Of a stretch of 64,000 bases of DNA, positions 1 to 64,000 are shown one piece after another. The stretch spans positions 1 to 64,000 of the forward strand of contig JAKFUS010000040.1 of NCBI GenBank assembly GCA_021732605.1, written 5' to 3'. The notes beneath the pieces are model-generated. The model was not told where the DNA came from. It was given only the letters and a program-made list of their open reading frames with translations, and searched no databases. Source of the stretch: Betaproteobacteria bacterium (GTDB lineage Bacteria; Pseudomonadota; Gammaproteobacteria; Burkholderiales; SG8-41). The position numbers were made by a program, and so were the translations under genes. Each line of letters starts with the position of its first letter. Positions within the stretch are counted from its first letter, which is position 1.

Positions 1-1177
1 CAACCAGGCGACCGGTGGGCGCGCCACCAACCAGACCGACGTGGCCATGACCAAAGGCGTAATGCACATTGCTGAAACGCGTCGCCGCGCCGATCACCGG
101 CGTCGAATCCGGCATCGACGGCCGGCGCCCCATCCATTTCGTCGCATCGACATTGCTGATACCGGGAAACATGCGCTGCATCAGCTTGCCCAGCACATCA
201 GCGCGCGCATAGTTTGGCACCGCGTCTATACCCGAAAATTCGCTCTGCCCGGCGATGCGCAGCCCCATTTCCATCGGCGTCACAAAACATTTCTGTTCCG
301 GCAGCATCACCGGCATCGGCAACTGGAAACGCGGATCGGAATAGGTAATGTGATAACCGCGCTCCGCCTCCAGCGGCACCACATCACCCAGCTGCGCGCT
401 GAACTCATTGGAATGCGCGCCGGCGCAGATCACCAGATGTTCCACCGGCAGGTTGCCAGCATCGGTGCGCAATGCCCGCGGCCCGTTTGGCCCAACATCA
501 ATACTCAGCACCTTGCGCTGCAGGATGGTGCCGCCGTCGCGTTCGAACTGCGCCGCCAGCGATTTGGTCAGTCGTTCGGGATTGGCGCACCAGCCGTGGT
601 CATGCAGGAACAGGCCTACTTCGTAATCGCCGTGCAGACCGGGTAAACGGCGCTTGACCTCCGCCGCATCCAGTTCATCAATCACCACGCCACGGTCGCG
701 CCGCAGTTTCCAGCCCAGCGCATCGCCCGCATACGCGCGGCGCGAGGAATACACCACCATGTAACCGCTTTTGTGGATCAAATCTTCAACACCGGCGTTT
801 TTGACCAGCGGCGCATAGGCATCAAAGGTCTGACCAAGCAGCGCGCGCAACCCGTCGGCAATTTTTTCCACCCGATTGACATCCGCGGCCGCAACAAACT
901 TCATCAGCCACGGCAGCGCCTGCGGCAGGTAGGACCAGCGCAAGGCCAGCGGTCCCAGCGGATCGAGCAGATAACCGGGCACCTGGGACAGAATCCCGGG
1001 CATCGCAATCGGCACACAGGATCCGGGACTGAGAATGCCGGCATTGCCGAAAGAGCAATATTCCCCGGGCGGTCGTTGATCGACGACAGTGACTTGGTGG
1101 CCATCCCGACGCAGATAACTGGCGGTGGTGATGCCGACGATGCCGGCACCGATGACGGTGATGTTCTTCGCTTCCAT
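1..1177 (-). CDS. FAD-dependent oxidoreductase, D-amino-acid dehydrogenase (DadA)-like, partial (C-terminus off the left edge)
   Basis: Reverse-strand translation from the ATG at 1177 reads MEAKNITVIGAGIVGITTASYLRRDGHQVTVVDQRPPGEYCSFGNAGILSPGSC..., with a Rossmann GxGxxG. The frame stays open to base 1. It is absent from the ORF track because it has no stop in the window. Confidence 0.85.
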   Translation of the reverse strand, partial: MEAKNITVIGAGIVGITTASYLRRDGHQVTVVDQRPPGEYCSFGNAGILSPGSCVPIAMPGILSQVPGYLLDPLGPLALRWSYLPQALPWLMKFVAAADVNRVEKIADGLRALLGQTFDAYAPLVKNAGVEDLIHKSGYMVVYSSRRAYAGDALGWKLRRDRGVVIDELDAAEVKRRLPGLHGDYEVGLFLHDHGWCANPERLTKSLAAQFERDGGTILQRKVLSIDVGPNGPRALRTDAGNLPVEHLVICAGAHSNEFSAQLGDVVPLEAERGYHITYSDPRFQLPMPVMLPEQKCFVTPMEMGLRIAGQSEFSGIDAVPNYARADVLGKLMQRMFPGISNVDATKWMGRRPSMPDSTPVIGAATRFSNVHYAFGHGHVGLVGGAPTGRLV

Positions 1178-1255
1178 GGGCTGGCAGGATTATAGCCAGC
1201 TATGGGCGGCGGTTTGGCGGGCGTCCGTGACCGGTGGTAAAATCCGCGCCGGCTG

Positions 1256-1330
1256 GGGCGGTTAACTCAGCGGTAGAGTGCCACCTTCACACGGTGGAAG
1301 CCACTGGTTCGATCCCAGTACCGCCCACCA
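1256..1330 (+). tRNA. tRNA-Val (anticodon CAC), CCA encoded
   Basis: Acceptor GGGCGGT/ACCGCCC, D stem ACTC/GAGT, anticodon stem-loop CCACC-TTCACAC-GGTGG, T stem ACTGG-TTCGATC-CCAGT, CCA end. Confidence 0.95.
1305..1327 (+). repeat. Direct repeat copy 1 (3' part of tRNA-Val), candidate attL core
   Basis: TGGTTCGATCCCAGTACCGCCCA recurs at 17712-17734 with one mismatch. Confidence 0.75.
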
Positions 1331-1469
1331 TCAAATTCAACTAGTGCTTGCCGCAGCGGCGACACTTGCAACGACCACCGGCCAGTTGATAGCCACCATG
1401 ATTACATTCATGGACGTTTCCTCTCCAGACAAGTTTAAATCTGGTCCAGTTAGCTAGGAATTACCAAAA

Positions 1470-4400
1470 TCATAACCACACCGCCGCGAGCAGCTTCACA
1501 ACGCCAGGCGGAATCACTACCTTCGGCCCGCGCTTGGGTTCGTGTATCACGCGACTCAAGTCTGATGTCGCAAAGAAAACCTCGCCGATTGGAGAGGCAT
1601 CTGCAACGTAGGGCTTACCGGTAATATCAAACCCTCTGAAAAACTGGTTGCCTCCAACCGTTGAAAAGCCAGAGGTTCGCCTGGAAATCGCATCCTGCAT
1701 ACGATCCGTCAGCGCCCGATCGACAACCACTCTGCCTCCCGGGCTTGGTGGAGGGTTCAACGGAAAACTGAACGGCGGCGCCGGTGATAGGCCCTCGTAA
1801 AAGTAATCCCAGGTGCTATTGGGCGGAGAGAACACCACGGGATCATTCGAGGGCTGACTCATCGCCGCATGAGCAAGTGACGCGTCGCTAAACACCTGTT
1901 CGGTTTCGACGGACAATATATCGCTGGATTCACCCTTCCTCAGTACATAGGTCCAACGGCATGCACCGTCAGCGCTTGTTGAACTTAATACTGCAGTGGT
2001 CGACTGAAAGGACTGCTTTACGCGATTACGCTCAATACTGCGGTAACTGCGCAGTGCCCCGTTAAAGTAATCGATATTCCGACGCTCCTCAATGTCACCC
2101 CCGCGCTCAAAAACACGACCTGTGGTGGTCATTGTTCCCGTGATCGTTCTGGGTGGTGATTCGCAGGCCGCAGTGGTACTGACTGAGCCAGTAATCACCG
2201 GCGACACCTGATTGATCAAAACATTACTCACGAAAGGGCTCTGACCGGTTTGCGTGAAGGCCACTGACGGCACTTCGGCCAGGGTGATCCTCAAATCGTA
2301 GTGCTCTTTTAAAGTTGAATTTCCTGAGGAAATCGACTTGCTGAATCCGCTCACCGTCAATCCGTCCCCGGACACGTAAGCCAGTCCCTGCGGAAGAATG
2401 GTATAGGTCTGGGTGCCCGGCACCGCAGGTAGGGCAATCGTGCCAGAAGTAGTTTGCGGGCTGCCCGCAACGTCCTTGAAGGCTCTCGTGTATGCCAATG
2501 TCGCGGTAGCAGGGTCGAATTGTGGAACAATCGCCCGAAACTGGAACTCGCCGATCTGGGGATTGACCGACTTCGCGGTCCACGCCACGCCGCCGACGCT
2601 CTCAAACGAGTTGGTGGCAGCGCTCTTCACCCAGCTGGTCGCCAAATCCCCGAACTGCGGGACGCCAACAGTCGTTGCCAGCACGTCATAGGAAAAACCG
2701 GACAAATGTTCAGTGAACGCCACTTGCTTGGTGATATAGCCTTTGGCAAGTGCCGGGAAAATCTGCGGGATTACAATCTCGCGCAGCGGGTGGAATTCCG
2801 GGAAATTAACAATCCGGGTGCCGGACTGGTCCGCCCGAAAGCTCACGCGCTGACCCGCCGCGTTGGCGCCGATCAAATACAGAACACCGTTATACGGCGT
2901 AACGACCGCCTTGGCGGCAACAGCCCCGATAATCCCGTTCGCAGCGTCTTCCCGCTCCTCCCCCATGTTGCCGTTGAACACCAGCATGTATTCATTAACC
3001 ACTTTGGGTGACAGCGGCGATTCATCGTTTACAGGTGCGACGAACGAAACCGGTGCGCTCCGGTTGGCATTCGACGCCGCGGAATCAAGCGCAGCAACAG
3101 TCAGGCGCCACGCATTGGGGGTATTGGGGTCACGGCTCGGATCAGCCGGATCGACAGCAACGGGATAACGGTTGCCATCTTTAGCGTCGTAATACAGTGC
3201 AAAGCGCCCGTTCATGGCCTCCGGGCCGAGGTTGATGATCCTGAACTTGGTTGAATCCTGCTCATCCTTCTTGAAGTCGAGCTTACCGCGGAAAAAGTAG
3301 TTGATCATCCCGGCGGAGTAGGCCACGGCGCGGGGGATGAGATGCTTGTACGCCTCATCGAAATTAAAGCGGTTTAAGGCAAATACCGGTTGCGCTCCTT
3401 GGACACGGAGCTGCTCGTCGAAAATCGATTCGCTGCTTGCCCTTGGATTAATCACCGACTTATCCAAGAAATTGTCCTTACCCGTAGTTTCGTAAAATGT
3501 GATCCGCTCCTCAGGCAACGCGGTCATCGAAGGTGGGCAAGGTGGGCTTAGATTCTGGCCGCTGCAAATCTCTTTAACTTTGGGCTCGGTTTTCTTGATT
3601 GGATCGAACACAGGCAACGCGAAGTTAAGAGGGGTGTCGAAATTGGTACCAGCGGAAACGAAATTACGATTGGTAAACTCAGCGAGCCCCTTGCCGTTTT
3701 CCGGTGCGTTTGTCCCGGGCGTCTCGGTGTGCCAGAAACGACGCGGGTTATTGAATACGGAAGTAAAAGCGGATCCGGTAATGTCGTAACCGACAAAACC
3801 GGGGTTCACGGGCAGCGCGCCAGTTATATTCCCTAGGTCGCGGGTCCATAACTCGTAAAAACTTGGCGCATGAGCATTAAGCGGGATGCAAACAAGCTTG
3901 TCGCAATGCACATCGTTTCGGACATGCTGCGGCTGCGCCATATCCTGCAAATGATGCACAACTTGACCCAGGGTTTGGAACACCAAGCCGAACGTTTTTT
4001 CGCGATCTGCAGCGCCTTGTTTGGTAAGTGCGTCGAACAGATATTGCCGTGCGTCTCCGTAGGAAAACTTCTGATCGGAAATCCTTCCGCGCGGCGCCAA
4101 CGCCCAGTCCGGTGAGGACGTTTGTGCTGGAATAAACGGGGCTCTGCTTAACCCCTCGCCGGTTACAGGGTTGTAAAAGTGAAACCTGACCCGCACCTCG
4201 AGAGGCAGCAGCGATACGTTGTCCTCGAAGTCAGCGCCATCCTGGAGAAGCTCTAAAATTGATCTCGACGTATTTTTCGAATTGGGGAACCGTTGCGCAT
4301 TAATTGCCTTGTCGATACCCAGGTTTTTCAGCACCGCAGAATCCAGTTGAAGCGCTGATTGATTTGCTGCTGCCTCTGTCAAAACCCGATGCGTAACTTC

Positions 4401-4475
4401 TTGATAGGCATTCACCTGAGACACCAACCCTGTCAGGAAAAATGCGGGCACAACCCAATGGCGTAGCTTAGTCAT
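1470..4475 (-). CDS. Large exported protein with zinc-dependent phospholipase C / S1-P1 nuclease-like N-terminal domain
   Basis: 1001 aa ORF with signal peptide MTKLRHWVVPAFFLTGLVSQVNA. Motif LGQVVHHLQDMAQPQHVRND resembles the HxxxDxxxPxH metal-binding signature of that superfamily. Confidence 0.7.
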   Translation of the reverse strand: MTKLRHWVVPAFFLTGLVSQVNAYQEVTHRVLTEAAANQSALQLDSAVLKNLGIDKAINAQRFPNSKNTSRSILELLQDGADFEDNVSLLPLEVRVRFHFYNPVTGEGLSRAPFIPAQTSSPDWALAPRGRISDQKFSYGDARQYLFDALTKQGAADREKTFGLVFQTLGQVVHHLQDMAQPQHVRNDVHCDKLVCIPLNAHAPSFYELWTRDLGNITGALPVNPGFVGYDITGSAFTSVFNNPRRFWHTETPGTNAPENGKGLAEFTNRNFVSAGTNFDTPLNFALPVFDPIKKTEPKVKEICSGQNLSPPCPPSMTALPEERITFYETTGKDNFLDKSVINPRASSESIFDEQLRVQGAQPVFALNRFNFDEAYKHLIPRAVAYSAGMINYFFRGKLDFKKDEQDSTKFRIINLGPEAMNGRFALYYDAKDGNRYPVAVDPADPSRDPNTPNAWRLTVAALDSAASNANRSAPVSFVAPVNDESPLSPKVVNEYMLVFNGNMGEEREDAANGIIGAVAAKAVVTPYNGVLYLIGANAAGQRVSFRADQSGTRIVNFPEFHPLREIVIPQIFPALAKGYITKQVAFTEHLSGFSYDVLATTVGVPQFGDLATSWVKSAATNSFESVGGVAWTAKSVNPQIGEFQFRAIVPQFDPATATLAYTRAFKDVAGSPQTTSGTIALPAVPGTQTYTILPQGLAYVSGDGLTVSGFSKSISSGNSTLKEHYDLRITLAEVPSVAFTQTGQSPFVSNVLINQVSPVITGSVSTTAACESPPRTITGTMTTTGRVFERGGDIEERRNIDYFNGALRSYRSIERNRVKQSFQSTTAVLSSTSADGACRWTYVLRKGESSDILSVETEQVFSDASLAHAAMSQPSNDPVVFSPPNSTWDYFYEGLSPAPPFSFPLNPPPSPGGRVVVDRALTDRMQDAISRRTSGFSTVGGNQFFRGFDITGKPYVADASPIGEVFFATSDLSRVIHEPKRGPKVVIPPGVVKLLAAVWL

Positions 4476-5161
4476 GGTTTGAGCAATTCGTTAATCGATC
4501 CACAGTTCGCTGCCTTGAGATTCGCGTCGTTCGCACGAAGGCTTCCAACCACTGAACTTGGGTTTCCTCCAGCACGACGGAATTCAGCATATTGGGCATC
4601 AATTGCTTTGAGCATCTGTGGAAAAGACTCCCACCCACAGGGTGCGCCACCATCGTGACCGACCATCCAGAGAGAACTGTTTAGCGAGTTCAGGGATCGT
4701 TCGTAGTCTTGCAACGCCCCTTTAAACCGTTCCAGCTTGAGTGTCTTTTTGTTGTAAAAGAAAGTGGAAGTGCCATATGTCTGCCAGTAAAAATTGGGAA
4801 ATCCTCCCGCTCGATAGCCAGACTTGAATAACAACAACCGCGGGGAATTACCGCCCTTGTTGCCCATAGTCAAAATCACTTTCGGCCCCCAAGCTGGAAA
4901 GGAGTAGCGTCCGTTCTGGTCGGTTACGGTCTCGAATATCTGAACCTGTTCGATGGGTCTCCCGTTGATGCTGTTCTCGATGTCCCAATTTGCAACGACG
5001 TTCACACCTTCGAGCGGCTTGTTCGTCTCGGCGTCCACCACCCAACCCTCAATGGCCTCAGCGCGATAGGTTGCACACCCCCCCATGGGAATCGTGAGCA
5101 GTGCTGCGCATAACACGAGCAGCCGCGTCAGGTGTATCTGCAATTTCGCGTGATTTTTCAT
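4472..5161 (-). CDS. Putative lipoprotein with carboxypeptidase-regulatory-like domain
   Basis: Start adjusted to MKNHAKLQIHLTRLLVLCAALLTIPMGGCATYRAE (lipobox). EGWVVDAETNKPLEGVNVVANWD is typical of the regulatory-like beta-sandwich fold. The stop overlaps the next start by 4 nt. Confidence 0.65.
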   Translation of the reverse strand: MKNHAKLQIHLTRLLVLCAALLTIPMGGCATYRAEAIEGWVVDAETNKPLEGVNVVANWDIENSINGRPIEQVQIFETVTDQNGRYSFPAWGPKVILTMGNKGGNSPRLLLFKSGYRAGGFPNFYWQTYGTSTFFYNKKTLKLERFKGALQDYERSLNSLNSSLWMVGHDGGAPCGWESFPQMLKAIDAQYAEFRRAGGNPSSVVGSLRANDANLKAANCGSINELLKP

Positions 5162-5174
5162 ATATTTTTCAGAC

Positions 5175-7532
5175 CTACATTGTGTCCAGACGCCAAACGC
5201 CATCTGCATCGCGGATGAAATAGATCAGAAACACTCTAAGCGACCCGTCCGAAGCTGGTTTTGTTACTACATACTCTCCGACCGTATCCGTGACGAGGCC
5301 GGGTTGCGGTGCAGATACTGAGGCAGCAACCGCCGGCAACGAAGACAGCAAAGCGTCGAACACCCGCCCGTAGCGGGCCTGAGCAGACGACGACAGGAAC
5401 TGCATCGCCTTCACCTTATCCCGCGCCGCCAGCGCCCCCGCAAACCCCTGCCACAGGGCTCTCAGCTGCTGATCCAGCACCGCAGGGTCCTGCACCACGA
5501 TCTGGAGGGTTTGCGTTGTCGGGATTCCCGCGCTATCCGTGATCACGAATCGCGCAGGATAGATGCCCAACTGGTTGTAGGTGAATTCAATCGGCGCGGC
5601 CGGATTCGTCGTCGTAAAATCAATCGTCCCATTCCCATCAAAATCCGCCTCGATCCGCTGCACCGTGAGCGCGGTGCTGACGGTAAATTTCACCTTGAGC
5701 GGCGCGATGCCTGAAACGGGTTCGGCGCTGACCTCAACTGCAGCCGGGCCTGTACTGGTCACATTGATGCTCTGTTGCGCGCTGGCCCCATCGAGCGCCT
5801 GTGCTGCTACCGTCAACGTATTGGGGCCAGGCTGCAGGGGCACTGTGGCATAGAAGCGCCCGCCTTCGACGACTGCCACCACGCCATTGACCGTGACACC
5901 GGTATTCGCCGGCCCTTGCACCGTCCCTCTCACCAACACGGTAGAACCTGCAATACTGGCCCCTGCCGTGGGACTGGCGACACTGATTGCAAGGTTAGCG
6001 AGTACCAGGGTGCGCTGCACCGTCGAGCGATTACCCGCCCGGTCAATCGCCGAAAGAACGAATACATTGGCTCCGGACTGCAGCGTGACCGGGAAGCTGA
6101 AACTCGCCCCTGTCTGTGTCAGGCCGCTGCTTTCCAGCACCACCGTCGCCAGCGGATCGTCAATGCTGCCCTGGATCACCACCTGTGGAATCTGGACAAT
6201 CGTACCGTCCGCGGGAATCACGGCGAGGAATTGCGGCGCGATGGTATCTATGCTGAATGCATTGGTGACGGTGTTTGACAGCAAACCGAAGCCGTTCTTC
6301 GCCTGCGCACTGAAGGCGTTGGCCCCTTCCGGCAGTCTCGCTGCTGGCGTGAAACTGGACTGACCGGTATTCGCGTCAAACACGAACTGTGCACCTACGG
6401 AGAGGCCGTTTAGCGTTGCCGTCAGTTGGTAACCGGCCAGGTATTCATTCGGGAATGTGCACGCCACACTGTTGCAGGCCACGCCATAGCCCAAGGTGAA
6501 CAACGGCCGTGGATTATTGGATAACGCATCCTGTAGCGGGCGCACCAGCGTCAGGGTCGGCTCCACCTTGAATACCGGCACCCCCAGCGCTTCGTCCCCG
6601 TCTCTCGCCGGAAAGCTGATCACGAACTCACCGGTATCGGTATAGCGACTGACTGCACGCTCCGTGCCCGCCCACAGCGAGCGGCTGACCGGGTCGAAGG
6701 CCAGTTTCTCCGGTTTACGCAGATTCCGTGACTCCAAATCCACCGTACGCACAAGGGTCCCAGCCCGCGAATACGCCAGCAAGGCTTCTTTCTGCGCTAC
6801 CCATACATTGCCGGTGAGCGGATCAAGCGCAAAGCCGGTGATATTGCGTTGCAGCCGGATGCGCAGGGGGGGATCAATCGGGTTCACCAGTTTGAGTTGT
6901 GCCAAGTCGTTGTCGTCCGCCAGCCAGATCACGCCACCCAGGCTGTCCACTTCGAAGTAACGGGCATCGCCGGCCAGATGACGTCCAAGCGTATAACTCG
7001 CCAGCAGGGTTCCTTGTGCATTGAAATGCCACAGGTTGCGCTTGCCCAACACCCATAGACTACGATCGAGCGCCACACGCAAGCGCCGAATCTCCCCGGG
7101 CGCAGAAAAATTGGTAATGAGTTGTCCCGCAAGCGTCAGGCGATAAATGCGCCGGTCGTCAGTGATCCACACGCCATCATCGGCGGGGTCGACATGCAGC
7201 CGGTCGACTTCATCAAGTCTGGGATTGAGATCGCGAACGCGGATTTCACGCTCCAGCACGCCTTCAGCGCTATAGCGCAAGAGCTTGCGGTCGCGCTTGT
7301 CGAGGGTCCATACGCCGCAATCAGCAGCATTCATCACCAGCCGATGAGGATTCCTCAGGGCAATGACGCGGGTCACCTGATTGGTGCTGGTCTGGACTTG
7401 CCGGATGGAATCGTCATCGGCGTACCAGACGCACGAATCGGCGATGGCAGGCAGACTCAGCACGCCAAATAGCGTCAGGGTTTGGAGAAAACGACTGCAG
7501 AATGAAGTGCCTTCCAACAAGGTGCGCGCCAT
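5175..7532 (-). CDS. Exported multidomain protein: beta-propeller (NHL-like) + Ig-like repeats + PKD-like domain
   Basis: Start adjusted to MARTLLEGTSFCSRFLQTLTLFGVLSLPAIADS. WxxDDxxxxxRL-type blade repeats, IDTIAPQF... Ig-like segments, and a PVSGIAPLKVKFTVSTA...DFDGNGTIDF PKD-like segment. Confidence 0.65.
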   Translation of the reverse strand: MARTLLEGTSFCSRFLQTLTLFGVLSLPAIADSCVWYADDDSIRQVQTSTNQVTRVIALRNPHRLVMNAADCGVWTLDKRDRKLLRYSAEGVLEREIRVRDLNPRLDEVDRLHVDPADDGVWITDDRRIYRLTLAGQLITNFSAPGEIRRLRVALDRSLWVLGKRNLWHFNAQGTLLASYTLGRHLAGDARYFEVDSLGGVIWLADDNDLAQLKLVNPIDPPLRIRLQRNITGFALDPLTGNVWVAQKEALLAYSRAGTLVRTVDLESRNLRKPEKLAFDPVSRSLWAGTERAVSRYTDTGEFVISFPARDGDEALGVPVFKVEPTLTLVRPLQDALSNNPRPLFTLGYGVACNSVACTFPNEYLAGYQLTATLNGLSVGAQFVFDANTGQSSFTPAARLPEGANAFSAQAKNGFGLLSNTVTNAFSIDTIAPQFLAVIPADGTIVQIPQVVIQGSIDDPLATVVLESSGLTQTGASFSFPVTLQSGANVFVLSAIDRAGNRSTVQRTLVLANLAISVASPTAGASIAGSTVLVRGTVQGPANTGVTVNGVVAVVEGGRFYATVPLQPGPNTLTVAAQALDGASAQQSINVTSTGPAAVEVSAEPVSGIAPLKVKFTVSTALTVQRIEADFDGNGTIDFTTTNPAAPIEFTYNQLGIYPARFVITDSAGIPTTQTLQIVVQDPAVLDQQLRALWQGFAGALAARDKVKAMQFLSSSAQARYGRVFDALLSSLPAVAASVSAPQPGLVTDTVGEYVVTKPASDGSLRVFLIYFIRDADGVWRLDTM

Positions 7533-7847
7533 CGCGATCCAACTTCTATGGCGCGAAAAACCCTGCTGCGAATAGTTTCGCAAGTCCCCTGCCCCTGTCA
7601 CGATTCCCACAAGCACCCCTTTGTTGTTTTAGCTCGTGTTGCGACGACTATCTGGAGTAGCCTGCCGCTCACTGCTTCCGACCCGCAGGCACCTCATGTA
7701 TAACTGCCTGATTCGCATTGGTAACACACCCAATGAAGTCGGGCAAACTTAACAAAGTGGTAGATTTTTTGAATGCGCCTCGTCCCAACCAATTGTTTTT
7801 AAAACAATATTTAAACGGGTACGGCCATAGCCCAGTATCGCCAACTA

Positions 7848-8558
7848 CTATTTTTTCGACACTCGCGCCAATCCATCATTCGGTTTCGGCACAACAGCAA
7901 CGGGGGCCTGCACATCCCGCAGCGGTTGAGTCAATGGCGCCGGTCTATCCACGATTGTCGATGTCGGCAAAGTCCCCAAAGTAGGCGGCGGCGTATTCGC
8001 AGGCAAAGCCAAACCTTCTGTGGATAATGCCGGCACAATGGCAATACTTACCTTATGTTTCAACGGTGGATAAATCAATTCAATCGCGCTATTACTGATT
8101 GATTCCACAACATAACCACCGTCGAGAGTGTCACCCGGGTTGATGGCGACTGGCGTGTCACCCTTTGACACAAACACCTGAGACTTGCTGTCTTGCAGCA
8201 ATTGCCCCGCAAAGCGATAAAGCATGGGAGGCGGCGGCGGTGGCGCTGCAACTATTTTTGGCGGCGGAAGTTGCCAGGATTGCAGACCGAAAAGCTCTAT
8301 CTTTGCATCGCCCAACGTCGCGCGTTCGGGCAATTCTCTCAAAATGCCGTTATGGTTGCCTTCTTGCTCCGCTACACGCTCTGTCGATAGGATGTTCACA
8401 CCCTTGGACTTACTGGCCAGAGACGCAAGCTGTGGCGAACCAGCAAGCTCATCAGGTGCAGGCGCGAATACTGCCAACCCCACCACACCAGCGAGGGTCA
8501 GGAACAACAACGCTTTCCGGTTTCGTGCGAGCACTTTTGGGACCGTAGAAAATTCCAC
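7848..8558 (-). CDS. GspC/PilP-like secretion system protein
   Basis: Single TM near the N-terminus (ALLFLTLAGVVGLAVFA), proline-rich linker, then RFAGQLLQDSKSQVFVSKGDTPVAINPGDTLDGGYVVESISNSAIELIYPP, resembling the PilP/GspC homology region. GTG start at 8558 proposed because the upstream ATG lies in a palindrome. Confidence 0.55.
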   Translation of the reverse strand: MEFSTVPKVLARNRKALLFLTLAGVVGLAVFAPAPDELAGSPQLASLASKSKGVNILSTERVAEQEGNHNGILRELPERATLGDAKIELFGLQSWQLPPPKIVAAPPPPPPMLYRFAGQLLQDSKSQVFVSKGDTPVAINPGDTLDGGYVVESISNSAIELIYPPLKHKVSIAIVPALSTEGLALPANTPPPTLGTLPTSTIVDRPAPLTQPLRDVQAPVAVVPKPNDGLARVSKK

Positions 8559-8607
8559 GAAAATGCCGCGCCGACTATGTAGTAGCCGGCGACAGCGTAT
8601 GCACATT

Positions 8608-8623
8608 GCATACAATTGTATGC
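8608..8623. promoter_or_regulatory. Perfect 16-bp palindrome GCATACAATTGTATGC in the divergent promoter region
   Basis: Self-reverse-complementary; located between the divergent GspC-like gene and the gspG-led operon. Confidence 0.5.
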
Positions 8624-8790
8624 TCGCGACAGCCTAACATTACGTCTATTGCGAAAGCTAGCACCGCGCACCGTAGCAGCTATACTAATAATGCCTTCGC
8701 TCAAGTTCACGCCGCCTGATCAACATATTCTCCTCCACACATTTAGTAGTGCGGTAGACAAAATAGTCCTTCCCAGAATAAATTCTGCAT

Positions 8791-9237
8791 ATGAAAAATA
8801 GAATGCGGTTACTGACCCCCTCGGTAAATTGCCGAGCAGGCGGAGGATTTACACTCCTCGAATTGCTGGTAGTTGTTGCCATCATCGGCCTGTTGATGGG
8901 CTATGTGGGGCCCCGTTACTTTAGCCAGATTGGAAAGTCTGAAATCAGCGTCGCCAAAGCACAGATCGACGCGCTGGAAAAAGCGCTTGATCAGTACCGG
9001 CTTGATACCGGTCACTATCCCGCCACCGAACCGGGATTGGCCGCACTGGTGAAGCGTCCTGCCAATGAACCAAAGTGGAACGGGCCTTATCTCAAAAAAG
9101 AAGTGCCATTTGATCCCTGGGGCAAGGCATACATATACAAAATCCCCGGAGAACACGGGGACTATGACCTGATTTCATATGGCCAAGATGGTCAACCTGG
9201 CGGTACCGGCGAGAACGCCGACGTAACCAATCGCTGA
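8791..9237 (+). CDS. gspG: Type II secretion major pseudopilin GspG-like
   Basis: Type III signal GG/FTLLELLVVVAIIGLL. C-terminal DPWGKAYIYKIPGEHGDYDLISYGQDGQPGGTGENADV is the classical GspG calcium-site region. Confidence 0.9.
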   Translation: MKNRMRLLTPSVNCRAGGGFTLLELLVVVAIIGLLMGYVGPRYFSQIGKSEISVAKAQIDALEKALDQYRLDTGHYPATEPGLAALVKRPANEPKWNGPYLKKEVPFDPWGKAYIYKIPGEHGDYDLISYGQDGQPGGTGENADVTNR

Positions 9238-9251
9238 AGCGCCATCGTCTC

Positions 9252-10442
9252 GTGCGCTACCAACTCAAGTGCGTAACGCAAGATGGTCAGATCGAACAAC
9301 TCGATCTGCAAGCTATGGACGAAACGGGGGCTCGTGATCAGGCTGCGGACATGGGCTACTCTGTTCTCACCATACAATCACGCGCAGACTTGGTGTCACT
9401 TTGTCGGCGAGAAAACAAACGATTCCCCGTTTTGCTTTTCAGTCAGGAATTGCTGGTATTACTCAATGCCGGTCTACCACTGGTCGTCGCCATCGAAACA
9501 CTCATGGAAAAAGAGAACCAATCCAATGTGCGCACCACATTAGAGCGCATTGCCGACACCCTGCGCCAAGGCCGTACCTTATCCACCGCGCTAGAACAAC
9601 ATCCCGGTACTTTCAGTGCGCTCTATATTGCTACTGTGCGAGCGAGCGAGCGAACCAGCGATCTCGGACCGGCGCTTGTCCGCTATGTGGCCTACCAGAA
9701 CCAAATCGACGCCCTTCGCAAACGACTGGTCAATGCGTCAATTTACCCCGCATTACTCATATTTGCGGGCGGAACGGTAAGCCTGTTTCTGTTGCTCTAC
9801 GTGGTACCGCGCTTCGGCAAGGTATACGAAGATCGCAGCGCTGATCTGCCTTGGGCATCGAAGATGCTGCTCTACTGGGCACAGGCTGTGGAAGGACATG
9901 CGCTGCCGATAATCAGCGTACTGGTCGCATTGGGCATGGCACTTTGGTATGTATTAAGATTGCCTGCGGTACGTGCCAGACTTGAATCGCTGCTTTGGCG
10001 CTTGCCCGTTATCGGCGAGCAAATGAAGGTGTACCAACTGGCGCGTTTCTACCGCACCATCGGCATGCTGCTGCGCGGTGGCATGCCATTGGTCGCGGCA
10101 TTGAATATGGGCGCCAGTCTGCTTCACCCAGTCATGCGAGAGCGTCTGGTGAATGCCAGTTTGGCGATCAGTGAAGGGCGGCCCGTGTCGGACTCAATGC
10201 ACGACAATGACCTGACCACACCCGTCGCACTGCGCTTGCTATCCGTTGGAGAGCAGAGCGGAAACATGGGGGAGATGATGGATAGCATTGCGCTGTTCCA
10301 TGATGAGGAAATCAGTCGCTGGGTGGATTGGTTTACCCGTCTCTTTGAACCCATACTCATGGGAATAATCGGCATTTTGATCGGCGGCATCGTCATACTG
10401 ATGTACATGCCCATTTTCGAACTCGCCGGGAGCCTGAAATGA
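9252..10442 (+). CDS. gspF: Type II secretion / pilus inner-membrane platform protein GspF-like
   Basis: 396 aa with duplicated GspF domains and TM segments; LLSVGEQSGNMGEMMDSIALFHDEE motif. GTG start. Confidence 0.9.
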   Translation: MRYQLKCVTQDGQIEQLDLQAMDETGARDQAADMGYSVLTIQSRADLVSLCRRENKRFPVLLFSQELLVLLNAGLPLVVAIETLMEKENQSNVRTTLERIADTLRQGRTLSTALEQHPGTFSALYIATVRASERTSDLGPALVRYVAYQNQIDALRKRLVNASIYPALLIFAGGTVSLFLLLYVVPRFGKVYEDRSADLPWASKMLLYWAQAVEGHALPIISVLVALGMALWYVLRLPAVRARLESLLWRLPVIGEQMKVYQLARFYRTIGMLLRGGMPLVAALNMGASLLHPVMRERLVNASLAISEGRPVSDSMHDNDLTTPVALRLLSVGEQSGNMGEMMDSIALFHDEEISRWVDWFTRLFEPILMGIIGILIGGIVILMYMPIFELAGSLK

Positions 10443-12133
10443 GTACCGTCGCGCCCGACCACATCAGCATCATTTCCGCACAGCAAGTCGCAGAAGCCCG
10501 GGCCGCTGCTGCGCGCTCCCGCGGGCGGCTGGTCGAGGCGCTTGAGACACAACTCGGACTACCCCCCGATGCATTCGTGTCAGCACTCGGCGCCACTCTG
10601 CGACTACCGGCCATGCCCATGGAGATGCTCCGCCGCGCAACCCCCATGTTCGACATTGTTCCATTCAACGAGTGTTCGCAGCGTGGGTGTGTATTGATAA
10701 GCGACGAGGACGGCAACACAATTCTCGTCACTGATGATCCGTTTAGCAGCGCATTGCAATCATGGGCGGATGAACGCATTCAATCACCTTACACTTGGGC
10801 CCTTGTACACAAGGGTGATCTCGTCGCATTTCTTGCCAGTCACGAGGAAATGCTGCGCGCGCTTGATGCCGTGCATACCTCCGATGCGCAGGTTACCGAT
10901 GACAGAGAGCGGCATGAAGATCTGTCGCTCAAGGCAATCAACGATGAAACCAGCGAAGTAGTCCGGCTGGTGCGTTCCACGTTGCGTGACGCCCTCAAGA
11001 ACGGCGCCAGCGACATTCACATGGAAACAGTTTCCAGCGGACTCACCATCAAATTCCGCATTGACGGCATTCTTTCACATGTCAAATCCATATCGGACAC
11101 CCAGCAGGCTGAACAGGCACTTTCGCGCATAAAAGTTCTCGCGGAGCTTGATGTCACGGAGCGGCGTGTACCGCAAGACGGTCGTTTCAAAGCACTTGCC
11201 CAGGGCAGAACGATCGATTTCAGGGTATCCATCATGCCGAGTATTTACGGCGAAGATGCCGTGTTACGGGTACTCGACAAACAATCGCTTTACGAGAGCA
11301 CACAACAACAACTGTCGCTTGACACCCTTGGTTTCGAACCTGCAGACATTCGCATGCTCCGTCGACTGTCGCATGAACCATACGGAATGATGCTTGTGAC
11401 TGGCCCGACCGGCAGCGGCAAGACCACGACGCTATACGCAGCGATTTCTGAGATCAATAGCGGCCAGGAAAAAATAGTCACGATCGAGGATCCGGTCGAG
11501 TATCAGTTGCCTGGTGTTCTCCAGATCCCCGTAAACGAGAAAAAGGGACTCACCTTTGCGCGCGGACTGCGCTCTATTCTGCGACATGATCCAGACAAAA
11601 TCATGATTGGCGAAATCCGTGATACAGAAACAGCAAACATTGCTGTGCAATCCGCGCTGACAGGGCATCTGGTATTCACCACGGTACATGCAAACAACGT
11701 TTTTGATGTAATTGGGCGGTTCATGCACATGAACGTCGATCTCTACGGTTTTGTATCCGCGCTGAACGCAATCCTCGCGCAGCGCCTGGTCCGTTTGATT
11801 TGCCCGCATTGCGCAGAAGATCACAAACCCGATGTTGTGGTACTGCAGGAGTCCGGAATCGCTGCCGCTGATGTCTTGAATTACCGCTTCCGAATCGGCC
11901 GTGGCTGCCGCGAATGCCGAGGCTCGGGCTTCAAAGGGCGTAAGGCCATTGCCGAACTCATGATACTCAACGACGAATTGCGCGAGCTCATCATTACCCG
12001 TGCGCCCGTCCGCCAACTCAAAGAAGCTGCACACCGTTCGGGCACCCGTTTCCTGCGCGATGCAGCGCTTGATGCGGTAAAGCTAGGCAACACCACGCTG
12101 GAGGAAATAAACCGTGTCACCTTTGTTGCGTGA
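10439..12133 (+). CDS. gspE: Secretion ATPase GspE/PilB-like
   Basis: Walker [20 protein letters not shown], RxILRHDPDKIMIGEIRD, and tetracysteine CPHC...CREC. Confidence 0.93.
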   Translation: MSTVAPDHISIISAQQVAEARAAAARSRGRLVEALETQLGLPPDAFVSALGATLRLPAMPMEMLRRATPMFDIVPFNECSQRGCVLISDEDGNTILVTDDPFSSALQSWADERIQSPYTWALVHKGDLVAFLASHEEMLRALDAVHTSDAQVTDDRERHEDLSLKAINDETSEVVRLVRSTLRDALKNGASDIHMETVSSGLTIKFRIDGILSHVKSISDTQQAEQALSRIKVLAELDVTERRVPQDGRFKALAQGRTIDFRVSIMPSIYGEDAVLRVLDKQSLYESTQQQLSLDTLGFEPADIRMLRRLSHEPYGMMLVTGPTGSGKTTTLYAAISEINSGQEKIVTIEDPVEYQLPGVLQIPVNEKKGLTFARGLRSILRHDPDKIMIGEIRDTETANIAVQSALTGHLVFTTVHANNVFDVIGRFMHMNVDLYGFVSALNAILAQRLVRLICPHCAEDHKPDVVVLQESGIAAADVLNYRFRIGRGCRECRGSGFKGRKAIAELMILNDELRELIITRAPVRQLKEAAHRSGTRFLRDAALDAVKLGNTTLEEINRVTFVA

Positions 12134-12950
12134 CCATCTGCTGATCTCTCTCGCGCCCGGCGAACTGAGCTGGGTGCGATTAAGCGGCGCACTGAAACCG
12201 AAGGCTCGCGACAAGTGTGTTGTGACGATTGAGAACGTCCACGGCGCGCGGTCTTGGGATGGCGCTGTTTCCGCACTACGCGAAGAGGCCATGAAATGGC
12301 ACAGCGATCGCCTTCTCGTTCGGATCGTATTGTCGAATCATTTTGTCCGATACACACTCGTTCCTCACAGCCAGGGCATCAACGGCGACAAAGAAGAACT
12401 AGCGCTTGCGAAATTTCATTTTTCCAAAGTTCATGGCGAAACCGTCCAAGACTGGGACATCCGACTAAGCCCCGCTTATTATTCTGGCGGGGCACGACTT
12501 GCCTGTGCAATAGACATCGCCCTCATCGAGACATTACGGCAAATTTTTCCCCGTGACCGACGGCAACAACTCGCTTCGGTGCAGCCACTACTCATGTCTG
12601 CATTTAACAGCAGTGCTTCTCTCGTTCCGGAAACAGGCGCTTGGCTGCTGACTGTCGAGCATGACCGAACGTGCGTGGCTTTGCTTTCGGGCAAAACATG
12701 GCGTGCGGTGCAAAATGTGAAAGGACAGTTTTTGGGTTCGGAGGCTTGGGTCAGCTTGGTGGAGCGTGAGCTCTGGCGCGTTGATCTCGATACCGTTCCT
12801 GACACCATATTGGTGCTTTCCCCGGAAACGCCGTCTTTGCCACACCAATCCAACGGCGCCTGGAAAATGTCAGAGATGCAACTTCGCTGGCCTGTCGGAA
12901 TGCAACCCGTCCGCGACAGCATTTATGCAACAGCAATTAGCGCGGCATGA
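12114..12950 (+). CDS. PilM/GspL cytoplasmic-domain-like protein
   Basis: Position between GspE and the PilN/PilO-like ORFs; weak similarity to actin-like PilM/GspL. ATGA overlap with the next gene. Confidence 0.45.
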   Translation: MSPLLRDHLLISLAPGELSWVRLSGALKPKARDKCVVTIENVHGARSWDGAVSALREEAMKWHSDRLLVRIVLSNHFVRYTLVPHSQGINGDKEELALAKFHFSKVHGETVQDWDIRLSPAYYSGGARLACAIDIALIETLRQIFPRDRRQQLASVQPLLMSAFNSSASLVPETGAWLLTVEHDRTCVALLSGKTWRAVQNVKGQFLGSEAWVSLVERELWRVDLDTVPDTILVLSPETPSLPHQSNGAWKMSEMQLRWPVGMQPVRDSIYATAISAA

Positions 12951-13471
12951 AACGCGATCTTCTCGAACTCGATTACGTTGCACCACCACGCCGCCCGGTG
13001 TGGCTCGGACTTTTGTTACTGGTAATCGCATTGGGAACCAGCGCCGATCTCGCACTGCGGTTTATTGATGCGCGCAGCGAACTTTTACGCACTACGGCTG
13101 CGCAGGGGCTTCTGAATACGGAGCGCCGGACGGCAAAGCCCATACCAGCGTCCCGACTTGATGAACAGGTCAAAGCTGCTGAGGCTATCGTACGCCAGCT
13201 GACCCTGCCCTGGGCATCTCTTATCGAGACACTGGAGAGCACATCGGCGACAGATGTCGCGGTGCTGCAAATCCAGCCGGAAACACAACAGGGAACAGTT
13301 CGCATCTCCGCTGAAGCACGTAATTCGGACGCCATGTGGCAGTACTTAATGAGTCTCTCTGCTACGAGCACACTAAACAACGTCCACCTGCTCAGTCATC
13401 AAGTACAACTCGATGATCCGACCAAGCCCCTGCAATTTTCCGTACAGGCCGCATTCAGGATTGCTCCATGA
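12947..13471 (+). CDS. PilN-like bitopic membrane protein
   Basis: Short cytoplasmic N-terminus, one TM (VWLGLLLLVIALGTSADLAL), coiled region and ferredoxin-like C-terminus; syntenic position. Confidence 0.5.
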   Translation: MKRDLLELDYVAPPRRPVWLGLLLLVIALGTSADLALRFIDARSELLRTTAAQGLLNTERRTAKPIPASRLDEQVKAAEAIVRQLTLPWASLIETLESTSATDVAVLQIQPETQQGTVRISAEARNSDAMWQYLMSLSATSTLNNVHLLSHQVQLDDPTKPLQFSVQAAFRIAP

Positions 13472-13998
13472 GACATTTGTATTATTTGATGCGCTGTCTG
13501 GGACCGCTCGGCGTTGCCGGACTCTCATTACTCCTGTGTTGTGCAGTGTTTTACTTCAATGCTGTCAAACCTGCCGAGTCAGAAGTCACATCTCAGCGCG
13601 ATGCCAGTCAACGCATGAAATCGCGATCGCCCTATCAACCCGTTTCAATGGATAAGCGCGAATCCGATCTTCGCAGGTTTAACAATTTATTCCCGCCGAC
13701 TGAAGACATCGCTCATGAAATGAGAAACCTTTGGGTGAATGCGGAAAAATTCGAGATTGATCTGCACCAAGGGGAATACCGCCTCGAATCTGGCGGTCCG
13801 GGGCTTGCTCGCTACCGCGTAACACTACCTATGCGTGCCTCCTATGCCCAGATTCGAAAATTCATCAATTTCATACTTAAAGAAACCCCGACCATTTCCA
13901 TAGATGGATTACGCTTTGAGCGCAAAAAAATCGGCGAAACCAGACTCGAAGCACAGCTCCGGCTTACACTCTATTTTCGCCCCTCAGTTCAGCCCTGA
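13468..13998 (+). CDS. PilO/GspM-like bitopic membrane protein
   Basis: N-terminal TM (LGVAGLSLLLCCAVFYF), periplasmic YRVTLPMRASYAQIRKFINFILKETPTISIDGLRFER typical of PilO-like folds. Confidence 0.55.
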   Translation: MRHLYYLMRCLGPLGVAGLSLLLCCAVFYFNAVKPAESEVTSQRDASQRMKSRSPYQPVSMDKRESDLRRFNNLFPPTEDIAHEMRNLWVNAEKFEIDLHQGEYRLESGGPGLARYRVTLPMRASYAQIRKFINFILKETPTISIDGLRFERKKIGETRLEAQLRLTLYFRPSVQP

Positions 13999-14060
13999 CG
14001 TTTCAACAATGCACCATCAAAAATGATCCAAATAATATTCATTGCCTCAGGGGATGCAAC

Positions 14061-16025
14061 ATGAAACTGATCAACACTCGATTGCCGATCAAAGATGCAC
14101 TGCTTTCCATCGCGGCAGCATTGATTCTCGCGGGCTGCTTGACCAACCCCACCATAAAAGAGTCACGTGATCACTTCGATTCTGGTAATGGCGAAGAGGC
14201 GCTCATGGTCTTGGAAAAAGCCTCTCGCGAGAACCCGACTAATCTCGCATATCGCTCAGAATATTTCCGTCAACGAGAGCTGGCAGTCACGCAATGGTTG
14301 GGCCAAGCAGAGACACTACGCCAAGCAGGACAACACGATCCGGCTGCAGCGATCTATCGTGTCATCCTGAAATTCGACCCTCAAAATGCGCGCGCTCAGA
14401 CTGGCATCACCGGACTGGAGGCTGACAAACGTCACCGTGTGGCGATCACAAATGCCGAGAACCTCATCAAGGAAAACAAATTTATCGAAGCACACGACAT
14501 CCTTCGTCCTATTTTTAATGAGAATCCGACGCACCGAGACGCTCGCCGGTTGCAGCGCGAGATTGATGACAAAACCCTCAAGCCCGCGATCGTCACACGT
14601 CAGATCAAGGCTACTACAACAAAACCCATTACACTTGAATTGCGCGAAGTCTCTCTACGCTCGGTATTCGACGTGATCTCCAGAACCACCGGACTAAGCT
14701 TTGTTTTCGACAAGGACTTTCGTGGCGATCAACGCACAACCATTGCTGTGCGCAACGCGACTGTAGATGAGCTTGTTGGGCTGGTGCTTTCTACCAATCA
14801 ACTCGAGCAGAAGTTCGTCAACGAGAATACGTTGATGATTTACCCTAATACGCCACAGAAGCAACGCGAATACCAGGAATTGGTGATACGGGCGTTTTAT
14901 CTTAAGAACGTAGCCGCAAAACAAACCGCAAGCATGATCCGCACGCTGGTAAAAACCCGGGACATCTTCATTGACGACGCACTTAATATGCTCGTCATCA
15001 AAGATACCCCCAACGCGATACGCATGGCGGAGAAGCTGGTTGCCGCGCACGATCTCGCAGAGCCTGAAGTCATGCTGGAAGTTGAAGTACTCGAAGTCGG
15101 CTCCAACCGGTTACTTGATTTAGGGCTGCGCTATCCGGATTCCGTCGCATGGAGCTTGGTGGGCGGGGTTACAACACCGACTGGCGGTACCATCGGCACT
15201 CCCGGCGTTTTGTCGCTTACAGAATGGCTCAATCGCAACGCTGGCTTGGTACGACTTACTGTAACCAATCCTCTGTTTTTACTGTCATTACGCCAACAAG
15301 ATGGGAGCACCAGCGTTTTGGCAAACCCGCGCATCCGTGTCAAAAACAGGGAAAAAGCCAAAATACACATCGGCGACCGCGTACCCGTCATTACCACAAC
15401 CGCCGCCGCCGCCGGCGGATTCGTATCCGAATCGGTGAGCTATCTCGATGTCGGACTCAAGCTGGAAGTCGAACCTCTCGTGCATCTGCAGGATGAAATC
15501 GGCATAAAGGTAGGTCTGGAGGTGAGCAATATCGTGCGCGAAATTCGCAGCACCAATTCCAATACCCTGACTTATCAAGTCGGCACGCGAAACGCGCAGA
15601 CCAACCTGCGGCTGAAGGACGGGGAAACGCAAATACTCGCAGGACTAATCAGCAATGAAGATCGGCGCACTGCCAATCGCGTTCCGGGAATTGGCGCACT
15701 GCCTGTGGTAGGACGTTTATTCTCGGACACGCATGAAACCCGCGGCAAAACCGAGATCGTGCTGCTGATAACGCCGCGCCTGTTAAGAACACTAGACCGC
15801 CCTGACAATCGCGTGGTCGAATTCTCAGCCGGTACCGAAGCATCATCCGGCACGCTATCCGTATCAGCAACAACCCCTGTTGCTCAACCATCATCTCCGA
15901 TTGCGGTTCCAATAGCGCCACAGCCCACACCCGCTGTTCAATCCGCTCCGGTAACAGAACGCCAGTCGCCCTCCCCAGTAAAGCCGACACTGGTGCCGTT
16001 TGGCGGGTTGCAACCCAGTCCCTGA
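14061..16025 (+). CDS. gspD: Lipidated secretin (GspD/PilQ-like) with N-terminal TPR repeats
   Basis: Lipobox LILAGC, TPR-like region, secretin N domains, and C-terminal secretin domain ending VPGIGALPVVGRLFSDTHETRGKTEIVLLITPRLLR. Confidence 0.88.
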   Translation: MKLINTRLPIKDALLSIAAALILAGCLTNPTIKESRDHFDSGNGEEALMVLEKASRENPTNLAYRSEYFRQRELAVTQWLGQAETLRQAGQHDPAAAIYRVILKFDPQNARAQTGITGLEADKRHRVAITNAENLIKENKFIEAHDILRPIFNENPTHRDARRLQREIDDKTLKPAIVTRQIKATTTKPITLELREVSLRSVFDVISRTTGLSFVFDKDFRGDQRTTIAVRNATVDELVGLVLSTNQLEQKFVNENTLMIYPNTPQKQREYQELVIRAFYLKNVAAKQTASMIRTLVKTRDIFIDDALNMLVIKDTPNAIRMAEKLVAAHDLAEPEVMLEVEVLEVGSNRLLDLGLRYPDSVAWSLVGGVTTPTGGTIGTPGVLSLTEWLNRNAGLVRLTVTNPLFLLSLRQQDGSTSVLANPRIRVKNREKAKIHIGDRVPVITTTAAAAGGFVSESVSYLDVGLKLEVEPLVHLQDEIGIKVGLEVSNIVREIRSTNSNTLTYQVGTRNAQTNLRLKDGETQILAGLISNEDRRTANRVPGIGALPVVGRLFSDTHETRGKTEIVLLITPRLLRTLDRPDNRVVEFSAGTEASSGTLSVSATTPVAQPSSPIAVPIAPQPTPAVQSAPVTERQSPSPVKPTLVPFGGLQPSP

Positions 16026-16040
16026 TCCACAGCTTAGCCT

Positions 16041-16520
16041 GTGAAACATCGTTCCGCATCTGGCTTCACGCTAATCGAACTCGTAATTACGGTGGCGATC
16101 ATTGCCATACTCGCCTCCATCGCGATGCCCCTGAACGAACTAACTGTCCAGCGCGGCAAGGAGCAAGACTTGCGGCGAGCACTGCGTGAATTACGGGATG
16201 GTATTGATGCCTACAAACAAGCCTCCGACGAGGGTCGAATTCTTAAGAGAGTCGGCGAATCTGGTTACCCGAAACGCCTCGAAGATCTGATTGACGGTAT
16301 AGATGATCAGAAAAACCCAAAGAAAGAAAAAATCTATTTTCTGCGCCGCATCCCGCGCGACCCCTTGGACAACGACATCAACAAAACTGCTGTGGACACA
16401 TGGGGCAAGCGCAGTTACTCAAGCCCTCCCGATGACCCCAGAGACGGCGATGATGTATTCGACATATACACCCTTGCCGCCGGCAAAGGCATCAACGGAC
16501 GGCCTTATCGGGAGTGGTAA
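16041..16520 (+). CDS. Pseudopilin
   Basis: Type III signal SG/FTLIELVITVAIIAILASIAMP. Confidence 0.85.
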   Translation: MKHRSASGFTLIELVITVAIIAILASIAMPLNELTVQRGKEQDLRRALRELRDGIDAYKQASDEGRILKRVGESGYPKRLEDLIDGIDDQKNPKKEKIYFLRRIPRDPLDNDINKTAVDTWGKRSYSSPPDDPRDGDDVFDIYTLAAGKGINGRPYREW

Positions 16521-16897
16521 TGCGCATTCATTCAAACGCATTTACATTAATCGAGCTCATCGTTGTGCTCGCCATTGTTGCGTTGTTGCTTACCCTGGCA
16601 CTGCCGAGATATTTTTCCAGCATTGATCGCTCCAAAGAGGCCGTGCTCAAGGAAAATCTCTACCAAGTCCGCGATGCAATCAACAAATACTACGCTGACA
16701 AAGGCAAGTATCCGGAGTCTCTCGAAGCGCTTACCAGTGACAAATACCTGAGAAAATTACCAATAGACCCTGTCACAGAGAGTACCGCAACGTGGATTAT
16801 CGTGCCCCCGGAAGATACCCAAAAAGGCGGTGTCTACGATGTTAAAAGCGGCGCTCAGGGCAAAGCTGTGGACGGCACTGCCTTCACCGAGTGGTAA
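16514..16897 (+). CDS. Pseudopilin (GspG-like) with Ala at the -1 cleavage position
   Basis: NA/FTLIELIVVLAIVALLLTLALPRYFSS. Confidence 0.85.
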   Translation: MVMRIHSNAFTLIELIVVLAIVALLLTLALPRYFSSIDRSKEAVLKENLYQVRDAINKYYADKGKYPESLEALTSDKYLRKLPIDPVTESTATWIIVPPEDTQKGGVYDVKSGAQGKAVDGTAFTEW

Positions 16898-17445
16898 TCA
16901 AACGCATCATGACACGCCTGCTAAAACATCATGACTCGCCGCATACAGCGCCTTCGGCCCAATATGGGTTTACCTATCTCACGGTTATTTTTATATTGGC
17001 AATACTGACTGGCGGTCACGCGCTCATCGGAGAAGTCTGGCACACCACATCCCTGCAAGAAAAAGAAGCGGAACTCCTGTTTGTGGGTAACCAGTACCGT
17101 AAAGCTATTGAACGCTATTACCTCGGCGGACCTCGTCAGTTCCCGCGGACCATCAACGACCTGCTGAAAGACCCTCGCACGCCGACTACCGAACGCTACC
17201 TGCGCCAAACCTATGCCGACCCTGTCACTGGAAAAACAGAGTGGGGCATCGTCAAAGCGCCAGACGGCAGCATCATTGGTGTATATAGCCTGTCCGAACG
17301 CAAGCCGCTTAAATCTGCAAACTTCCGATTACAGGACAAAAGCTTTGAGAAATCTGAAAAGTATTCCGACTGGAAGTTTATATACTCGCCCGTTCAATTG
17401 ACCATCAACCCCACACCCGCCGCAAAACCTCTTGGTGGACCCTGA
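16891..17445 (+). CDS. Pseudopilin-like protein lacking Glu+5
   Basis: YG/FTYLTVIFILAILTGGHALIGEVWHTTSLQEKEAELLFVGNQYRKAIERYY; overlaps the previous pseudopilin gene. Confidence 0.75.
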   Translation: MVIKRIMTRLLKHHDSPHTAPSAQYGFTYLTVIFILAILTGGHALIGEVWHTTSLQEKEAELLFVGNQYRKAIERYYLGGPRQFPRTINDLLKDPRTPTTERYLRQTYADPVTGKTEWGIVKAPDGSIIGVYSLSERKPLKSANFRLQDKSFEKSEKYSDWKFIYSPVQLTINPTPAAKPLGGP

Positions 17446-17456
17446 TCGAGACAACC

Positions 17457-17675
17457 ATGCGCACTAAATTCTCGCGATACACACAACAGAGAGCTCTGTC
17501 GATACTCTCCACAATGATAATTGTCGTGCGTCTTCAGGCCGGCGCACAAGCTACCAAGCTGCAGAATGCCCAATCACGTTGGCCGTTATGACTAGAATCA
17601 ATACCAAAAGAAGGCATCGTCGCGCCTGCATTGTCGTTGCCGAAAGATGCCCTGCTTTCCGCTGATAAATCGTGA
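17457..17675 (+). pseudogene. Short ORF with signal-peptide-like start, interrupted by an in-frame TGA (17589-17591)
   Basis: Frame reads MRTKFSRYTQQRALSILSTMIIVVRLQAGAQATKLQNAQSRWPL*LESIPKEGIVAPALSLPKDALLSADKS*. Confidence 0.35.
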
Positions 17676-17711
17676 CTGGAACGCTGAGGAAAATTCCCTC
17701 TCGCTATTGTG

Positions 17712-17734
17712 TGGTTCGATCCCAATACCGCCCA
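17712..17734 (+). repeat. Direct repeat copy 2 (tRNA-Val 3' fragment), candidate attR core
   Basis: TGGTTCGATCCCAATACCGCCCA, 22/23 identical to 1305-1327; no tRNA body upstream. Confidence 0.75.
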
Positions 17735-17828
17735 TCAATCTTTTCTCCTGACGCACACTCAAAACCTCCGGAATCACAGCCGGCCGAATCACAGCGATAT
17801 ACTCGCGTCTCAACAGGCAAACAACACC

Positions 17829-18662
17829 ATGCCCGACCAGTACATCCCCCTAGTCACACCGCCAGCAGCACAAGACAGTCCCGCGCTGTGGTTCGCGTTC
17901 CAGCGCGGCTCAATTCTGGTCAGCAATGCAGAATCCGCGGCGCTGCCCTGCTGCTGCACGCTGGAAGAACATGGCGTGACCACGGTGCGCAGCCATTACC
18001 TCGGCCTGCTGGGCGATCAGCATTGTTACGCTGCAGAGGTTGATGAAGCACACCCGCTGCCCGCCGGCTGGGCGCAGCTTGGCCTGCGCGACATGTTCGG
18101 CATGGTCGACAGCACGCTGGCGGCATTGTCCGGACGCGCGCTGCAGATCATTGACTGGGAACGCAACCATCAGTTCTGCAGCCGCTGCGGCACACCCATG
18201 CAGGCGCGCACCGATGAACGCGCCCGCGCCTGCCCGTCCTGCAGCTTTACCACTTATCCGCTGGTGTCCCCTGCCGTGATGGTATTGATCACCCGTGGCC
18301 GTGAACTGCTGCTGGCGCGCAAGGGTGTGTGGCCGGCGGGGCGTTATTCCGCGATTGCCGGATTCGTCGAGCCGGGTGAAATGCTCGAAGACACCGTGGC
18401 GCGCGAAACCCGTGAAGAAGTCGGCGTCGAAGTCAGCAATCTGCGTTATTTCGGCAGCCAGCCCTGGCCCTTTCCGCATTCGCTGATGGTTGCCTTCACC
18501 GCTGAATATGCCGGCGGCGCGGTGCGCCCCGACGGTATCGAAATCGAGGAAGCCGCATGGTTTGATGTTGAAGCCCTGCCGCGACTGCCGCCCAGTGTCA
18601 GTATTTCGCGCCGGCTGATCACCACCGTGGCCGCGGAACTGGCGCGGCAATTTCCGCGCTGA
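17829..18662 (+). CDS. nudC: NADH pyrophosphatase
   Basis: Zn ribbon CSRCGTPMQARTDERARACPSC, Nudix box GFVEPGEMLEDTVARETREEVGVEV, downstream SQPWPFPHSLM. Confidence 0.93.
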   Translation: MPDQYIPLVTPPAAQDSPALWFAFQRGSILVSNAESAALPCCCTLEEHGVTTVRSHYLGLLGDQHCYAAEVDEAHPLPAGWAQLGLRDMFGMVDSTLAALSGRALQIIDWERNHQFCSRCGTPMQARTDERARACPSCSFTTYPLVSPAVMVLITRGRELLLARKGVWPAGRYSAIAGFVEPGEMLEDTVARETREEVGVEVSNLRYFGSQPWPFPHSLMVAFTAEYAGGAVRPDGIEIEEAAWFDVEALPRLPPSVSISRRLITTVAAELARQFPR

Positions 18663-18688
18663 ACAATTAATACGGAATCAGGTTCTAA

Positions 18689-18807
18689 AAAAACCACCCC
18701 CATCCTGTCCTTCCCCCTGAAGGGGAAGGGACTCAATCATTCCCTCCCCTTCAAGGGGACAAGGGAACACTTGAAGCGAAGCAGGGTTAGGGTGGGGATG
18801 GGGGTAA
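18689..18807. repeat. Dispersed palindromic C/G-run repeat, copy A
   Basis: accacccccatcctgtccttccccctgaaggggaaggg...gggttagggtggggatgggggta; inverted related copy at 56859-56950. Confidence 0.75.
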
Positions 18808-18847
18808 ATGTGCAAGCCATTCAAATTGACTCCAGGATTACTTCGCC

Positions 18848-19936
18848 ATGATCAACCCCAATCCCCTGCTCCGCCTGCACGCCCTGGGCCAGCGCATCTG
18901 GCTGGACAACCTGTCGCGCACGCTGCTGCAGGAAGGCACGCTGAAAAAGCTGGTCGCTGAAGACCGCATCGCCGGCGTGACCTCGAACCCGACGATTTTT
19001 TTCAAGGCGATCAGCGAAAGCCCGCATTACCGTGAAGAACTGCAAAAGCTGAAAAGCGATCCGGCCCTGTCGGCAGAGCAACGCTACGAAACCCTGGCCA
19101 TCGCCGACATCCAGGCCGCCTGCGACATCCTGCTGCCGCTGCACAAATCCAGCAAATGTGAGGATGGCTATGTCAGCCTGGAGGTGTCACCGGCGCTGGC
19201 GCATGACGCCGAGGGCACGCTGGCCGCTGGCCTGCGCCTGAAAGCCGCCGTCGCCCGCGACAACCTGTTGATCAAGGTGCCGGCCACTACAGCCGGACTG
19301 AGCGCCATCGAGGAACTGATCGCCCACGGCTGTTCGGTCAATGTCACGCTGATGTTTTCGCTGCGCCATGTGCGCGAGGTGGCACAGGCTTATGTGCGCG
19401 GCATCGCGCGCCATGTCGAATTAAGTGGTGACGCGAGCAAGGTCAAATCGGTCGCCAGCCTGTTCCTCAGCCGCGTCGATACGCTGGTCGACAAACGCCT
19501 CGAAGCCATCGGTGGTGAAGCGCTGGCGCTGCGCGGCCGCTCGGCGGTGGCGCTGGCCAAACTGGCGTACCAGGATTACCGCGCGACGTTCAGCGATTCA
19601 GCCTTCACCGCACTCGCCAAACGCGGCGCACGGCCGCAGGCCATGTTGTGGGCCAGCACCGGCACCAAAAACCCGGCCTACAACGATGTGCTGTATATCG
19701 AATCACTGATCGGCCCGCAGACCATCAACACGGTGCCCGATGCGACGCTGGCGGCGTTCCGCGAACACGGCAAGGCGGAGCCGACGCTGGAAGCCGATAT
19801 TGAGGCCGCAGCCAAACAATTCGCCGCGCTGGAAGATTTTGGCATCGACATGGATGCCGTTGGCCAGGAATTACAGGTGGAAGGTCTGAAGCAGTTCGAG
19901 GATTCGTTCCGGCAACTGCTGGCATTGACTGCCTGA
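18848..19936 (+). CDS. tal: Transaldolase
   Basis: IAGVTSNPTIFFKAI, NLLIKVPATTAGLSAIEELIAHGCSVNVTLMFS, LWASTGTKNPAY. Confidence 0.95.
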   Translation: MINPNPLLRLHALGQRIWLDNLSRTLLQEGTLKKLVAEDRIAGVTSNPTIFFKAISESPHYREELQKLKSDPALSAEQRYETLAIADIQAACDILLPLHKSSKCEDGYVSLEVSPALAHDAEGTLAAGLRLKAAVARDNLLIKVPATTAGLSAIEELIAHGCSVNVTLMFSLRHVREVAQAYVRGIARHVELSGDASKVKSVASLFLSRVDTLVDKRLEAIGGEALALRGRSAVALAKLAYQDYRATFSDSAFTALAKRGARPQAMLWASTGTKNPAYNDVLYIESLIGPQTINTVPDATLAAFREHGKAEPTLEADIEAAAKQFAALEDFGIDMDAVGQELQVEGLKQFEDSFRQLLALTA

Positions 19937-19999
19937 TTACTGCAGCCTGCTTATTGCAGCCTGCTCATTGCGACCTGCTCATTGCAGCCCGCTTATTGC
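19936..19999. repeat. Degenerate 14-bp tandem repeat (unit ~attgcagcctgctt)
   Basis: About four successive imperfect copies immediately after the tal stop. Confidence 0.6.
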
Positions 20000-20007
20000 C
20001 GAGCTGA

Positions 20008-20703
20008 TCAGGTTCGCCACAGCGCGCCGCCGCTGGCCTTGTCGATCTCGACCAGCTGCGCTTCATGCTCGGCGATTTCTTCCACGCTCGCCCGCAGCAC
20101 CATCAATTTCAGTTCGCCGCGCTTGAATGCCGGCACACGGACCTCGGTGCTCACGGTTTCAGCTTCGATCATCAGGCTGTTCTGGCCGCGGGTCATCGCC
20201 AGGTACACCTCCGCCAGCAGTTCCGCATCGAGCAAGGCGCCGTGCAGCGTGCGCGCCGAGTTGTCGATCTGGTAACGGTCGCACAGGGAATCGAGGCCGT
20301 TGCGTTTGCCCGGATGCAGGTCCTTGGCCATGCGCAGGGTGTCGGTCACTTCCGGGCAATAGGTCTTCAGGCGCTTTTTGCGCGCCAGCGCCAGTTCACT
20401 GTCGAGGAAACCGACGTCGAAGGGCGCGTTATGGATGATCAGTTCGGCGCCCGAGATGTAATCGAGCAACTCGTCGGCGATTTCGGTGAACTTCGGTTTG
20501 TCGCTGAGGAATTCAGTGGTCAGGCCGTGTACCTGCAGCGCACCCTCTTCACTGTCACGTCCGGGATTGAGGTAGCGGTGGAAATGTTTGCCGGTGAGCC
20601 GCCGGTTGACCATCTCGACACCGGCGACCTCGATCACACGGTGACCCAGCTTCGGATCCAGGCCCGTGGTTTCGGTATCGAGGAAGATCTGCCGCGCCGC
20701 CAT
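20008..20703 (-). CDS. dnaQ: DNA polymerase III epsilon subunit (3'-5' exonuclease)
   Basis: RQIFLDTETTGLDPKLGHRVIEVAGVEMVNRRLTG; DEDDh exonuclease motifs. Confidence 0.95.
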   Translation of the reverse strand: MAARQIFLDTETTGLDPKLGHRVIEVAGVEMVNRRLTGKHFHRYLNPGRDSEEGALQVHGLTTEFLSDKPKFTEIADELLDYISGAELIIHNAPFDVGFLDSELALARKKRLKTYCPEVTDTLRMAKDLHPGKRNGLDSLCDRYQIDNSARTLHGALLDAELLAEVYLAMTRGQNSLMIEAETVSTEVRVPAFKRGELKLMVLRASVEEIAEHEAQLVEIDKASGGALWRT

Positions 20704-21194
20704 CAGGCTGTCTGCCCCGGTTTGACACTTTCAACACCTCTGTTCGCCAGTTCGTCGGCACGTTCATTGCCGTCGTGGCCGGCATGGCCCTTGACCCACA
20801 GCCACTCGACGTCGTGCTTGCCAGCGATTTCATCGAGCTCGCGCCACAGGTCTTCGTTCTTGACCGGTTTTTTGTCGGCCGTTTTCCAGCCGCGCTTTTT
20901 CCAGGCATGGATCCACTCGGAAATGCCCTGCTGCACATATTTGGAGTCGGTATGCAGCCGCACGCGGCAGCGGCGCTTCAGCGCCTCCAGCGCACGGATC
21001 ACTGCCAGCAGTTCCATGCGGTTGTTGGTGGTATGCAGCTCGCCGCCGAACAATTCGCGCGTCTTCCCGCCACTGCTGAGCAATGCGCCCCAGCCGCCGA
21101 CGCCCGGATTACCCTTGCAGGCACCATCGGTGTAAATCTCGATCAGATCACCCGTTTTTTCGTCCACCACTTCGTTCATCGCTTTATCGTTCAC
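20703..21194 (-). CDS. rnhA: Ribonuclease HI
   Basis: [68 protein letters not shown]. Confidence 0.96.
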
Positions 21195-21219
21195 GTTATT
21201 TCGTTTACCGCTTCGTTCA

Positions 21220-21993
21220 TCATTGTGTCCTGACCTTTGCTACCGCAGCCTCTTCATCGCGCACGCGCTCCGGCACCGGTGACAGGCTCTTTTCCGGCAC
21301 CACGGCGCGGTCGCTCCACTTCGGCATGATCAACCGGATGCCGCGCACGCGCTTGATCGCCTGCAGGAAAAACACCCCGCCGGCAATCGGCCACCAGCGG
21401 TCACCGGCTTTTTCCATGAAACCGAAACGGTCCAGCCACTTCTGCTCGACGCAGGGCGGCGCATAACAGGCCATCGAACCGGCAACGATTTCGAGGCCGA
21501 CCAGCGCAAACCAGTCCTTGACCCGTGCCAGATTGATGAAACGCCCATTCCACGGATAATCGTGGCGCGCGCCAACGCTGCGGCGCAGACCCCACAGGCT
21601 CAGCGGATTGAATCCGGAGATGATGACATGGCCTTCGGGGCGCAACACCCGCGCCACTTCGCGCACAATCTGGTGCGGGTTTGCGGAAAATTCCAGGGTA
21701 TGCGGCAGCACCATCAAGTCAACGCTGTTGGATTCGATCGGCAGGTCGCGGAAATCCGCGCGCAGATTGACCGCACCCTGCGGTCCCGCCTTCACAAGCA
21801 GCGGAATGCGGCTGGCGCGCAGCAGGTCCACCTGCTCGAGGCTGAGCTGCAGCGCGTGGTAACCGAAAATGTCGGCAACCGCTTCGTCGAAATACGTCTG
21901 CTCACGCGCGATGACATACTGGCCCGGCGAACTCGCCAGCCATTCAGTCGCAGTAAGGCCGGCGGCTGCATTTGATAGTCCCGAAGTTGACAT
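21220..21993 (-). CDS. SAM-dependent methyltransferase (class I)
   Basis: [58 protein letters not shown]. Confidence 0.85.
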
Positions 21994-22042
21994 GACTGAA
22001 GTTTAAATCATAATCGGTCGCTGATCTGAACGGAGTCCGAAT

Positions 22043-22813
22043 ATGGCCGCATACGAAGTCGTGCCGCTGCGCGCGTTTGCCGACAATTACATCTGGACCA
22101 TCCGCGACGCCGGCTTTGCCGCCGTGGTCGATCCGGGCGATGCGCAACCGGTGCTCGACTACCTGGCGCGCGAAAAACTGCAGCTCGTCGCCATTCTCAA
22201 CACCCACCACCATGCCGATCACGTCGGCGGCAACGCGGCCTTGCTGGCGCAAACCAAAGTGCCGGTCTACGGACCGCATGACGAACGCATCCCGGAAGTC
22301 AGCGAGCGCCTCGCCGACGGCCAGCGTTTCACGCTCCCGCATTTCAACATTGAAATGGAAACGCTGGAAATCCCCGGGCACACCCGCTCGCACATCGCGT
22401 TTCATGGCGACGGCCTGCTGTTCTGCGGTGATACGCTGTTTGCGGCCGGCTGCGGCCGGCTGTTTGAAGGCACGCCGCGGCAGATGCACGATTCGCTGAC
22501 CCGGCTGGCCCGCCTGCCCGATGCCACCCGCGTTTACTGCGGCCACGAATACACCCTGTCCAACCTCAAGTTTGCGCGGGCCGCCGAGCCGGACAACCGC
22601 CGGTTGCCGGAACTCGAAGCGCGGATGCAGGCGCTGCGCGCCGCCGACCAGCCGACCCTTCCCTCAACCATAGCCCAGGAAAAAGCCACCAATCCCTTCC
22701 TGCGCATCGACGAACCCGCCATTATTCACAGCGCCAGCACCCGGGCCGCCAAAAAGCTGATGGATCCGGTCAGCGTACTGGCGGAAATCCGCGACTGGAA
22801 GAACAACTTCTGA
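22043..22813 (+). CDS. gloB: Hydroxyacylglutathione hydrolase (glyoxalase II)
   Basis: THHHADHVGG metallo-beta-lactamase motif; FCGDTLFAAGCGRLFEG. Confidence 0.95.
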   Translation: MAAYEVVPLRAFADNYIWTIRDAGFAAVVDPGDAQPVLDYLAREKLQLVAILNTHHHADHVGGNAALLAQTKVPVYGPHDERIPEVSERLADGQRFTLPHFNIEMETLEIPGHTRSHIAFHGDGLLFCGDTLFAAGCGRLFEGTPRQMHDSLTRLARLPDATRVYCGHEYTLSNLKFARAAEPDNRRLPELEARMQALRAADQPTLPSTIAQEKATNPFLRIDEPAIIHSASTRAAKKLMDPVSVLAEIRDWKNNF

Positions 22814-22817
22814 GCAC

Positions 22818-22870
22818 TAGTGCCTGTGAATCACCTGTCATGGGGGCGAAATAATGCTTAACAGGCACTA
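22818..22870. repeat. Inverted repeat, 10-bp perfect arms (tagtgcctgt...acaggcacta)
   Basis: Arms at 22818-22827 and 22861-22870, 33-nt spacer. Confidence 0.6.
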
Positions 22871-23012
22871 AGTCACGGACCTCATGCCGCACCTCTAAAT
22901 ATGACATTAAAATATTGATTTTGAAGGAATATTTGGTTTGACTTTATAAGTGACCAGGGCTAATATCCGGCCATCTTCTGGCGTTGATCCGCCTGCTTCA
23001 GGATACTTACGC

Positions 23013-24440
23013 ATGATGAATATCATCACCCGCTGTGCCCTGCTCACCGCCGTCCTGTTTGCGACGGCCTGCGCGCAGTTGCCGGAAACCAGCGGACTGG
23101 GCGCCCAATCCGCTGTCGCCCCATCCGCTTACACCCCATCCGCTAGCGTCGGCCCGAACGCGCCCATAGCAGCGCCGGCTGCAGCGCCCGCTCCGGCTGC
23201 AACGCCGCCCGCGTTCATCGCAACGGTCAGGGCTCAACCGCGTGACGTCTGGGAACGCATCCGCAGCGGCTACACCATGAAGCCGATGGACAATGACCTG
23301 GTCCGGCAATGGGAGAATTTCTACTCTGCCAAGCCCGAATACTTCGCGCGCATGGTCGACCGCAGCAGTCATTACCTGTTCCACATCATTGAAGAAATCG
23401 AACGGCGCAAGATGCCGGCCGAAGTCGCACTCTTGCCGATGATCGAATCCGCCTATAACCCGCAGGCCTACTCCAAGGCCCATGCTTCGGGCCTGTGGCA
23501 GTTCATCCCATCGACAGGCAAGCACTATGGCCTGCGCCAGAACTGGTGGTATGATGGCCGGCGCGATGTGATTGCCGCCACCGGCGCGGCACTGGATTAC
23601 CTTGAAAAACTGCATGCACAGTTCGGCGACTGGGAACTGGCACTGGCCTCCTACAACTGGGGCGAAGGCGCAGTCGGCCGCGCCATGGCGCGCAACCAGG
23701 CCAAGGGCCTGCCGGCGGATTACGCCAGCCTGACCATGCCGGCAGAGACGCGTAATTACCTGCCCAAGCTGATCGCGGTCAAAAACATCATTGCTGACCC
23801 GGCGCGGTTCGGCGTCAAACTCGCCAGCGTGCCGAATCAGCCTTATTTCGAAGTGGTCACCGTGCAGCGCCACATCGACGTCAAGCTCGCCGCCAAATTC
23901 GCGGAAATCTCACTGGAAGACTTCAAATTCCTGAACCCGGCGCACAACAAGCAGGTGATCAAGGCCGGCGGCAAGGAAACCATCGTGCTGCCGCGCGACA
24001 AGGTCGCGATATTCAACGCCAACCTTGTAAATCACGACAAGCCCCTGGTGTCATGGCAGGCGCATACCGTTAAACCCGGTGAAAAACCGGAAAAAATTGC
24101 CGCAAAATACGGCATGAGCCTCGCTGAATTAAATCAAATCAACGGCATCGGCGGAAAAAACAAGATGCGCACCGGCCAGCCACTGCTGGTGCAAGCCACC
24201 GCCGGCACTGCGCCCAACCTCCCCGACCTGCCGGCGACACCGGTATCCCTGCCCAAGGCGTATCAGGCCGCGCGCAACAAAAACGCGAAAATCGCCACCA
24301 AGCCCGGCGCGAAGCCGGCGGCGAAATCCGTGGTCGCCAAACGCGCGCCGGCAAAACAGCCCAAGGCCTTAGCCAAAGCCCCGGCGCCTGCCGGCAAAAA
24401 ACCCGCAAGCACCGTTGTCGCGACGCAATCGCGTCGCTGA
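23013..24440 (+). CDS. mltD: Membrane-bound lytic murein transglycosylase D-like lipoprotein with LysM
   Basis: Lipobox ATAC, SLT domain PMIESAYNPQAYSKAHASGLWQFIPSTGKHYGL, C-terminal LysM and basic Ala/Lys/Pro-rich tail. Confidence 0.9.
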   Translation: MMNIITRCALLTAVLFATACAQLPETSGLGAQSAVAPSAYTPSASVGPNAPIAAPAAAPAPAATPPAFIATVRAQPRDVWERIRSGYTMKPMDNDLVRQWENFYSAKPEYFARMVDRSSHYLFHIIEEIERRKMPAEVALLPMIESAYNPQAYSKAHASGLWQFIPSTGKHYGLRQNWWYDGRRDVIAATGAALDYLEKLHAQFGDWELALASYNWGEGAVGRAMARNQAKGLPADYASLTMPAETRNYLPKLIAVKNIIADPARFGVKLASVPNQPYFEVVTVQRHIDVKLAAKFAEISLEDFKFLNPAHNKQVIKAGGKETIVLPRDKVAIFNANLVNHDKPLVSWQAHTVKPGEKPEKIAAKYGMSLAELNQINGIGGKNKMRTGQPLLVQATAGTAPNLPDLPATPVSLPKAYQAARNKNAKIATKPGAKPAAKSVVAKRAPAKQPKALAKAPAPAGKKPASTVVATQSRR

Positions 24441-24877
24441 CCTTCCAATCGTAGCAACCGCTGCGCGTCGCCTGTAACGCGCTGAATTCCTGTTTCCGGG
24501 CAGGCGTCGTGGCGCACTGCGGCCCGCACCGCGACGATTCCACTCAATATTGCCCAGATCCCGCAATCATTGATTATTCGCTTTTTACCGGCGCGAAGAT
24601 TGCCGGATTGCCACGCCCGCCGGCGCCTTGCCTCCCCCGCTTTGCCCCTCCTATCGCCCGGCACATTGATTTCAAACTCTGTGCGCTATCAAGCATACCC
24701 GCGATTCCATTCAACCTAGCATCCGGTGGTTGCCGAAATAAAGCCGGAATGCAGTTGAACGACAGATGCAGAGTCAAGGCGGGTCTGAGGATGGGCCGGC
24801 CGACAGATTCTTTCAAAACCTCAAGATGATCATCAAGGCTATTAATTCTTTAATCCAGCATCTCCAAGGAAACTGAA

Positions 24878-25807
24878 ATGAAAACACTACGGATTGCACG
24901 ACTCCACCGGCATGGCGCTGTGGCTGTGGCACTACTCGCAGCTTTTGCCGGGAATGTAAACGCCGAAAGCCTGGTAGCGGTAAACAGCAGGAATCAGATT
25001 GGCGTGTTTGACAGCAGTTCAGCCATCATCAACACCACATTATTCAATTCCATTACCGGAACGGCCGCCGGCGAAACTTTTGTCGGCATAGATTTGCGTC
25101 CGTCGAACAACCTGGTATACGGAATCAGCTCGGCCAACAGGATTTATACGATCAATCCCAATACCGGCGTCAGTGTGTTTGTCGCCAACCTGTCGCAATC
25201 CATTATTGATGTCGCAAATAAATCATACGGGCTTGACACCAATCCCATTGTGGATCGCACAACCGGCTCTTCACTCCGCCTGGTCAGTTCAACCGGTGAC
25301 AACTACGGAATCAACGCAGCCACAGGCGCCGTAACCGTAGCGACGTCCATCGCCGCGGGATTTACCGGGGTAGCTTATCGCAATTCGGACGCAAGCACTC
25401 CCGCGGTCGCACCTGCCAGCACCGAACTGTATTACATCAATTCAACAACAGATACTCTGGCCTCCGCACAAACTAATTTCAACAATCCCGTCATCACTAC
25501 GGATGGCCCATTGGGTGTCAATATTATCAATGTCAACGGATTTGAAATTACACGCACCAGCAACGCTTTTGGCGCATTCATCACAAACCCGAATTCCCTG
25601 AACTCTGATTTATTTTCTGTCGATCTGGATGCCGGCACAGCATTGAAATTAGGGACATTCATTGGCACCGTTAACGGCCTAACTTCGGCGCCAGTCAGCC
25701 CGATTCCAGAACCGGAAACTTACGCCATGATGCTGGCTGGTCTGGGCATACTGGGATTCGCAACCCGTCGCCGTAAAAACAAGCAAGCAAACTCATTGGC
25801 CGCCTGA
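24878..25807 (+). CDS. Exported DUF4394-like protein with PEP-CTERM sorting signal
   Basis: Signal peptide; IPEPETYAMMLAGLGILGFATRRRKNKQ C-terminus. Confidence 0.88.
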   Translation: MKTLRIARLHRHGAVAVALLAAFAGNVNAESLVAVNSRNQIGVFDSSSAIINTTLFNSITGTAAGETFVGIDLRPSNNLVYGISSANRIYTINPNTGVSVFVANLSQSIIDVANKSYGLDTNPIVDRTTGSSLRLVSSTGDNYGINAATGAVTVATSIAAGFTGVAYRNSDASTPAVAPASTELYYINSTTDTLASAQTNFNNPVITTDGPLGVNIINVNGFEITRTSNAFGAFITNPNSLNSDLFSVDLDAGTALKLGTFIGTVNGLTSAPVSPIPEPETYAMMLAGLGILGFATRRRKNKQANSLAA

Positions 25808-25857
25808 TCTTCAGCCAAGCAATACGGAGGGACGCTCGCCCCGCCGTTAACCAAACT

Positions 25858-27870
25858 TCAGTTGTAGAGATGACAGCGCGTCGCGTGCGACGCGCTGAAG
25901 TCATGTACGTCCGGATACTCAATGCTGCAGCGGGGCATTGCTGCGCCACAACGCGGATGGAAATGACAGCCCTGCGGCGGATTGAGCGGTGACGGCAAAT
26001 CGCCGTCCACACGCAGTACCGGCCGCGCCGCCTGCGGATCCGCCACCGGCACGGCCGACAGCAAGGCCTGTGTGTACGGATGTTTGGGCGTGCGCAGCAC
26101 ATCCGCCACCGCACCGCGTTCGACAATGCGCCCCAGGTACATCACCGCCACCTCATCCGCCATGTATTCGACCACCGCCATGTTGTGGCTGATGAACAAA
26201 TAAGCCAGCCCCTTGTCGCGTTGCAGGCGCTTCAGCAGGTTGAGAATCTGCGCCTGCACCGAAACATCCAGCGCACTGGTCGGTTCGTCACAGACAATCA
26301 ATTGCGGCTCCACTGACAGCGCGCGGGCAATCGCAATCCGCTGCCGCTGCCCGCCGGAAAATTCGTGCGGATAACGGCCTTTGACGTCGGGCGCAAGACC
26401 GACCTCGACCAGCAGTGCATCAATGCGTATGGCGCGTTCTTCCGCAGTGGCGCCGACGCCCAGCGCCAGCATGCCCTCCTCCAGTGCATCACCGATGCGC
26501 ACCCGCGGATTCAGCGACGCGTAGGGATCCTGGAAAATGATCTGTGCATGACGGCGGCGGTCGTGCAATGCGGAACGGTTCAGCGACAGCAGATCCACGC
26601 CGTCAAACAGCACGCGACCGCCGGTCGGCGGCACCAGCCGCAGCAGGCCCTTGCCGACGGTGGTTTTGCCGCAGCCCGATTCACCGACCAGCCCCAGCGT
26701 GCGGCCGGGGGCAATCTCCAGCGACACGCCGTCGACGGCTTTAACCTGCCCCGTCACACGCTGCAACAACCCTTTGCGGACAGGAAAGTGAACTTGCAGG
26801 TCTTCGACCTTCAGGATTGAGGATTGAGGCGTGAGGAGTGAGGAGCGAGGTGCTTCCTGCGGTTCTGCAGCCCGCCCCGGAAGAAGTCCTCCTGGGGGGC
26901 GCTCATCACTGCCGTACAAGTGGCATTTCGCGCGTTGCCCGTCGCGCACCGCAGCCCACTGCGGAATCGTATCCGCGCAATGCGCCAGTACGCTGTCACA
27001 GCGTTCGGCAAAACGACAGCCCGTGAACTGCCGAGTCAGTGCCGGCACCGTGCCGCGGATCGCGGCCAGGGGTTTGCCACGCCCGACACGATCGGGCAAT
27101 GACTCAAACAGCTTGCGCGAGTAGGGATGCGCCGGGCCGGCAAAAAATGCGGCCACGGATGCAGTTTCAATGATCTCGCCGGCATACATCACCGCCACCT
27201 GCTGCGCCATCTGCGCGACCACACCAAGGTCGTGCGTAATTAACAGCATCGCCATGCCGCGTGAGCGCTGCAGTTCACGAAGCAATTCCAGCACCTGAGC
27301 CTGCACCGTCACATCCAGTGCCGTGGTCGGTTCGTCGGCAATCAACAGGTCCGGATCGCAGGCCAGCGCGATGGCAATCATCACCCGCTGTTTCATGCCT
27401 CCGGACATCTGGAACGGGTATTCGCTCATGCGCCGCCGCGCATCGGGCATGCGCACCGCGTCCAGCAGTTCCAGCACCCGTGCTTCCACAGCCGCGCCGG
27501 TCTGCGCGGTATGGCGGGTCACCGCCTCGGCAATCTGCGCGCCGACAGTCATCACCGGATTCAGCGACAAACCCGGTTCCTGGAAAATCATCGCCACGCG
27601 CCGTCCGCGCACATCGCGCATCCGCGATTCCGGCAGCGCCAGCAGATTCTCACCAGCGAGTTCAACCACGCCGCCGGCAATCTCGCCGGCCTCGGGCAGC
27701 AGGCGCATGATCGACAGCGCCGTCATCGATTTGCCGCAGCCGGATTCACCGACCAGCGCAAAGGTCTCCCCGGCAGCGATATCGAAGGAGATGCCGTCCA
27801 CGGCGCGCAGCGGTGCCGCGCCACTGCGGATCAGCGTGGTCAGCCCGGTTACTTTCAGCAGCGCGCTCAT
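25858..27870 (-). CDS. Peptide-type ABC transporter, two ATPase domains fused (YejF-like)
   Basis: Two Walker A motifs (GESGCGKSM, GESGCGKTTV), two ABC signatures, and two C-terminal oligopeptide-ABC Cys motifs (FAERCDSVLAHC, FHPRCGAAMPRC). Confidence 0.93.
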   Translation of the reverse strand: MSALLKVTGLTTLIRSGAAPLRAVDGISFDIAAGETFALVGESGCGKSMTALSIMRLLPEAGEIAGGVVELAGENLLALPESRMRDVRGRRVAMIFQEPGLSLNPVMTVGAQIAEAVTRHTAQTGAAVEARVLELLDAVRMPDARRRMSEYPFQMSGGMKQRVMIAIALACDPDLLIADEPTTALDVTVQAQVLELLRELQRSRGMAMLLITHDLGVVAQMAQQVAVMYAGEIIETASVAAFFAGPAHPYSRKLFESLPDRVGRGKPLAAIRGTVPALTRQFTGCRFAERCDSVLAHCADTIPQWAAVRDGQRAKCHLYGSDERPPGGLLPGRAAEPQEAPRSSLLTPQSSILKVEDLQVHFPVRKGLLQRVTGQVKAVDGVSLEIAPGRTLGLVGESGCGKTTVGKGLLRLVPPTGGRVLFDGVDLLSLNRSALHDRRRHAQIIFQDPYASLNPRVRIGDALEEGMLALGVGATAEERAIRIDALLVEVGLAPDVKGRYPHEFSGGQRQRIAIARALSVEPQLIVCDEPTSALDVSVQAQILNLLKRLQRDKGLAYLFISHNMAVVEYMADEVAVMYLGRIVERGAVADVLRTPKHPYTQALLSAVPVADPQAARPVLRVDGDLPSPLNPPQGCHFHPRCGAAMPRCSIEYPDVHDFSASHATRCHLYN

Positions 27871-29312
27871 GAGCGTCCGCCGACGATTAACCGGGGATCA
27901 AAGGCATCCCGCACTGCATCAGCAAACAGATTGGCCGCCAGCACCAGCGTCAGCATGAACACAAAGGCGGCAGCCAGTGACCACCACACCATCGGTTCGC
28001 GCGCCATTTCCAGCCGCGCACTGTTGATCATGGTGCCGAAACTGATCATCGACGGATCAACGCCGACGCCGACATAGGACAGCACCGCCTCCGCCAGAAC
28101 CAGTCCGCTGAAATCCATCACCAGCGCAATCATCACGATATGCATCACGTTGGGCGTGATGTGGCGCATCATGATGCGCCAGTGCGACACGCCGAAGGCA
28201 TGCGCCGCCTGGATGTATTCCATCTCGCGCAGCTTCAGTGCTTCACCGCGCAGCAGCCGGCACAGCCCCGTCCAGCTGGTGACGCCGAGAATCACGCACA
28301 GTGCCAGCAGGCGCACGTCGGCACGGATTTCGGTAGTCGGAAACAGTTCGGCATGGTTCTCGATATAGACCTGCATCATCAGCACCGTCGCGGCAATCAA
28401 CAGCACACCGGGTATCGATGACAGTGTGGTGTAAACATATTGGATGACATCGTCAATCCAGCCCTTGAAGTATCCCGCCATCAAACCCAGTACCAGCGCA
28501 AACGGCAGCATCACCAGCGTGGCCAGCGTGCCGATGACCAGACCGGTGCGTATGCTTTTCAGTGCCTGGTACAGCACATCCTGTCCGACCTTGTCGGTAC
28601 CCAGCACGTGGTAATACGGCGCCAGCGCCACCACCGGACCGATCAGCACACACAGCAGACCCAAGGTGCAGAACACTGCCCGCCACGGCACGGCACTGCG
28701 ACCGGCCCAGACATCGCGCCACACGGTTTCGATGCCGGCGTCCGAACTCCGCGCCACGGCCGCGCAAATGCCGATCGCCGCGACAAACCACAACAGCAAA
28801 CCAATCGCCAGTCCGCGGAATGCCTTGAGTGCGACATCGCGGCACCAGTCGGCCTGCGGATCCTTGAGGTGTGCGCCGCCATGGCGCAGCCGCGGGAACA
28901 CCCGCGCTTCGTTGCCCGCTTCTTTGCCGTCTTGCAATTGCACGGTCTCTTTGGCATAGAGATGAGTGGCCAGTGGCGCGGAATAGGTTTTTTCACGGGT
29001 GAGCCGCAGCGGTTCCAGCACGCGGTCCAGCAGGCTGCGCACCTCCGTCGAATAGGCTGTTTTGCCGCCCTGCTGCGGCAGTGCTGTACGGTAATGCACG
29101 GAATCAAGCAGTCCGACCAGCACAAACGCCGCGAGCACGGTGGCCGCCGCCATGCCGCTCGCGCTGCGCGCGACCCGCGCCCAGGGCGCGCGCAGATGCG
29201 GATGCCTGCGTGTGTACACCGCGAAACCGATGACAGCCGCCACCAGCAGCCACACCAGTGCATCGCTCCACCACAGCTCAAACCGAAAAGGGAGGACGTG
29301 ATTCGGCATCAT
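27867..29312 (-). CDS. ABC transporter permease (OppC/YejE-like) with extended periplasmic insert
   Basis: Permease EAA-loop region LREMEYIQAAHAFGVSHWRIMMRHITPN; 4-nt overlaps with both neighbours. Confidence 0.88.
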   Translation of the reverse strand: MMPNHVLPFRFELWWSDALVWLLVAAVIGFAVYTRRHPHLRAPWARVARSASGMAAATVLAAFVLVGLLDSVHYRTALPQQGGKTAYSTEVRSLLDRVLEPLRLTREKTYSAPLATHLYAKETVQLQDGKEAGNEARVFPRLRHGGAHLKDPQADWCRDVALKAFRGLAIGLLLWFVAAIGICAAVARSSDAGIETVWRDVWAGRSAVPWRAVFCTLGLLCVLIGPVVALAPYYHVLGTDKVGQDVLYQALKSIRTGLVIGTLATLVMLPFALVLGLMAGYFKGWIDDVIQYVYTTLSSIPGVLLIAATVLMMQVYIENHAELFPTTEIRADVRLLALCVILGVTSWTGLCRLLRGEALKLREMEYIQAAHAFGVSHWRIMMRHITPNVMHIVMIALVMDFSGLVLAEAVLSYVGVGVDPSMISFGTMINSARLEMAREPMVWWSLAAAFVFMLTLVLAANLFADAVRDAFDPRLIVGGRS

Positions 29313-30286
29313 GAAAAGCGCACCCGCGGATCGACCAGCGTGTAGGAAATGTCGGTGAGGATCAGGCCGATGATGTAGAGCACGGAACCGAGGAACACCA
29401 TCACCCGCACAATCGCAAAGTCCTGCTGGCTGATGGCATCAATGGTGTAACTGCCGAGGCCGGGGATGCCAAAAAAGGATTCGGTGATCAGCGCGCCCAT
29501 GAACAGCAGCGGGATCACCACCACCACACCCGTCAGGATCGGGATCATCGCGTTCTGCAGCACGTGACGGAACAACACGCGCGTTTCCGACAAGCCCTTG
29601 GCGCGCGCGGTGCGCACATAGTCCTTGCTGATTTCCTCAAGGAATATGGTGCGGTACCAGCGCGCGCTGCTGCCGATGCCGCTGATCACGCCGATCAGCA
29701 CCGGCAAGGCAAGGAACTTGATCGCATCAAACCCGGTGTCGTAACCGGAAATCGGCACCAGATTCCACAGTTTGCCGAATATGAACTGGCCGCCGATGAT
29801 GTAAAACAACCCGGAAATCGACATCATCAGCACGCACAGCACCACGCCCCAGAAATCGAGATAGGTCGCGCGGAAAAACGCCATCAGCAGCGCGAACGAA
29901 ATGTAGACCAGCAGTCCGATGATGAACGCCGGCAGTTGCACCGCCAGGCTGGGCCACATGCGCGTGCTGATGTCGTAACCGATGTTGCGGCCCTGATCGG
30001 ACGCGCCGAACTCGAATACAAACAGCCGGGCCGATTTCTCGAAAAACACGGTGTTGGTGACCTTCTCAACCCCCGACATATTTTCGTTTAAAAACAATTG
30101 CTTATCGTATCCACGCTCGTGCTTCCATTTGGCCACGGCCTCCGGCGTCACCCGCTTCACACCGAGTTGTGCACGCGCCATGTCATCCGGCGTGTTGACG
30201 AAAAAAAACAGCGCGAAGGTGAAGACATTGACCCCCACCAGCACGAACAGGCCGTAGATCAGCCGGCGGAAGATGTAGGCGGTCAT
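29309..30286 (-). CDS. ABC transporter permease (OppB/YejB-like)
   Basis: DYVRTARAKGLSETRVLFRHVLQNAMIPILT. Confidence 0.92.
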   Translation of the reverse strand: MTAYIFRRLIYGLFVLVGVNVFTFALFFFVNTPDDMARAQLGVKRVTPEAVAKWKHERGYDKQLFLNENMSGVEKVTNTVFFEKSARLFVFEFGASDQGRNIGYDISTRMWPSLAVQLPAFIIGLLVYISFALLMAFFRATYLDFWGVVLCVLMMSISGLFYIIGGQFIFGKLWNLVPISGYDTGFDAIKFLALPVLIGVISGIGSSARWYRTIFLEEISKDYVRTARAKGLSETRVLFRHVLQNAMIPILTGVVVVIPLLFMGALITESFFGIPGLGSYTIDAISQQDFAIVRVMVFLGSVLYIIGLILTDISYTLVDPRVRFS

Positions 30287-32481
30287 GTGTTCACCGCCGT
30301 TCCGGTACGCCGCTCACGCCGTCGAAACGCCGCCACGGCAGGCACCGCACTCAGCGCCAGCACCACGACGATCAATACCAGCGGCCACAGCACCGGCGGA
30401 TTCCATTCCCGCCGCTTCTGCACCCGTAATGCCGGATCAAGACGTTGGTATTTAAGGCCGTTGTTGGCAATCTGGTTCGGTTTGCGGTTGAACACCCAGC
30501 CGTGGTGCAGCGTGTAATCCTTGGGGAAATAACTCCACACCCAGGGCGCGTCGTGGCGCAGCAGTTCAACCATGCGGTCGATGATGGCCTGGCGCTCGGG
30601 TCCGTTGGCCATGTGTTTCATCCGATCAAACAACAGATCGAATTCCGGATTTTTGTAATTGGACGCATTTTCTCCCTGCGTCTGCGCCCGCCCCTGCGCA
30701 CCGTGGAGCAGGAACAGGAAATTCTCCGGATCCGGGTAATCGGCATTCCAGCCGAGGAAATAGAGTTGGGCGGTACCGCGCCGCAGCTTGTCCTGCAGGC
30801 GGTTGAAATCGGTGGCACGGATCACCAGTTGCACACCGAGCCTGGCAAACTGGTTGATGTACCAGTCAAGGCGTGCCTTGCTGTCGGCGCCGCTGGAGGT
30901 GGTATCCAGATGCAGCAGCAGCGGCTGGCCGGTCTTCGCGTCGCGGCCGTTGGGATAACCGGCTTCGGCCAGCAGTTTTTTCGCCTGCTCAAGGCTTTTA
31001 CGCTGCGGCTGGCTGTTGTTCCATTCATAGACCTGGGGATTGATACCGGTGGCATCGGCGTCGCGATAACCGAATATGCCCGGCGGAATCGGCCCATGCG
31101 AAGGCACACCGCGGCCGTTGCGGAATATCGAGATCAGTTCCTCCTGATCGACGGCGATCGATACCGCCAGCCGCAGCTTGCGCGCGCGCTCGCCGGCTGC
31201 AGCCCCGATCAGGGGATCGAGCATGTTGAAACCGAGGTAGGCCACGCTGGTCGCCAGAGAGGTCTGCAGGCGGATGCCGCGCGCCGCCATGTCCTCCGTC
31301 AAGGTGATGTCGCCCTGCCCGCTGAACTGCACCGCCTGGTCAAAAGTGTCGGAGCCGATGCCTGAGGCGTCGTAATAACCCTGCAGGAACTTGTTCCAGT
31401 ACGGGATCTGCTCCTTCTCCAGACTGAATACCACGCGGTCGATGAAGGGCAGTGGTTTACCTGCATCGGCGAGCAAGCCCGCTGCCGCATCGCCCGGTTC
31501 GCCTTCGGCGGGATAGGTTTCGCCCCGATAGTTGGGATTGCGTTCCAGCACCATCTGCCGATTCGGATTGTTCACCGTCAGCATGTACGGCCCGGTGCCG
31601 ACCGGATACCAGTCGAGCGTGATATTTTTCTGCGCCATCCCCGGCTGTTCATAAAAACGATCTGCCTCCGGTGGCACTGGCGCAAAAAACGGCATCGCCA
31701 GCCAATAGGCAAACTGCGGATATTTGCCGCGCACCCGCACTGCATAGGTATGACGATCGATGAGGCGCACACCCGACACGGCATATTGCGTCAGGTTGAC
31801 AGGCGCTCCTTGCGGAAGCTCAGCCGCCACTTTGGTCAACTGCTCGGCCAGTTCCTTGAGGCCGACCACGTATTCCCCCATCAACTGCAGGATCGGCGAA
31901 TGCAGCCGCGGGTGCGCCAGACGTTTGATCTGGTGCACATAGTCGGCGGCCTCCAGTTCACGTGTGCCGGTGTATTTAAAATCACTAAGCGTATCGATGC
32001 CGCGCAGGTCTGCGGCGGTCAGTGCGTGATAACGCGGCTTGCCAGAATCATCGATGGCAAAGGCCGGATGCGGCTGGTATTTCACGCCCTTTTTGATATG
32101 GATCACATATTCGCTGTACGCCACCCGTTCCGTCGGCGCGCTGTCCGGCAAGGGCTTGCCCGCGGCGTCGAGATAAACAGGCCTGGGAACCTCGGTGGCG
32201 CCGAATGGAATCAGTTCATAGGGACGCTTCAGGTAGTGGTACTGCAGGGGAGGCTGATAGATGTTGGCGATGAACGCGAACTCGTTTTCAGCATAGGATT
32301 GCACCGGATCCAGATGCTTGGGCCGCTCGGAGAACGAGGTATAGAGTGTGTTTGCGCCGGCATCGGCAGCCGGATAGGGATCATTCCACGGCGATCCACC
32401 GCAACCCGCGGTGAGCGCGAGAATGAGCACGAAAGTCAGTGCAAGTATCGGCAGAAACGATCCTGAGCGGTTGCAGGCCAT
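30283..32481 (-). CDS. Peptide ABC transporter substrate-binding lipoprotein with C-terminal TM segment
   Basis: Start adjusted to MACNRSGSFLPILALTFVLILALTAGCGG (lipobox); SBP family 5 features; C-terminal VLWPLVLIVVVLALSAVPAVAAFRRRERR. Confidence 0.88.
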   Translation of the reverse strand: MACNRSGSFLPILALTFVLILALTAGCGGSPWNDPYPAADAGANTLYTSFSERPKHLDPVQSYAENEFAFIANIYQPPLQYHYLKRPYELIPFGATEVPRPVYLDAAGKPLPDSAPTERVAYSEYVIHIKKGVKYQPHPAFAIDDSGKPRYHALTAADLRGIDTLSDFKYTGTRELEAADYVHQIKRLAHPRLHSPILQLMGEYVVGLKELAEQLTKVAAELPQGAPVNLTQYAVSGVRLIDRHTYAVRVRGKYPQFAYWLAMPFFAPVPPEADRFYEQPGMAQKNITLDWYPVGTGPYMLTVNNPNRQMVLERNPNYRGETYPAEGEPGDAAAGLLADAGKPLPFIDRVVFSLEKEQIPYWNKFLQGYYDASGIGSDTFDQAVQFSGQGDITLTEDMAARGIRLQTSLATSVAYLGFNMLDPLIGAAAGERARKLRLAVSIAVDQEELISIFRNGRGVPSHGPIPPGIFGYRDADATGINPQVYEWNNSQPQRKSLEQAKKLLAEAGYPNGRDAKTGQPLLLHLDTTSSGADSKARLDWYINQFARLGVQLVIRATDFNRLQDKLRRGTAQLYFLGWNADYPDPENFLFLLHGAQGRAQTQGENASNYKNPEFDLLFDRMKHMANGPERQAIIDRMVELLRHDAPWVWSYFPKDYTLHHGWVFNRKPNQIANNGLKYQRLDPALRVQKRREWNPPVLWPLVLIVVVLALSAVPAVAAFRRRERRTGTAVNT

Positions 32482-32569
32482 TGTCGGAAAGTGTAGCCGA
32501 TAATGGCGGTGTGATCTTCTGGTTATAATCGCCCGCTGACTGCCCCGCATCATCACCACAGGAAAAACC

Positions 32570-33358
32570 ATGGCGTTCCTGCAAGACAAAAAAATCCTGA
32601 TCACCGGCCTGCTGTCGAACCGGTCCATCGCCTACGGCATCGCCAAGGCGGCGAGCCGCGAAGGCGCGCAACTCGCCTTCACCTATCAGGGTGAGGACAT
32701 CAGGGAGCGCGTGATCAAACTGGCCGCGGAATTCGGCACCGTGCCGGTTCTGCCCTGCGATGTTGCACAGGACGACCAGATCGCCGCGCTGTACGCAAAA
32801 CTGCAGTCGGAATGGGGCGGGCTCGACGGCCTGCTGCATTCGATCGCATTTGCGCCGCGCGAAGCACTGAAGGGAAATTTTCTCGATGGTCTGACGCGGG
32901 AAGGTTTTGTCACCGCCCACGACATCAGCAGCTACAGCTTCGCTGCGATGGTCAAGGGTGCGGCGCCGCTGATGGCCGGAAAACCAGGCGCGATGCTGAC
33001 GCTGACCTACCTCGGGGCGGAACGCACCGTCCCCAACTACAACGTGATGGGCCTGGCCAAGGCCAGCCTCGAGGCCTGCGTGCGCTACCTCGCCAGCGAT
33101 CTCGGCCCGCAGGGCATCCGCGTCAACGGCATTTCCGCGGGACCGATCAAGACCTTGGCGGCAGCGGGCATCGGCGGCTTCGGCAAGATCCTCAAGTTCG
33201 TCGAGGACAACGCGCCGTTGCGGCGCAATGTCACCATCGACGACGTCGGCAATGCCGCGGCCTTCCTGCTGTCTGATCTGGCCGGGGGCATTACCGGGGA
33301 AATCACTTATGTCGACTGCGGCTTCAGCACCGTCGTCGGCGGCATGCGCGGCGAATAA
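32570..33358 (+). CDS. fabI: Enoyl-[acyl-carrier-protein] reductase (NADH)
   Basis: GLLSNRSIAYGIAKAASREGAQLAFTYQGE; YNVMGLAKASLEACVRYLASDLGPQGIRVNGISAGPIKTLAAAGI. Confidence 0.96.
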   Translation: MAFLQDKKILITGLLSNRSIAYGIAKAASREGAQLAFTYQGEDIRERVIKLAAEFGTVPVLPCDVAQDDQIAALYAKLQSEWGGLDGLLHSIAFAPREALKGNFLDGLTREGFVTAHDISSYSFAAMVKGAAPLMAGKPGAMLTLTYLGAERTVPNYNVMGLAKASLEACVRYLASDLGPQGIRVNGISAGPIKTLAAAGIGGFGKILKFVEDNAPLRRNVTIDDVGNAAAFLLSDLAGGITGEITYVDCGFSTVVGGMRGE

Positions 33359-33367
33359 GCAACAAAA

Positions 33368-33394
33368 AACCCGGCACCTTGCGGTTACCGGGTT
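33368..33394 (+). terminator. Stem-loop terminator-like hairpin after fabI
   Basis: aacccgg ... ccgggtt; lacks a strong U-tract on the + strand. Confidence 0.4.
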
Positions 33395-33430
33395 CAAATA
33401 CGCACTAACCACTGCTGCAGCCAGGGGTTT

Positions 33431-33513
33431 AGCCGCCGGCTGCTTTTGCCGGCTAAGTCTTCTTATAGCCGCCGGCCGCCCTTGCCGGCTTAGCCCCGGC
33501 TGCTTCTGCCGGG
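33431..33513. repeat. Array of three consecutive GCCGGC-type hairpins
   Basis: agccgccggctgcttttgccggcta / agccgccggccgcccttgccggctta / ccccggctgcttctgccggga. Confidence 0.7.
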
Positions 33514-33525
33514 AGTCCTACTTAT

Positions 33526-35421
33526 CTACTTCTTTTCGACATGTTCCTTGCGGATTTTGACTTCGGTTTTCTGCTTCAGGCTCGCCAGGTAGGCCGCCAG
33601 TTCGGCCTGCCCCGCCACCTGGCGCAGCGTCTGCGCAATCGTGTTTTGCTTGTCCCGGGCGTTGTCCGTCGCTTCCTGCACCTTGCTGATCCGCACCAGT
33701 GTGTAACCGCCGCCCGCCGCTTCCGCCCCGGCATAGGCCGGAAGTTTGCTGACGTCGGCCTTGAACGCCTGGCGCAGCACCTCCACCGGGATGCCCTTGG
33801 GGTCGCCGCGGCCGGCGAGCAGCGGCGTGCTCCAGGCCACCTGCGCCTCCTTGCCCTGCTTCAGCGCCTCGAGTTTCGCGCGGCCGTCCTGCGCCGCCAG
33901 TTGACTCGCCTGCTGCAGGGTCAGTTTTTTCATCAGCGCACCGCTGACCTGATCAAAAGGCTGGACGGTGGTCGGTTTGTGTTCGGCAATCCGCGCCCCG
34001 ACCAGCACGCCGGGAGCCACTTCGATGGCCTCGGTATTGCGCTTGTTTTTCAGCACATCTTCCGAAAACACCGCCTGCAGCAGTTTCTGGTTGCCGAGCG
34101 TGGTGCTGTCGGCGCTGTTGCGCACAATCCAGCCGCTTTTCTGCGGGGCAGCCTTGACCAGCTCCGCGGCCGTTTTCAGGCTGTCCGACTGCTCGAACAG
34201 GGCGTTGCTGAACGCTTCCGCCATCTCGGCGAACTTGCGTCCCGCCAGCTGTTTCTTGAGTTCGGTCTCGATCTCCGGCCTTGCTTCCTCGAAAGTCTTG
34301 CCTTTGCCGCCGCGCACCGTGGTCAGGCGAATGATGTGGTAACCGAACTCGCTCTCCACCGGCGCTGAAATCTCGCCGGCCTTCATCGAAAACACCGCGT
34401 TGTCAAAGGACTTGACCATCGCGCCGCGCTCGAAGAAACCGAGGTCGCCGCCATTGGTCGCCGATCCCGGATCCTGCGAATGCTGCTTGGCCAGCGCGGC
34501 AAAATCCTTGGGATTCTTTTTCAGTTGGGCATACAACTCGTCTGCCTTGGCTTTGGCCTTTAGCTTCGCGTCAGCGCCGCCGCCGGCATCCGGAGTGATC
34601 AGGATATGACTGGCCTGCCGGGCCTCCTTGACCTCGAAGCGCTTCAGGTTTTCATCGTAGGCCTTGCGCACTTCGGCTGCTGCGGGCTGCATCTGCGCCA
34701 GCAGGCCGTCGGCGCTCAGCGTCACAAATTCAATGCGCACCTGCTCCGGCACCCGGAACTCATCCTGATGGCTGTCGTAGTATTTTTTTGCGGCGTCGGC
34801 CTCGAGTTTGACCTGTGGCACAAAACGGTCGGCGCTCAGTACAAAATGGCTGACTTCGCGCTGCTGGTCCGAAATACGCTGCAGCAGCGCCGCTTCGGCA
34901 CGCGAAACAAAGGCCGAGCCAATATAGCCGTGGGTCACATGATCGACGAGCAGATCCTGGCGCATGCGCTGCTCGAAAATGACCGGCGTCATGCCCTGCC
35001 CTTTCAGCAGTTCTTCATAACGTGCATAGGAGAACTTGCCGTTTTCGCGGAAGGCCTCGACATTGCCAACAATATCCTGGACCTGGCGGTCGGTGATTAC
35101 CAGCCCGGCGCGTACCGCGCGATCCGTCAGCAGGCGCTGCTGCACCAGATTATCGACCACCGAGAAACGCAGTTCGGTGCTGTCGAGCATGCCGGGGTCA
35201 ACACGGCCCCCCGACATCCGTTGCAGCATTTCCTGCCGCTCGCGCAAGGCCATCGCGAATTCGCCCTGGGAGACCTTGTAATCGCCGACAGTCGCCACGA
35301 CGTCAGCGCCGGCACCCTTCTGGAAATAGGAATCGATGCCAAAAAAGGCGAAGGGGGGAATGATCAGGATGAAAATTCCGATCATGACCGCTCTGCGATG
35401 CTTGTCGATAAAATTGAACAT
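33526..35421 (-). CDS. ppiD: Peptidyl-prolyl cis-trans isomerase D (periplasmic folding chaperone)
   Basis: N-terminal anchor MFNFIDKHRRAVMIGIFILIIPPFAFFGIDSYF, SurA-like N domain, parvulin domain SHILITPDAGGG...GGDLGFFERGAMVKSFDNAVFSMKAGEISAPVESEFGYHIIRL. Confidence 0.93.
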   Translation of the reverse strand: MFNFIDKHRRAVMIGIFILIIPPFAFFGIDSYFQKGAGADVVATVGDYKVSQGEFAMALRERQEMLQRMSGGRVDPGMLDSTELRFSVVDNLVQQRLLTDRAVRAGLVITDRQVQDIVGNVEAFRENGKFSYARYEELLKGQGMTPVIFEQRMRQDLLVDHVTHGYIGSAFVSRAEAALLQRISDQQREVSHFVLSADRFVPQVKLEADAAKKYYDSHQDEFRVPEQVRIEFVTLSADGLLAQMQPAAAEVRKAYDENLKRFEVKEARQASHILITPDAGGGADAKLKAKAKADELYAQLKKNPKDFAALAKQHSQDPGSATNGGDLGFFERGAMVKSFDNAVFSMKAGEISAPVESEFGYHIIRLTTVRGGKGKTFEEARPEIETELKKQLAGRKFAEMAEAFSNALFEQSDSLKTAAELVKAAPQKSGWIVRNSADSTTLGNQKLLQAVFSEDVLKNKRNTEAIEVAPGVLVGARIAEHKPTTVQPFDQVSGALMKKLTLQQASQLAAQDGRAKLEALKQGKEAQVAWSTPLLAGRGDPKGIPVEVLRQAFKADVSKLPAYAGAEAAGGGYTLVRISKVQEATDNARDKQNTIAQTLRQVAGQAELAAYLASLKQKTEVKIRKEHVEKK

Positions 35422-35477
35422 CAGACTCTCTCCACTGCAAATGAACTGTAACCGGCGCCGCAACCGGCGCGCATAAG

Positions 35478-35506
35478 AAAAAAGGCGAACCAGGTTCGCC
35501 TTTTTT
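35478..35506 (-). terminator. Rho-independent terminator (strong hairpin with A/T tracts on both sides)
   Basis: aaaaaaggcgaaccaggttcgcctttttt; downstream of tRNA-Asp on the minus strand. Confidence 0.85.
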
Positions 35507-35514
35507 ACGATAGC

Positions 35515-35591
35515 TGGCGGAGTGGACGGGACTCGAACCCGCGACCCCCGGCGTGACAGGCCGGTATTCTAACCAACTGAACTACCACTCC
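35515..35591 (-). tRNA. tRNA-Asp (anticodon GTC)
   Basis: Reverse complement GGAGTGGTAGTTCAGTTGGTTAGAATACCGGCCTGTCACGCCGGGGGTCGCGGGTTCGAGTCCCGTCCACTCCGCCA. Confidence 0.96.
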
Positions 35592-35624
35592 AATACATTC
35601 ATCACTACATGCCGCAAATGCTGC

Positions 35625-35700
35625 TGGTGGGTGCTGACGGGATCGAACCGCCGACATTCGCCTTGTAAGGGCGACGCTCTACCAGCTGAGCTAAGCACCC
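35625..35700 (-). tRNA. tRNA-Val (anticodon TAC)
   Basis: Reverse complement GGGTGCTTAGCTCAGCTGGTAGAGCGTCGCCCTTACAAGGCGAATGTCGGCGGTTCGATCCCGTCAGCACCCACCA. Confidence 0.96.
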
Positions 35701-35813
35701 CGCATCCAAACCGGACGCATCTAATCAACGCATCTAATCGTTTATCCGCCCGAACAAAGGGCCGAATTGTAGCCCAATCCGGCCCTGATTTCCAGTCTGA
35801 AGTAGTTAGAGGC

Positions 35814-38231
<2,418 letters not shown>

Positions 38232-38429
38232 CTGAGAGAGTCAAATGAGTGCGTCAAATAAGTGCGTCAATATAAGAGCATCCAGAGGACAGTTTGGGGC
38301 ATTACAAACCAATTCAAGAACCGGGCATAGACCGGGCGCCAACAGCCCCCGGCGGTGGGGTCACCGCTACCGCTCCGTCTGCACCGAAGGCTGGGCCAAC
38401 TGCACGGGTTTCCTGCACCCGCGCCTTCG

Positions 38430-39698
38430 TCAGACGGTTGATCCGGCAACTTTGGGCTGATCCGAGTAGATGAGCAACGGCGGTGCGTCGCTGAGGATGG
38501 TGCCTTCGTCAACAGCGACCTTGATGACGTTTTCCAGCGACGGCAGATCGAACATGGTGTTCAGCAGCGTGTGCTCGATGATCGAGCGCAGACCGCGCGC
38601 GCCGGTCTTGCGTTCGAGCGCCTTGCGCGCAATGGCGCGCAGCGCGGAATCGCGCACTTCAAGCTCGACCCCTTCCATGCTGAACATTTTCTGGAACTGT
38701 TTCAACAATGCGTTTTTCGGCTGCGTCAGGATTTCCATCAGCGCCGCTTCGTCGAGTTCCTCCAGCGTAGCCACCACCGGCAGGCGGCCGACAAACTCCG
38801 GAATCAGGCCATACTTGATCAGGTCTTCGGGCTGCACGTCGCGCAGCACCACCGCCTTGTCCTTGCGGCTGTCCTTGCTGCGCACATCCGCTCCAAAGCC
38901 AATACCGCTTTTCTCCGAGCGATCGCGGATGATCTTGTCCAGCCCGCCGAACGCGCCGCCGCAGATGAACAGGATATTGGTGGTGTCGACCTGCACAAAC
39001 TCCTGGTTCGGATGTTTGCGGCCGCCCTGCGGCGGCACCGAAGCAATGGTGCCCTCGATCAGTTTCAGCAGCGCCTGCTGCACGCCCTCGCCCGACACGT
39101 CGCGGGTGATCGAAGGATTGTCCGACTTGCGCGAAATCTTGTCGATTTCGTCGATGTAAACAATGCCGCGCTGCGCCTTCTCGACGTCGTAGTCGCACTT
39201 CTGAAGCAGTTTCTGAATGATGTTCTCGACGTCCTCGCCGACATACCCGGCCTCGGTCAGTGTGGTGGCGTCAGCCATCACGAACGGCACGTTGAGCAGC
39301 CGCGCCAGCGTCTGCGCCAGCAGCGTCTTGCCCGAGCCCGTGGGCCCAACCAGCAGGATGTTCGATTTCGCCAGCTCGACGTCGTCGTTCTTGCTGACGT
39401 TGCGCAGGCGTTTATAGTGGTTGTAGACGGCCACCGACAGGATACGCTTGGCGAGGTCCTGGCCAATCACATACTGATTGAGGATGTCACGGATCTCGTG
39501 CGGCACCGGCAAGTCGGACTTGGCGCCTTTGGTGCCCTGATCACCCTGGGTTTCCTCGCGGATGATGTCGTTGCACAGCTCGATACATTCGTCGCAGATG
39601 AACACCGACGGTCCCGCGATGAGCTTGCGCACTTCGTGTTGACTCTTCCCGCAGAACGAGCAGTACAGCAGCTTTTCACCGCTTACTTTTTCGGCCAT
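38430..39698 (-). CDS. clpX: ATP-dependent Clp protease ATP-binding subunit ClpX
   Basis: Zinc finger [45 protein letters not shown]. Confidence 0.97.
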
Positions 39699-39838
39699 GC
39701 CCGCAACCCTTTGTCGACTGTTGCACTGTGACCGCCTGATCGGGTGAAAATTCCGTCCCGGAAGCCCGTTTTACCGCTCTTGATACTTCGCACTCCCGCT
39801 TCACACTCCAACGTAATCACGCCGCTACTTTACCGCAA

Positions 39839-40485
39839 CTACTTGACCGCTACGACGGTATCCGCACGGCTGGTCAGCACCTTGTCCACCAGGCCATAGT
39901 TTACCGACTGTTCAGCAGAAAGGAAGTTGTCCCGGTCGGTGTCGCGGCCGATGGCATCGACGCTCTGGCCGGAATGTTTGGCCATGATCTCGTTCAGTTT
40001 CGCCTTAAGGAACAGGATTTCCTTGGCATGGATCTCGATGTCCGAGGCCTGGCCCTGAAATCCGCCCATCGGCTGATGAATCATCACCCGCGAATTGGGC
40101 AGGCAGAAGCGTTTGCCCTTGGCGCCCGCCGTCAGCAGCAGCGCGCCCATGCTCGCCGCCTGGCCCACGCACAGCGTGGACACATCCGGCTTGATGAACT
40201 GCATGGTGTCGTAAATGGCCAGTCCTGCCGATACCGAACCGCCCGGCGAGTTGATGTAGAACGAGATGTCCTTGTCAGGGTTTTCCGATTCGAGGAACAA
40301 CAGCTGGGCAACAATCACATTGGCGGTGACTTCGTTCACCGGTCCGACCAGAAACACCACCCGCTCCTTCAGCAGCCGCGAGTAGATGTCATAGGCACGC
40401 TCGCCGCGACCGCTCTGCTCGATCACCATCGGGATCAGGCCCAGACCCTGCGGCTCCATCATCGCGTGCGGCTCGGTGTAACGCA

Positions 40486-40489
<4 letters not shown>
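39839..40489 (-). CDS. clpP: ATP-dependent Clp protease proteolytic subunit
   Basis: [43 protein letters not shown]. Confidence 0.97.
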
Positions 40490-41796
<1,307 letters not shown>

Positions 41797-41833
41797 CAAA
41801 TCATTCCCTGTAAGTTCGTAATCAGCGGCGGCA

Positions 41834-41918
<85 letters not shown>

Positions 41919-42087
41919 GCTGCAACATGGTCCCGAAGCTGCCGGGCACCTTGCCACCTGTTTTGAGGCCTTTTGCAACCCTTTGATTGTAATATACTTG
42001 GGCATCGAGCGACATGGCTTCAGGCTGGCAGTCCGCCGCATAAAAACACGCCAAGCCTTTGATTGCACTCTATTTTTTCTGGATCCC

Positions 42088-42900
42088 GTGGCTGTCGACC
42101 ACTACGAAAATTTTCCTGTCGCTTCAATCCTGCTGCCGCGCCGCCTGCGGCGCCCGATTGCCCTGATTTACCGCTTTGCGCGCGAGGCTGACGACTTTGC
42201 CGACGAGGGCGACGCACCGGACGCCGAGCGCCTGGCGCAACTGGCCAGCTTCAGCCGTGAACTGCAACGCATCGAACGCCATGAAGCGCCGGGCATCCCG
42301 TGGTTCGGCGACCTGGCCGCGATCATTCATGAACATCAGCTGCCGCTCGAAGCCTTCCACGACCTGCTGTCGGCCTTCGCCCAGGATGTCACCACCAAAC
42401 GCTATGCCGATTACGCAGCTGTGCTCGACTACTGCCACCGTTCGGCCGATCCGGTGGGCCGGCTGCTGCTGGTGCTCTACGGCGCGGCCAGCGCAAAAAA
42501 TCTCGAATACTCCAACGCCATCTGCTCCAGCCTGCAATTGATCAACTTCTGGCAGGATGTCGCCATCGACTGGCGCAAGGATCGCGTCTACTTCCCGCAG
42601 GACGATATGCAGCGTTACGGCATTACCGAAGATCAAATTGCTCACGGCGATACCAGCGGTGCCTGGTCAGACTTCATGGCTTTCCAGGTGCGGCGCAGTC
42701 GCGAACTGCTGTATTCGGGCAAACCGCTGGGTCATATCCTCAATGGCCGCATCGGCCTGGAAATGCGCACCATCATCGCCGGCGGCGATCGCATTCTGAG
42801 CAAAATTTCCGCGGTCGACGGCGACGTGTTCCGCCACCGCCCGGTGCTGACCAAACCGGACTGGGTGCTGATGCTGGCGAAATCTCTGGCTGGTGCCTGA
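42088..42900 (+). CDS. hpnC: Squalene synthase-like HpnC (hydroxysqualene synthase)
   Basis: GTG start VAVDHYENFPVASILLPRRLRRPIALIYRFAREADDFADEGD; LQLINFWQDVAIDW. Confidence 0.9.
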   Translation: MAVDHYENFPVASILLPRRLRRPIALIYRFAREADDFADEGDAPDAERLAQLASFSRELQRIERHEAPGIPWFGDLAAIIHEHQLPLEAFHDLLSAFAQDVTTKRYADYAAVLDYCHRSADPVGRLLLVLYGAASAKNLEYSNAICSSLQLINFWQDVAIDWRKDRVYFPQDDMQRYGITEDQIAHGDTSGAWSDFMAFQVRRSRELLYSGKPLGHILNGRIGLEMRTIIAGGDRILSKISAVDGDVFRHRPVLTKPDWVLMLAKSLAGA

Positions 42901-42934
42901 TGATTTACGCTCGCACCCCGCCCCTCACTCCCGG

Positions 42935-42994
42935 CCTCTCTCCCCCAGGGAGAGAGGGGGTACCTGCGGAAGACGGTCTGATGACCGTCTTCCG
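42935..42994. repeat. Two tandem hairpins between hpnC and hpnD
   Basis: cctctctccc-cca-gggagagagg (42935-42957) and the perfect 12-bp stem cggaagacggtc-tgat-gaccgtcttccg (42967-42994). Confidence 0.75.
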
Positions 42995-43000
42995 ATAAAT

Positions 43001-43849
43001 ATGACCGATCCCCACCAATACTGCCAGGACAAAGCTGCCGCCAGCGGCTCGAGCTTCTACTACAGCTTCATGTTCCTGCCACAGGAACGCCGGCGCGCGA
43101 TCACCGCGCTGTATGCCTATTGCCGTGAAGTCGATGACGTTGTCGATGAATGCACCGATCCCGGCGTCGCCCGCACCAAACTCAGCTGGTGGCGCGACGA
43201 AGTCGCGCGGCTGTATGACGGCAAGCCACAGCATCCGGTGGCACGCGCGCTGGCCGATGTCATCCAGCCCTATGGCATCACCCAGGACCAGCTGATCACC
43301 GTCATCGACGGCATGGCGATGGACCTCGAATACAACCGTTATCCGGATTTTGACACGCTGAAGCTGTACTGCCATCGCGTCGCCGGCGTGGTCGGCCTGA
43401 TGTCGGCGCGGATTTTTGGTTATACCGATCCGCGCACACTTGAATACGCAGCAGACCTCGGCCTCGCCTTTCAACTCACCAACATCATCCGCGATGTCGG
43501 CGAGGACGCGCGGCGCAACCGCGTCTACCTGCCGCTGGATGAACTGGCCAAAGCCGGCCTCGATGCCACCAAAATCGTCCACGGCAACGCGCAGCAGGAA
43601 CACAGCGCGGCGTTCCGGCAATTGATGGAACAGCAGGTCGCGCGCGCACTGGCCACCTACGAACTGGCCTTTACCAAACTGCCTCAGCAGGACCGCAAAG
43701 CGCAGATCCCCGGCATCATCATGGCCGCGATCTACCGCACCCTGCTCGAAGAAATCCGCGCCGACGGCTGCCGGGTGCTGACCCATCGCACGTCGCTGAC
43801 GCCGGTGCGCAAACTGTGGATTGCGTGGAAGACCTGGTTGAAGGGATGA
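43001..43849 (+). CDS. hpnD: Presqualene diphosphate synthase HpnD
   Basis: MTDPHQYCQDKAAASGSSFYYSFMFLPQERRRAITALYAYCREVDDVVDE; QLTNIIRDVGEDARRNRVYLP. Confidence 0.92.
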   Translation: MTDPHQYCQDKAAASGSSFYYSFMFLPQERRRAITALYAYCREVDDVVDECTDPGVARTKLSWWRDEVARLYDGKPQHPVARALADVIQPYGITQDQLITVIDGMAMDLEYNRYPDFDTLKLYCHRVAGVVGLMSARIFGYTDPRTLEYAADLGLAFQLTNIIRDVGEDARRNRVYLPLDELAKAGLDATKIVHGNAQQEHSAAFRQLMEQQVARALATYELAFTKLPQQDRKAQIPGIIMAAIYRTLLEEIRADGCRVLTHRTSLTPVRKLWIAWKTWLKG

Positions 43850-43940
43850 GGATTGAGGCACAAAAGCCATTACTGCGGCGATTTTCAATCCTCACTCCTC
43901 AATCCTCGCTCATCACTATTTTTAAAAAGGAGCGCTGCTG

Positions 43941-44696
43941 ATGGATTTACAACTGCGCGACAAGACTGCGTTGGTCACCGGCGCCAGCCAGGGCATCGGC
44001 CGCGCCATTGCCAAAATGCTCGCGGCCGAAGGCGTCAAAGTCTGCATCGCCGCACGGCGGCGCGATCTGCTTGAAGCACTGGCGCAGGAAATCACTGCGG
44101 CCGGCGGAGTAGCGCCGGCCATCATTGAAACCGACATCATGCAGGACGGTGCGCCGCAGCGACTCGCCGATGCCGCGCGTGCGGCGCTGGGCCATGTCGA
44201 CATCCTCATCAACAGCGCCGGCGGCAGCCGTCCGGCGATCCCGATCGATGCCCCCGAGGAAGAATGGGACAGCGTGATCACGCTGAATTTCACCCGCGTG
44301 CGGCAACTGACCCACGCCGTGCTGCCCGGCATGATCAAGGGCCGCTGGGGCCGCGTCATCAACATCTCCGGCAAATCCGAACCCGATGCGCTGCTCGCCG
44401 CAAGCCCGGCCAAGGCCGCGGTGCACGCCTGGTCCAAAGGGTTGTCGCGTGAAGTCGGCAAACACGGCATCACGATCAACTGCATCCCGCCGGGACGCAT
44501 CATGAGTGAACAGATCCGGCGCAAATATTCGGATGAATTCCGCGCCAAAGAGTCCGCGCACGACATTCCGGTCGGCCGTTACGGCGAACCCGAGGAACTC
44601 GCGGCGCTGGCGGTGTTCCTGTCCTCGCCGCTCGCCTCGTTCATCACCGGCACGCTGATGCCGGTCGACGGCGGCATGCGCCGCTTTGCCTTCTGA
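43941..44696 (+). CDS. Short-chain dehydrogenase/reductase
   Basis: TGASQGIGRAIAKML; catalytic Ser/Lys region with HAWSKGLSREV (Tyr of YxxxK appears replaced); C-terminal TGTLMPVDGGMRRFAF. Confidence 0.88.
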   Translation: MDLQLRDKTALVTGASQGIGRAIAKMLAAEGVKVCIAARRRDLLEALAQEITAAGGVAPAIIETDIMQDGAPQRLADAARAALGHVDILINSAGGSRPAIPIDAPEEEWDSVITLNFTRVRQLTHAVLPGMIKGRWGRVINISGKSEPDALLAASPAKAAVHAWSKGLSREVGKHGITINCIPPGRIMSEQIRRKYSDEFRAKESAHDIPVGRYGEPEELAALAVFLSSPLASFITGTLMPVDGGMRRFAF

Positions 44697-44709
44697 ACAA
44701 GCTACGCCA

Positions 44710-45054
44710 ATGATCGCAATCATTTTCGAAGTATGGCCCGCCGCCGGCCGCAAGCAGGAATACCTGGACCTCGCCGCCAGCCTGCGCCCCTTGCTGGAAC
44801 AGATCGACGGCTTTATTTCCATCGAGCGTTTCGAGAGTCTGAGTGAACCGGGGAAAATGCTGTCGTTGTCAGTGTTCCGCGACGAAGCAGCAGTCGCCCG
44901 CTGGCGCGCACTGGAACAGCATCGCGGTGCGCAGGCGCGCGGACGCGCGGGGATTTTCCGCGATTACCGGTTGCGCGTCGCCGGCGTCATTCGCGATTAC
45001 GGCATGACCGAGCGCGCGCAGGCACCAGCAGACAGTCGCAACATCCACGACTGA
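44710..45054 (+). CDS. Antibiotic biosynthesis monooxygenase-family (ABM) protein
   Basis: MIAIIFEVWPAAGRKQEYLDLAASLRPLLEQIDGFISIERFESLSEPGKMLSLSVFRDEAAVARWR. Confidence 0.85.
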   Translation: MIAIIFEVWPAAGRKQEYLDLAASLRPLLEQIDGFISIERFESLSEPGKMLSLSVFRDEAAVARWRALEQHRGAQARGRAGIFRDYRLRVAGVIRDYGMTERAQAPADSRNIHD

Positions 45055-45081
45055 GGTCCGTCTTGCCAGGGTCGGCCGGAC

Positions 45082-46203
45082 CTACGACAGCAATTTGATA
45101 TCGAGCGCCCGCTCCAGCAGCCAGGCCGCGGCAAGGATGGCGACTGCGATCGATCCGCCGGCGAACACGACCCGCGCGTAAAACCAGGTATTGCGCAACG
45201 CATAGGCTGCCGGCAGAAAGACCGCGACGATGGCCAGCTGCCCCAGCTCGACACCCAGATTGAAACCGAACAGCGCGGACAGCAGTGATCCGCTTGGCAA
45301 GCCGAGTTCAGTCAGCACCGACGCAAACCCGAATCCGTGGATCAATCCGAAACCGAACGCCATCGCCCAGCGTCTTTCGTTGATCACCGGGAACAGGTTG
45401 TTGAGCGCCGCCAGCACCACCGAAGCAGCAATGACCGATTCCACCAGCCGTGACGGCAAGGACACCAGTTCCTGCGCGGCCAGGCTGAGCGTGATCGAAT
45501 GCGCGACAGTGAACGCCGTCACGACTCGGAACACCTCCCAGAACGCCGGCGCAAAACGCGGCACAGGCTGCCACTGCTTCGCGGCACGCATCCATACCGC
45601 CGGCAGCAGCAGCGAGATCAGGAAAAGCACATGGTCAAAACCGATCCAGATGTGCCACACGCCCTCACGCACGTAGGCAACAATCTGGCTCAGCAGTGAC
45701 GGCGCAACCAGATCAAACGACTGCTCCGGGCGTTCCGGCGCAAACACCGCGGTTTGCGTGACTCCAGCGGCTTCAATGCGGGTCAGGCCGCGGTGCGTTG
45801 GATCCAGATCAAAAAACAAGCCGTAGCGGATCGTCAGACGCCCGGATGGCTGGCAAATCTCCCCGGAGAAACGTATCACTGCATAGGCCCCGTCGCTGTG
45901 CTCGTCGACCAGGTGATCAGTCACCCGCAAAGTGCAGGCCGCAGCACCGGCGGCAATCTGCAGCCGCGCCAGCGCATAAGATGCCACATCGCTATGCCGC
46001 GCCGACAATTCGCCCCAGGTGATTTCTCCGTTGCCGTCAGTGTCGAGGCCGATGGCATATTCCAGGTCACGTAGCGCGATATCCCACTGCCCCTCGATGC
46101 GGTCGGATCCCGCCTTCACGACGAGGTAGCTGTCACTGGGCTTGTGCGCATGCGCAAGTGCGCCCGCAAAACACAGCAACAGGGTCAGCAGCAGCCGACT
46201 CAC
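45082..46203 (-). CDS. HupE/UreJ-like membrane protein
   Basis: GVWHIWIGFDHVLFLISLLLPAV; AFTVAHSITLSLAA; FGFGLIHGFGFASVL. Confidence 0.85.
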   Translation of the reverse strand: MSRLLLTLLLCFAGALAHAHKPSDSYLVVKAGSDRIEGQWDIALRDLEYAIGLDTDGNGEITWGELSARHSDVASYALARLQIAAGAAACTLRVTDHLVDEHSDGAYAVIRFSGEICQPSGRLTIRYGLFFDLDPTHRGLTRIEAAGVTQTAVFAPERPEQSFDLVAPSLLSQIVAYVREGVWHIWIGFDHVLFLISLLLPAVWMRAAKQWQPVPRFAPAFWEVFRVVTAFTVAHSITLSLAAQELVSLPSRLVESVIAASVVLAALNNLFPVINERRWAMAFGFGLIHGFGFASVLTELGLPSGSLLSALFGFNLGVELGQLAIVAVFLPAAYALRNTWFYARVVFAGGSIAVAILAAAWLLERALDIKLLS

Positions 46204-47384
46204 GGTTTTCCGCCAGTGAGTGCTTTGACCAGCGCCGTCAGCTGCGGATCTTCGTGGCGCGACTGCGCCAGCCAGTCGAGCACCGGCTGCGCGGCGTCGC
46301 GGCGACCCGCTGCAACGGCGGCCTCAAGCAGGATGCGTGCATCATAAGGTTCGCGCTGGATAGCCCAGTTCGCAACCGCAAGCTCCAGCGCGCGCGCCGA
46401 ATTGCGCTCGACGCGCAACTGGAATCTTGACTCTTCCTGCCGGTGCAGCGTGTCTCCGCGCAATGCCGCAGCTGCAAAACGCTCGCGCAGCACCTGCGCA
46501 TGCGCCTTGAATTCGGCTGCCCCCAGCGCCTGCTCCGCCAGCGTCAGGCGCAGCAACAGCAAATCGGAGCGTGTCCAGTCACGCAACAAGGCCACGGCGT
46601 CGGCATGACGTCCCTGGTCAATCAGAAAATCACCGTAGTTTGCCAGCAGGAACTGGCTGGTCACGCCGAGCGCCAGCGCACGCCGGTAATGGCGTTCGGC
46701 ATCCCCCGGACGGCCCAATCGGGTGGCCAGGTCGGCGAGCCGCGTCAGCAACCACAACTGACCGGCAGGACCGGTGCCGGGACGCGCCAGTAAACCGGCC
46801 AGCGTGCGCTCGGCCGCAGCAGCCTGCCCGGTCTGGCCGTCGATGTATGTCAGACAGCTTGTCCAGTACAAATCGGCTTCCCGCGCCCGCATCTGCTCGC
46901 AATCGCGCCGCGCGCCGGCGTAATCAGCGAGCACAGTCAATACTGCGGAACGCCCGCTCAGCGTGTCGTAATGCCCGGGGTCGCGTTGCAGCACACGACC
47001 AAACAATACCAGCGCCGGCTCGAAGTCATGGCGCCACTGCAGCAACTTGCCCCGCATGTAGAGGATGTCGACGGGCGCATCAAGGTCAGCCGCCCAGGGC
47101 CTCAGTGCAGCCTCGGCATAGCCGATGTAGCGCGGATCGCCTTCTTCACCGGCCAGTTCGTAATAGGCACGGGCCACCCCGAACGCCAGCCCGGTATCGC
47201 GCGGAGCCGCGGCAAGCCTGGCACGTTCGGCAGACAGTATCCGCGCCCGCTCATCACTTTTTTTGAGCGGCAGGCGCTCCAGGACAACTGTATCTTCTGC
47301 AGGCCGGTACGGCGCCGCCGCAACTGGTAAAGTCTGGCAAAGCACCCCTGTCGCCACAACGGTGGCCACAATGAATTTATGCAT
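46200..47384 (-). CDS. Exported TPR-repeat protein
   Basis: Signal peptide and TPR-like helices (LVLFGRVLQRDPGHYDTL, AERHYRRALALGVTSQFLLANYGDFLIDQG); coupled to the HupE-like gene. Confidence 0.75.
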   Translation of the reverse strand: MHKFIVATVVATGVLCQTLPVAAAPYRPAEDTVVLERLPLKKSDERARILSAERARLAAAPRDTGLAFGVARAYYELAGEEGDPRYIGYAEAALRPWAADLDAPVDILYMRGKLLQWRHDFEPALVLFGRVLQRDPGHYDTLSGRSAVLTVLADYAGARRDCEQMRAREADLYWTSCLTYIDGQTGQAAAAERTLAGLLARPGTGPAGQLWLLTRLADLATRLGRPGDAERHYRRALALGVTSQFLLANYGDFLIDQGRHADAVALLRDWTRSDLLLLRLTLAEQALGAAEFKAHAQVLRERFAAAALRGDTLHRQEESRFQLRVERNSARALELAVANWAIQREPYDARILLEAAVAAGRRDAAQPVLDWLAQSRHEDPQLTALVKALTGGKP

Positions 47385-47478
47385 GAATCAGCAGTACAAA
47401 TACTGAGAATTGCGTAAATCATGACAAAAACATGCGTCTATCGAGGCCGTCATGTTTTTGAGAATACTCAATAAAAAA

Positions 47479-47500
47479 AGGCAGGGCGCGAGCCCTGCCT
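47479..47500 (-). terminator. Rho-independent terminator
   Basis: aaaaaaaggcagggc-gcga-gccctgccttctt hairpin just downstream of the KKDEM-repeat gene. Confidence 0.8.
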
Positions 47501-47518
47501 TCTTGAAGCGGAAGACGA

Positions 47519-47761
47519 TTACTTCTTTTCGTCTTTCTTCATTTCTTTCTTCATTTCGTCTTTCTTCATTTCTTTCTTCATTTCGTCTTTCTTCATTTCT
47601 TTCTTCATTTCGTCTTTCTTCATTTCTTTCTTCATTTCGTCTTTCTTGGCTTCGGCTTTCGGCGCATCTTTCTTCATGCCATCTTCGTGCTTGGCGGCAA
47701 CGGCACCAAAGCTGACAGCGGCGAAAGCGGCGGCGATAAGGGCGGCGATAATTTTGCTCAT
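47519..47761 (-). CDS. Small exported low-complexity charged protein (KKDEMKKEM repeats)
   Basis: MSKIIAALIAAAFAAVSFGAVAAKHEDGMKKDAPKAEAKKDEMKKEMKKDEMKKEM...; signal peptide plus 9-aa repeats. Confidence 0.85.
   Translation of the reverse strand: MSKIIAALIAAAFAAVSFGAVAAKHEDGMKKDAPKAEAKKDEMKKEMKKDEMKKEMKKDEMKKEMKKDEMKKEMKKDEKK
47530..47647. repeat. Perfect 27-bp tandem repeat, 4 copies plus a partial
   Basis: Unit cgtctttcttcatttctttcttcattt repeated at 47530, 47557, 47584 and 47611. Confidence 0.95.
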
Positions 47762-48020
47762 GAATTTCTCCAAATGGTTTTAAAGGTAGAACATGGCATT
47801 GAGTGCCACTGGTTGCATCAACGCGCTGCCAGCACGCCGGTTGACACCCGACCCGGACAATCCCCTGAGAACACTTGCGGATACTTCCGGTTTACTGACT
47901 AATGCCCGTGGGGCGGGATTCTAAACGAAATCCGTGACTTGCGCAGGGAGCCGCCTCAGGTGTCGTGGCGGGGCGACATCTGTGCCCCCCGTAGCCCGCC
48001 CCAGTGCCGTCAGCACCGAT

Positions 48021-49022
48021 TTACTTCTGCGGCGGTTTCACCAGCCCCAATTCGGTCAGAATGCCCTTGATATCGCCGTATTCCTCGGCAATGTAGCGCG
48101 TGGTGTCAACGCTGTTACGGTAGCTGTTGGACATCTGCGCCGCGGCCAGGTCGTCGTTCCATTCCTTGCTCTGCGTCAGCGTCTTGAAGGCGTTGTCCCA
48201 GTAGGCGATCTGCGGCGCACTCAAGCCCTTGGGCGCGATCACCAGCCGCCAGTTGTCGGCAACCACATTCAGCCCCGCTTCCCTGGCCGTCGGCAGATTC
48301 GCCAGTGCGCCGGGCAGTCGCTGCGGCGCAGCAATTGCCAGCGGCCGGATCAGGCCCGCGGCATAGGGGACGGCCAGCGACGATGCGGAATTGACCCACA
48401 CCGCGACATGGCCGCCCAGCGTGGCGGCCTGTGCCTCACCGCCGCCGTTGTAGATCACGACCTTGAGTTTTTTTACGTCCGCCCCTGCCGCTTTGGCCAG
48501 CAGGCCGATGGCGATGTGATTGGCACCGCCGGCGCTGCTCGAGGTACCGACGGTCACCGCACCCGGATCGTCTTTCAGTGCCTTGGCCAGATCCGCCATG
48601 GTTTTGTACGGCGAATCGGCCCTCACCGCAAAACCGATGTATTCACTGATCAGCAGCGAAATCGGCGTGAAATCGGTGTAATTGACGGTGCTGCGGCCGG
48701 TGATGTGGTTGGTCACCAGATTGTATGAAGTGACCAGCAGAAAATGGCCGTCACCGGCTTTGGGCCCCAGATAGGCCCAACTTACCGCACCGCCGCCACC
48801 CGGCTTGTTGACCACGGTAATCGGCGTCGTCATCACTTTCTGTTCCTGCCAGATTTTCTGGATCAAGCGTGCGGTGCGGTCGGTGCCGGTACCGGGCGTG
48901 GAGCCAACGACGACTTCGATGTTGCGCTCGGGTTTCCATGCGCTTTGCGCATGGGCGATGCCGCAGCCCGCTGCGAACGCCGCAACGACGGACAGCATCA
49001 CAGTATTGTTAAACGTTTTCAT
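48021..49022 (-). CDS. Tripartite tricarboxylate transporter (Bug-family) substrate-binding protein
   Basis: Signal peptide; VVGSTPGTGTDRTARLIQKIWQEQKVMTTPITVVNKPGGGGAVSWAYL. Confidence 0.9.
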   Translation of the reverse strand: MKTFNNTVMLSVVAAFAAGCGIAHAQSAWKPERNIEVVVGSTPGTGTDRTARLIQKIWQEQKVMTTPITVVNKPGGGGAVSWAYLGPKAGDGHFLLVTSYNLVTNHITGRSTVNYTDFTPISLLISEYIGFAVRADSPYKTMADLAKALKDDPGAVTVGTSSSAGGANHIAIGLLAKAAGADVKKLKVVIYNGGGEAQAATLGGHVAVWVNSASSLAVPYAAGLIRPLAIAAPQRLPGALANLPTAREAGLNVVADNWRLVIAPKGLSAPQIAYWDNAFKTLTQSKEWNDDLAAAQMSNSYRNSVDTTRYIAEEYGDIKGILTELGLVKPPQK

Positions 49023-49061
49023 ATTGCTCCTCACTCATTTGACTTATCAGTAGCCATTAAA

Positions 49062-50687
49062 TCATTGAACCCGTTGCGCAGCGCGCAGCAACCGGCTGCC
49101 GCACTCCGCGATCATCAGCGTCGGCGCATTGGTATTGCCCGAGGTGATGCTCGGCATCACCGAGGCGTCGATCACCCGCAGCCCGCTGATGCCGCGCACC
49201 CGCAACTGCGGATCCACAACTGCAGTCGCATCATCGGCCCGGCCCATTTTGCAGGTACCGACGGGATGAAAAATCGTGGTGCCGATCTGCCCTGCCGCCT
49301 GCACCAGTTCAGCTTCCGACTGATACTGCGGCCCCGGCATGAATTCTTCAGGCGCATGCGGTTTCAGTGCTGCGGACTCGTTGACGATACGCCTGGTCAG
49401 CCGTATTGCGTCGGCTGCAACAATGCGGTCTTCCGCAGTCGACAAATAATTCGGCGCAATCGCCGGATGCGCGCGCGGGTCAGCGGAAGTAATGCGTACC
49501 GAACCGCGTGAAGTCGGCCGGATATTGCAGACGCTGGCGGTGAACGCCGGAAATGGGTGCGGTGGCGCTCCAAAACGGTCCAGCGAAATCGGCTGGATGT
49601 GGTATTCGAGATTGGCTGTGGCCTGCGCCGGATCGGATTTGGCGAAGGCGCCCAGTTGTGACGGCGGCATAGTCAGCGGCCCGCTACGCTTTAATGCATA
49701 TTCAAGCCCCATCATCGCCTTGGCCCACCACGAATCCAGCAGCGTGTTCAACGTCAGCGCGTTCTGGATGCGGAAAGCCAACCGCAGTTGCAGATGGTCC
49801 TGCAGGTTGTCACCCACCGGAAGCTCGTGCACGACTGGAATACCGTGCTTCTGCAACAAGGCGCCGGGACCGATGCCCGACAGTTGCAGAATCTGCGGGC
49901 TGCCGATGGCGCCTGCCGACAGGATGGTTTCACGCTTCGAACCGGCAAAACATTCTTCGTTGCCCTGAAAAAATTCCACACCGGTCACCTGTTTGCCCGC
50001 CAGCCGCAGTTTTTTCACCAGCGCGCCGGTAACGACTTTTAGATTCGGCCGCTGCAGTGCTGGCCGCAGGAATGCTTTCGCCGCACTCCAACGCATACCG
50101 TTCTTCTGCGTCACTTCAAACCGCGACACACCAAAGTTATCGCCGCGGTTAAAGTCTTCCGTCGCCGGGATGCCGGATTCGATGGCGGCGTTGCGGAAGG
50201 CATCGATAATGTCCCACTGCACGCGCGGAGTCTCGATGCGGAGTTCACCACCCGCGCCATGCTTTTCATCGGCGCCGCGCCAGTGGTCTTCGATGTCCAT
50301 GAAGGCCGGCAGCACCTGCTGCCAGGACCAGTCACTGTCGCCGGTCAGCTGCGCCCATTCGTCGTAATCGCGGGCCTGGCCGCGCAGATAGAGCATCGCG
50401 TTGATCGAAGACGAACCGCCGAGCACGCGGCCGCGCGGATAGTTGATGACGCGACCGTTGAGTCCCGCCTCGGCCACGGTTTTGTAACACCAGTCGGTGC
50501 GCGGATTGCCGATGCAGTAGAGATAACCCACGGGTATGTGGATCCAGTGCCAATCGTCACGCCCGCCCGCTTCCAGCAACAACACCGAGACATCAGGATC
50601 CGCAGACAAGCGGTTCGCCAGCAGGCAACCGGCGCTGCCCGCGCCGACGATCACGTAGTCGTAATCACCCAGGGAGCGGGAAGGCAT
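49062..50687 (-). CDS. GMC-family FAD oxidoreductase (choline dehydrogenase-like)
   Basis: YDYVIVGAGSAGCLLANRLSADPDVSVLLLEAGG; GRVLGGSSSINAMLYLRGQARDYDEWA. Confidence 0.94.
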   Translation of the reverse strand: MPSRSLGDYDYVIVGAGSAGCLLANRLSADPDVSVLLLEAGGRDDWHWIHIPVGYLYCIGNPRTDWCYKTVAEAGLNGRVINYPRGRVLGGSSSINAMLYLRGQARDYDEWAQLTGDSDWSWQQVLPAFMDIEDHWRGADEKHGAGGELRIETPRVQWDIIDAFRNAAIESGIPATEDFNRGDNFGVSRFEVTQKNGMRWSAAKAFLRPALQRPNLKVVTGALVKKLRLAGKQVTGVEFFQGNEECFAGSKRETILSAGAIGSPQILQLSGIGPGALLQKHGIPVVHELPVGDNLQDHLQLRLAFRIQNALTLNTLLDSWWAKAMMGLEYALKRSGPLTMPPSQLGAFAKSDPAQATANLEYHIQPISLDRFGAPPHPFPAFTASVCNIRPTSRGSVRITSADPRAHPAIAPNYLSTAEDRIVAADAIRLTRRIVNESAALKPHAPEEFMPGPQYQSEAELVQAAGQIGTTIFHPVGTCKMGRADDATAVVDPQLRVRGISGLRVIDASVMPSITSGNTNAPTLMIAECGSRLLRAAQRVQ

Positions 50688-50737
50688 AGTATCGACGTTG
50701 CGTAAATATTAAATAAAATCAATAACTTATTGATTTA

Positions 50738-51634
50738 CTATACCTTAACCAGCTTCTGCACGTTCCAGTTCAGCGAATCAGCAACATAGATATTGTCCTG
50801 CGCATCCAGCGTCAGGTAATGCGCTTCGCCGTAACGGTTGGGCCCTTTGCCCTGACCGCCGGTCGCTGCGAGCAGATTGAGATCCATGTCGAGCTTCATG
50901 ATGCGGCCCGCGTGACCGTGCGCCATCATGATGTGTTTCTGGTCGCTCATCATGCACAGGCCGCAGGGCGTGCCCGGATGTGCTTTCTCGCGCAGGAATT
51001 TGCCCTCGGCATCAAACACCTGCAGGCGCTGGTTGGAACGGTCGGCGATGTACACCAGACCCTTGCTGTCGGTGATCACCGCATGCGGCTGGTTGAACTG
51101 CCCCGGCTCCTTGCCCTCGCCGCCCCATGTGGTTAAAAAGTTGCCGTCGCCATCGAACTTGATCACCCGCGATTCGCCCTTGCCGTGGCCCTGGGTGACA
51201 TAAACCTCGCCCTTCAGTCCGAAAGCGATGTCGTTGGGTTCGTTGAAACAACGCAGATGCCCGGCCTGATGCCAGTCAGTGGCGCGCCCCTTCACGCCCA
51301 GCACCATCAGAATGCGGCCCTCGGCCGTCATCTTGACGACAATATGCGCCACAGTGTCGGTAACCCAGATATTGCCCTGGGCATCCAGCCGCAGGCCGTG
51401 CGGATTGTCGAACACGCCGCGGCCGAGGGAACGCAGATACATGCCCTGCGGATTGAATTCCATCAGCGCGTGTTCGCTGCGGTTGAACACGAGAATGTTG
51501 CCATTCGCGCGCACCGCGACGGCGGAACACGGCCCAAAGTTCACGCCCTCCGGCAGCTTGAAAATATCGGGGACGACGCGGTAGTTCAGTTCGGGAACGT
51601 TCTGCTGGACAGCGATGGTGGCAGCTTGCGCCAT
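50738..51634 (-). CDS. NHL-repeat beta-propeller protein (peptidylglycine lyase-like)
   Basis: FDNPHGLRLDAQGNIWVTDTVAHIVVKMTAEG; FNQPHAVITDSKGLVYIADRSNQRLQVFDAEGKFL. Confidence 0.87.
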   Translation of the reverse strand: MAQAATIAVQQNVPELNYRVVPDIFKLPEGVNFGPCSAVAVRANGNILVFNRSEHALMEFNPQGMYLRSLGRGVFDNPHGLRLDAQGNIWVTDTVAHIVVKMTAEGRILMVLGVKGRATDWHQAGHLRCFNEPNDIAFGLKGEVYVTQGHGKGESRVIKFDGDGNFLTTWGGEGKEPGQFNQPHAVITDSKGLVYIADRSNQRLQVFDAEGKFLREKAHPGTPCGLCMMSDQKHIMMAHGHAGRIMKLDMDLNLLAATGGQGKGPNRYGEAHYLTLDAQDNIYVADSLNWNVQKLVKV

Positions 51635-51914
51635 GGCTCACTCCTGATGAAGCGTTGTTGATGAGGCGTTATTGTTGTCGTGGGCGATCTGCCGCGCACT
51701 CGTGCCGTGAGGATACCGCGGAAATTCCTGCGGTGACGCATACAGTCCAAGCCACGAAGAGAAAATCACAACCTGCTGCATTGGATGGGTTTTGCAACGC
51801 AGCGAAAGCGCTGCCGCAGTGCGCTGCCAACACGCGCCTGGCACGCGTCCTGCATCGTAAAGCCGGACGCCGCATACCGACTGACCGTGATCCCACTCCA
51901 ACGAGGTTCCGCCT

Positions 51915-52490
51915 ATGACCGCCGCCATCCCCGCCCGCCTGTTCCACTTCGTCGCCGGCAACAACGGCCCCTGGCGGATCGAAGGGGCACAGTGCATCAG
52001 CGGCGCGCCTCTGCCCGCCGCGGCGCGCATCGCCATGGTGCCGGACTCGCCCGGATTTCACCCGGACCGTGCATCGTGGTCGCTGCGCGGTATCACCAGC
52101 AACGAGCGTTACGTCACCCGCGACGAAAAAACCGCGCTGGTCGCCAAACAGGAAGGTCTTGGCCGCCCGCAGGCCAACTGCGCTGCGTTGATCCCCATCC
52201 GTAAAACCGCAGCGTGGTGGGCGCTGCCACAGGACGAACGCCGGCACATCCTCGAAGCCCAGTCGCAGCACATTGCCATCGGCATGAAATACCTGCCCGC
52301 CATCGCCCGCCGTCTGCATCATTGCCGCGACCTCGGCAGCGACCAGCCTTTTGATTTCATCACCTGGTTTGAATTCGCGCCGGCCGATACCAGCGCCTTT
52401 GACGAACTGCTCGCCACGCTGCGCGCCTCGCCCGAATGGAACTACGTGGATCGCGAATCAGACATCCGTCTCGTACACGCCGGGGACTGA
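51915..52490 (+). CDS. Chlorite dismutase-family protein, short (lineage II-like) form
   Basis: LIPIRKTAAWWALPQDERRHILEAQSQHIAIGMKYLPAIARRLHHCRDLGS...FDFITWFEFAP...WNYVDRESDIRL. Confidence 0.82.
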   Translation: MTAAIPARLFHFVAGNNGPWRIEGAQCISGAPLPAAARIAMVPDSPGFHPDRASWSLRGITSNERYVTRDEKTALVAKQEGLGRPQANCAALIPIRKTAAWWALPQDERRHILEAQSQHIAIGMKYLPAIARRLHHCRDLGSDQPFDFITWFEFAPADTSAFDELLATLRASPEWNYVDRESDIRLVHAGD

Positions 52491-52570
52491 ACGCCCAGCA
52501 GTTTTGTTATCCGCTGCCGGTTCGGGGCTAGAATGCGGCGATACCCACCCTCAATCGGATCGGAGTCGCC

Positions 52571-53155
52571 ATGAATAAATCCCGCCAGCATCATCACGCT
52601 CTGCTTTTTACCGCCATCGCCTGTTGCAGCCTGGCCGCGGCACCGGCCGCAGCACAGACCATGAAACCCGGCCTGTGGGAAATCACCAACAAAATGGGCG
52701 GCAGCGGCGACACCGGCGCCAAGATGGCCGCCGCGCAGGCCGAAATGCAAAAGCAGATGGCCGCGATGCCGCCGGAGCAGCGCAAACAGATGGAAAAAAT
52801 GATGGCGCAGCAGGGCGTCAACATGGCCCCCGGCGCCGCCGGCGGCGGCATGGCCGTCCGCGTCTGCATCACCAAAGAAATGGCAGCGCGCAATGAAACC
52901 CCCGCGCAAAACCAGGGCGACTGCAAACAGGAACAACTGCAGAAAAGCGGCAACACCACCAAGTTCAAGTTCACCTGCACCAAACCGCCGTCCAGCGGCG
53001 AAGGCGAAGTGACCATGAACAGCCCCGAGTCGTACACCATGAAAATGAAAATGACGAGTCAGGAGAAAGGCAAGCCGGAGCAGATGACCATGGATGCTCA
53101 AGGCAAATTTGTATCCAGCGATTGCGGAACCGTAAAACCGATTGCGGCCAAATAA
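52571..53155 (+). CDS. DUF3617-like exported protein
   Basis: Signal peptide; TMKPGLWEITNKM...; MT.D..GKFVSSDCGTVKP C-terminus. Confidence 0.75.
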   Translation: MNKSRQHHHALLFTAIACCSLAAAPAAAQTMKPGLWEITNKMGGSGDTGAKMAAAQAEMQKQMAAMPPEQRKQMEKMMAQQGVNMAPGAAGGGMAVRVCITKEMAARNETPAQNQGDCKQEQLQKSGNTTKFKFTCTKPPSSGEGEVTMNSPESYTMKMKMTSQEKGKPEQMTMDAQGKFVSSDCGTVKPIAAK

Positions 53156-53192
53156 CTCACAGCCACCCAGCCCTTTTGAATCCGGAGCTCCT

Positions 53193-54155
53193 GTGAACCC
53201 TATCCTCCTGGCAGTTGCCGGCGCCTTGGCAGTACTCACCCCTGATCTCGCCACAGCACAAGCTTATCCGACCAGAGTCATCCGCATGATCGTGCCGCTC
53301 GCCCCCGGCGGCACCGGCGACACGCTGGCGCGTGTCATGGGCGAGGAAATGGGCAAGATCCTCGGCACCAACATCGTCGTCGACAACCGGCCGGGGGCAG
53401 GCGGCCTGATCGGCACCCAAACCGTCGCCAGTGCAATGCCCGACGGCTACACCCTGATCAATGTGAGCCCTTCCCATGTCATCAACCCGGCGCTCTACAC
53501 CGGCAAGACCTACGACCCGGTCAAGGATTTCGAACCGGTGTTCCACATCGCCAACACCTACCAGATCATCGTCGCGCACCCGTCGCTGCCGGCGAAGAAC
53601 ATCAAGGAACTGATCGCGATGGCCAAAGCCAGCCCCGGCAAACTGTCCTACGGCTCAGCCGGCACCGGCTCGGCGACGCACCTGAACATGGAACTGTTCA
53701 AACAAATGGCCGGAGTAGACATCGTCCACGTACCGTACAAAGGCAGCACACCCGCACGCGTCGACACAGTAGGCGGCCAGATCCAGTTGTCGATGGACGG
53801 CCTGCTACCAGTACTGCCCTTCATCAAGGATGGCCGCCTGCGTCCGCTGGGCCTGACCAGCAGCAAACGCTCTCAGGTAGCGCCCGACATCCCGACCATC
53901 GGCGAAAGCGTACCCGGCTACGCGACAGATACCTGGTACGGCATCCTCGCCCCGGCGAAAACACCGAAGGCGATCATTGCGACGCTGCACAGCGCGGCGC
54001 AGAAAGCGATTGATACGCCGGCGACGGCAGCGCGGCTGAAGCAGTTGGGGACGGAAGCGGTCGGTGGATCGTCCGAAGCGTTTGGCAAGCTGGTGGCGAG
54101 CGAGGCGAAGCTTTGGGCGCAGGTGGTGAAGGTTTCAGGGGCGAAGGTTAACTAG
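53193..54155 (+). CDS. Bug-family tripartite tricarboxylate transporter substrate-binding protein
   Basis: GTG start proposed; YPTRVIRMIVPLAPGGTGDTLARVMGEEMGKILGTNIVVDNRPGAGGLIGTQTVASAMPDGYTL. Confidence 0.93.
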   Translation: MNPILLAVAGALAVLTPDLATAQAYPTRVIRMIVPLAPGGTGDTLARVMGEEMGKILGTNIVVDNRPGAGGLIGTQTVASAMPDGYTLINVSPSHVINPALYTGKTYDPVKDFEPVFHIANTYQIIVAHPSLPAKNIKELIAMAKASPGKLSYGSAGTGSATHLNMELFKQMAGVDIVHVPYKGSTPARVDTVGGQIQLSMDGLLPVLPFIKDGRLRPLGLTSSKRSQVAPDIPTIGESVPGYATDTWYGILAPAKTPKAIIATLHSAAQKAIDTPATAARLKQLGTEAVGGSSEAFGKLVASEAKLWAQVVKVSGAKVN

Positions 54156-54172
54156 ACCGGAAACAACCGCCA

Positions 54173-55168
54173 ATGCGCACGCAGAAAAAAACACTCGTTT
54201 TTCTTTTTTTCGCAATGCTGGCATGCGCTTCCACAAACACGCCAATCAGTGAGCCCGCACAGGCGCAGCAATCGACTTCAGTCCGCGCGAGCGGTCCGGC
54301 TTTAGAGATGTTTAATCGCATGGTGGAAAACCCTGCGTATCCGAAGTTGCGCGACGCAAAAATAGAATACTGGTACGGCACCGAAGAAGCTCGCTTTGCG
54401 CACGCGCTGAAAATACCCAACCCGGTGCCCGAAGACAGTGGCTACCGACCGGGGATGACTCAGCAGCAATACTTCGACCACCTGTGCAAGACAGAAGCGG
54501 GAGAGTTCATTTTCAAGACGGCGGACAACGTCGAGGGTATTTTTCAGATGCGTCCACGGCGATTCATGTATGAGTCTGAGGAATGGCAGCATCTATATGC
54601 GATTGAAGATCCCTATGGCTACTGGGCTGGAGAAAACGACAATCCTGGGCGGCAGTTTGTAGGTCCAACAATGTATTCGTTCCTCGAAGCCCTTCCTGTT
54701 ATGCATCGAAAAGAATGGGGATGGTCACCAGACATTTACGACAAAAGCCTCGGGGCTCCACCTCCAGCCGATAGCAAAATCGCTAGGTTATATGGGTACA
54801 ACGGCCAGAGCTTGAAAACACAGAAACTTGAATACGACACAAAGCCGAAGGCAAGCTATGGCTTTACCTGGCGAGGCATCAAACGGCCTAACGACCGTGA
54901 AATGGGTATTGCTGGCGGTGAGTTGATTGTTATTGATTTACAAACCAATGAAGTAATGGGTGTGCGGCGTGGGTATGTAATTTGGAACGGTGGTTGGACT
55001 GGGCGTGTATGTCCAAGATATGGTTACAGCGGAGGTCAGGACAAGACAACTTTTTTTTCAGTCTGGTTCTTGGCTAAAGTTGCTCGGCCCGCAGGTTGGC
55101 AAGAGTTCTTTGCCGGTCGAGAAAAATATCGCGTTATCAAGGATAACCCAGAACAAAAACGCTATTGA
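54173..55168 (+). CDS. Hypothetical exported protein
   Basis: 331 aa ORF with N-terminal hydrophobic/lipobox-like LFFAMLACAS; no recognised family. Confidence 0.6.
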   Translation: MRTQKKTLVFLFFAMLACASTNTPISEPAQAQQSTSVRASGPALEMFNRMVENPAYPKLRDAKIEYWYGTEEARFAHALKIPNPVPEDSGYRPGMTQQQYFDHLCKTEAGEFIFKTADNVEGIFQMRPRRFMYESEEWQHLYAIEDPYGYWAGENDNPGRQFVGPTMYSFLEALPVMHRKEWGWSPDIYDKSLGAPPPADSKIARLYGYNGQSLKTQKLEYDTKPKASYGFTWRGIKRPNDREMGIAGGELIVIDLQTNEVMGVRRGYVIWNGGWTGRVCPRYGYSGGQDKTTFFSVWFLAKVARPAGWQEFFAGREKYRVIKDNPEQKRY

Positions 55169-55472
55169 TCATTGGTGATTGCAAAGCAAATATATAACGA
55201 TAAAGATCGTGTAGAAAAAAATGAGCGGGGTGCATTCAACACTGCGATCCGCCGTTGACTTCGCCCCCTTCTGAGCCGCCGAGTAGCGCAGCGCGGCCGG
55301 GGGTAGTCGGCGAGGACTGTGCGAGCGCGTAGGACGCGGCAACACCACAACAAACTCCCGCCCAAACCAGCATCCACGAATAGAACTAGTGCGCGAGTTC
55401 CGCAGCCGCCCGGCCGCGCGAGCAACGCAGGGCAGCCCGAAGGGCCGGTGAGGTAGGGCGGCATTTTCTTTG

Positions 55473-55506
55473 GTTACTTTCTTTTGGCCGCACAAAAGAA
55501 AGTAAC
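55473..55506. repeat. Perfect 14-bp inverted repeat gttactttcttttg-gccgca-caaaagaaagtaac
   Basis: Arms 55473-55486 and 55493-55506; sits in a larger noncoding repeat-like block (about 55240-55595). Confidence 0.85.
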
Positions 55507-55719
55507 TAGCCGCCGGGCTACCCCCGGCGATGTTGAAGCACAGAAGCCGGACTGGTAACGACACGGCCTTCGAAAAGCTCAGGGCGAACGGTGTTTTGTT
55601 TGAAGCATTCCCATACGGCGGATAACGCCGCTACGCGTCTCATCCGCCCTACACCCCTCCTCCCCTATAATCACCACTCCATTTGTCAGCCAAGCTGCCC
55701 CGGCAGCCCGGAGTCCGAT

Positions 55720-56838
55720 ATGCAAACCAAAATCCCCTGCGTAATCATGCGCGGCGGCACCTCCAGAGGCCCCTTCCTCTTGCTAGACGACCTACCCGCA
55801 GACGCCGCAACCAGAGATGAAGTCCTATTAGCCATCATGGGCTCCCCCCACGAAATCCAAATCGACGGCATCGGCGGCTCACACTCAGTAACCAGCAAAG
55901 TAGCAATGATCAGCAAATCGAAACGCCCCGGCGCCGACGTCGATTACCTGTTCGCACAAGTGCAGATCCACGAAAAGTTCGTCGACACCAAACCCACCTG
56001 CGGCAACATGCTGGTCGCCGTCGGCCCCTTTGCCATCGATGCCGGGCTGGTGCCGGCGCAGGACGGCGAGACTCGCGTGCGCATTTACAGCGTCAACACC
56101 GAGGCGCTGATCGAAGCCATCGTGCAGACGCCCGGTCGTGTGGTGCAGTACGAGGGTGATGCATCCATTGACGGCGTGCCCGGCACCGCGGCACCCGTCG
56201 GCATCAATTTCCAGAAAGCCATCGGCGCGGTGACCGGCAAGATGCTGCCCACCGGCAAGCCGCTGGACGTCATTGACGGCATCGAGGTGAGCTGCGTCGA
56301 CATCGCGATGCCGCTGGTGATGATGCGTGCCGCCGACCTGGGCAAGACCGGTTATGAAACTGCGCTTGAACTCGATAAGGACCGCGCGCTGATGGAACGC
56401 ATGGAAGCCATCCGCCGCAAGGCCGGCGTGCTGATGGGCATGGGTGATGTGTCGAAAAACGTGGTGCCGAAAATCGCCCTGCTCGCCAAGCCGCGCCAGG
56501 GCGGCACCATCAGCTCGCGTTATTTTGTGCCGGAGACCTGCCACAAATCGCATCCGGTCACCGGCACGGTGTGCATCAGCGCGGCCTGTGCGATCCCCGG
56601 CACGCTGGCGGCGCAGATCGCGCCGCTGAAACCGGCACCACAGGGCATGGTCAAAATCGAACATCCGTCGGGGCTGATTCTGATCGACCTTGATGCGGAT
56701 TTCAGCAACGGCAAACAGGAACTGCGGCGTGCGGCGCTGGTGCGTACTGCGCGGCGGATTTTTGAAGGCCTGGTGAATGTGCCTGCGAAGATTTGGGCGG
56801 GCAAGGCTGCTGCCAAGCGTGCATCGGTTGCGGCTTGA
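55720..56838 (+). CDS. PrpF-family isomerase (4-oxalomesaconate tautomerase-like)
   Basis: Start adjusted to MQTKIPCVIMRGGTSRGPFLLLDDLP; GGSHSVTSKVAMI; KPTCGNMLVAVGPFAI. Confidence 0.9.
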   Translation: MQTKIPCVIMRGGTSRGPFLLLDDLPADAATRDEVLLAIMGSPHEIQIDGIGGSHSVTSKVAMISKSKRPGADVDYLFAQVQIHEKFVDTKPTCGNMLVAVGPFAIDAGLVPAQDGETRVRIYSVNTEALIEAIVQTPGRVVQYEGDASIDGVPGTAAPVGINFQKAIGAVTGKMLPTGKPLDVIDGIEVSCVDIAMPLVMMRAADLGKTGYETALELDKDRALMERMEAIRRKAGVLMGMGDVSKNVVPKIALLAKPRQGGTISSRYFVPETCHKSHPVTGTVCISAACAIPGTLAAQIAPLKPAPQGMVKIEHPSGLILIDLDADFSNGKQELRRAALVRTARRIFEGLVNVPAKIWAGKAAAKRASVAA

Positions 56839-56858
56839 GTTGATGGCCAACTGTTTTT

Positions 56859-56950
56859 GCAACCACCCCCACCCTAGCCCTCCCCCTGATGGGGAGGGGA
56901 TTCCAAGGAACTCCTTCCCCTTCAGGGGGAAGGTTGGGATGGGGGTGGTT
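56859..56950. repeat. Dispersed palindromic C/G-run repeat, copy B (inverted relative to copy A)
   Basis: aaccacccccaccctagccctccccctgatggggagggg...cttccccttcagggggaaggttgggatgggggtggtt. Confidence 0.75.
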
Positions 56951-56973
56951 TTCCTCATGCATCCTACGACTGC

Positions 56974-58251
56974 ATGACCGTCGCCATCATCGGCGGTGGC
57001 TACGCCGGCATGGCTGCGGCGGTGGAACTGGCTGCGCGCGACATTCCAGTCACCGTGTTTGAAGCGGCCCCCAGCCTCGGTGGTCGCGCGCGCCGCGTCA
57101 CCATCAACGACAACGCGCTCGACAACGGCCTGCATATCCTCATCGGCGCGTATTCCGAAACGCTGCGCCTGATTGAGAAAGTCGCACCCGCGCGTGAACA
57201 TTTTTTACGGCTGCCGCTGACGCTGAACATACACAAGCGCTTCAGTTTGCGTGCGCCGAAACTGCCCGCGCCGCTGCATGTGGCCTGGGCACTGCTAACG
57301 GCGCAAGGTTTAAGCACCGTTGATAAACGCGCCGCAGCGCATTTTATGCAGGCGATGAAAAAACGCAGTTACCACCTTGAGCATGACTGCACGGTTGCCG
57401 CACTGCTCACAGAAAACTCTCAAGCACTTGATTTAATTGATTATTTATGGGCGCCGCTGTGTATCGCTGCGTTGAATACCCCCATACAGCGCGCTTCGGC
57501 AAAGGTTTTTCTCAATGTATTGCGTGACAGTCTGGGCGCGGGCCGCGCCGCGAGCGACCTGCTATTGGCACGGATGGACCTCACTGCGCTGTTTCCGAAA
57601 CCAGCCGCGGATTATGTGCGGGCACGCGGCGGAGTGGTCGAAGCCGGCGCCACGGTTGAGCGCGTAACGCCGGACAGCAATGGATTCAGTCTGCAAGTCC
57701 AGGGCCATCAGCGGCGCTTTGATCAGGTCGTTTGCGCCGTAGCACCCCATCGCGCCGCTGACCTGCTGGCGGATATCCCTGCACTTGCACCGGCGCGCCA
57801 GCAGATTGAAGCTCTGCAATACGAGCCCATACATTCCATCTGGCTGCAGTTTGACGGCCGTATAAACCTTCCATCACCGATGATCGGCCTCGCCGACAGC
57901 CCCGCGCAGTGGCTGTTCGACCGCGAGGCGATCTGTGGTCAGCGCGGGCTGATTGGCGCGGTGATCAGCGCCTCCGAAGAACATGTCGGTGAAGCACAGG
58001 ATGCGCTGGCGCAGCGTGTGGCCACCGACATCGCCAACAATTTCGGGCCGCTGCCGCCGCTCAAGTGGCACCGGGTCATCGCCGAAAAACGCGCGACCTT
58101 CAGTTGCACGCCAAACCTGGCCCGCCCTGCAGCCGTGACCGCCTGCAAAAACTTTTACCTCGCTGGCGATTACACCGCCGGCGACTATCCAGCCACCATT
58201 GAGGCCGCGGTGCGCAGTGGTCTGGCCTGCGTCGCAGCCATTAGCGCCTGA
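56974..58251 (+). CDS. hpnE: Hydroxysqualene dehydroxylase HpnE
   Basis: VAIIGGGYAGMAAAVELAARDIPVTVFEAAPSLGGRARRV; DNGLHILIGAYSETLRLI; C-terminal YLAGDYTAGDYPATIEAAVRSG. Confidence 0.93.
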   Translation: MTVAIIGGGYAGMAAAVELAARDIPVTVFEAAPSLGGRARRVTINDNALDNGLHILIGAYSETLRLIEKVAPAREHFLRLPLTLNIHKRFSLRAPKLPAPLHVAWALLTAQGLSTVDKRAAAHFMQAMKKRSYHLEHDCTVAALLTENSQALDLIDYLWAPLCIAALNTPIQRASAKVFLNVLRDSLGAGRAASDLLLARMDLTALFPKPAADYVRARGGVVEAGATVERVTPDSNGFSLQVQGHQRRFDQVVCAVAPHRAADLLADIPALAPARQQIEALQYEPIHSIWLQFDGRINLPSPMIGLADSPAQWLFDREAICGQRGLIGAVISASEEHVGEAQDALAQRVATDIANNFGPLPPLKWHRVIAEKRATFSCTPNLARPAAVTACKNFYLAGDYTAGDYPATIEAAVRSGLACVAAISA

Positions 58252-58308
58252 CCGCTGCGCGCACGGGCGCTATAATTTGCGACAAAACCTGAGCCTGGAG
58301 TAGATACA

Positions 58309-59955
58309 GTGTCTGAACGCGAAGCCATGGAGTACGACGTCGTCATCGTCGGCGCAGGTCCCGCCGGTCTCGGCGCAGCGATCCGCCTGAAACAGCTGGC
58401 AGCGGAAAAAAGTCATGAAGTCAGCCTCTGCGTGCTGGAAAAAGGTTCCGAGGTCGGCGCGCACATCCTGTCCGGCGCGGTGATGGATCCGCGCGCGCTG
58501 AATGAGCTGATTCCGGACTGGAAAGAAAAAGACGCGCCGCTGAACGCGCCCGTCACCGAAGACCGTTTCATGTTCCTCACCGAAAGCGGATCGTTTCAGG
58601 TGCCGAGCGCACTGCTGCCGGGCTGCTTCCAGAACCACGGCAATTACGTGGTCAGCCTCGCCAACGTCACCCGCTGGCTGGGACAGCAGGCCGAAGCACT
58701 GGGTGTGGAGATATTCCCCGGCTTCGCCGCCGCGGAAGTGCTGTTCGACGATGCGGGTCGAGTCAAAGGGGTCGCCACCGGCGACATGGGCATCGGTCGT
58801 GACGGCAAACCCACTGACGCTCACCAACCCGGCATGGAACTGCACGCTAAATACACCTTTTTTGCCGAAGGCTGCCGCGGTCACCTCGGCAAACAATTGC
58901 AGGAAAAATTCCAGCTTCGCGACGGTGCCGATCCACAGGTCTACGGTATCGGTTTGAAGGAACTGTGGGAAATCACACCGGAAAAACACCAGTCCGGCCT
59001 GGTCATCCACACCGCCGGTTGGCCGCTGCAAAGCGACACTTACGGTGGTTCATTCTGCTATCACCTCGAAGACAACCTGGTCGCCATCGGTTTTGTCGTC
59101 GGCTTGGGTTACACCAATCCCTACCTGAATCCGTACGAAGAATTCCAGCGTTACAAAACCCATCCGGCGATCAGGACTTTCCTTGAAGGCGGCAAACGCA
59201 TTGCCTATGGCGCGCGGGCGATTTCCGCCGGCGGCCTGCAGTCACTGCCAAAACTGGTCTTCCCCGGCGGCTGCCTGATCGGCGACGACGCGGGCTTTCT
59301 CAATGCCTCACGCATCAAGGGCAGCCACGCCGCGATCAAGTCCGGCATGCTGGCGGCGGAAGCAGCGTTTGATGTGCTGCAAGCCGGCACCACAACCGAA
59401 CTCGACGCCTACCCCGCAGCCTTCAAGTCGAGCTGGCTGCACGAAGAGCTGCACAAGGCGCGCAACTTCAAGCCGTGGATGAGCAAAGGCCTCTATACCG
59501 GCACGCTGATGGTCGGCATCGACCAGGTGCTGTTCCGTGGCAAGGCACCCTGGACGCTGCACCACAATCACGCTGACCACGAAACCCTGCAGCGCAAAAC
59601 TGAATGCACGCCCATCGATTATCCGAAACCCGATGGGGTGATTACTTTTGACCGCATGTCTTCGGTATTCATCTCCAATACCAACCACAACGAAGACCAG
59701 CCAGTGCACCTCACGCTGCGCAACGCTTCGGTGCCGGTCAATGTCAACCTCGAGCTCTATGACGCGCCCGAGCAGCGCTATTGTCCGGCAGGCGTCTACG
59801 AAATCGTGCGTGATGACAGCGGGGCTAATCCCCGCCTGCAGATCAATGCGCAGAACTGCGTGCACTGCAAAACCTGCGACATCAAGGATCCGACGCAAAA
59901 CATTGTCTGGGTGACCCCGGAAGGCGGCGGCGGACCGAATTACCCGAACATGTAA
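58309..59955 (+). CDS. Electron transfer flavoprotein-ubiquinone oxidoreductase
   Basis: [23 protein letters not shown]; 4Fe-4S C-terminus [32 protein letters not shown]. Confidence 0.96.
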
Positions 59956-60014
59956 CGCTCGCGACACGAAAAACTCCGGCCCGGGCACTATAATCAGCGC
60001 GCGGCCTAACGTTC

Positions 60015-60854
60015 ATGGCAAAACCACCACAATCACCAGAGCAAACGGACATCACCAATGGGGATGCCGTTTACCTGCGCGCAATCACCGAGAATATTCT
60101 CGGCTGGTCGGATCCCAAGTTCCGTCTGATCAAGGCGCTGGACCAGGACGATTTCCTGTTGTTTGCCCAGCGCATCCTGTCACTCAAGCCCGGCAATCAG
60201 GATCTGCCATTCCTGGAAATCCTGCTGCGCCTGCGCGAAGAGGAGGACAACATGCTCCCGCCAGGCGGATTTTTTCCGGTTGCAGAGGCGCTGGGCATGC
60301 TCGAAGACATCGACCGCTGGGTCGTGCGGCACACGGTGGCCTGGTGCACAGGGTCTACGAGTGAAAAAAATACGCCGATGTGTTGCATCAACCTGTCCGT
60401 GGACGCCCTGATCAATGCAGATTTTTCGGTTTTCGTGAGGGCGCAGTTGAAACAGCATGGCCTGCCCGGCAGCCGGCTGTGTTTTGAAATCACTGAATCC
60501 GACGCCATCGCCCAACCCGAAGCCGTGCGCAAGTTCATTCGCGCGCTGAAACCGCAGGGTTGCCGTTTCACCCTGGATAATTTCGGCAGCGTCAAAGTTT
60601 CATTCGCGCACCTCAAGGATCTGCCCATCGATTACCTGAAAATCGACGGCAGCATTATCCAGAACATCATTAGCAGCCCAAGCGACCTGGCCCGCGCACG
60701 CGCGATCAGCCTGACTTGCCAGCGCCTGAATGTCAGAGCTATCGCCCAAAGCGTTGAAAGCAAAGCCGCGTTGACCAAGCTGACTGAAATCGGGTTTGAC
60801 TATGCCCAGGGATTTGGCATAGCACATCCCGGACCTCTCGCCAAAATGCGCTGA
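60015..60854 (+). CDS. EAL-domain protein with altered catalytic motifs
   Basis: LEILLRLR, CINLSVDAL, FEITESD, LDNFGSVKVSF, YLKIDGSII, IAQSVES, AQGFGIAHPGP. Confidence 0.88.
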   Translation: MAKPPQSPEQTDITNGDAVYLRAITENILGWSDPKFRLIKALDQDDFLLFAQRILSLKPGNQDLPFLEILLRLREEEDNMLPPGGFFPVAEALGMLEDIDRWVVRHTVAWCTGSTSEKNTPMCCINLSVDALINADFSVFVRAQLKQHGLPGSRLCFEITESDAIAQPEAVRKFIRALKPQGCRFTLDNFGSVKVSFAHLKDLPIDYLKIDGSIIQNIISSPSDLARARAISLTCQRLNVRAIAQSVESKAALTKLTEIGFDYAQGFGIAHPGPLAKMR

Positions 60855-60859
60855 GCCGC

Positions 60860-61456
60860 TCAGCCGCCCAGCAGCCCTTTTTTCAGGTTGCCGTCGGCGG
60901 GCTTGTCTCCGAGCCAGATGCGCAGCAGGGCGCGGCTGAAATCATCCCCGGCGATCGTAGTTTTGACTTCACCGTTGATGGAGACCCTGGCGCCTGCGCC
61001 CGGCACAAAATCGATGACGATCACATCACCGACTTTCGCGATTTTTACGGCGTCGAACACCGCGCGCAGTTGCTTCACCCGCGCTTCCAGTTTCGGTAAT
61101 TCCTCCGCGGCATTGTTGTTCTTCAGCCCGTCTTCCAGCGCCTCGACGAACTGATCGGCCGGCAATTCGCGCAGCATGTGCAGCGCGATGCGCTTGGCGC
61201 CGGCATCATTGATGATGGCACTGGCCGCAGCAGATTTTTTCGCCAGGCTTTTCTCCAGATACAGCGCGCCGACATACACCCGGAACATCAGGCGTGAACG
61301 CAGGCCGGTGCCATTCAACAGCAGTTCCGCGCCACCGTCGGTGATCCGCACGCTGTCCGGCACTTTGACGCCTTCGAAGTCGACAGCCTTCACGCTCATT
61401 GGCAGCAATGCCAAAAGTAATAACATAAGTATTTGTTTTAATTGATATATTTTCAT
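60860..61456 (-). CDS. Chalcone isomerase-like exported protein
   Basis: VKVPDSVRITDGGAELLLNGTGLRSRLMFRVYVGALYLEKS; FSRALLRIWLGDKPADGNLKKGLLG. Confidence 0.88.
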   Translation of the reverse strand: MKIYQLKQILMLLLLALLPMSVKAVDFEGVKVPDSVRITDGGAELLLNGTGLRSRLMFRVYVGALYLEKSLAKKSAAASAIINDAGAKRIALHMLRELPADQFVEALEDGLKNNNAAEELPKLEARVKQLRAVFDAVKIAKVGDVIVIDFVPGAGARVSINGEVKTTIAGDDFSRALLRIWLGDKPADGNLKKGLLGG

Positions 61457-61480
61457 AATTTCTCCATTGCCTAGGTCACC

Positions 61481-62530
61481 TTAATGCTTATGCTGGTGAT
61501 GAGTATCGGGAAAATGCGGGTGTATGTGGGTCAGCGGCTGGTGCGTGTGTAGATGACGATGGCTGATACCGGGCGCCACCGCCATGTCGTGCTCGTGCTG
61601 GTGGTGCTCGTCATGTACGTGTTCATGGTCATGCGTCATCGCCTCGTGCGCATGTTCGTGTTCATGGCGTTCGGTCAGGTGCAGCCAGATGCCCAGCGCC
61701 ATCAGGCTGCCGGCCATCAGCAGTGGCAGCGTCACGGGTTCGCCCATCAGTAAAGCCAGCAGGGTACCGAAAAAAGGCGCAATTGAAAAATAGGCACCGG
61801 TACGCGCGGTGCCGAGGTGGCGCAAGCCAATCACGAACAACACCAGGCTCACGCCATAAGCCAGCAAACCCACGGTCATTGCACCGGCCAGGTTCAGCGG
61901 CGCCGGCAGTTGAGCCCCCAGCGCAAAAGCCAGGGTCAGATTGACGGTGCCCGAGACCAGCCCCTTCACCGATGCAATCCAGGTGGCATCGGCATGCGCA
62001 ATTTTTCGGGTGAAGTTGTTGTCAATGCCCCAGGCGAGGCAGGCGCCGAGTACCGCCAGCGACGGCCACAGTCCCGAAAATTCTGCTGAGCCCGGCCAGC
62101 TCAACACCATCGCGCCGGCGACGATGGCCGCCATGCCGAGGACAATGCGCCGGTCGCAGTTTTCCCTGAACACGATCCACGCCAGCAGTGCGGTGAACAC
62201 GCCTTCGGCATTCAACAGCAGCGAGGCGCCGGAGGCCGGCATGCCGCTGAGGCCAATCATCAGCAGCACCGGGGCGATGATGCCACCAGCGAAGATGGCG
62301 CCCGAGAACCAGGCCACTTCAGACCGGGAAATGTGCACCGCGGGCGCATTGATCAGACGTCGATACAACATCAGCCCGACACCCGAACCTATATAAAGCA
62401 AACCGGCGAGCAGCCAGGGACTGACCGCATCAAGCAGTAATTTCGCCAGCGGCGTGCCCGCGCCGAACAGCAGCGCAGCACCCAGCGCTGCAGCAACGCC
62501 CGGCCGCAAAAAGCTTCCACTCCTGTTCAT
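61481..62530 (-). CDS. DMT/EamA-family transporter with His-rich C-terminal tail
   Basis: Start adjusted to MNRSGSFLRPGVAAALGAALLFGAGTPLAKLLL; about ten TM segments; tail HEHEHAHEAMTHDHEHVHDEHHQHEH...HRHLHTHQPLTHIHPHFPDTHHQHKH. Confidence 0.9.
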   Translation of the reverse strand: MNRSGSFLRPGVAAALGAALLFGAGTPLAKLLLDAVSPWLLAGLLYIGSGVGLMLYRRLINAPAVHISRSEVAWFSGAIFAGGIIAPVLLMIGLSGMPASGASLLLNAEGVFTALLAWIVFRENCDRRIVLGMAAIVAGAMVLSWPGSAEFSGLWPSLAVLGACLAWGIDNNFTRKIAHADATWIASVKGLVSGTVNLTLAFALGAQLPAPLNLAGAMTVGLLAYGVSLVLFVIGLRHLGTARTGAYFSIAPFFGTLLALLMGEPVTLPLLMAGSLMALGIWLHLTERHEHEHAHEAMTHDHEHVHDEHHQHEHDMAVAPGISHRHLHTHQPLTHIHPHFPDTHHQHKH

Positions 62531-62547
62531 GGTTGGACCAGTGCCGC

Positions 62548-63747
62548 TTAAAGGGCCTCGAACACGCCCGCAGCGCCCATGCCGGTGCCGATGCACATGG
62601 TAACCATGCCGTATTTCTGTTTACGGCGGCGCAGGCCGTGCAGCAGGGTCGCGACACGAATCGCACCCGTCGCCCCCAGCGGATGGCCCAGCGCAATCGC
62701 GCCGCCCAGCGGGTTGACCTTGGTCACATCCAACTTGAGTTCACGGATCACCGCCAGCGCCTGCGCGGCAAAGGCCTCATTCAATTCAATCCAGTCCAGC
62801 GCATCCTGCGTAAGCCCCGTCTGCTGCATCACTTTGGGGATGGCCTTCACCGGGCCGATGCCCATCACATCCGGCGGCACACCCGCCACCGCGTAACCGA
62901 GGAAACGGCCCAGCGGCTGCAGGTTGTAGCGTTTCAGCGCAGTTTCACTCATCAACACTACCGCCCCGGCGCCATCGGACATCTGCGAGCTGTTACCTGC
63001 GGTGACGCTACCCTTGGCGGCGAAGGCCGGCTTCAGTTTGGCCAGGCCTTCAGGCGAGGTCTCGCGGCGCGGACCTTCATCGTCTGTCGCCTGCCGTGTT
63101 TTGACCTTGATGTCGCGCGTCACTAGATCAGGCAGGCGTTCAACGATGGCATAGGGACTGGTTTCCGCCTTGAAATCGCCGCTGTCGATGGCGCGCAATG
63201 CACGGCGGTGGCTTTCGGCGGCGAACAGGTCCTGGTCTTCGCGGCTGACTTTCCAGCGCTCAGCGACACGCTCGGCAGTAATGCCCATGCCGTAGGCAAT
63301 GGCAAAGTGTTCATCTTTCTCGAAAATCGCCGGGCTGAAAGTCGGCTTGTTGCCGCCCATCGGCACCATGCTCATGCTTTCGGTGCCGGCGGCGATCATC
63401 ACATCGGCCTCGCCGAGACGGATGCGCGCCGCGGCATCAGCCACCGCCTGCACCCCGGAGGAGCAAAAACGGTTGATGGTCAGCCCCGGCACGGTATCGG
63501 GAAATCCCGCCAGCAACAAACTGATACGAGCGACGTTCATGCCCTGCTCGCCCTCGGGCATCGCGCAGCCGGTGATCACGTCACCGATTTCATTCAGATC
63601 AAGACCGGGACATTGCGCCACTGCGCTTTTCAGCACATGCGCCAGCAGGTCATCGGGCCGGGTGTTTTTGTACATGCCGCGCGGCGCCTTGCCCACCGCG
63701 GAGCGGGTGGCGGCGACGATGTAGGCGTCTTGAACTTGTCGGGTCAT
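62548..63747 (-). CDS. Acetyl-CoA C-acyltransferase (thiolase, FadA-like)
   Basis: NRFCSSGVQAVADAAARIRLGEADVMIAAGTESMSMVPMGG; LNEAFAAQAL; GGAIALGHPLGATGAIR; CIGTGMGAAGVFE. Confidence 0.96.
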   Translation of the reverse strand: MTRQVQDAYIVAATRSAVGKAPRGMYKNTRPDDLLAHVLKSAVAQCPGLDLNEIGDVITGCAMPEGEQGMNVARISLLLAGFPDTVPGLTINRFCSSGVQAVADAAARIRLGEADVMIAAGTESMSMVPMGGNKPTFSPAIFEKDEHFAIAYGMGITAERVAERWKVSREDQDLFAAESHRRALRAIDSGDFKAETSPYAIVERLPDLVTRDIKVKTRQATDDEGPRRETSPEGLAKLKPAFAAKGSVTAGNSSQMSDGAGAVVLMSETALKRYNLQPLGRFLGYAVAGVPPDVMGIGPVKAIPKVMQQTGLTQDALDWIELNEAFAAQALAVIRELKLDVTKVNPLGGAIALGHPLGATGAIRVATLLHGLRRRKQKYGMVTMCIGTGMGAAGVFEAL

Positions 63748-63770
63748 TTGTTACCCCTTCTTTAATGCGG

Positions 63771-63875
63771 TAATTGGTGACTAGTTGGTGACTGGTGATT
63801 GGTAACTGGTAATTGGAAAACACCCCGCCACTCGCCACTGACCAATCACCAGTCACCAGTTACCAGTTACCAATC
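63771..63875. repeat. Imperfect inverted array of ggtgactggt/ggtaactggt units
   Basis: Left arm attggtgactagttggtgactggtgattggtaactggtaattgg; right arm ccaatcaccagtcaccagttaccagttaccaat. Confidence 0.85.
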
Positions 63876-63876
63876 C

Positions 63877-64000
63877 CTAGTTCCTCAGCGGCTTGCCCGT
63901 TTTCAGCATCTGCTCGATCCGCGCCTGGGTCTTCTCGGTCGCGATCAGTTCCATGAAATGCTGCCGCTCAAGATCGAGGAACCACTGCTCATCGACCAGG
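63877..64000 (-). CDS. 3-hydroxyacyl-CoA dehydrogenase (FadB-like), C-terminal fragment
   Basis: Reverse-strand translation LVDEQWFLDLERQHFMELIATEKTQARIEQMLKTGKPLRN*; runs off the right edge. Confidence 0.8.
   Translation of the reverse strand, partial: LVDEQWFLDLERQHFMELIATEKTQARIEQMLKTGKPLRN

What the first reader, a model, noticed from the sequence alone, without database searches (positions are those of the whole stretch)
1470..17445. Self-contained non-canonical T2SS / type IV pilus-like machine linked to three large exported proteins
The operon at 8791-17445 (pseudopilin, GspF, GspE, PilM/N/O-like, secretin, three more pseudopilins) is tightly coupled by 4-20 nt overlaps and is divergent to a PilP/GspC-like gene. 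The adjacent minus-strand cluster encodes three signal-peptide-bearing proteins: a 1001 aa metal-hydrolase-like protein, a lipoprotein, and a propeller/Ig/PKD protein. No prepilin peptidase and no standard gspH-K set is present. Mixed PilMNO-like and Gsp-like parts with linked exported cargo suggest a dedicated secretion or surface-display system. The closest established precedent I can name is the 'unorthodox' T2SS class described in Ralstonia, and equivalence is not shown here. That the three proteins are its substrates is inference.
Basis: partly seen in the sequence, partly recalled or inferred. Interest (0 to 1): 0.7.

Follow-up and report, generated by a model that had tools for sequence, protein, structure and literature searches.

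The report
Betaproteobacterial "unorthodox" type II secretion machine
This is one copy of a widespread but unstudied protein-export machine of Betaproteobacteria, related to type II secretion systems and type IV pili but a lineage of its own, sitting beside large exported proteins that it probably, though not provably, puts outside the cell.

Summary
Ten machine genes (8791-17445) plus a divergent PilP-like gene form one set, beside three exported-protein genes. It is not a one-off. The same 11-gene order (G-F-E-M-N-O-P-D and three pseudopilins) recurs in about 90 betaproteobacterial loci, and the secretin family is in 61 of 150 order-mates. ATPase and secretin trees place it outside canonical T2SS, T4aP and MSH, as its own fully supported clade. 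M folds like PilM/GspL, O matches PilO, and the secretin is a TPR-fused lipoprotein. This genome has no canonical GspD but a second copy of the machine, which lies next to the genome's only detected RHS gene. Relatives carry RHS/SpvB proteins, proteases or cellulases beside or inside the operon; RHS genes lie near it about ten times more often than chance. The three linked genes are a cassette (Zn-phospholipase-C-like, lipoprotein, propeller/Ig/PKD). It sits beside the machine only in this genus and elsewhere occurs without it, so the link is plausible but not exclusive. Most likely a Sec-dependent secretion machine with swappable cargo.

The parts
1470..4475 (-). c1: 1001 aa exported protein with a Zn-dependent phospholipase C-like N-terminal domain and a large uncharacterised C-terminal part
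   Evidence: Signal peptide ending VNA|Y; invariant H10, D66, H80, H155, D159, H165, H171 in nine relatives (residue numbers of the aligned fragment); PDB phospholipase C profile hits
4472..5161 (-). c2: 229 aa lipoprotein (lipobox ...MGGC) with a carboxypeptidase-regulatory-like domain
   Evidence: pairs with c1 in G122 and G045
5175..7532 (-). c3: exported protein with N-terminal propeller-like repeats, Ig (Glucodextran_B, Big_13) and PKD domains
   Evidence: homologues in G046, G122, G045, G039, G022
7533..7847 (.). Intergenic stretch; in the nearest relatives the PilP-like gene continues into a cohesin-like domain that is absent here
7848..8558 (-). P: PilP/GspC-like periplasmic protein, relocated and divergent; usually between O and D
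8791..9237 (+). G: major pseudopilin, Glu5 present
   Evidence: TIGR01710 175 bits, over cut-off 88.85
9252..10442 (+). F: inner-membrane platform protein
   Evidence: PF00482 8.7e-48; TIGR02120 250 bits, below cut-off 424
10439..12133 (+). E: assembly ATPase, clade distinct from GspE, PilB and MshE
   Evidence: PF00437 5e-122; trees
12114..12950 (+). M: actin-fold cytoplasmic protein, PilM/GspL-like
   Evidence: AlphaFold2 pLDDT 92.7; best PDB folds PilM E 4e-13, cyto-EpsL E 4e-11
12947..13471 (+). N: PilN-like inner-membrane protein
   Evidence: weak PF05137, gene order, alignment A3
13468..13998 (+). O: PilO/GspM-like inner-membrane protein
   Evidence: PDB PilO profile E 1e-7; T2SSM_b E 0.003
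14061..16025 (+). D: secretin made as a lipoprotein with N-terminal TPRs, STN, Secretin_N and Secretin domains
   Evidence: own clade
16041..16520 (+). H1: minor pseudopilin, Glu5 present
   Evidence: N_methyl 5.5e-8
16514..16897 (+). H2: minor pseudopilin, Glu5 present
   Evidence: N_methyl 1.2e-6
16891..17445 (+). H3: pseudopilin-like protein lacking Glu5, GspK-like in that respect but short
   Evidence: position 5 never Glu among the common readings in relatives

Best explanation
The operon encodes a betaproteobacterial 'unorthodox' type II secretion-like machine. Cargo reaches the periplasm by Sec (or Tat). The ATPase E, held at the inner membrane by M-N-O and F, polymerises a short pseudopilus of G under a tip of H1, H2 and the Glu5-less H3. 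The pseudopilus pushes folded cargo through D, a secretin that probably takes itself to the outer membrane because it is a lipoprotein fused to a TPR pilotin-like domain. P couples the inner platform to D. A prepilin peptidase from elsewhere processes the pseudopilins. Cargo genes next to the operon are exchanged over evolution; here they are c1-c3. Shown by computation: components, conserved operon, separate clade, repeated linkage to exported proteins. Inferred: that it secretes protein, that c1-c3 are substrates, self-piloting, shared peptidase.
For: Conserved 11-gene operon in about 90 loci. Literature match to the Ralstonia unorthodox T2SS and a homologous Ralstonia operon with an RHS neighbour. 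ATPase and secretin clades 100/100 apart from GspE/D, PilB/Q, MshE/L. M fold = PilM/GspL, O = PilO. Lipobox in 77 of 91 secretins and TPR in 52 of 61. H3 lacks Glu5 as GspK does. Exported enzymes lie inside the operon in relatives: beta-helix protein in L065, two amidohydrolases in L066, GH44 cellulase with CBM2 in L122; M4 protease, subtilases and heparinase-like proteins lie next to it. RHS clusters near the machine: 5 of 36 against 0.48 expected, P 1e-4; RHS 4 of 40 against 0 of 40 at canonical T2SS; the RHS link needs at least 11 changes on the secretin tree. Own genome has no canonical GspD at 1e-80.
Against: No experiment exists for any member that I could find. The c1-c3 cassette occurs without the machine (G122, G125). 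Large exported proteins in general are not clearly enriched once uncounted gsp genes at control loci are allowed for (correction estimated by hand). G alone cannot tell a pseudopilus from a pilus. No prepilin peptidase was located.
Confidence: 0.7

Rival explanations
1. The operon builds a surface pilus (MSH-like adhesion pilus) rather than secreting protein; the neighbouring proteins are surface proteins exported by other routes.
For: PilM, N, O, P are separate as in T4P and MSH. In the larger ATPase tree the nearest clade is MshE, though weakly (SH-aLRT 94). MSH loci also lack a prepilin peptidase (PMC6668835).
Against: The major subunit passes the GspG equivalog cut-off. No retraction ATPase or MshM/MshN-type genes in the operon. 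Secreted hydrolases sit inside the operon in relatives. MshL cut-off not met; separate secretin clade.
Confidence: 0.2
2. Linkage to RHS, SpvB, PLC-like and other exported genes reflects shared residence in variable genomic islands, not a substrate relation.
For: The machine is found on plasmids and megaplasmids and in 1-3 copies per genome. The c1-c3 cassette lies far from the machine in G045 and G039. Most RHS genes of machine-bearing genomes lie elsewhere.
Against: Genes lie immediately beside or inside the operon and are mostly signal-peptide proteins; the pattern recurs at least 11 times on the tree and RHS was not seen at 40 canonical T2SS loci.
Confidence: 0.25
3. A canonical T2SS that has merely diverged or lost genes.
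For: GspG, GspF and GspE homology; EpsL-like fold of M.
Against: E, F and D all miss the T2SS equivalog cut-offs. Own clade in both trees, 100/100. Presence is independent of canonical GspD across 150 genomes (odds ratio 0.85).
Confidence: 0.05

Closest known systems
[quoted passage not shown]
   Same: Seven core gsp genes plus four hypothetical genes between gspE and gspD; about 9-10 kb; rhs gene adjacent in one cluster; homologous secretin (45% identity over 87% on a Ralstonia megaplasmid)
   Different: In the window P is moved upstream and divergent, so three genes lie between E and D; cargo slot holds c1-c3; no RHS gene at this copy. The GMI1000 clusters themselves were not aligned here.
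Canonical T2SS (Gsp)
   Same: GspG equivalog, GspF/E/D homologues, actin-fold M, Glu5-less pseudopilin
   Different: No fused GspL, no PDZ GspC, no large GspK, no gspO; D is a TPR lipoprotein; separate clades
Type IVa pilus (PilMNOPQ)
   Same: Separate PilM, N, O, P-like proteins; PilO profile match
   Different: PilB and PilQ cut-offs not met; no PilT; separate clades
MSH pilus
   Same: Single locus, no prepilin peptidase, separate PilM/N-type proteins, TPR protein associated with the secretin (MshN; PMC6668835)
   Different: MshL cut-off not met; TPR fused to the secretin; ATPase and secretin outside the MSH clade
HxcQ-type lipidated secretin (own knowledge, not tested)
   Same: Secretin made as a lipoprotein, thought to be self-piloting
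   Different: Here a TPR domain is fused as well and a cohesin-like domain is often added

Membership tests
Unorthodox T2SS (Ralstonia type) | 11-gene cluster with core gsp genes and 3-4 unnamed genes, those between gspE and gspD | tested here: met
   Operon in about 90 loci; literature. In the window three of the four are in place and the fourth (P) is divergent
Unorthodox T2SS (Ralstonia type) | Secretin homologous to the Ralstonia copies | tested here: met
   45% identity over 87%; same clade as L052
Unorthodox T2SS (Ralstonia type) | Adjacent rhs gene (reported for one cluster only, so not defining for all) | tested here: not met
   Not beside the window copy, but beside the second copy in this genome and in sister G046
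Canonical T2SS | GspD, GspE, GspF equivalogs | tested here: not met
   155.7 against 351, 472 against 630, 250 against 424 bits
Canonical T2SS | GspG major pseudopilin | tested here: met
   175 bits over 88.85
Canonical T2SS | ATPase and secretin inside the T2SS clade | tested here: not met
Type IVa pilus | PilB and PilQ equivalogs, same clades | tested here: not met
   475 against 676 and 156 against 284 bits; trees
MSH pilus | MshL equivalog, MshE clade | tested here: not met
   96.5 against 250 bits
Type II secretion as a function | Machine-dependent release of folded periplasmic protein | not testable with these tools
   needs mutants and secretome
Zn-dependent phospholipase C (c1) | Conserved trinuclear zinc ligand pattern and fold | tested here: inconclusive
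   Motif conserved and PDB profile E 0.001; single-sequence fold failed, pLDDT 32

The most novel reading that the evidence does not exclude
The family is a separate class of type IV filament machine of Betaproteobacteria: a dedicated secretion system with exchangeable cargo cassettes (RHS/SpvB giants, hydrolases, PLC-like proteins), in which the cohesin-like domain carried by the secretin, or by PilP in the window's lineage, takes part in cargo or partner recognition.
Probability: 0.25. Interest if true: 0.75.

Novelty: new member of a known kind. Interest (0 to 1): 0.5.

Why it matters
Ralstonia genomics has listed 'unorthodox T2SS' clusters for years without defining what they are. The survey here shows one well-defined lineage, separate from T2SS, T4aP and MSH, as common in this order as canonical GspD (61 against 60 of 150 genomes) and independent of it. 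Genomes counted as lacking a T2SS, including this one, may still secrete enzymes and RHS-type proteins through it. It also gives a plausible exit for Sec-signal RHS proteins outside type VI secretion.

Tried and rejected
Canonical T2SS, T4aP or MSH membership: rejected by equivalog cut-offs and two trees. Exclusive machine-cargo pairing for c1-c3: rejected by searches in 150 genomes. General enrichment of big exported proteins: raw 0.86 against 0.37 per 10 kb, but the control flanks still contained uncounted gsp genes, so I do not rely on it. Frameshift of P removing its cohesin domain: no cohesin-like sequence was found in the other frames, so loss rather than frameshift. Single-sequence AlphaFold of c1 failed. 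M profile against PDB sequences found nothing; only the fold search placed it. A motif scan for a prepilin peptidase in the window and five own-genome stretches found none. First greedy ORF calling was poor in high-GC loci and was replaced by a codon-usage caller. Literature searches for a described link between this machine type and TPS/PEP-CTERM or RHS cargo gave nothing beyond the Ralstonia rhsB remark. Resemblance to the Geobacter atypical T2SS (OxpG) is a recalled lead only and was not tested.

Full report
OBSERVATION. Pfam assigns GspG, GspF, GspE, a secretin with STN, Secretin_N and TPR domains, and methylation-motif pseudopilins. Six of nine junctions overlap by 4-20 nt and three have gaps of 14-62 nt. 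NCBIfam shows GspG over its equivalog cut-off (175 against 88.85 bits), whereas F, E and D miss the T2SS cut-offs, E and D also miss those of T4aP, and D that of MSH.

THE MACHINE IS A FAMILY. A scan of GTDB genomes with the secretin profile returned 80 loci, nearly all Betaproteobacteria, with more beyond the limit. Ten plasmid records have it too. With a codon-usage gene caller, the order G-F-E-M-N-O-P-D-H1-H2-H3 recurs across these loci. In 150 order-mates the secretin family occurs in 61 genomes (hits of at least about 285 bits, counted by hand), sometimes in 2-3 copies. Canonical GspD is in 60, and the two are independent (odds ratio 0.85). In a phylum-wide sample all six positives belonged to the same order. 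This genome has no canonical GspD at E 1e-80 but two copies of the machine: the window and C10 (L175).

THE UNNAMED GENES. M gives a confident model (pLDDT 92.7) whose best PDB folds are PilM (E 4e-13) and the cytoplasmic domain of EpsL/GspL (E 4e-11). O matches PilO (E 1e-7). The PilP-like gene, divergent in the window, lies between O and D in most relatives. The secretin carries a lipobox in 77 of 91 loci and TPR repeats in 52 of 61, which suggests a self-piloting lipoprotein (inference). H3 shows no Glu5 among the common readings of its motif, unlike G, H1 and H2. That is also true of GspK (own knowledge), although H3 is much shorter. Many relatives carry a cohesin-like domain at the secretin's C-terminus (PF00963 in 16 of 61). 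In the window's nearest relatives it sits on P instead (E 2e-7), and in the window P ends before it.

PHYLOGENY. ATPase (43 rows) and secretin (61 rows) maximum-likelihood trees place the family in one clade, 100/100, outside canonical T2SS, T4aP and MSH, each of which is itself fully supported. The deeper order is unresolved.

CARGO. c1 has a phospholipase C-like N-terminal domain, c2 is a lipoprotein, and c3 has propeller-like, Ig and PKD parts. Sister genome G046 keeps c1-c2-c3 beside the machine and continues into an RHS cluster. In L061, the nearest relative outside the genus, the same slot holds an RHS-repeat protein. The second machine copy in this genome is flanked by a 1298 aa RHS protein, the only RHS gene detected in the genome. 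But the cassette also exists away from the machine: G122 has c3-(c2-c1)x3 and G125 has c3-like plus c1, both without this machine; in G045 and G039 it is on another contig.

Across relatives, exported enzymes lie next to or inside the operon: a beta-helix protein between E and M (L065), two amidohydrolases between M and N (L066), a GH44 cellulase with a cellulose-binding domain between D and the pseudopilins (L122), subtilases, an M4 protease, multicopper oxidase-like and peroxidase proteins, and SpvB/TcdB-midN/FG-GAP proteins. Another 15 loci are followed by a PEP-CTERM protein and a two-partner (FHA-type) pair. In 19 machine-bearing genomes 5 of 36 RHS clusters lie within 15 kb of a machine against 0.48 expected (P 1e-4). 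RHS genes flank 4 of 40 machine loci and 0 of 40 canonical T2SS loci (P 0.06). The RHS link needs 11-13 changes on the secretin tree, so it arose or was lost many times.

KNOWN SYSTEMS. Ralstonia papers describe 'unorthodox T2SS' clusters: seven core genes with four hypothetical genes between gspE and gspD (PMC5080846), 11-gene clusters in GMI1000 (PMC10875864), and an rhsB neighbour (PMC6428702). The homologous operon on a Ralstonia megaplasmid (L052) has 45% secretin identity and a 1727 aa RHS neighbour. I file the window as a member of that kind. I found no paper that defines the family, its clade or its cargo, but the library holds only open-licence papers.

LIMITS. Many loci come from MAGs. 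Gene calls are from my own script, and RHS was called by motif or Pfam. Control loci still contained uncounted gsp genes. Prepilin peptidase and function were not tested. The step from linkage to substrate is inference.

Noticed in passing
L060:3424-4524 (P), secretins of L134, L119, L110 and others: A cohesin-like domain sits on the secretin C-terminus in many relatives, has moved to the PilP-like protein in the window's nearest relatives, and is lost in the window. Its partner is unknown.
   Followed up: partly
L089, L078, L106 and 12 other loci, downstream of H3: A block of LuxR-type regulator, PEP-CTERM protein, about 500 aa exported protein without Pfam match, POTRA/TpsB and TPS/FHA-type protein follows the operon; gained or lost at least six times on the tree.
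   Followed up: partly
L300 (G122:C192): c2-c1 tandemly triplicated behind c3, in a genome without this machine but with a canonical GspD.
   Followed up: partly
G000:C7:41895-43460 (L002): A PilB-like ATPase clade (with X_L241, X_L243, X_L244) apart from GspE, PilB and MshE; system not identified.
   Followed up: no
G000:C9 and C49 (L263, L264): MshL-type secretins in this genome, so it also carries MSH-like systems.
   Followed up: no
L053, L059, L078, L084, L087, L092, L127 and others, beside gspG: A recurrent small exported protein (17 loci; annotated as a lytic transglycosylase in L053 and L059) next to the operon, perhaps for passage through the cell wall.
   Followed up: no
L056 (Cupriavidus metallidurans CH34 megaplasmid), genes after H3: Multicopper oxidase-like and cadherin/SdrD-type giant proteins follow the operon, reminiscent of the OmpB substrate of the atypical Geobacter T2SS (recalled, untested).
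   Followed up: no
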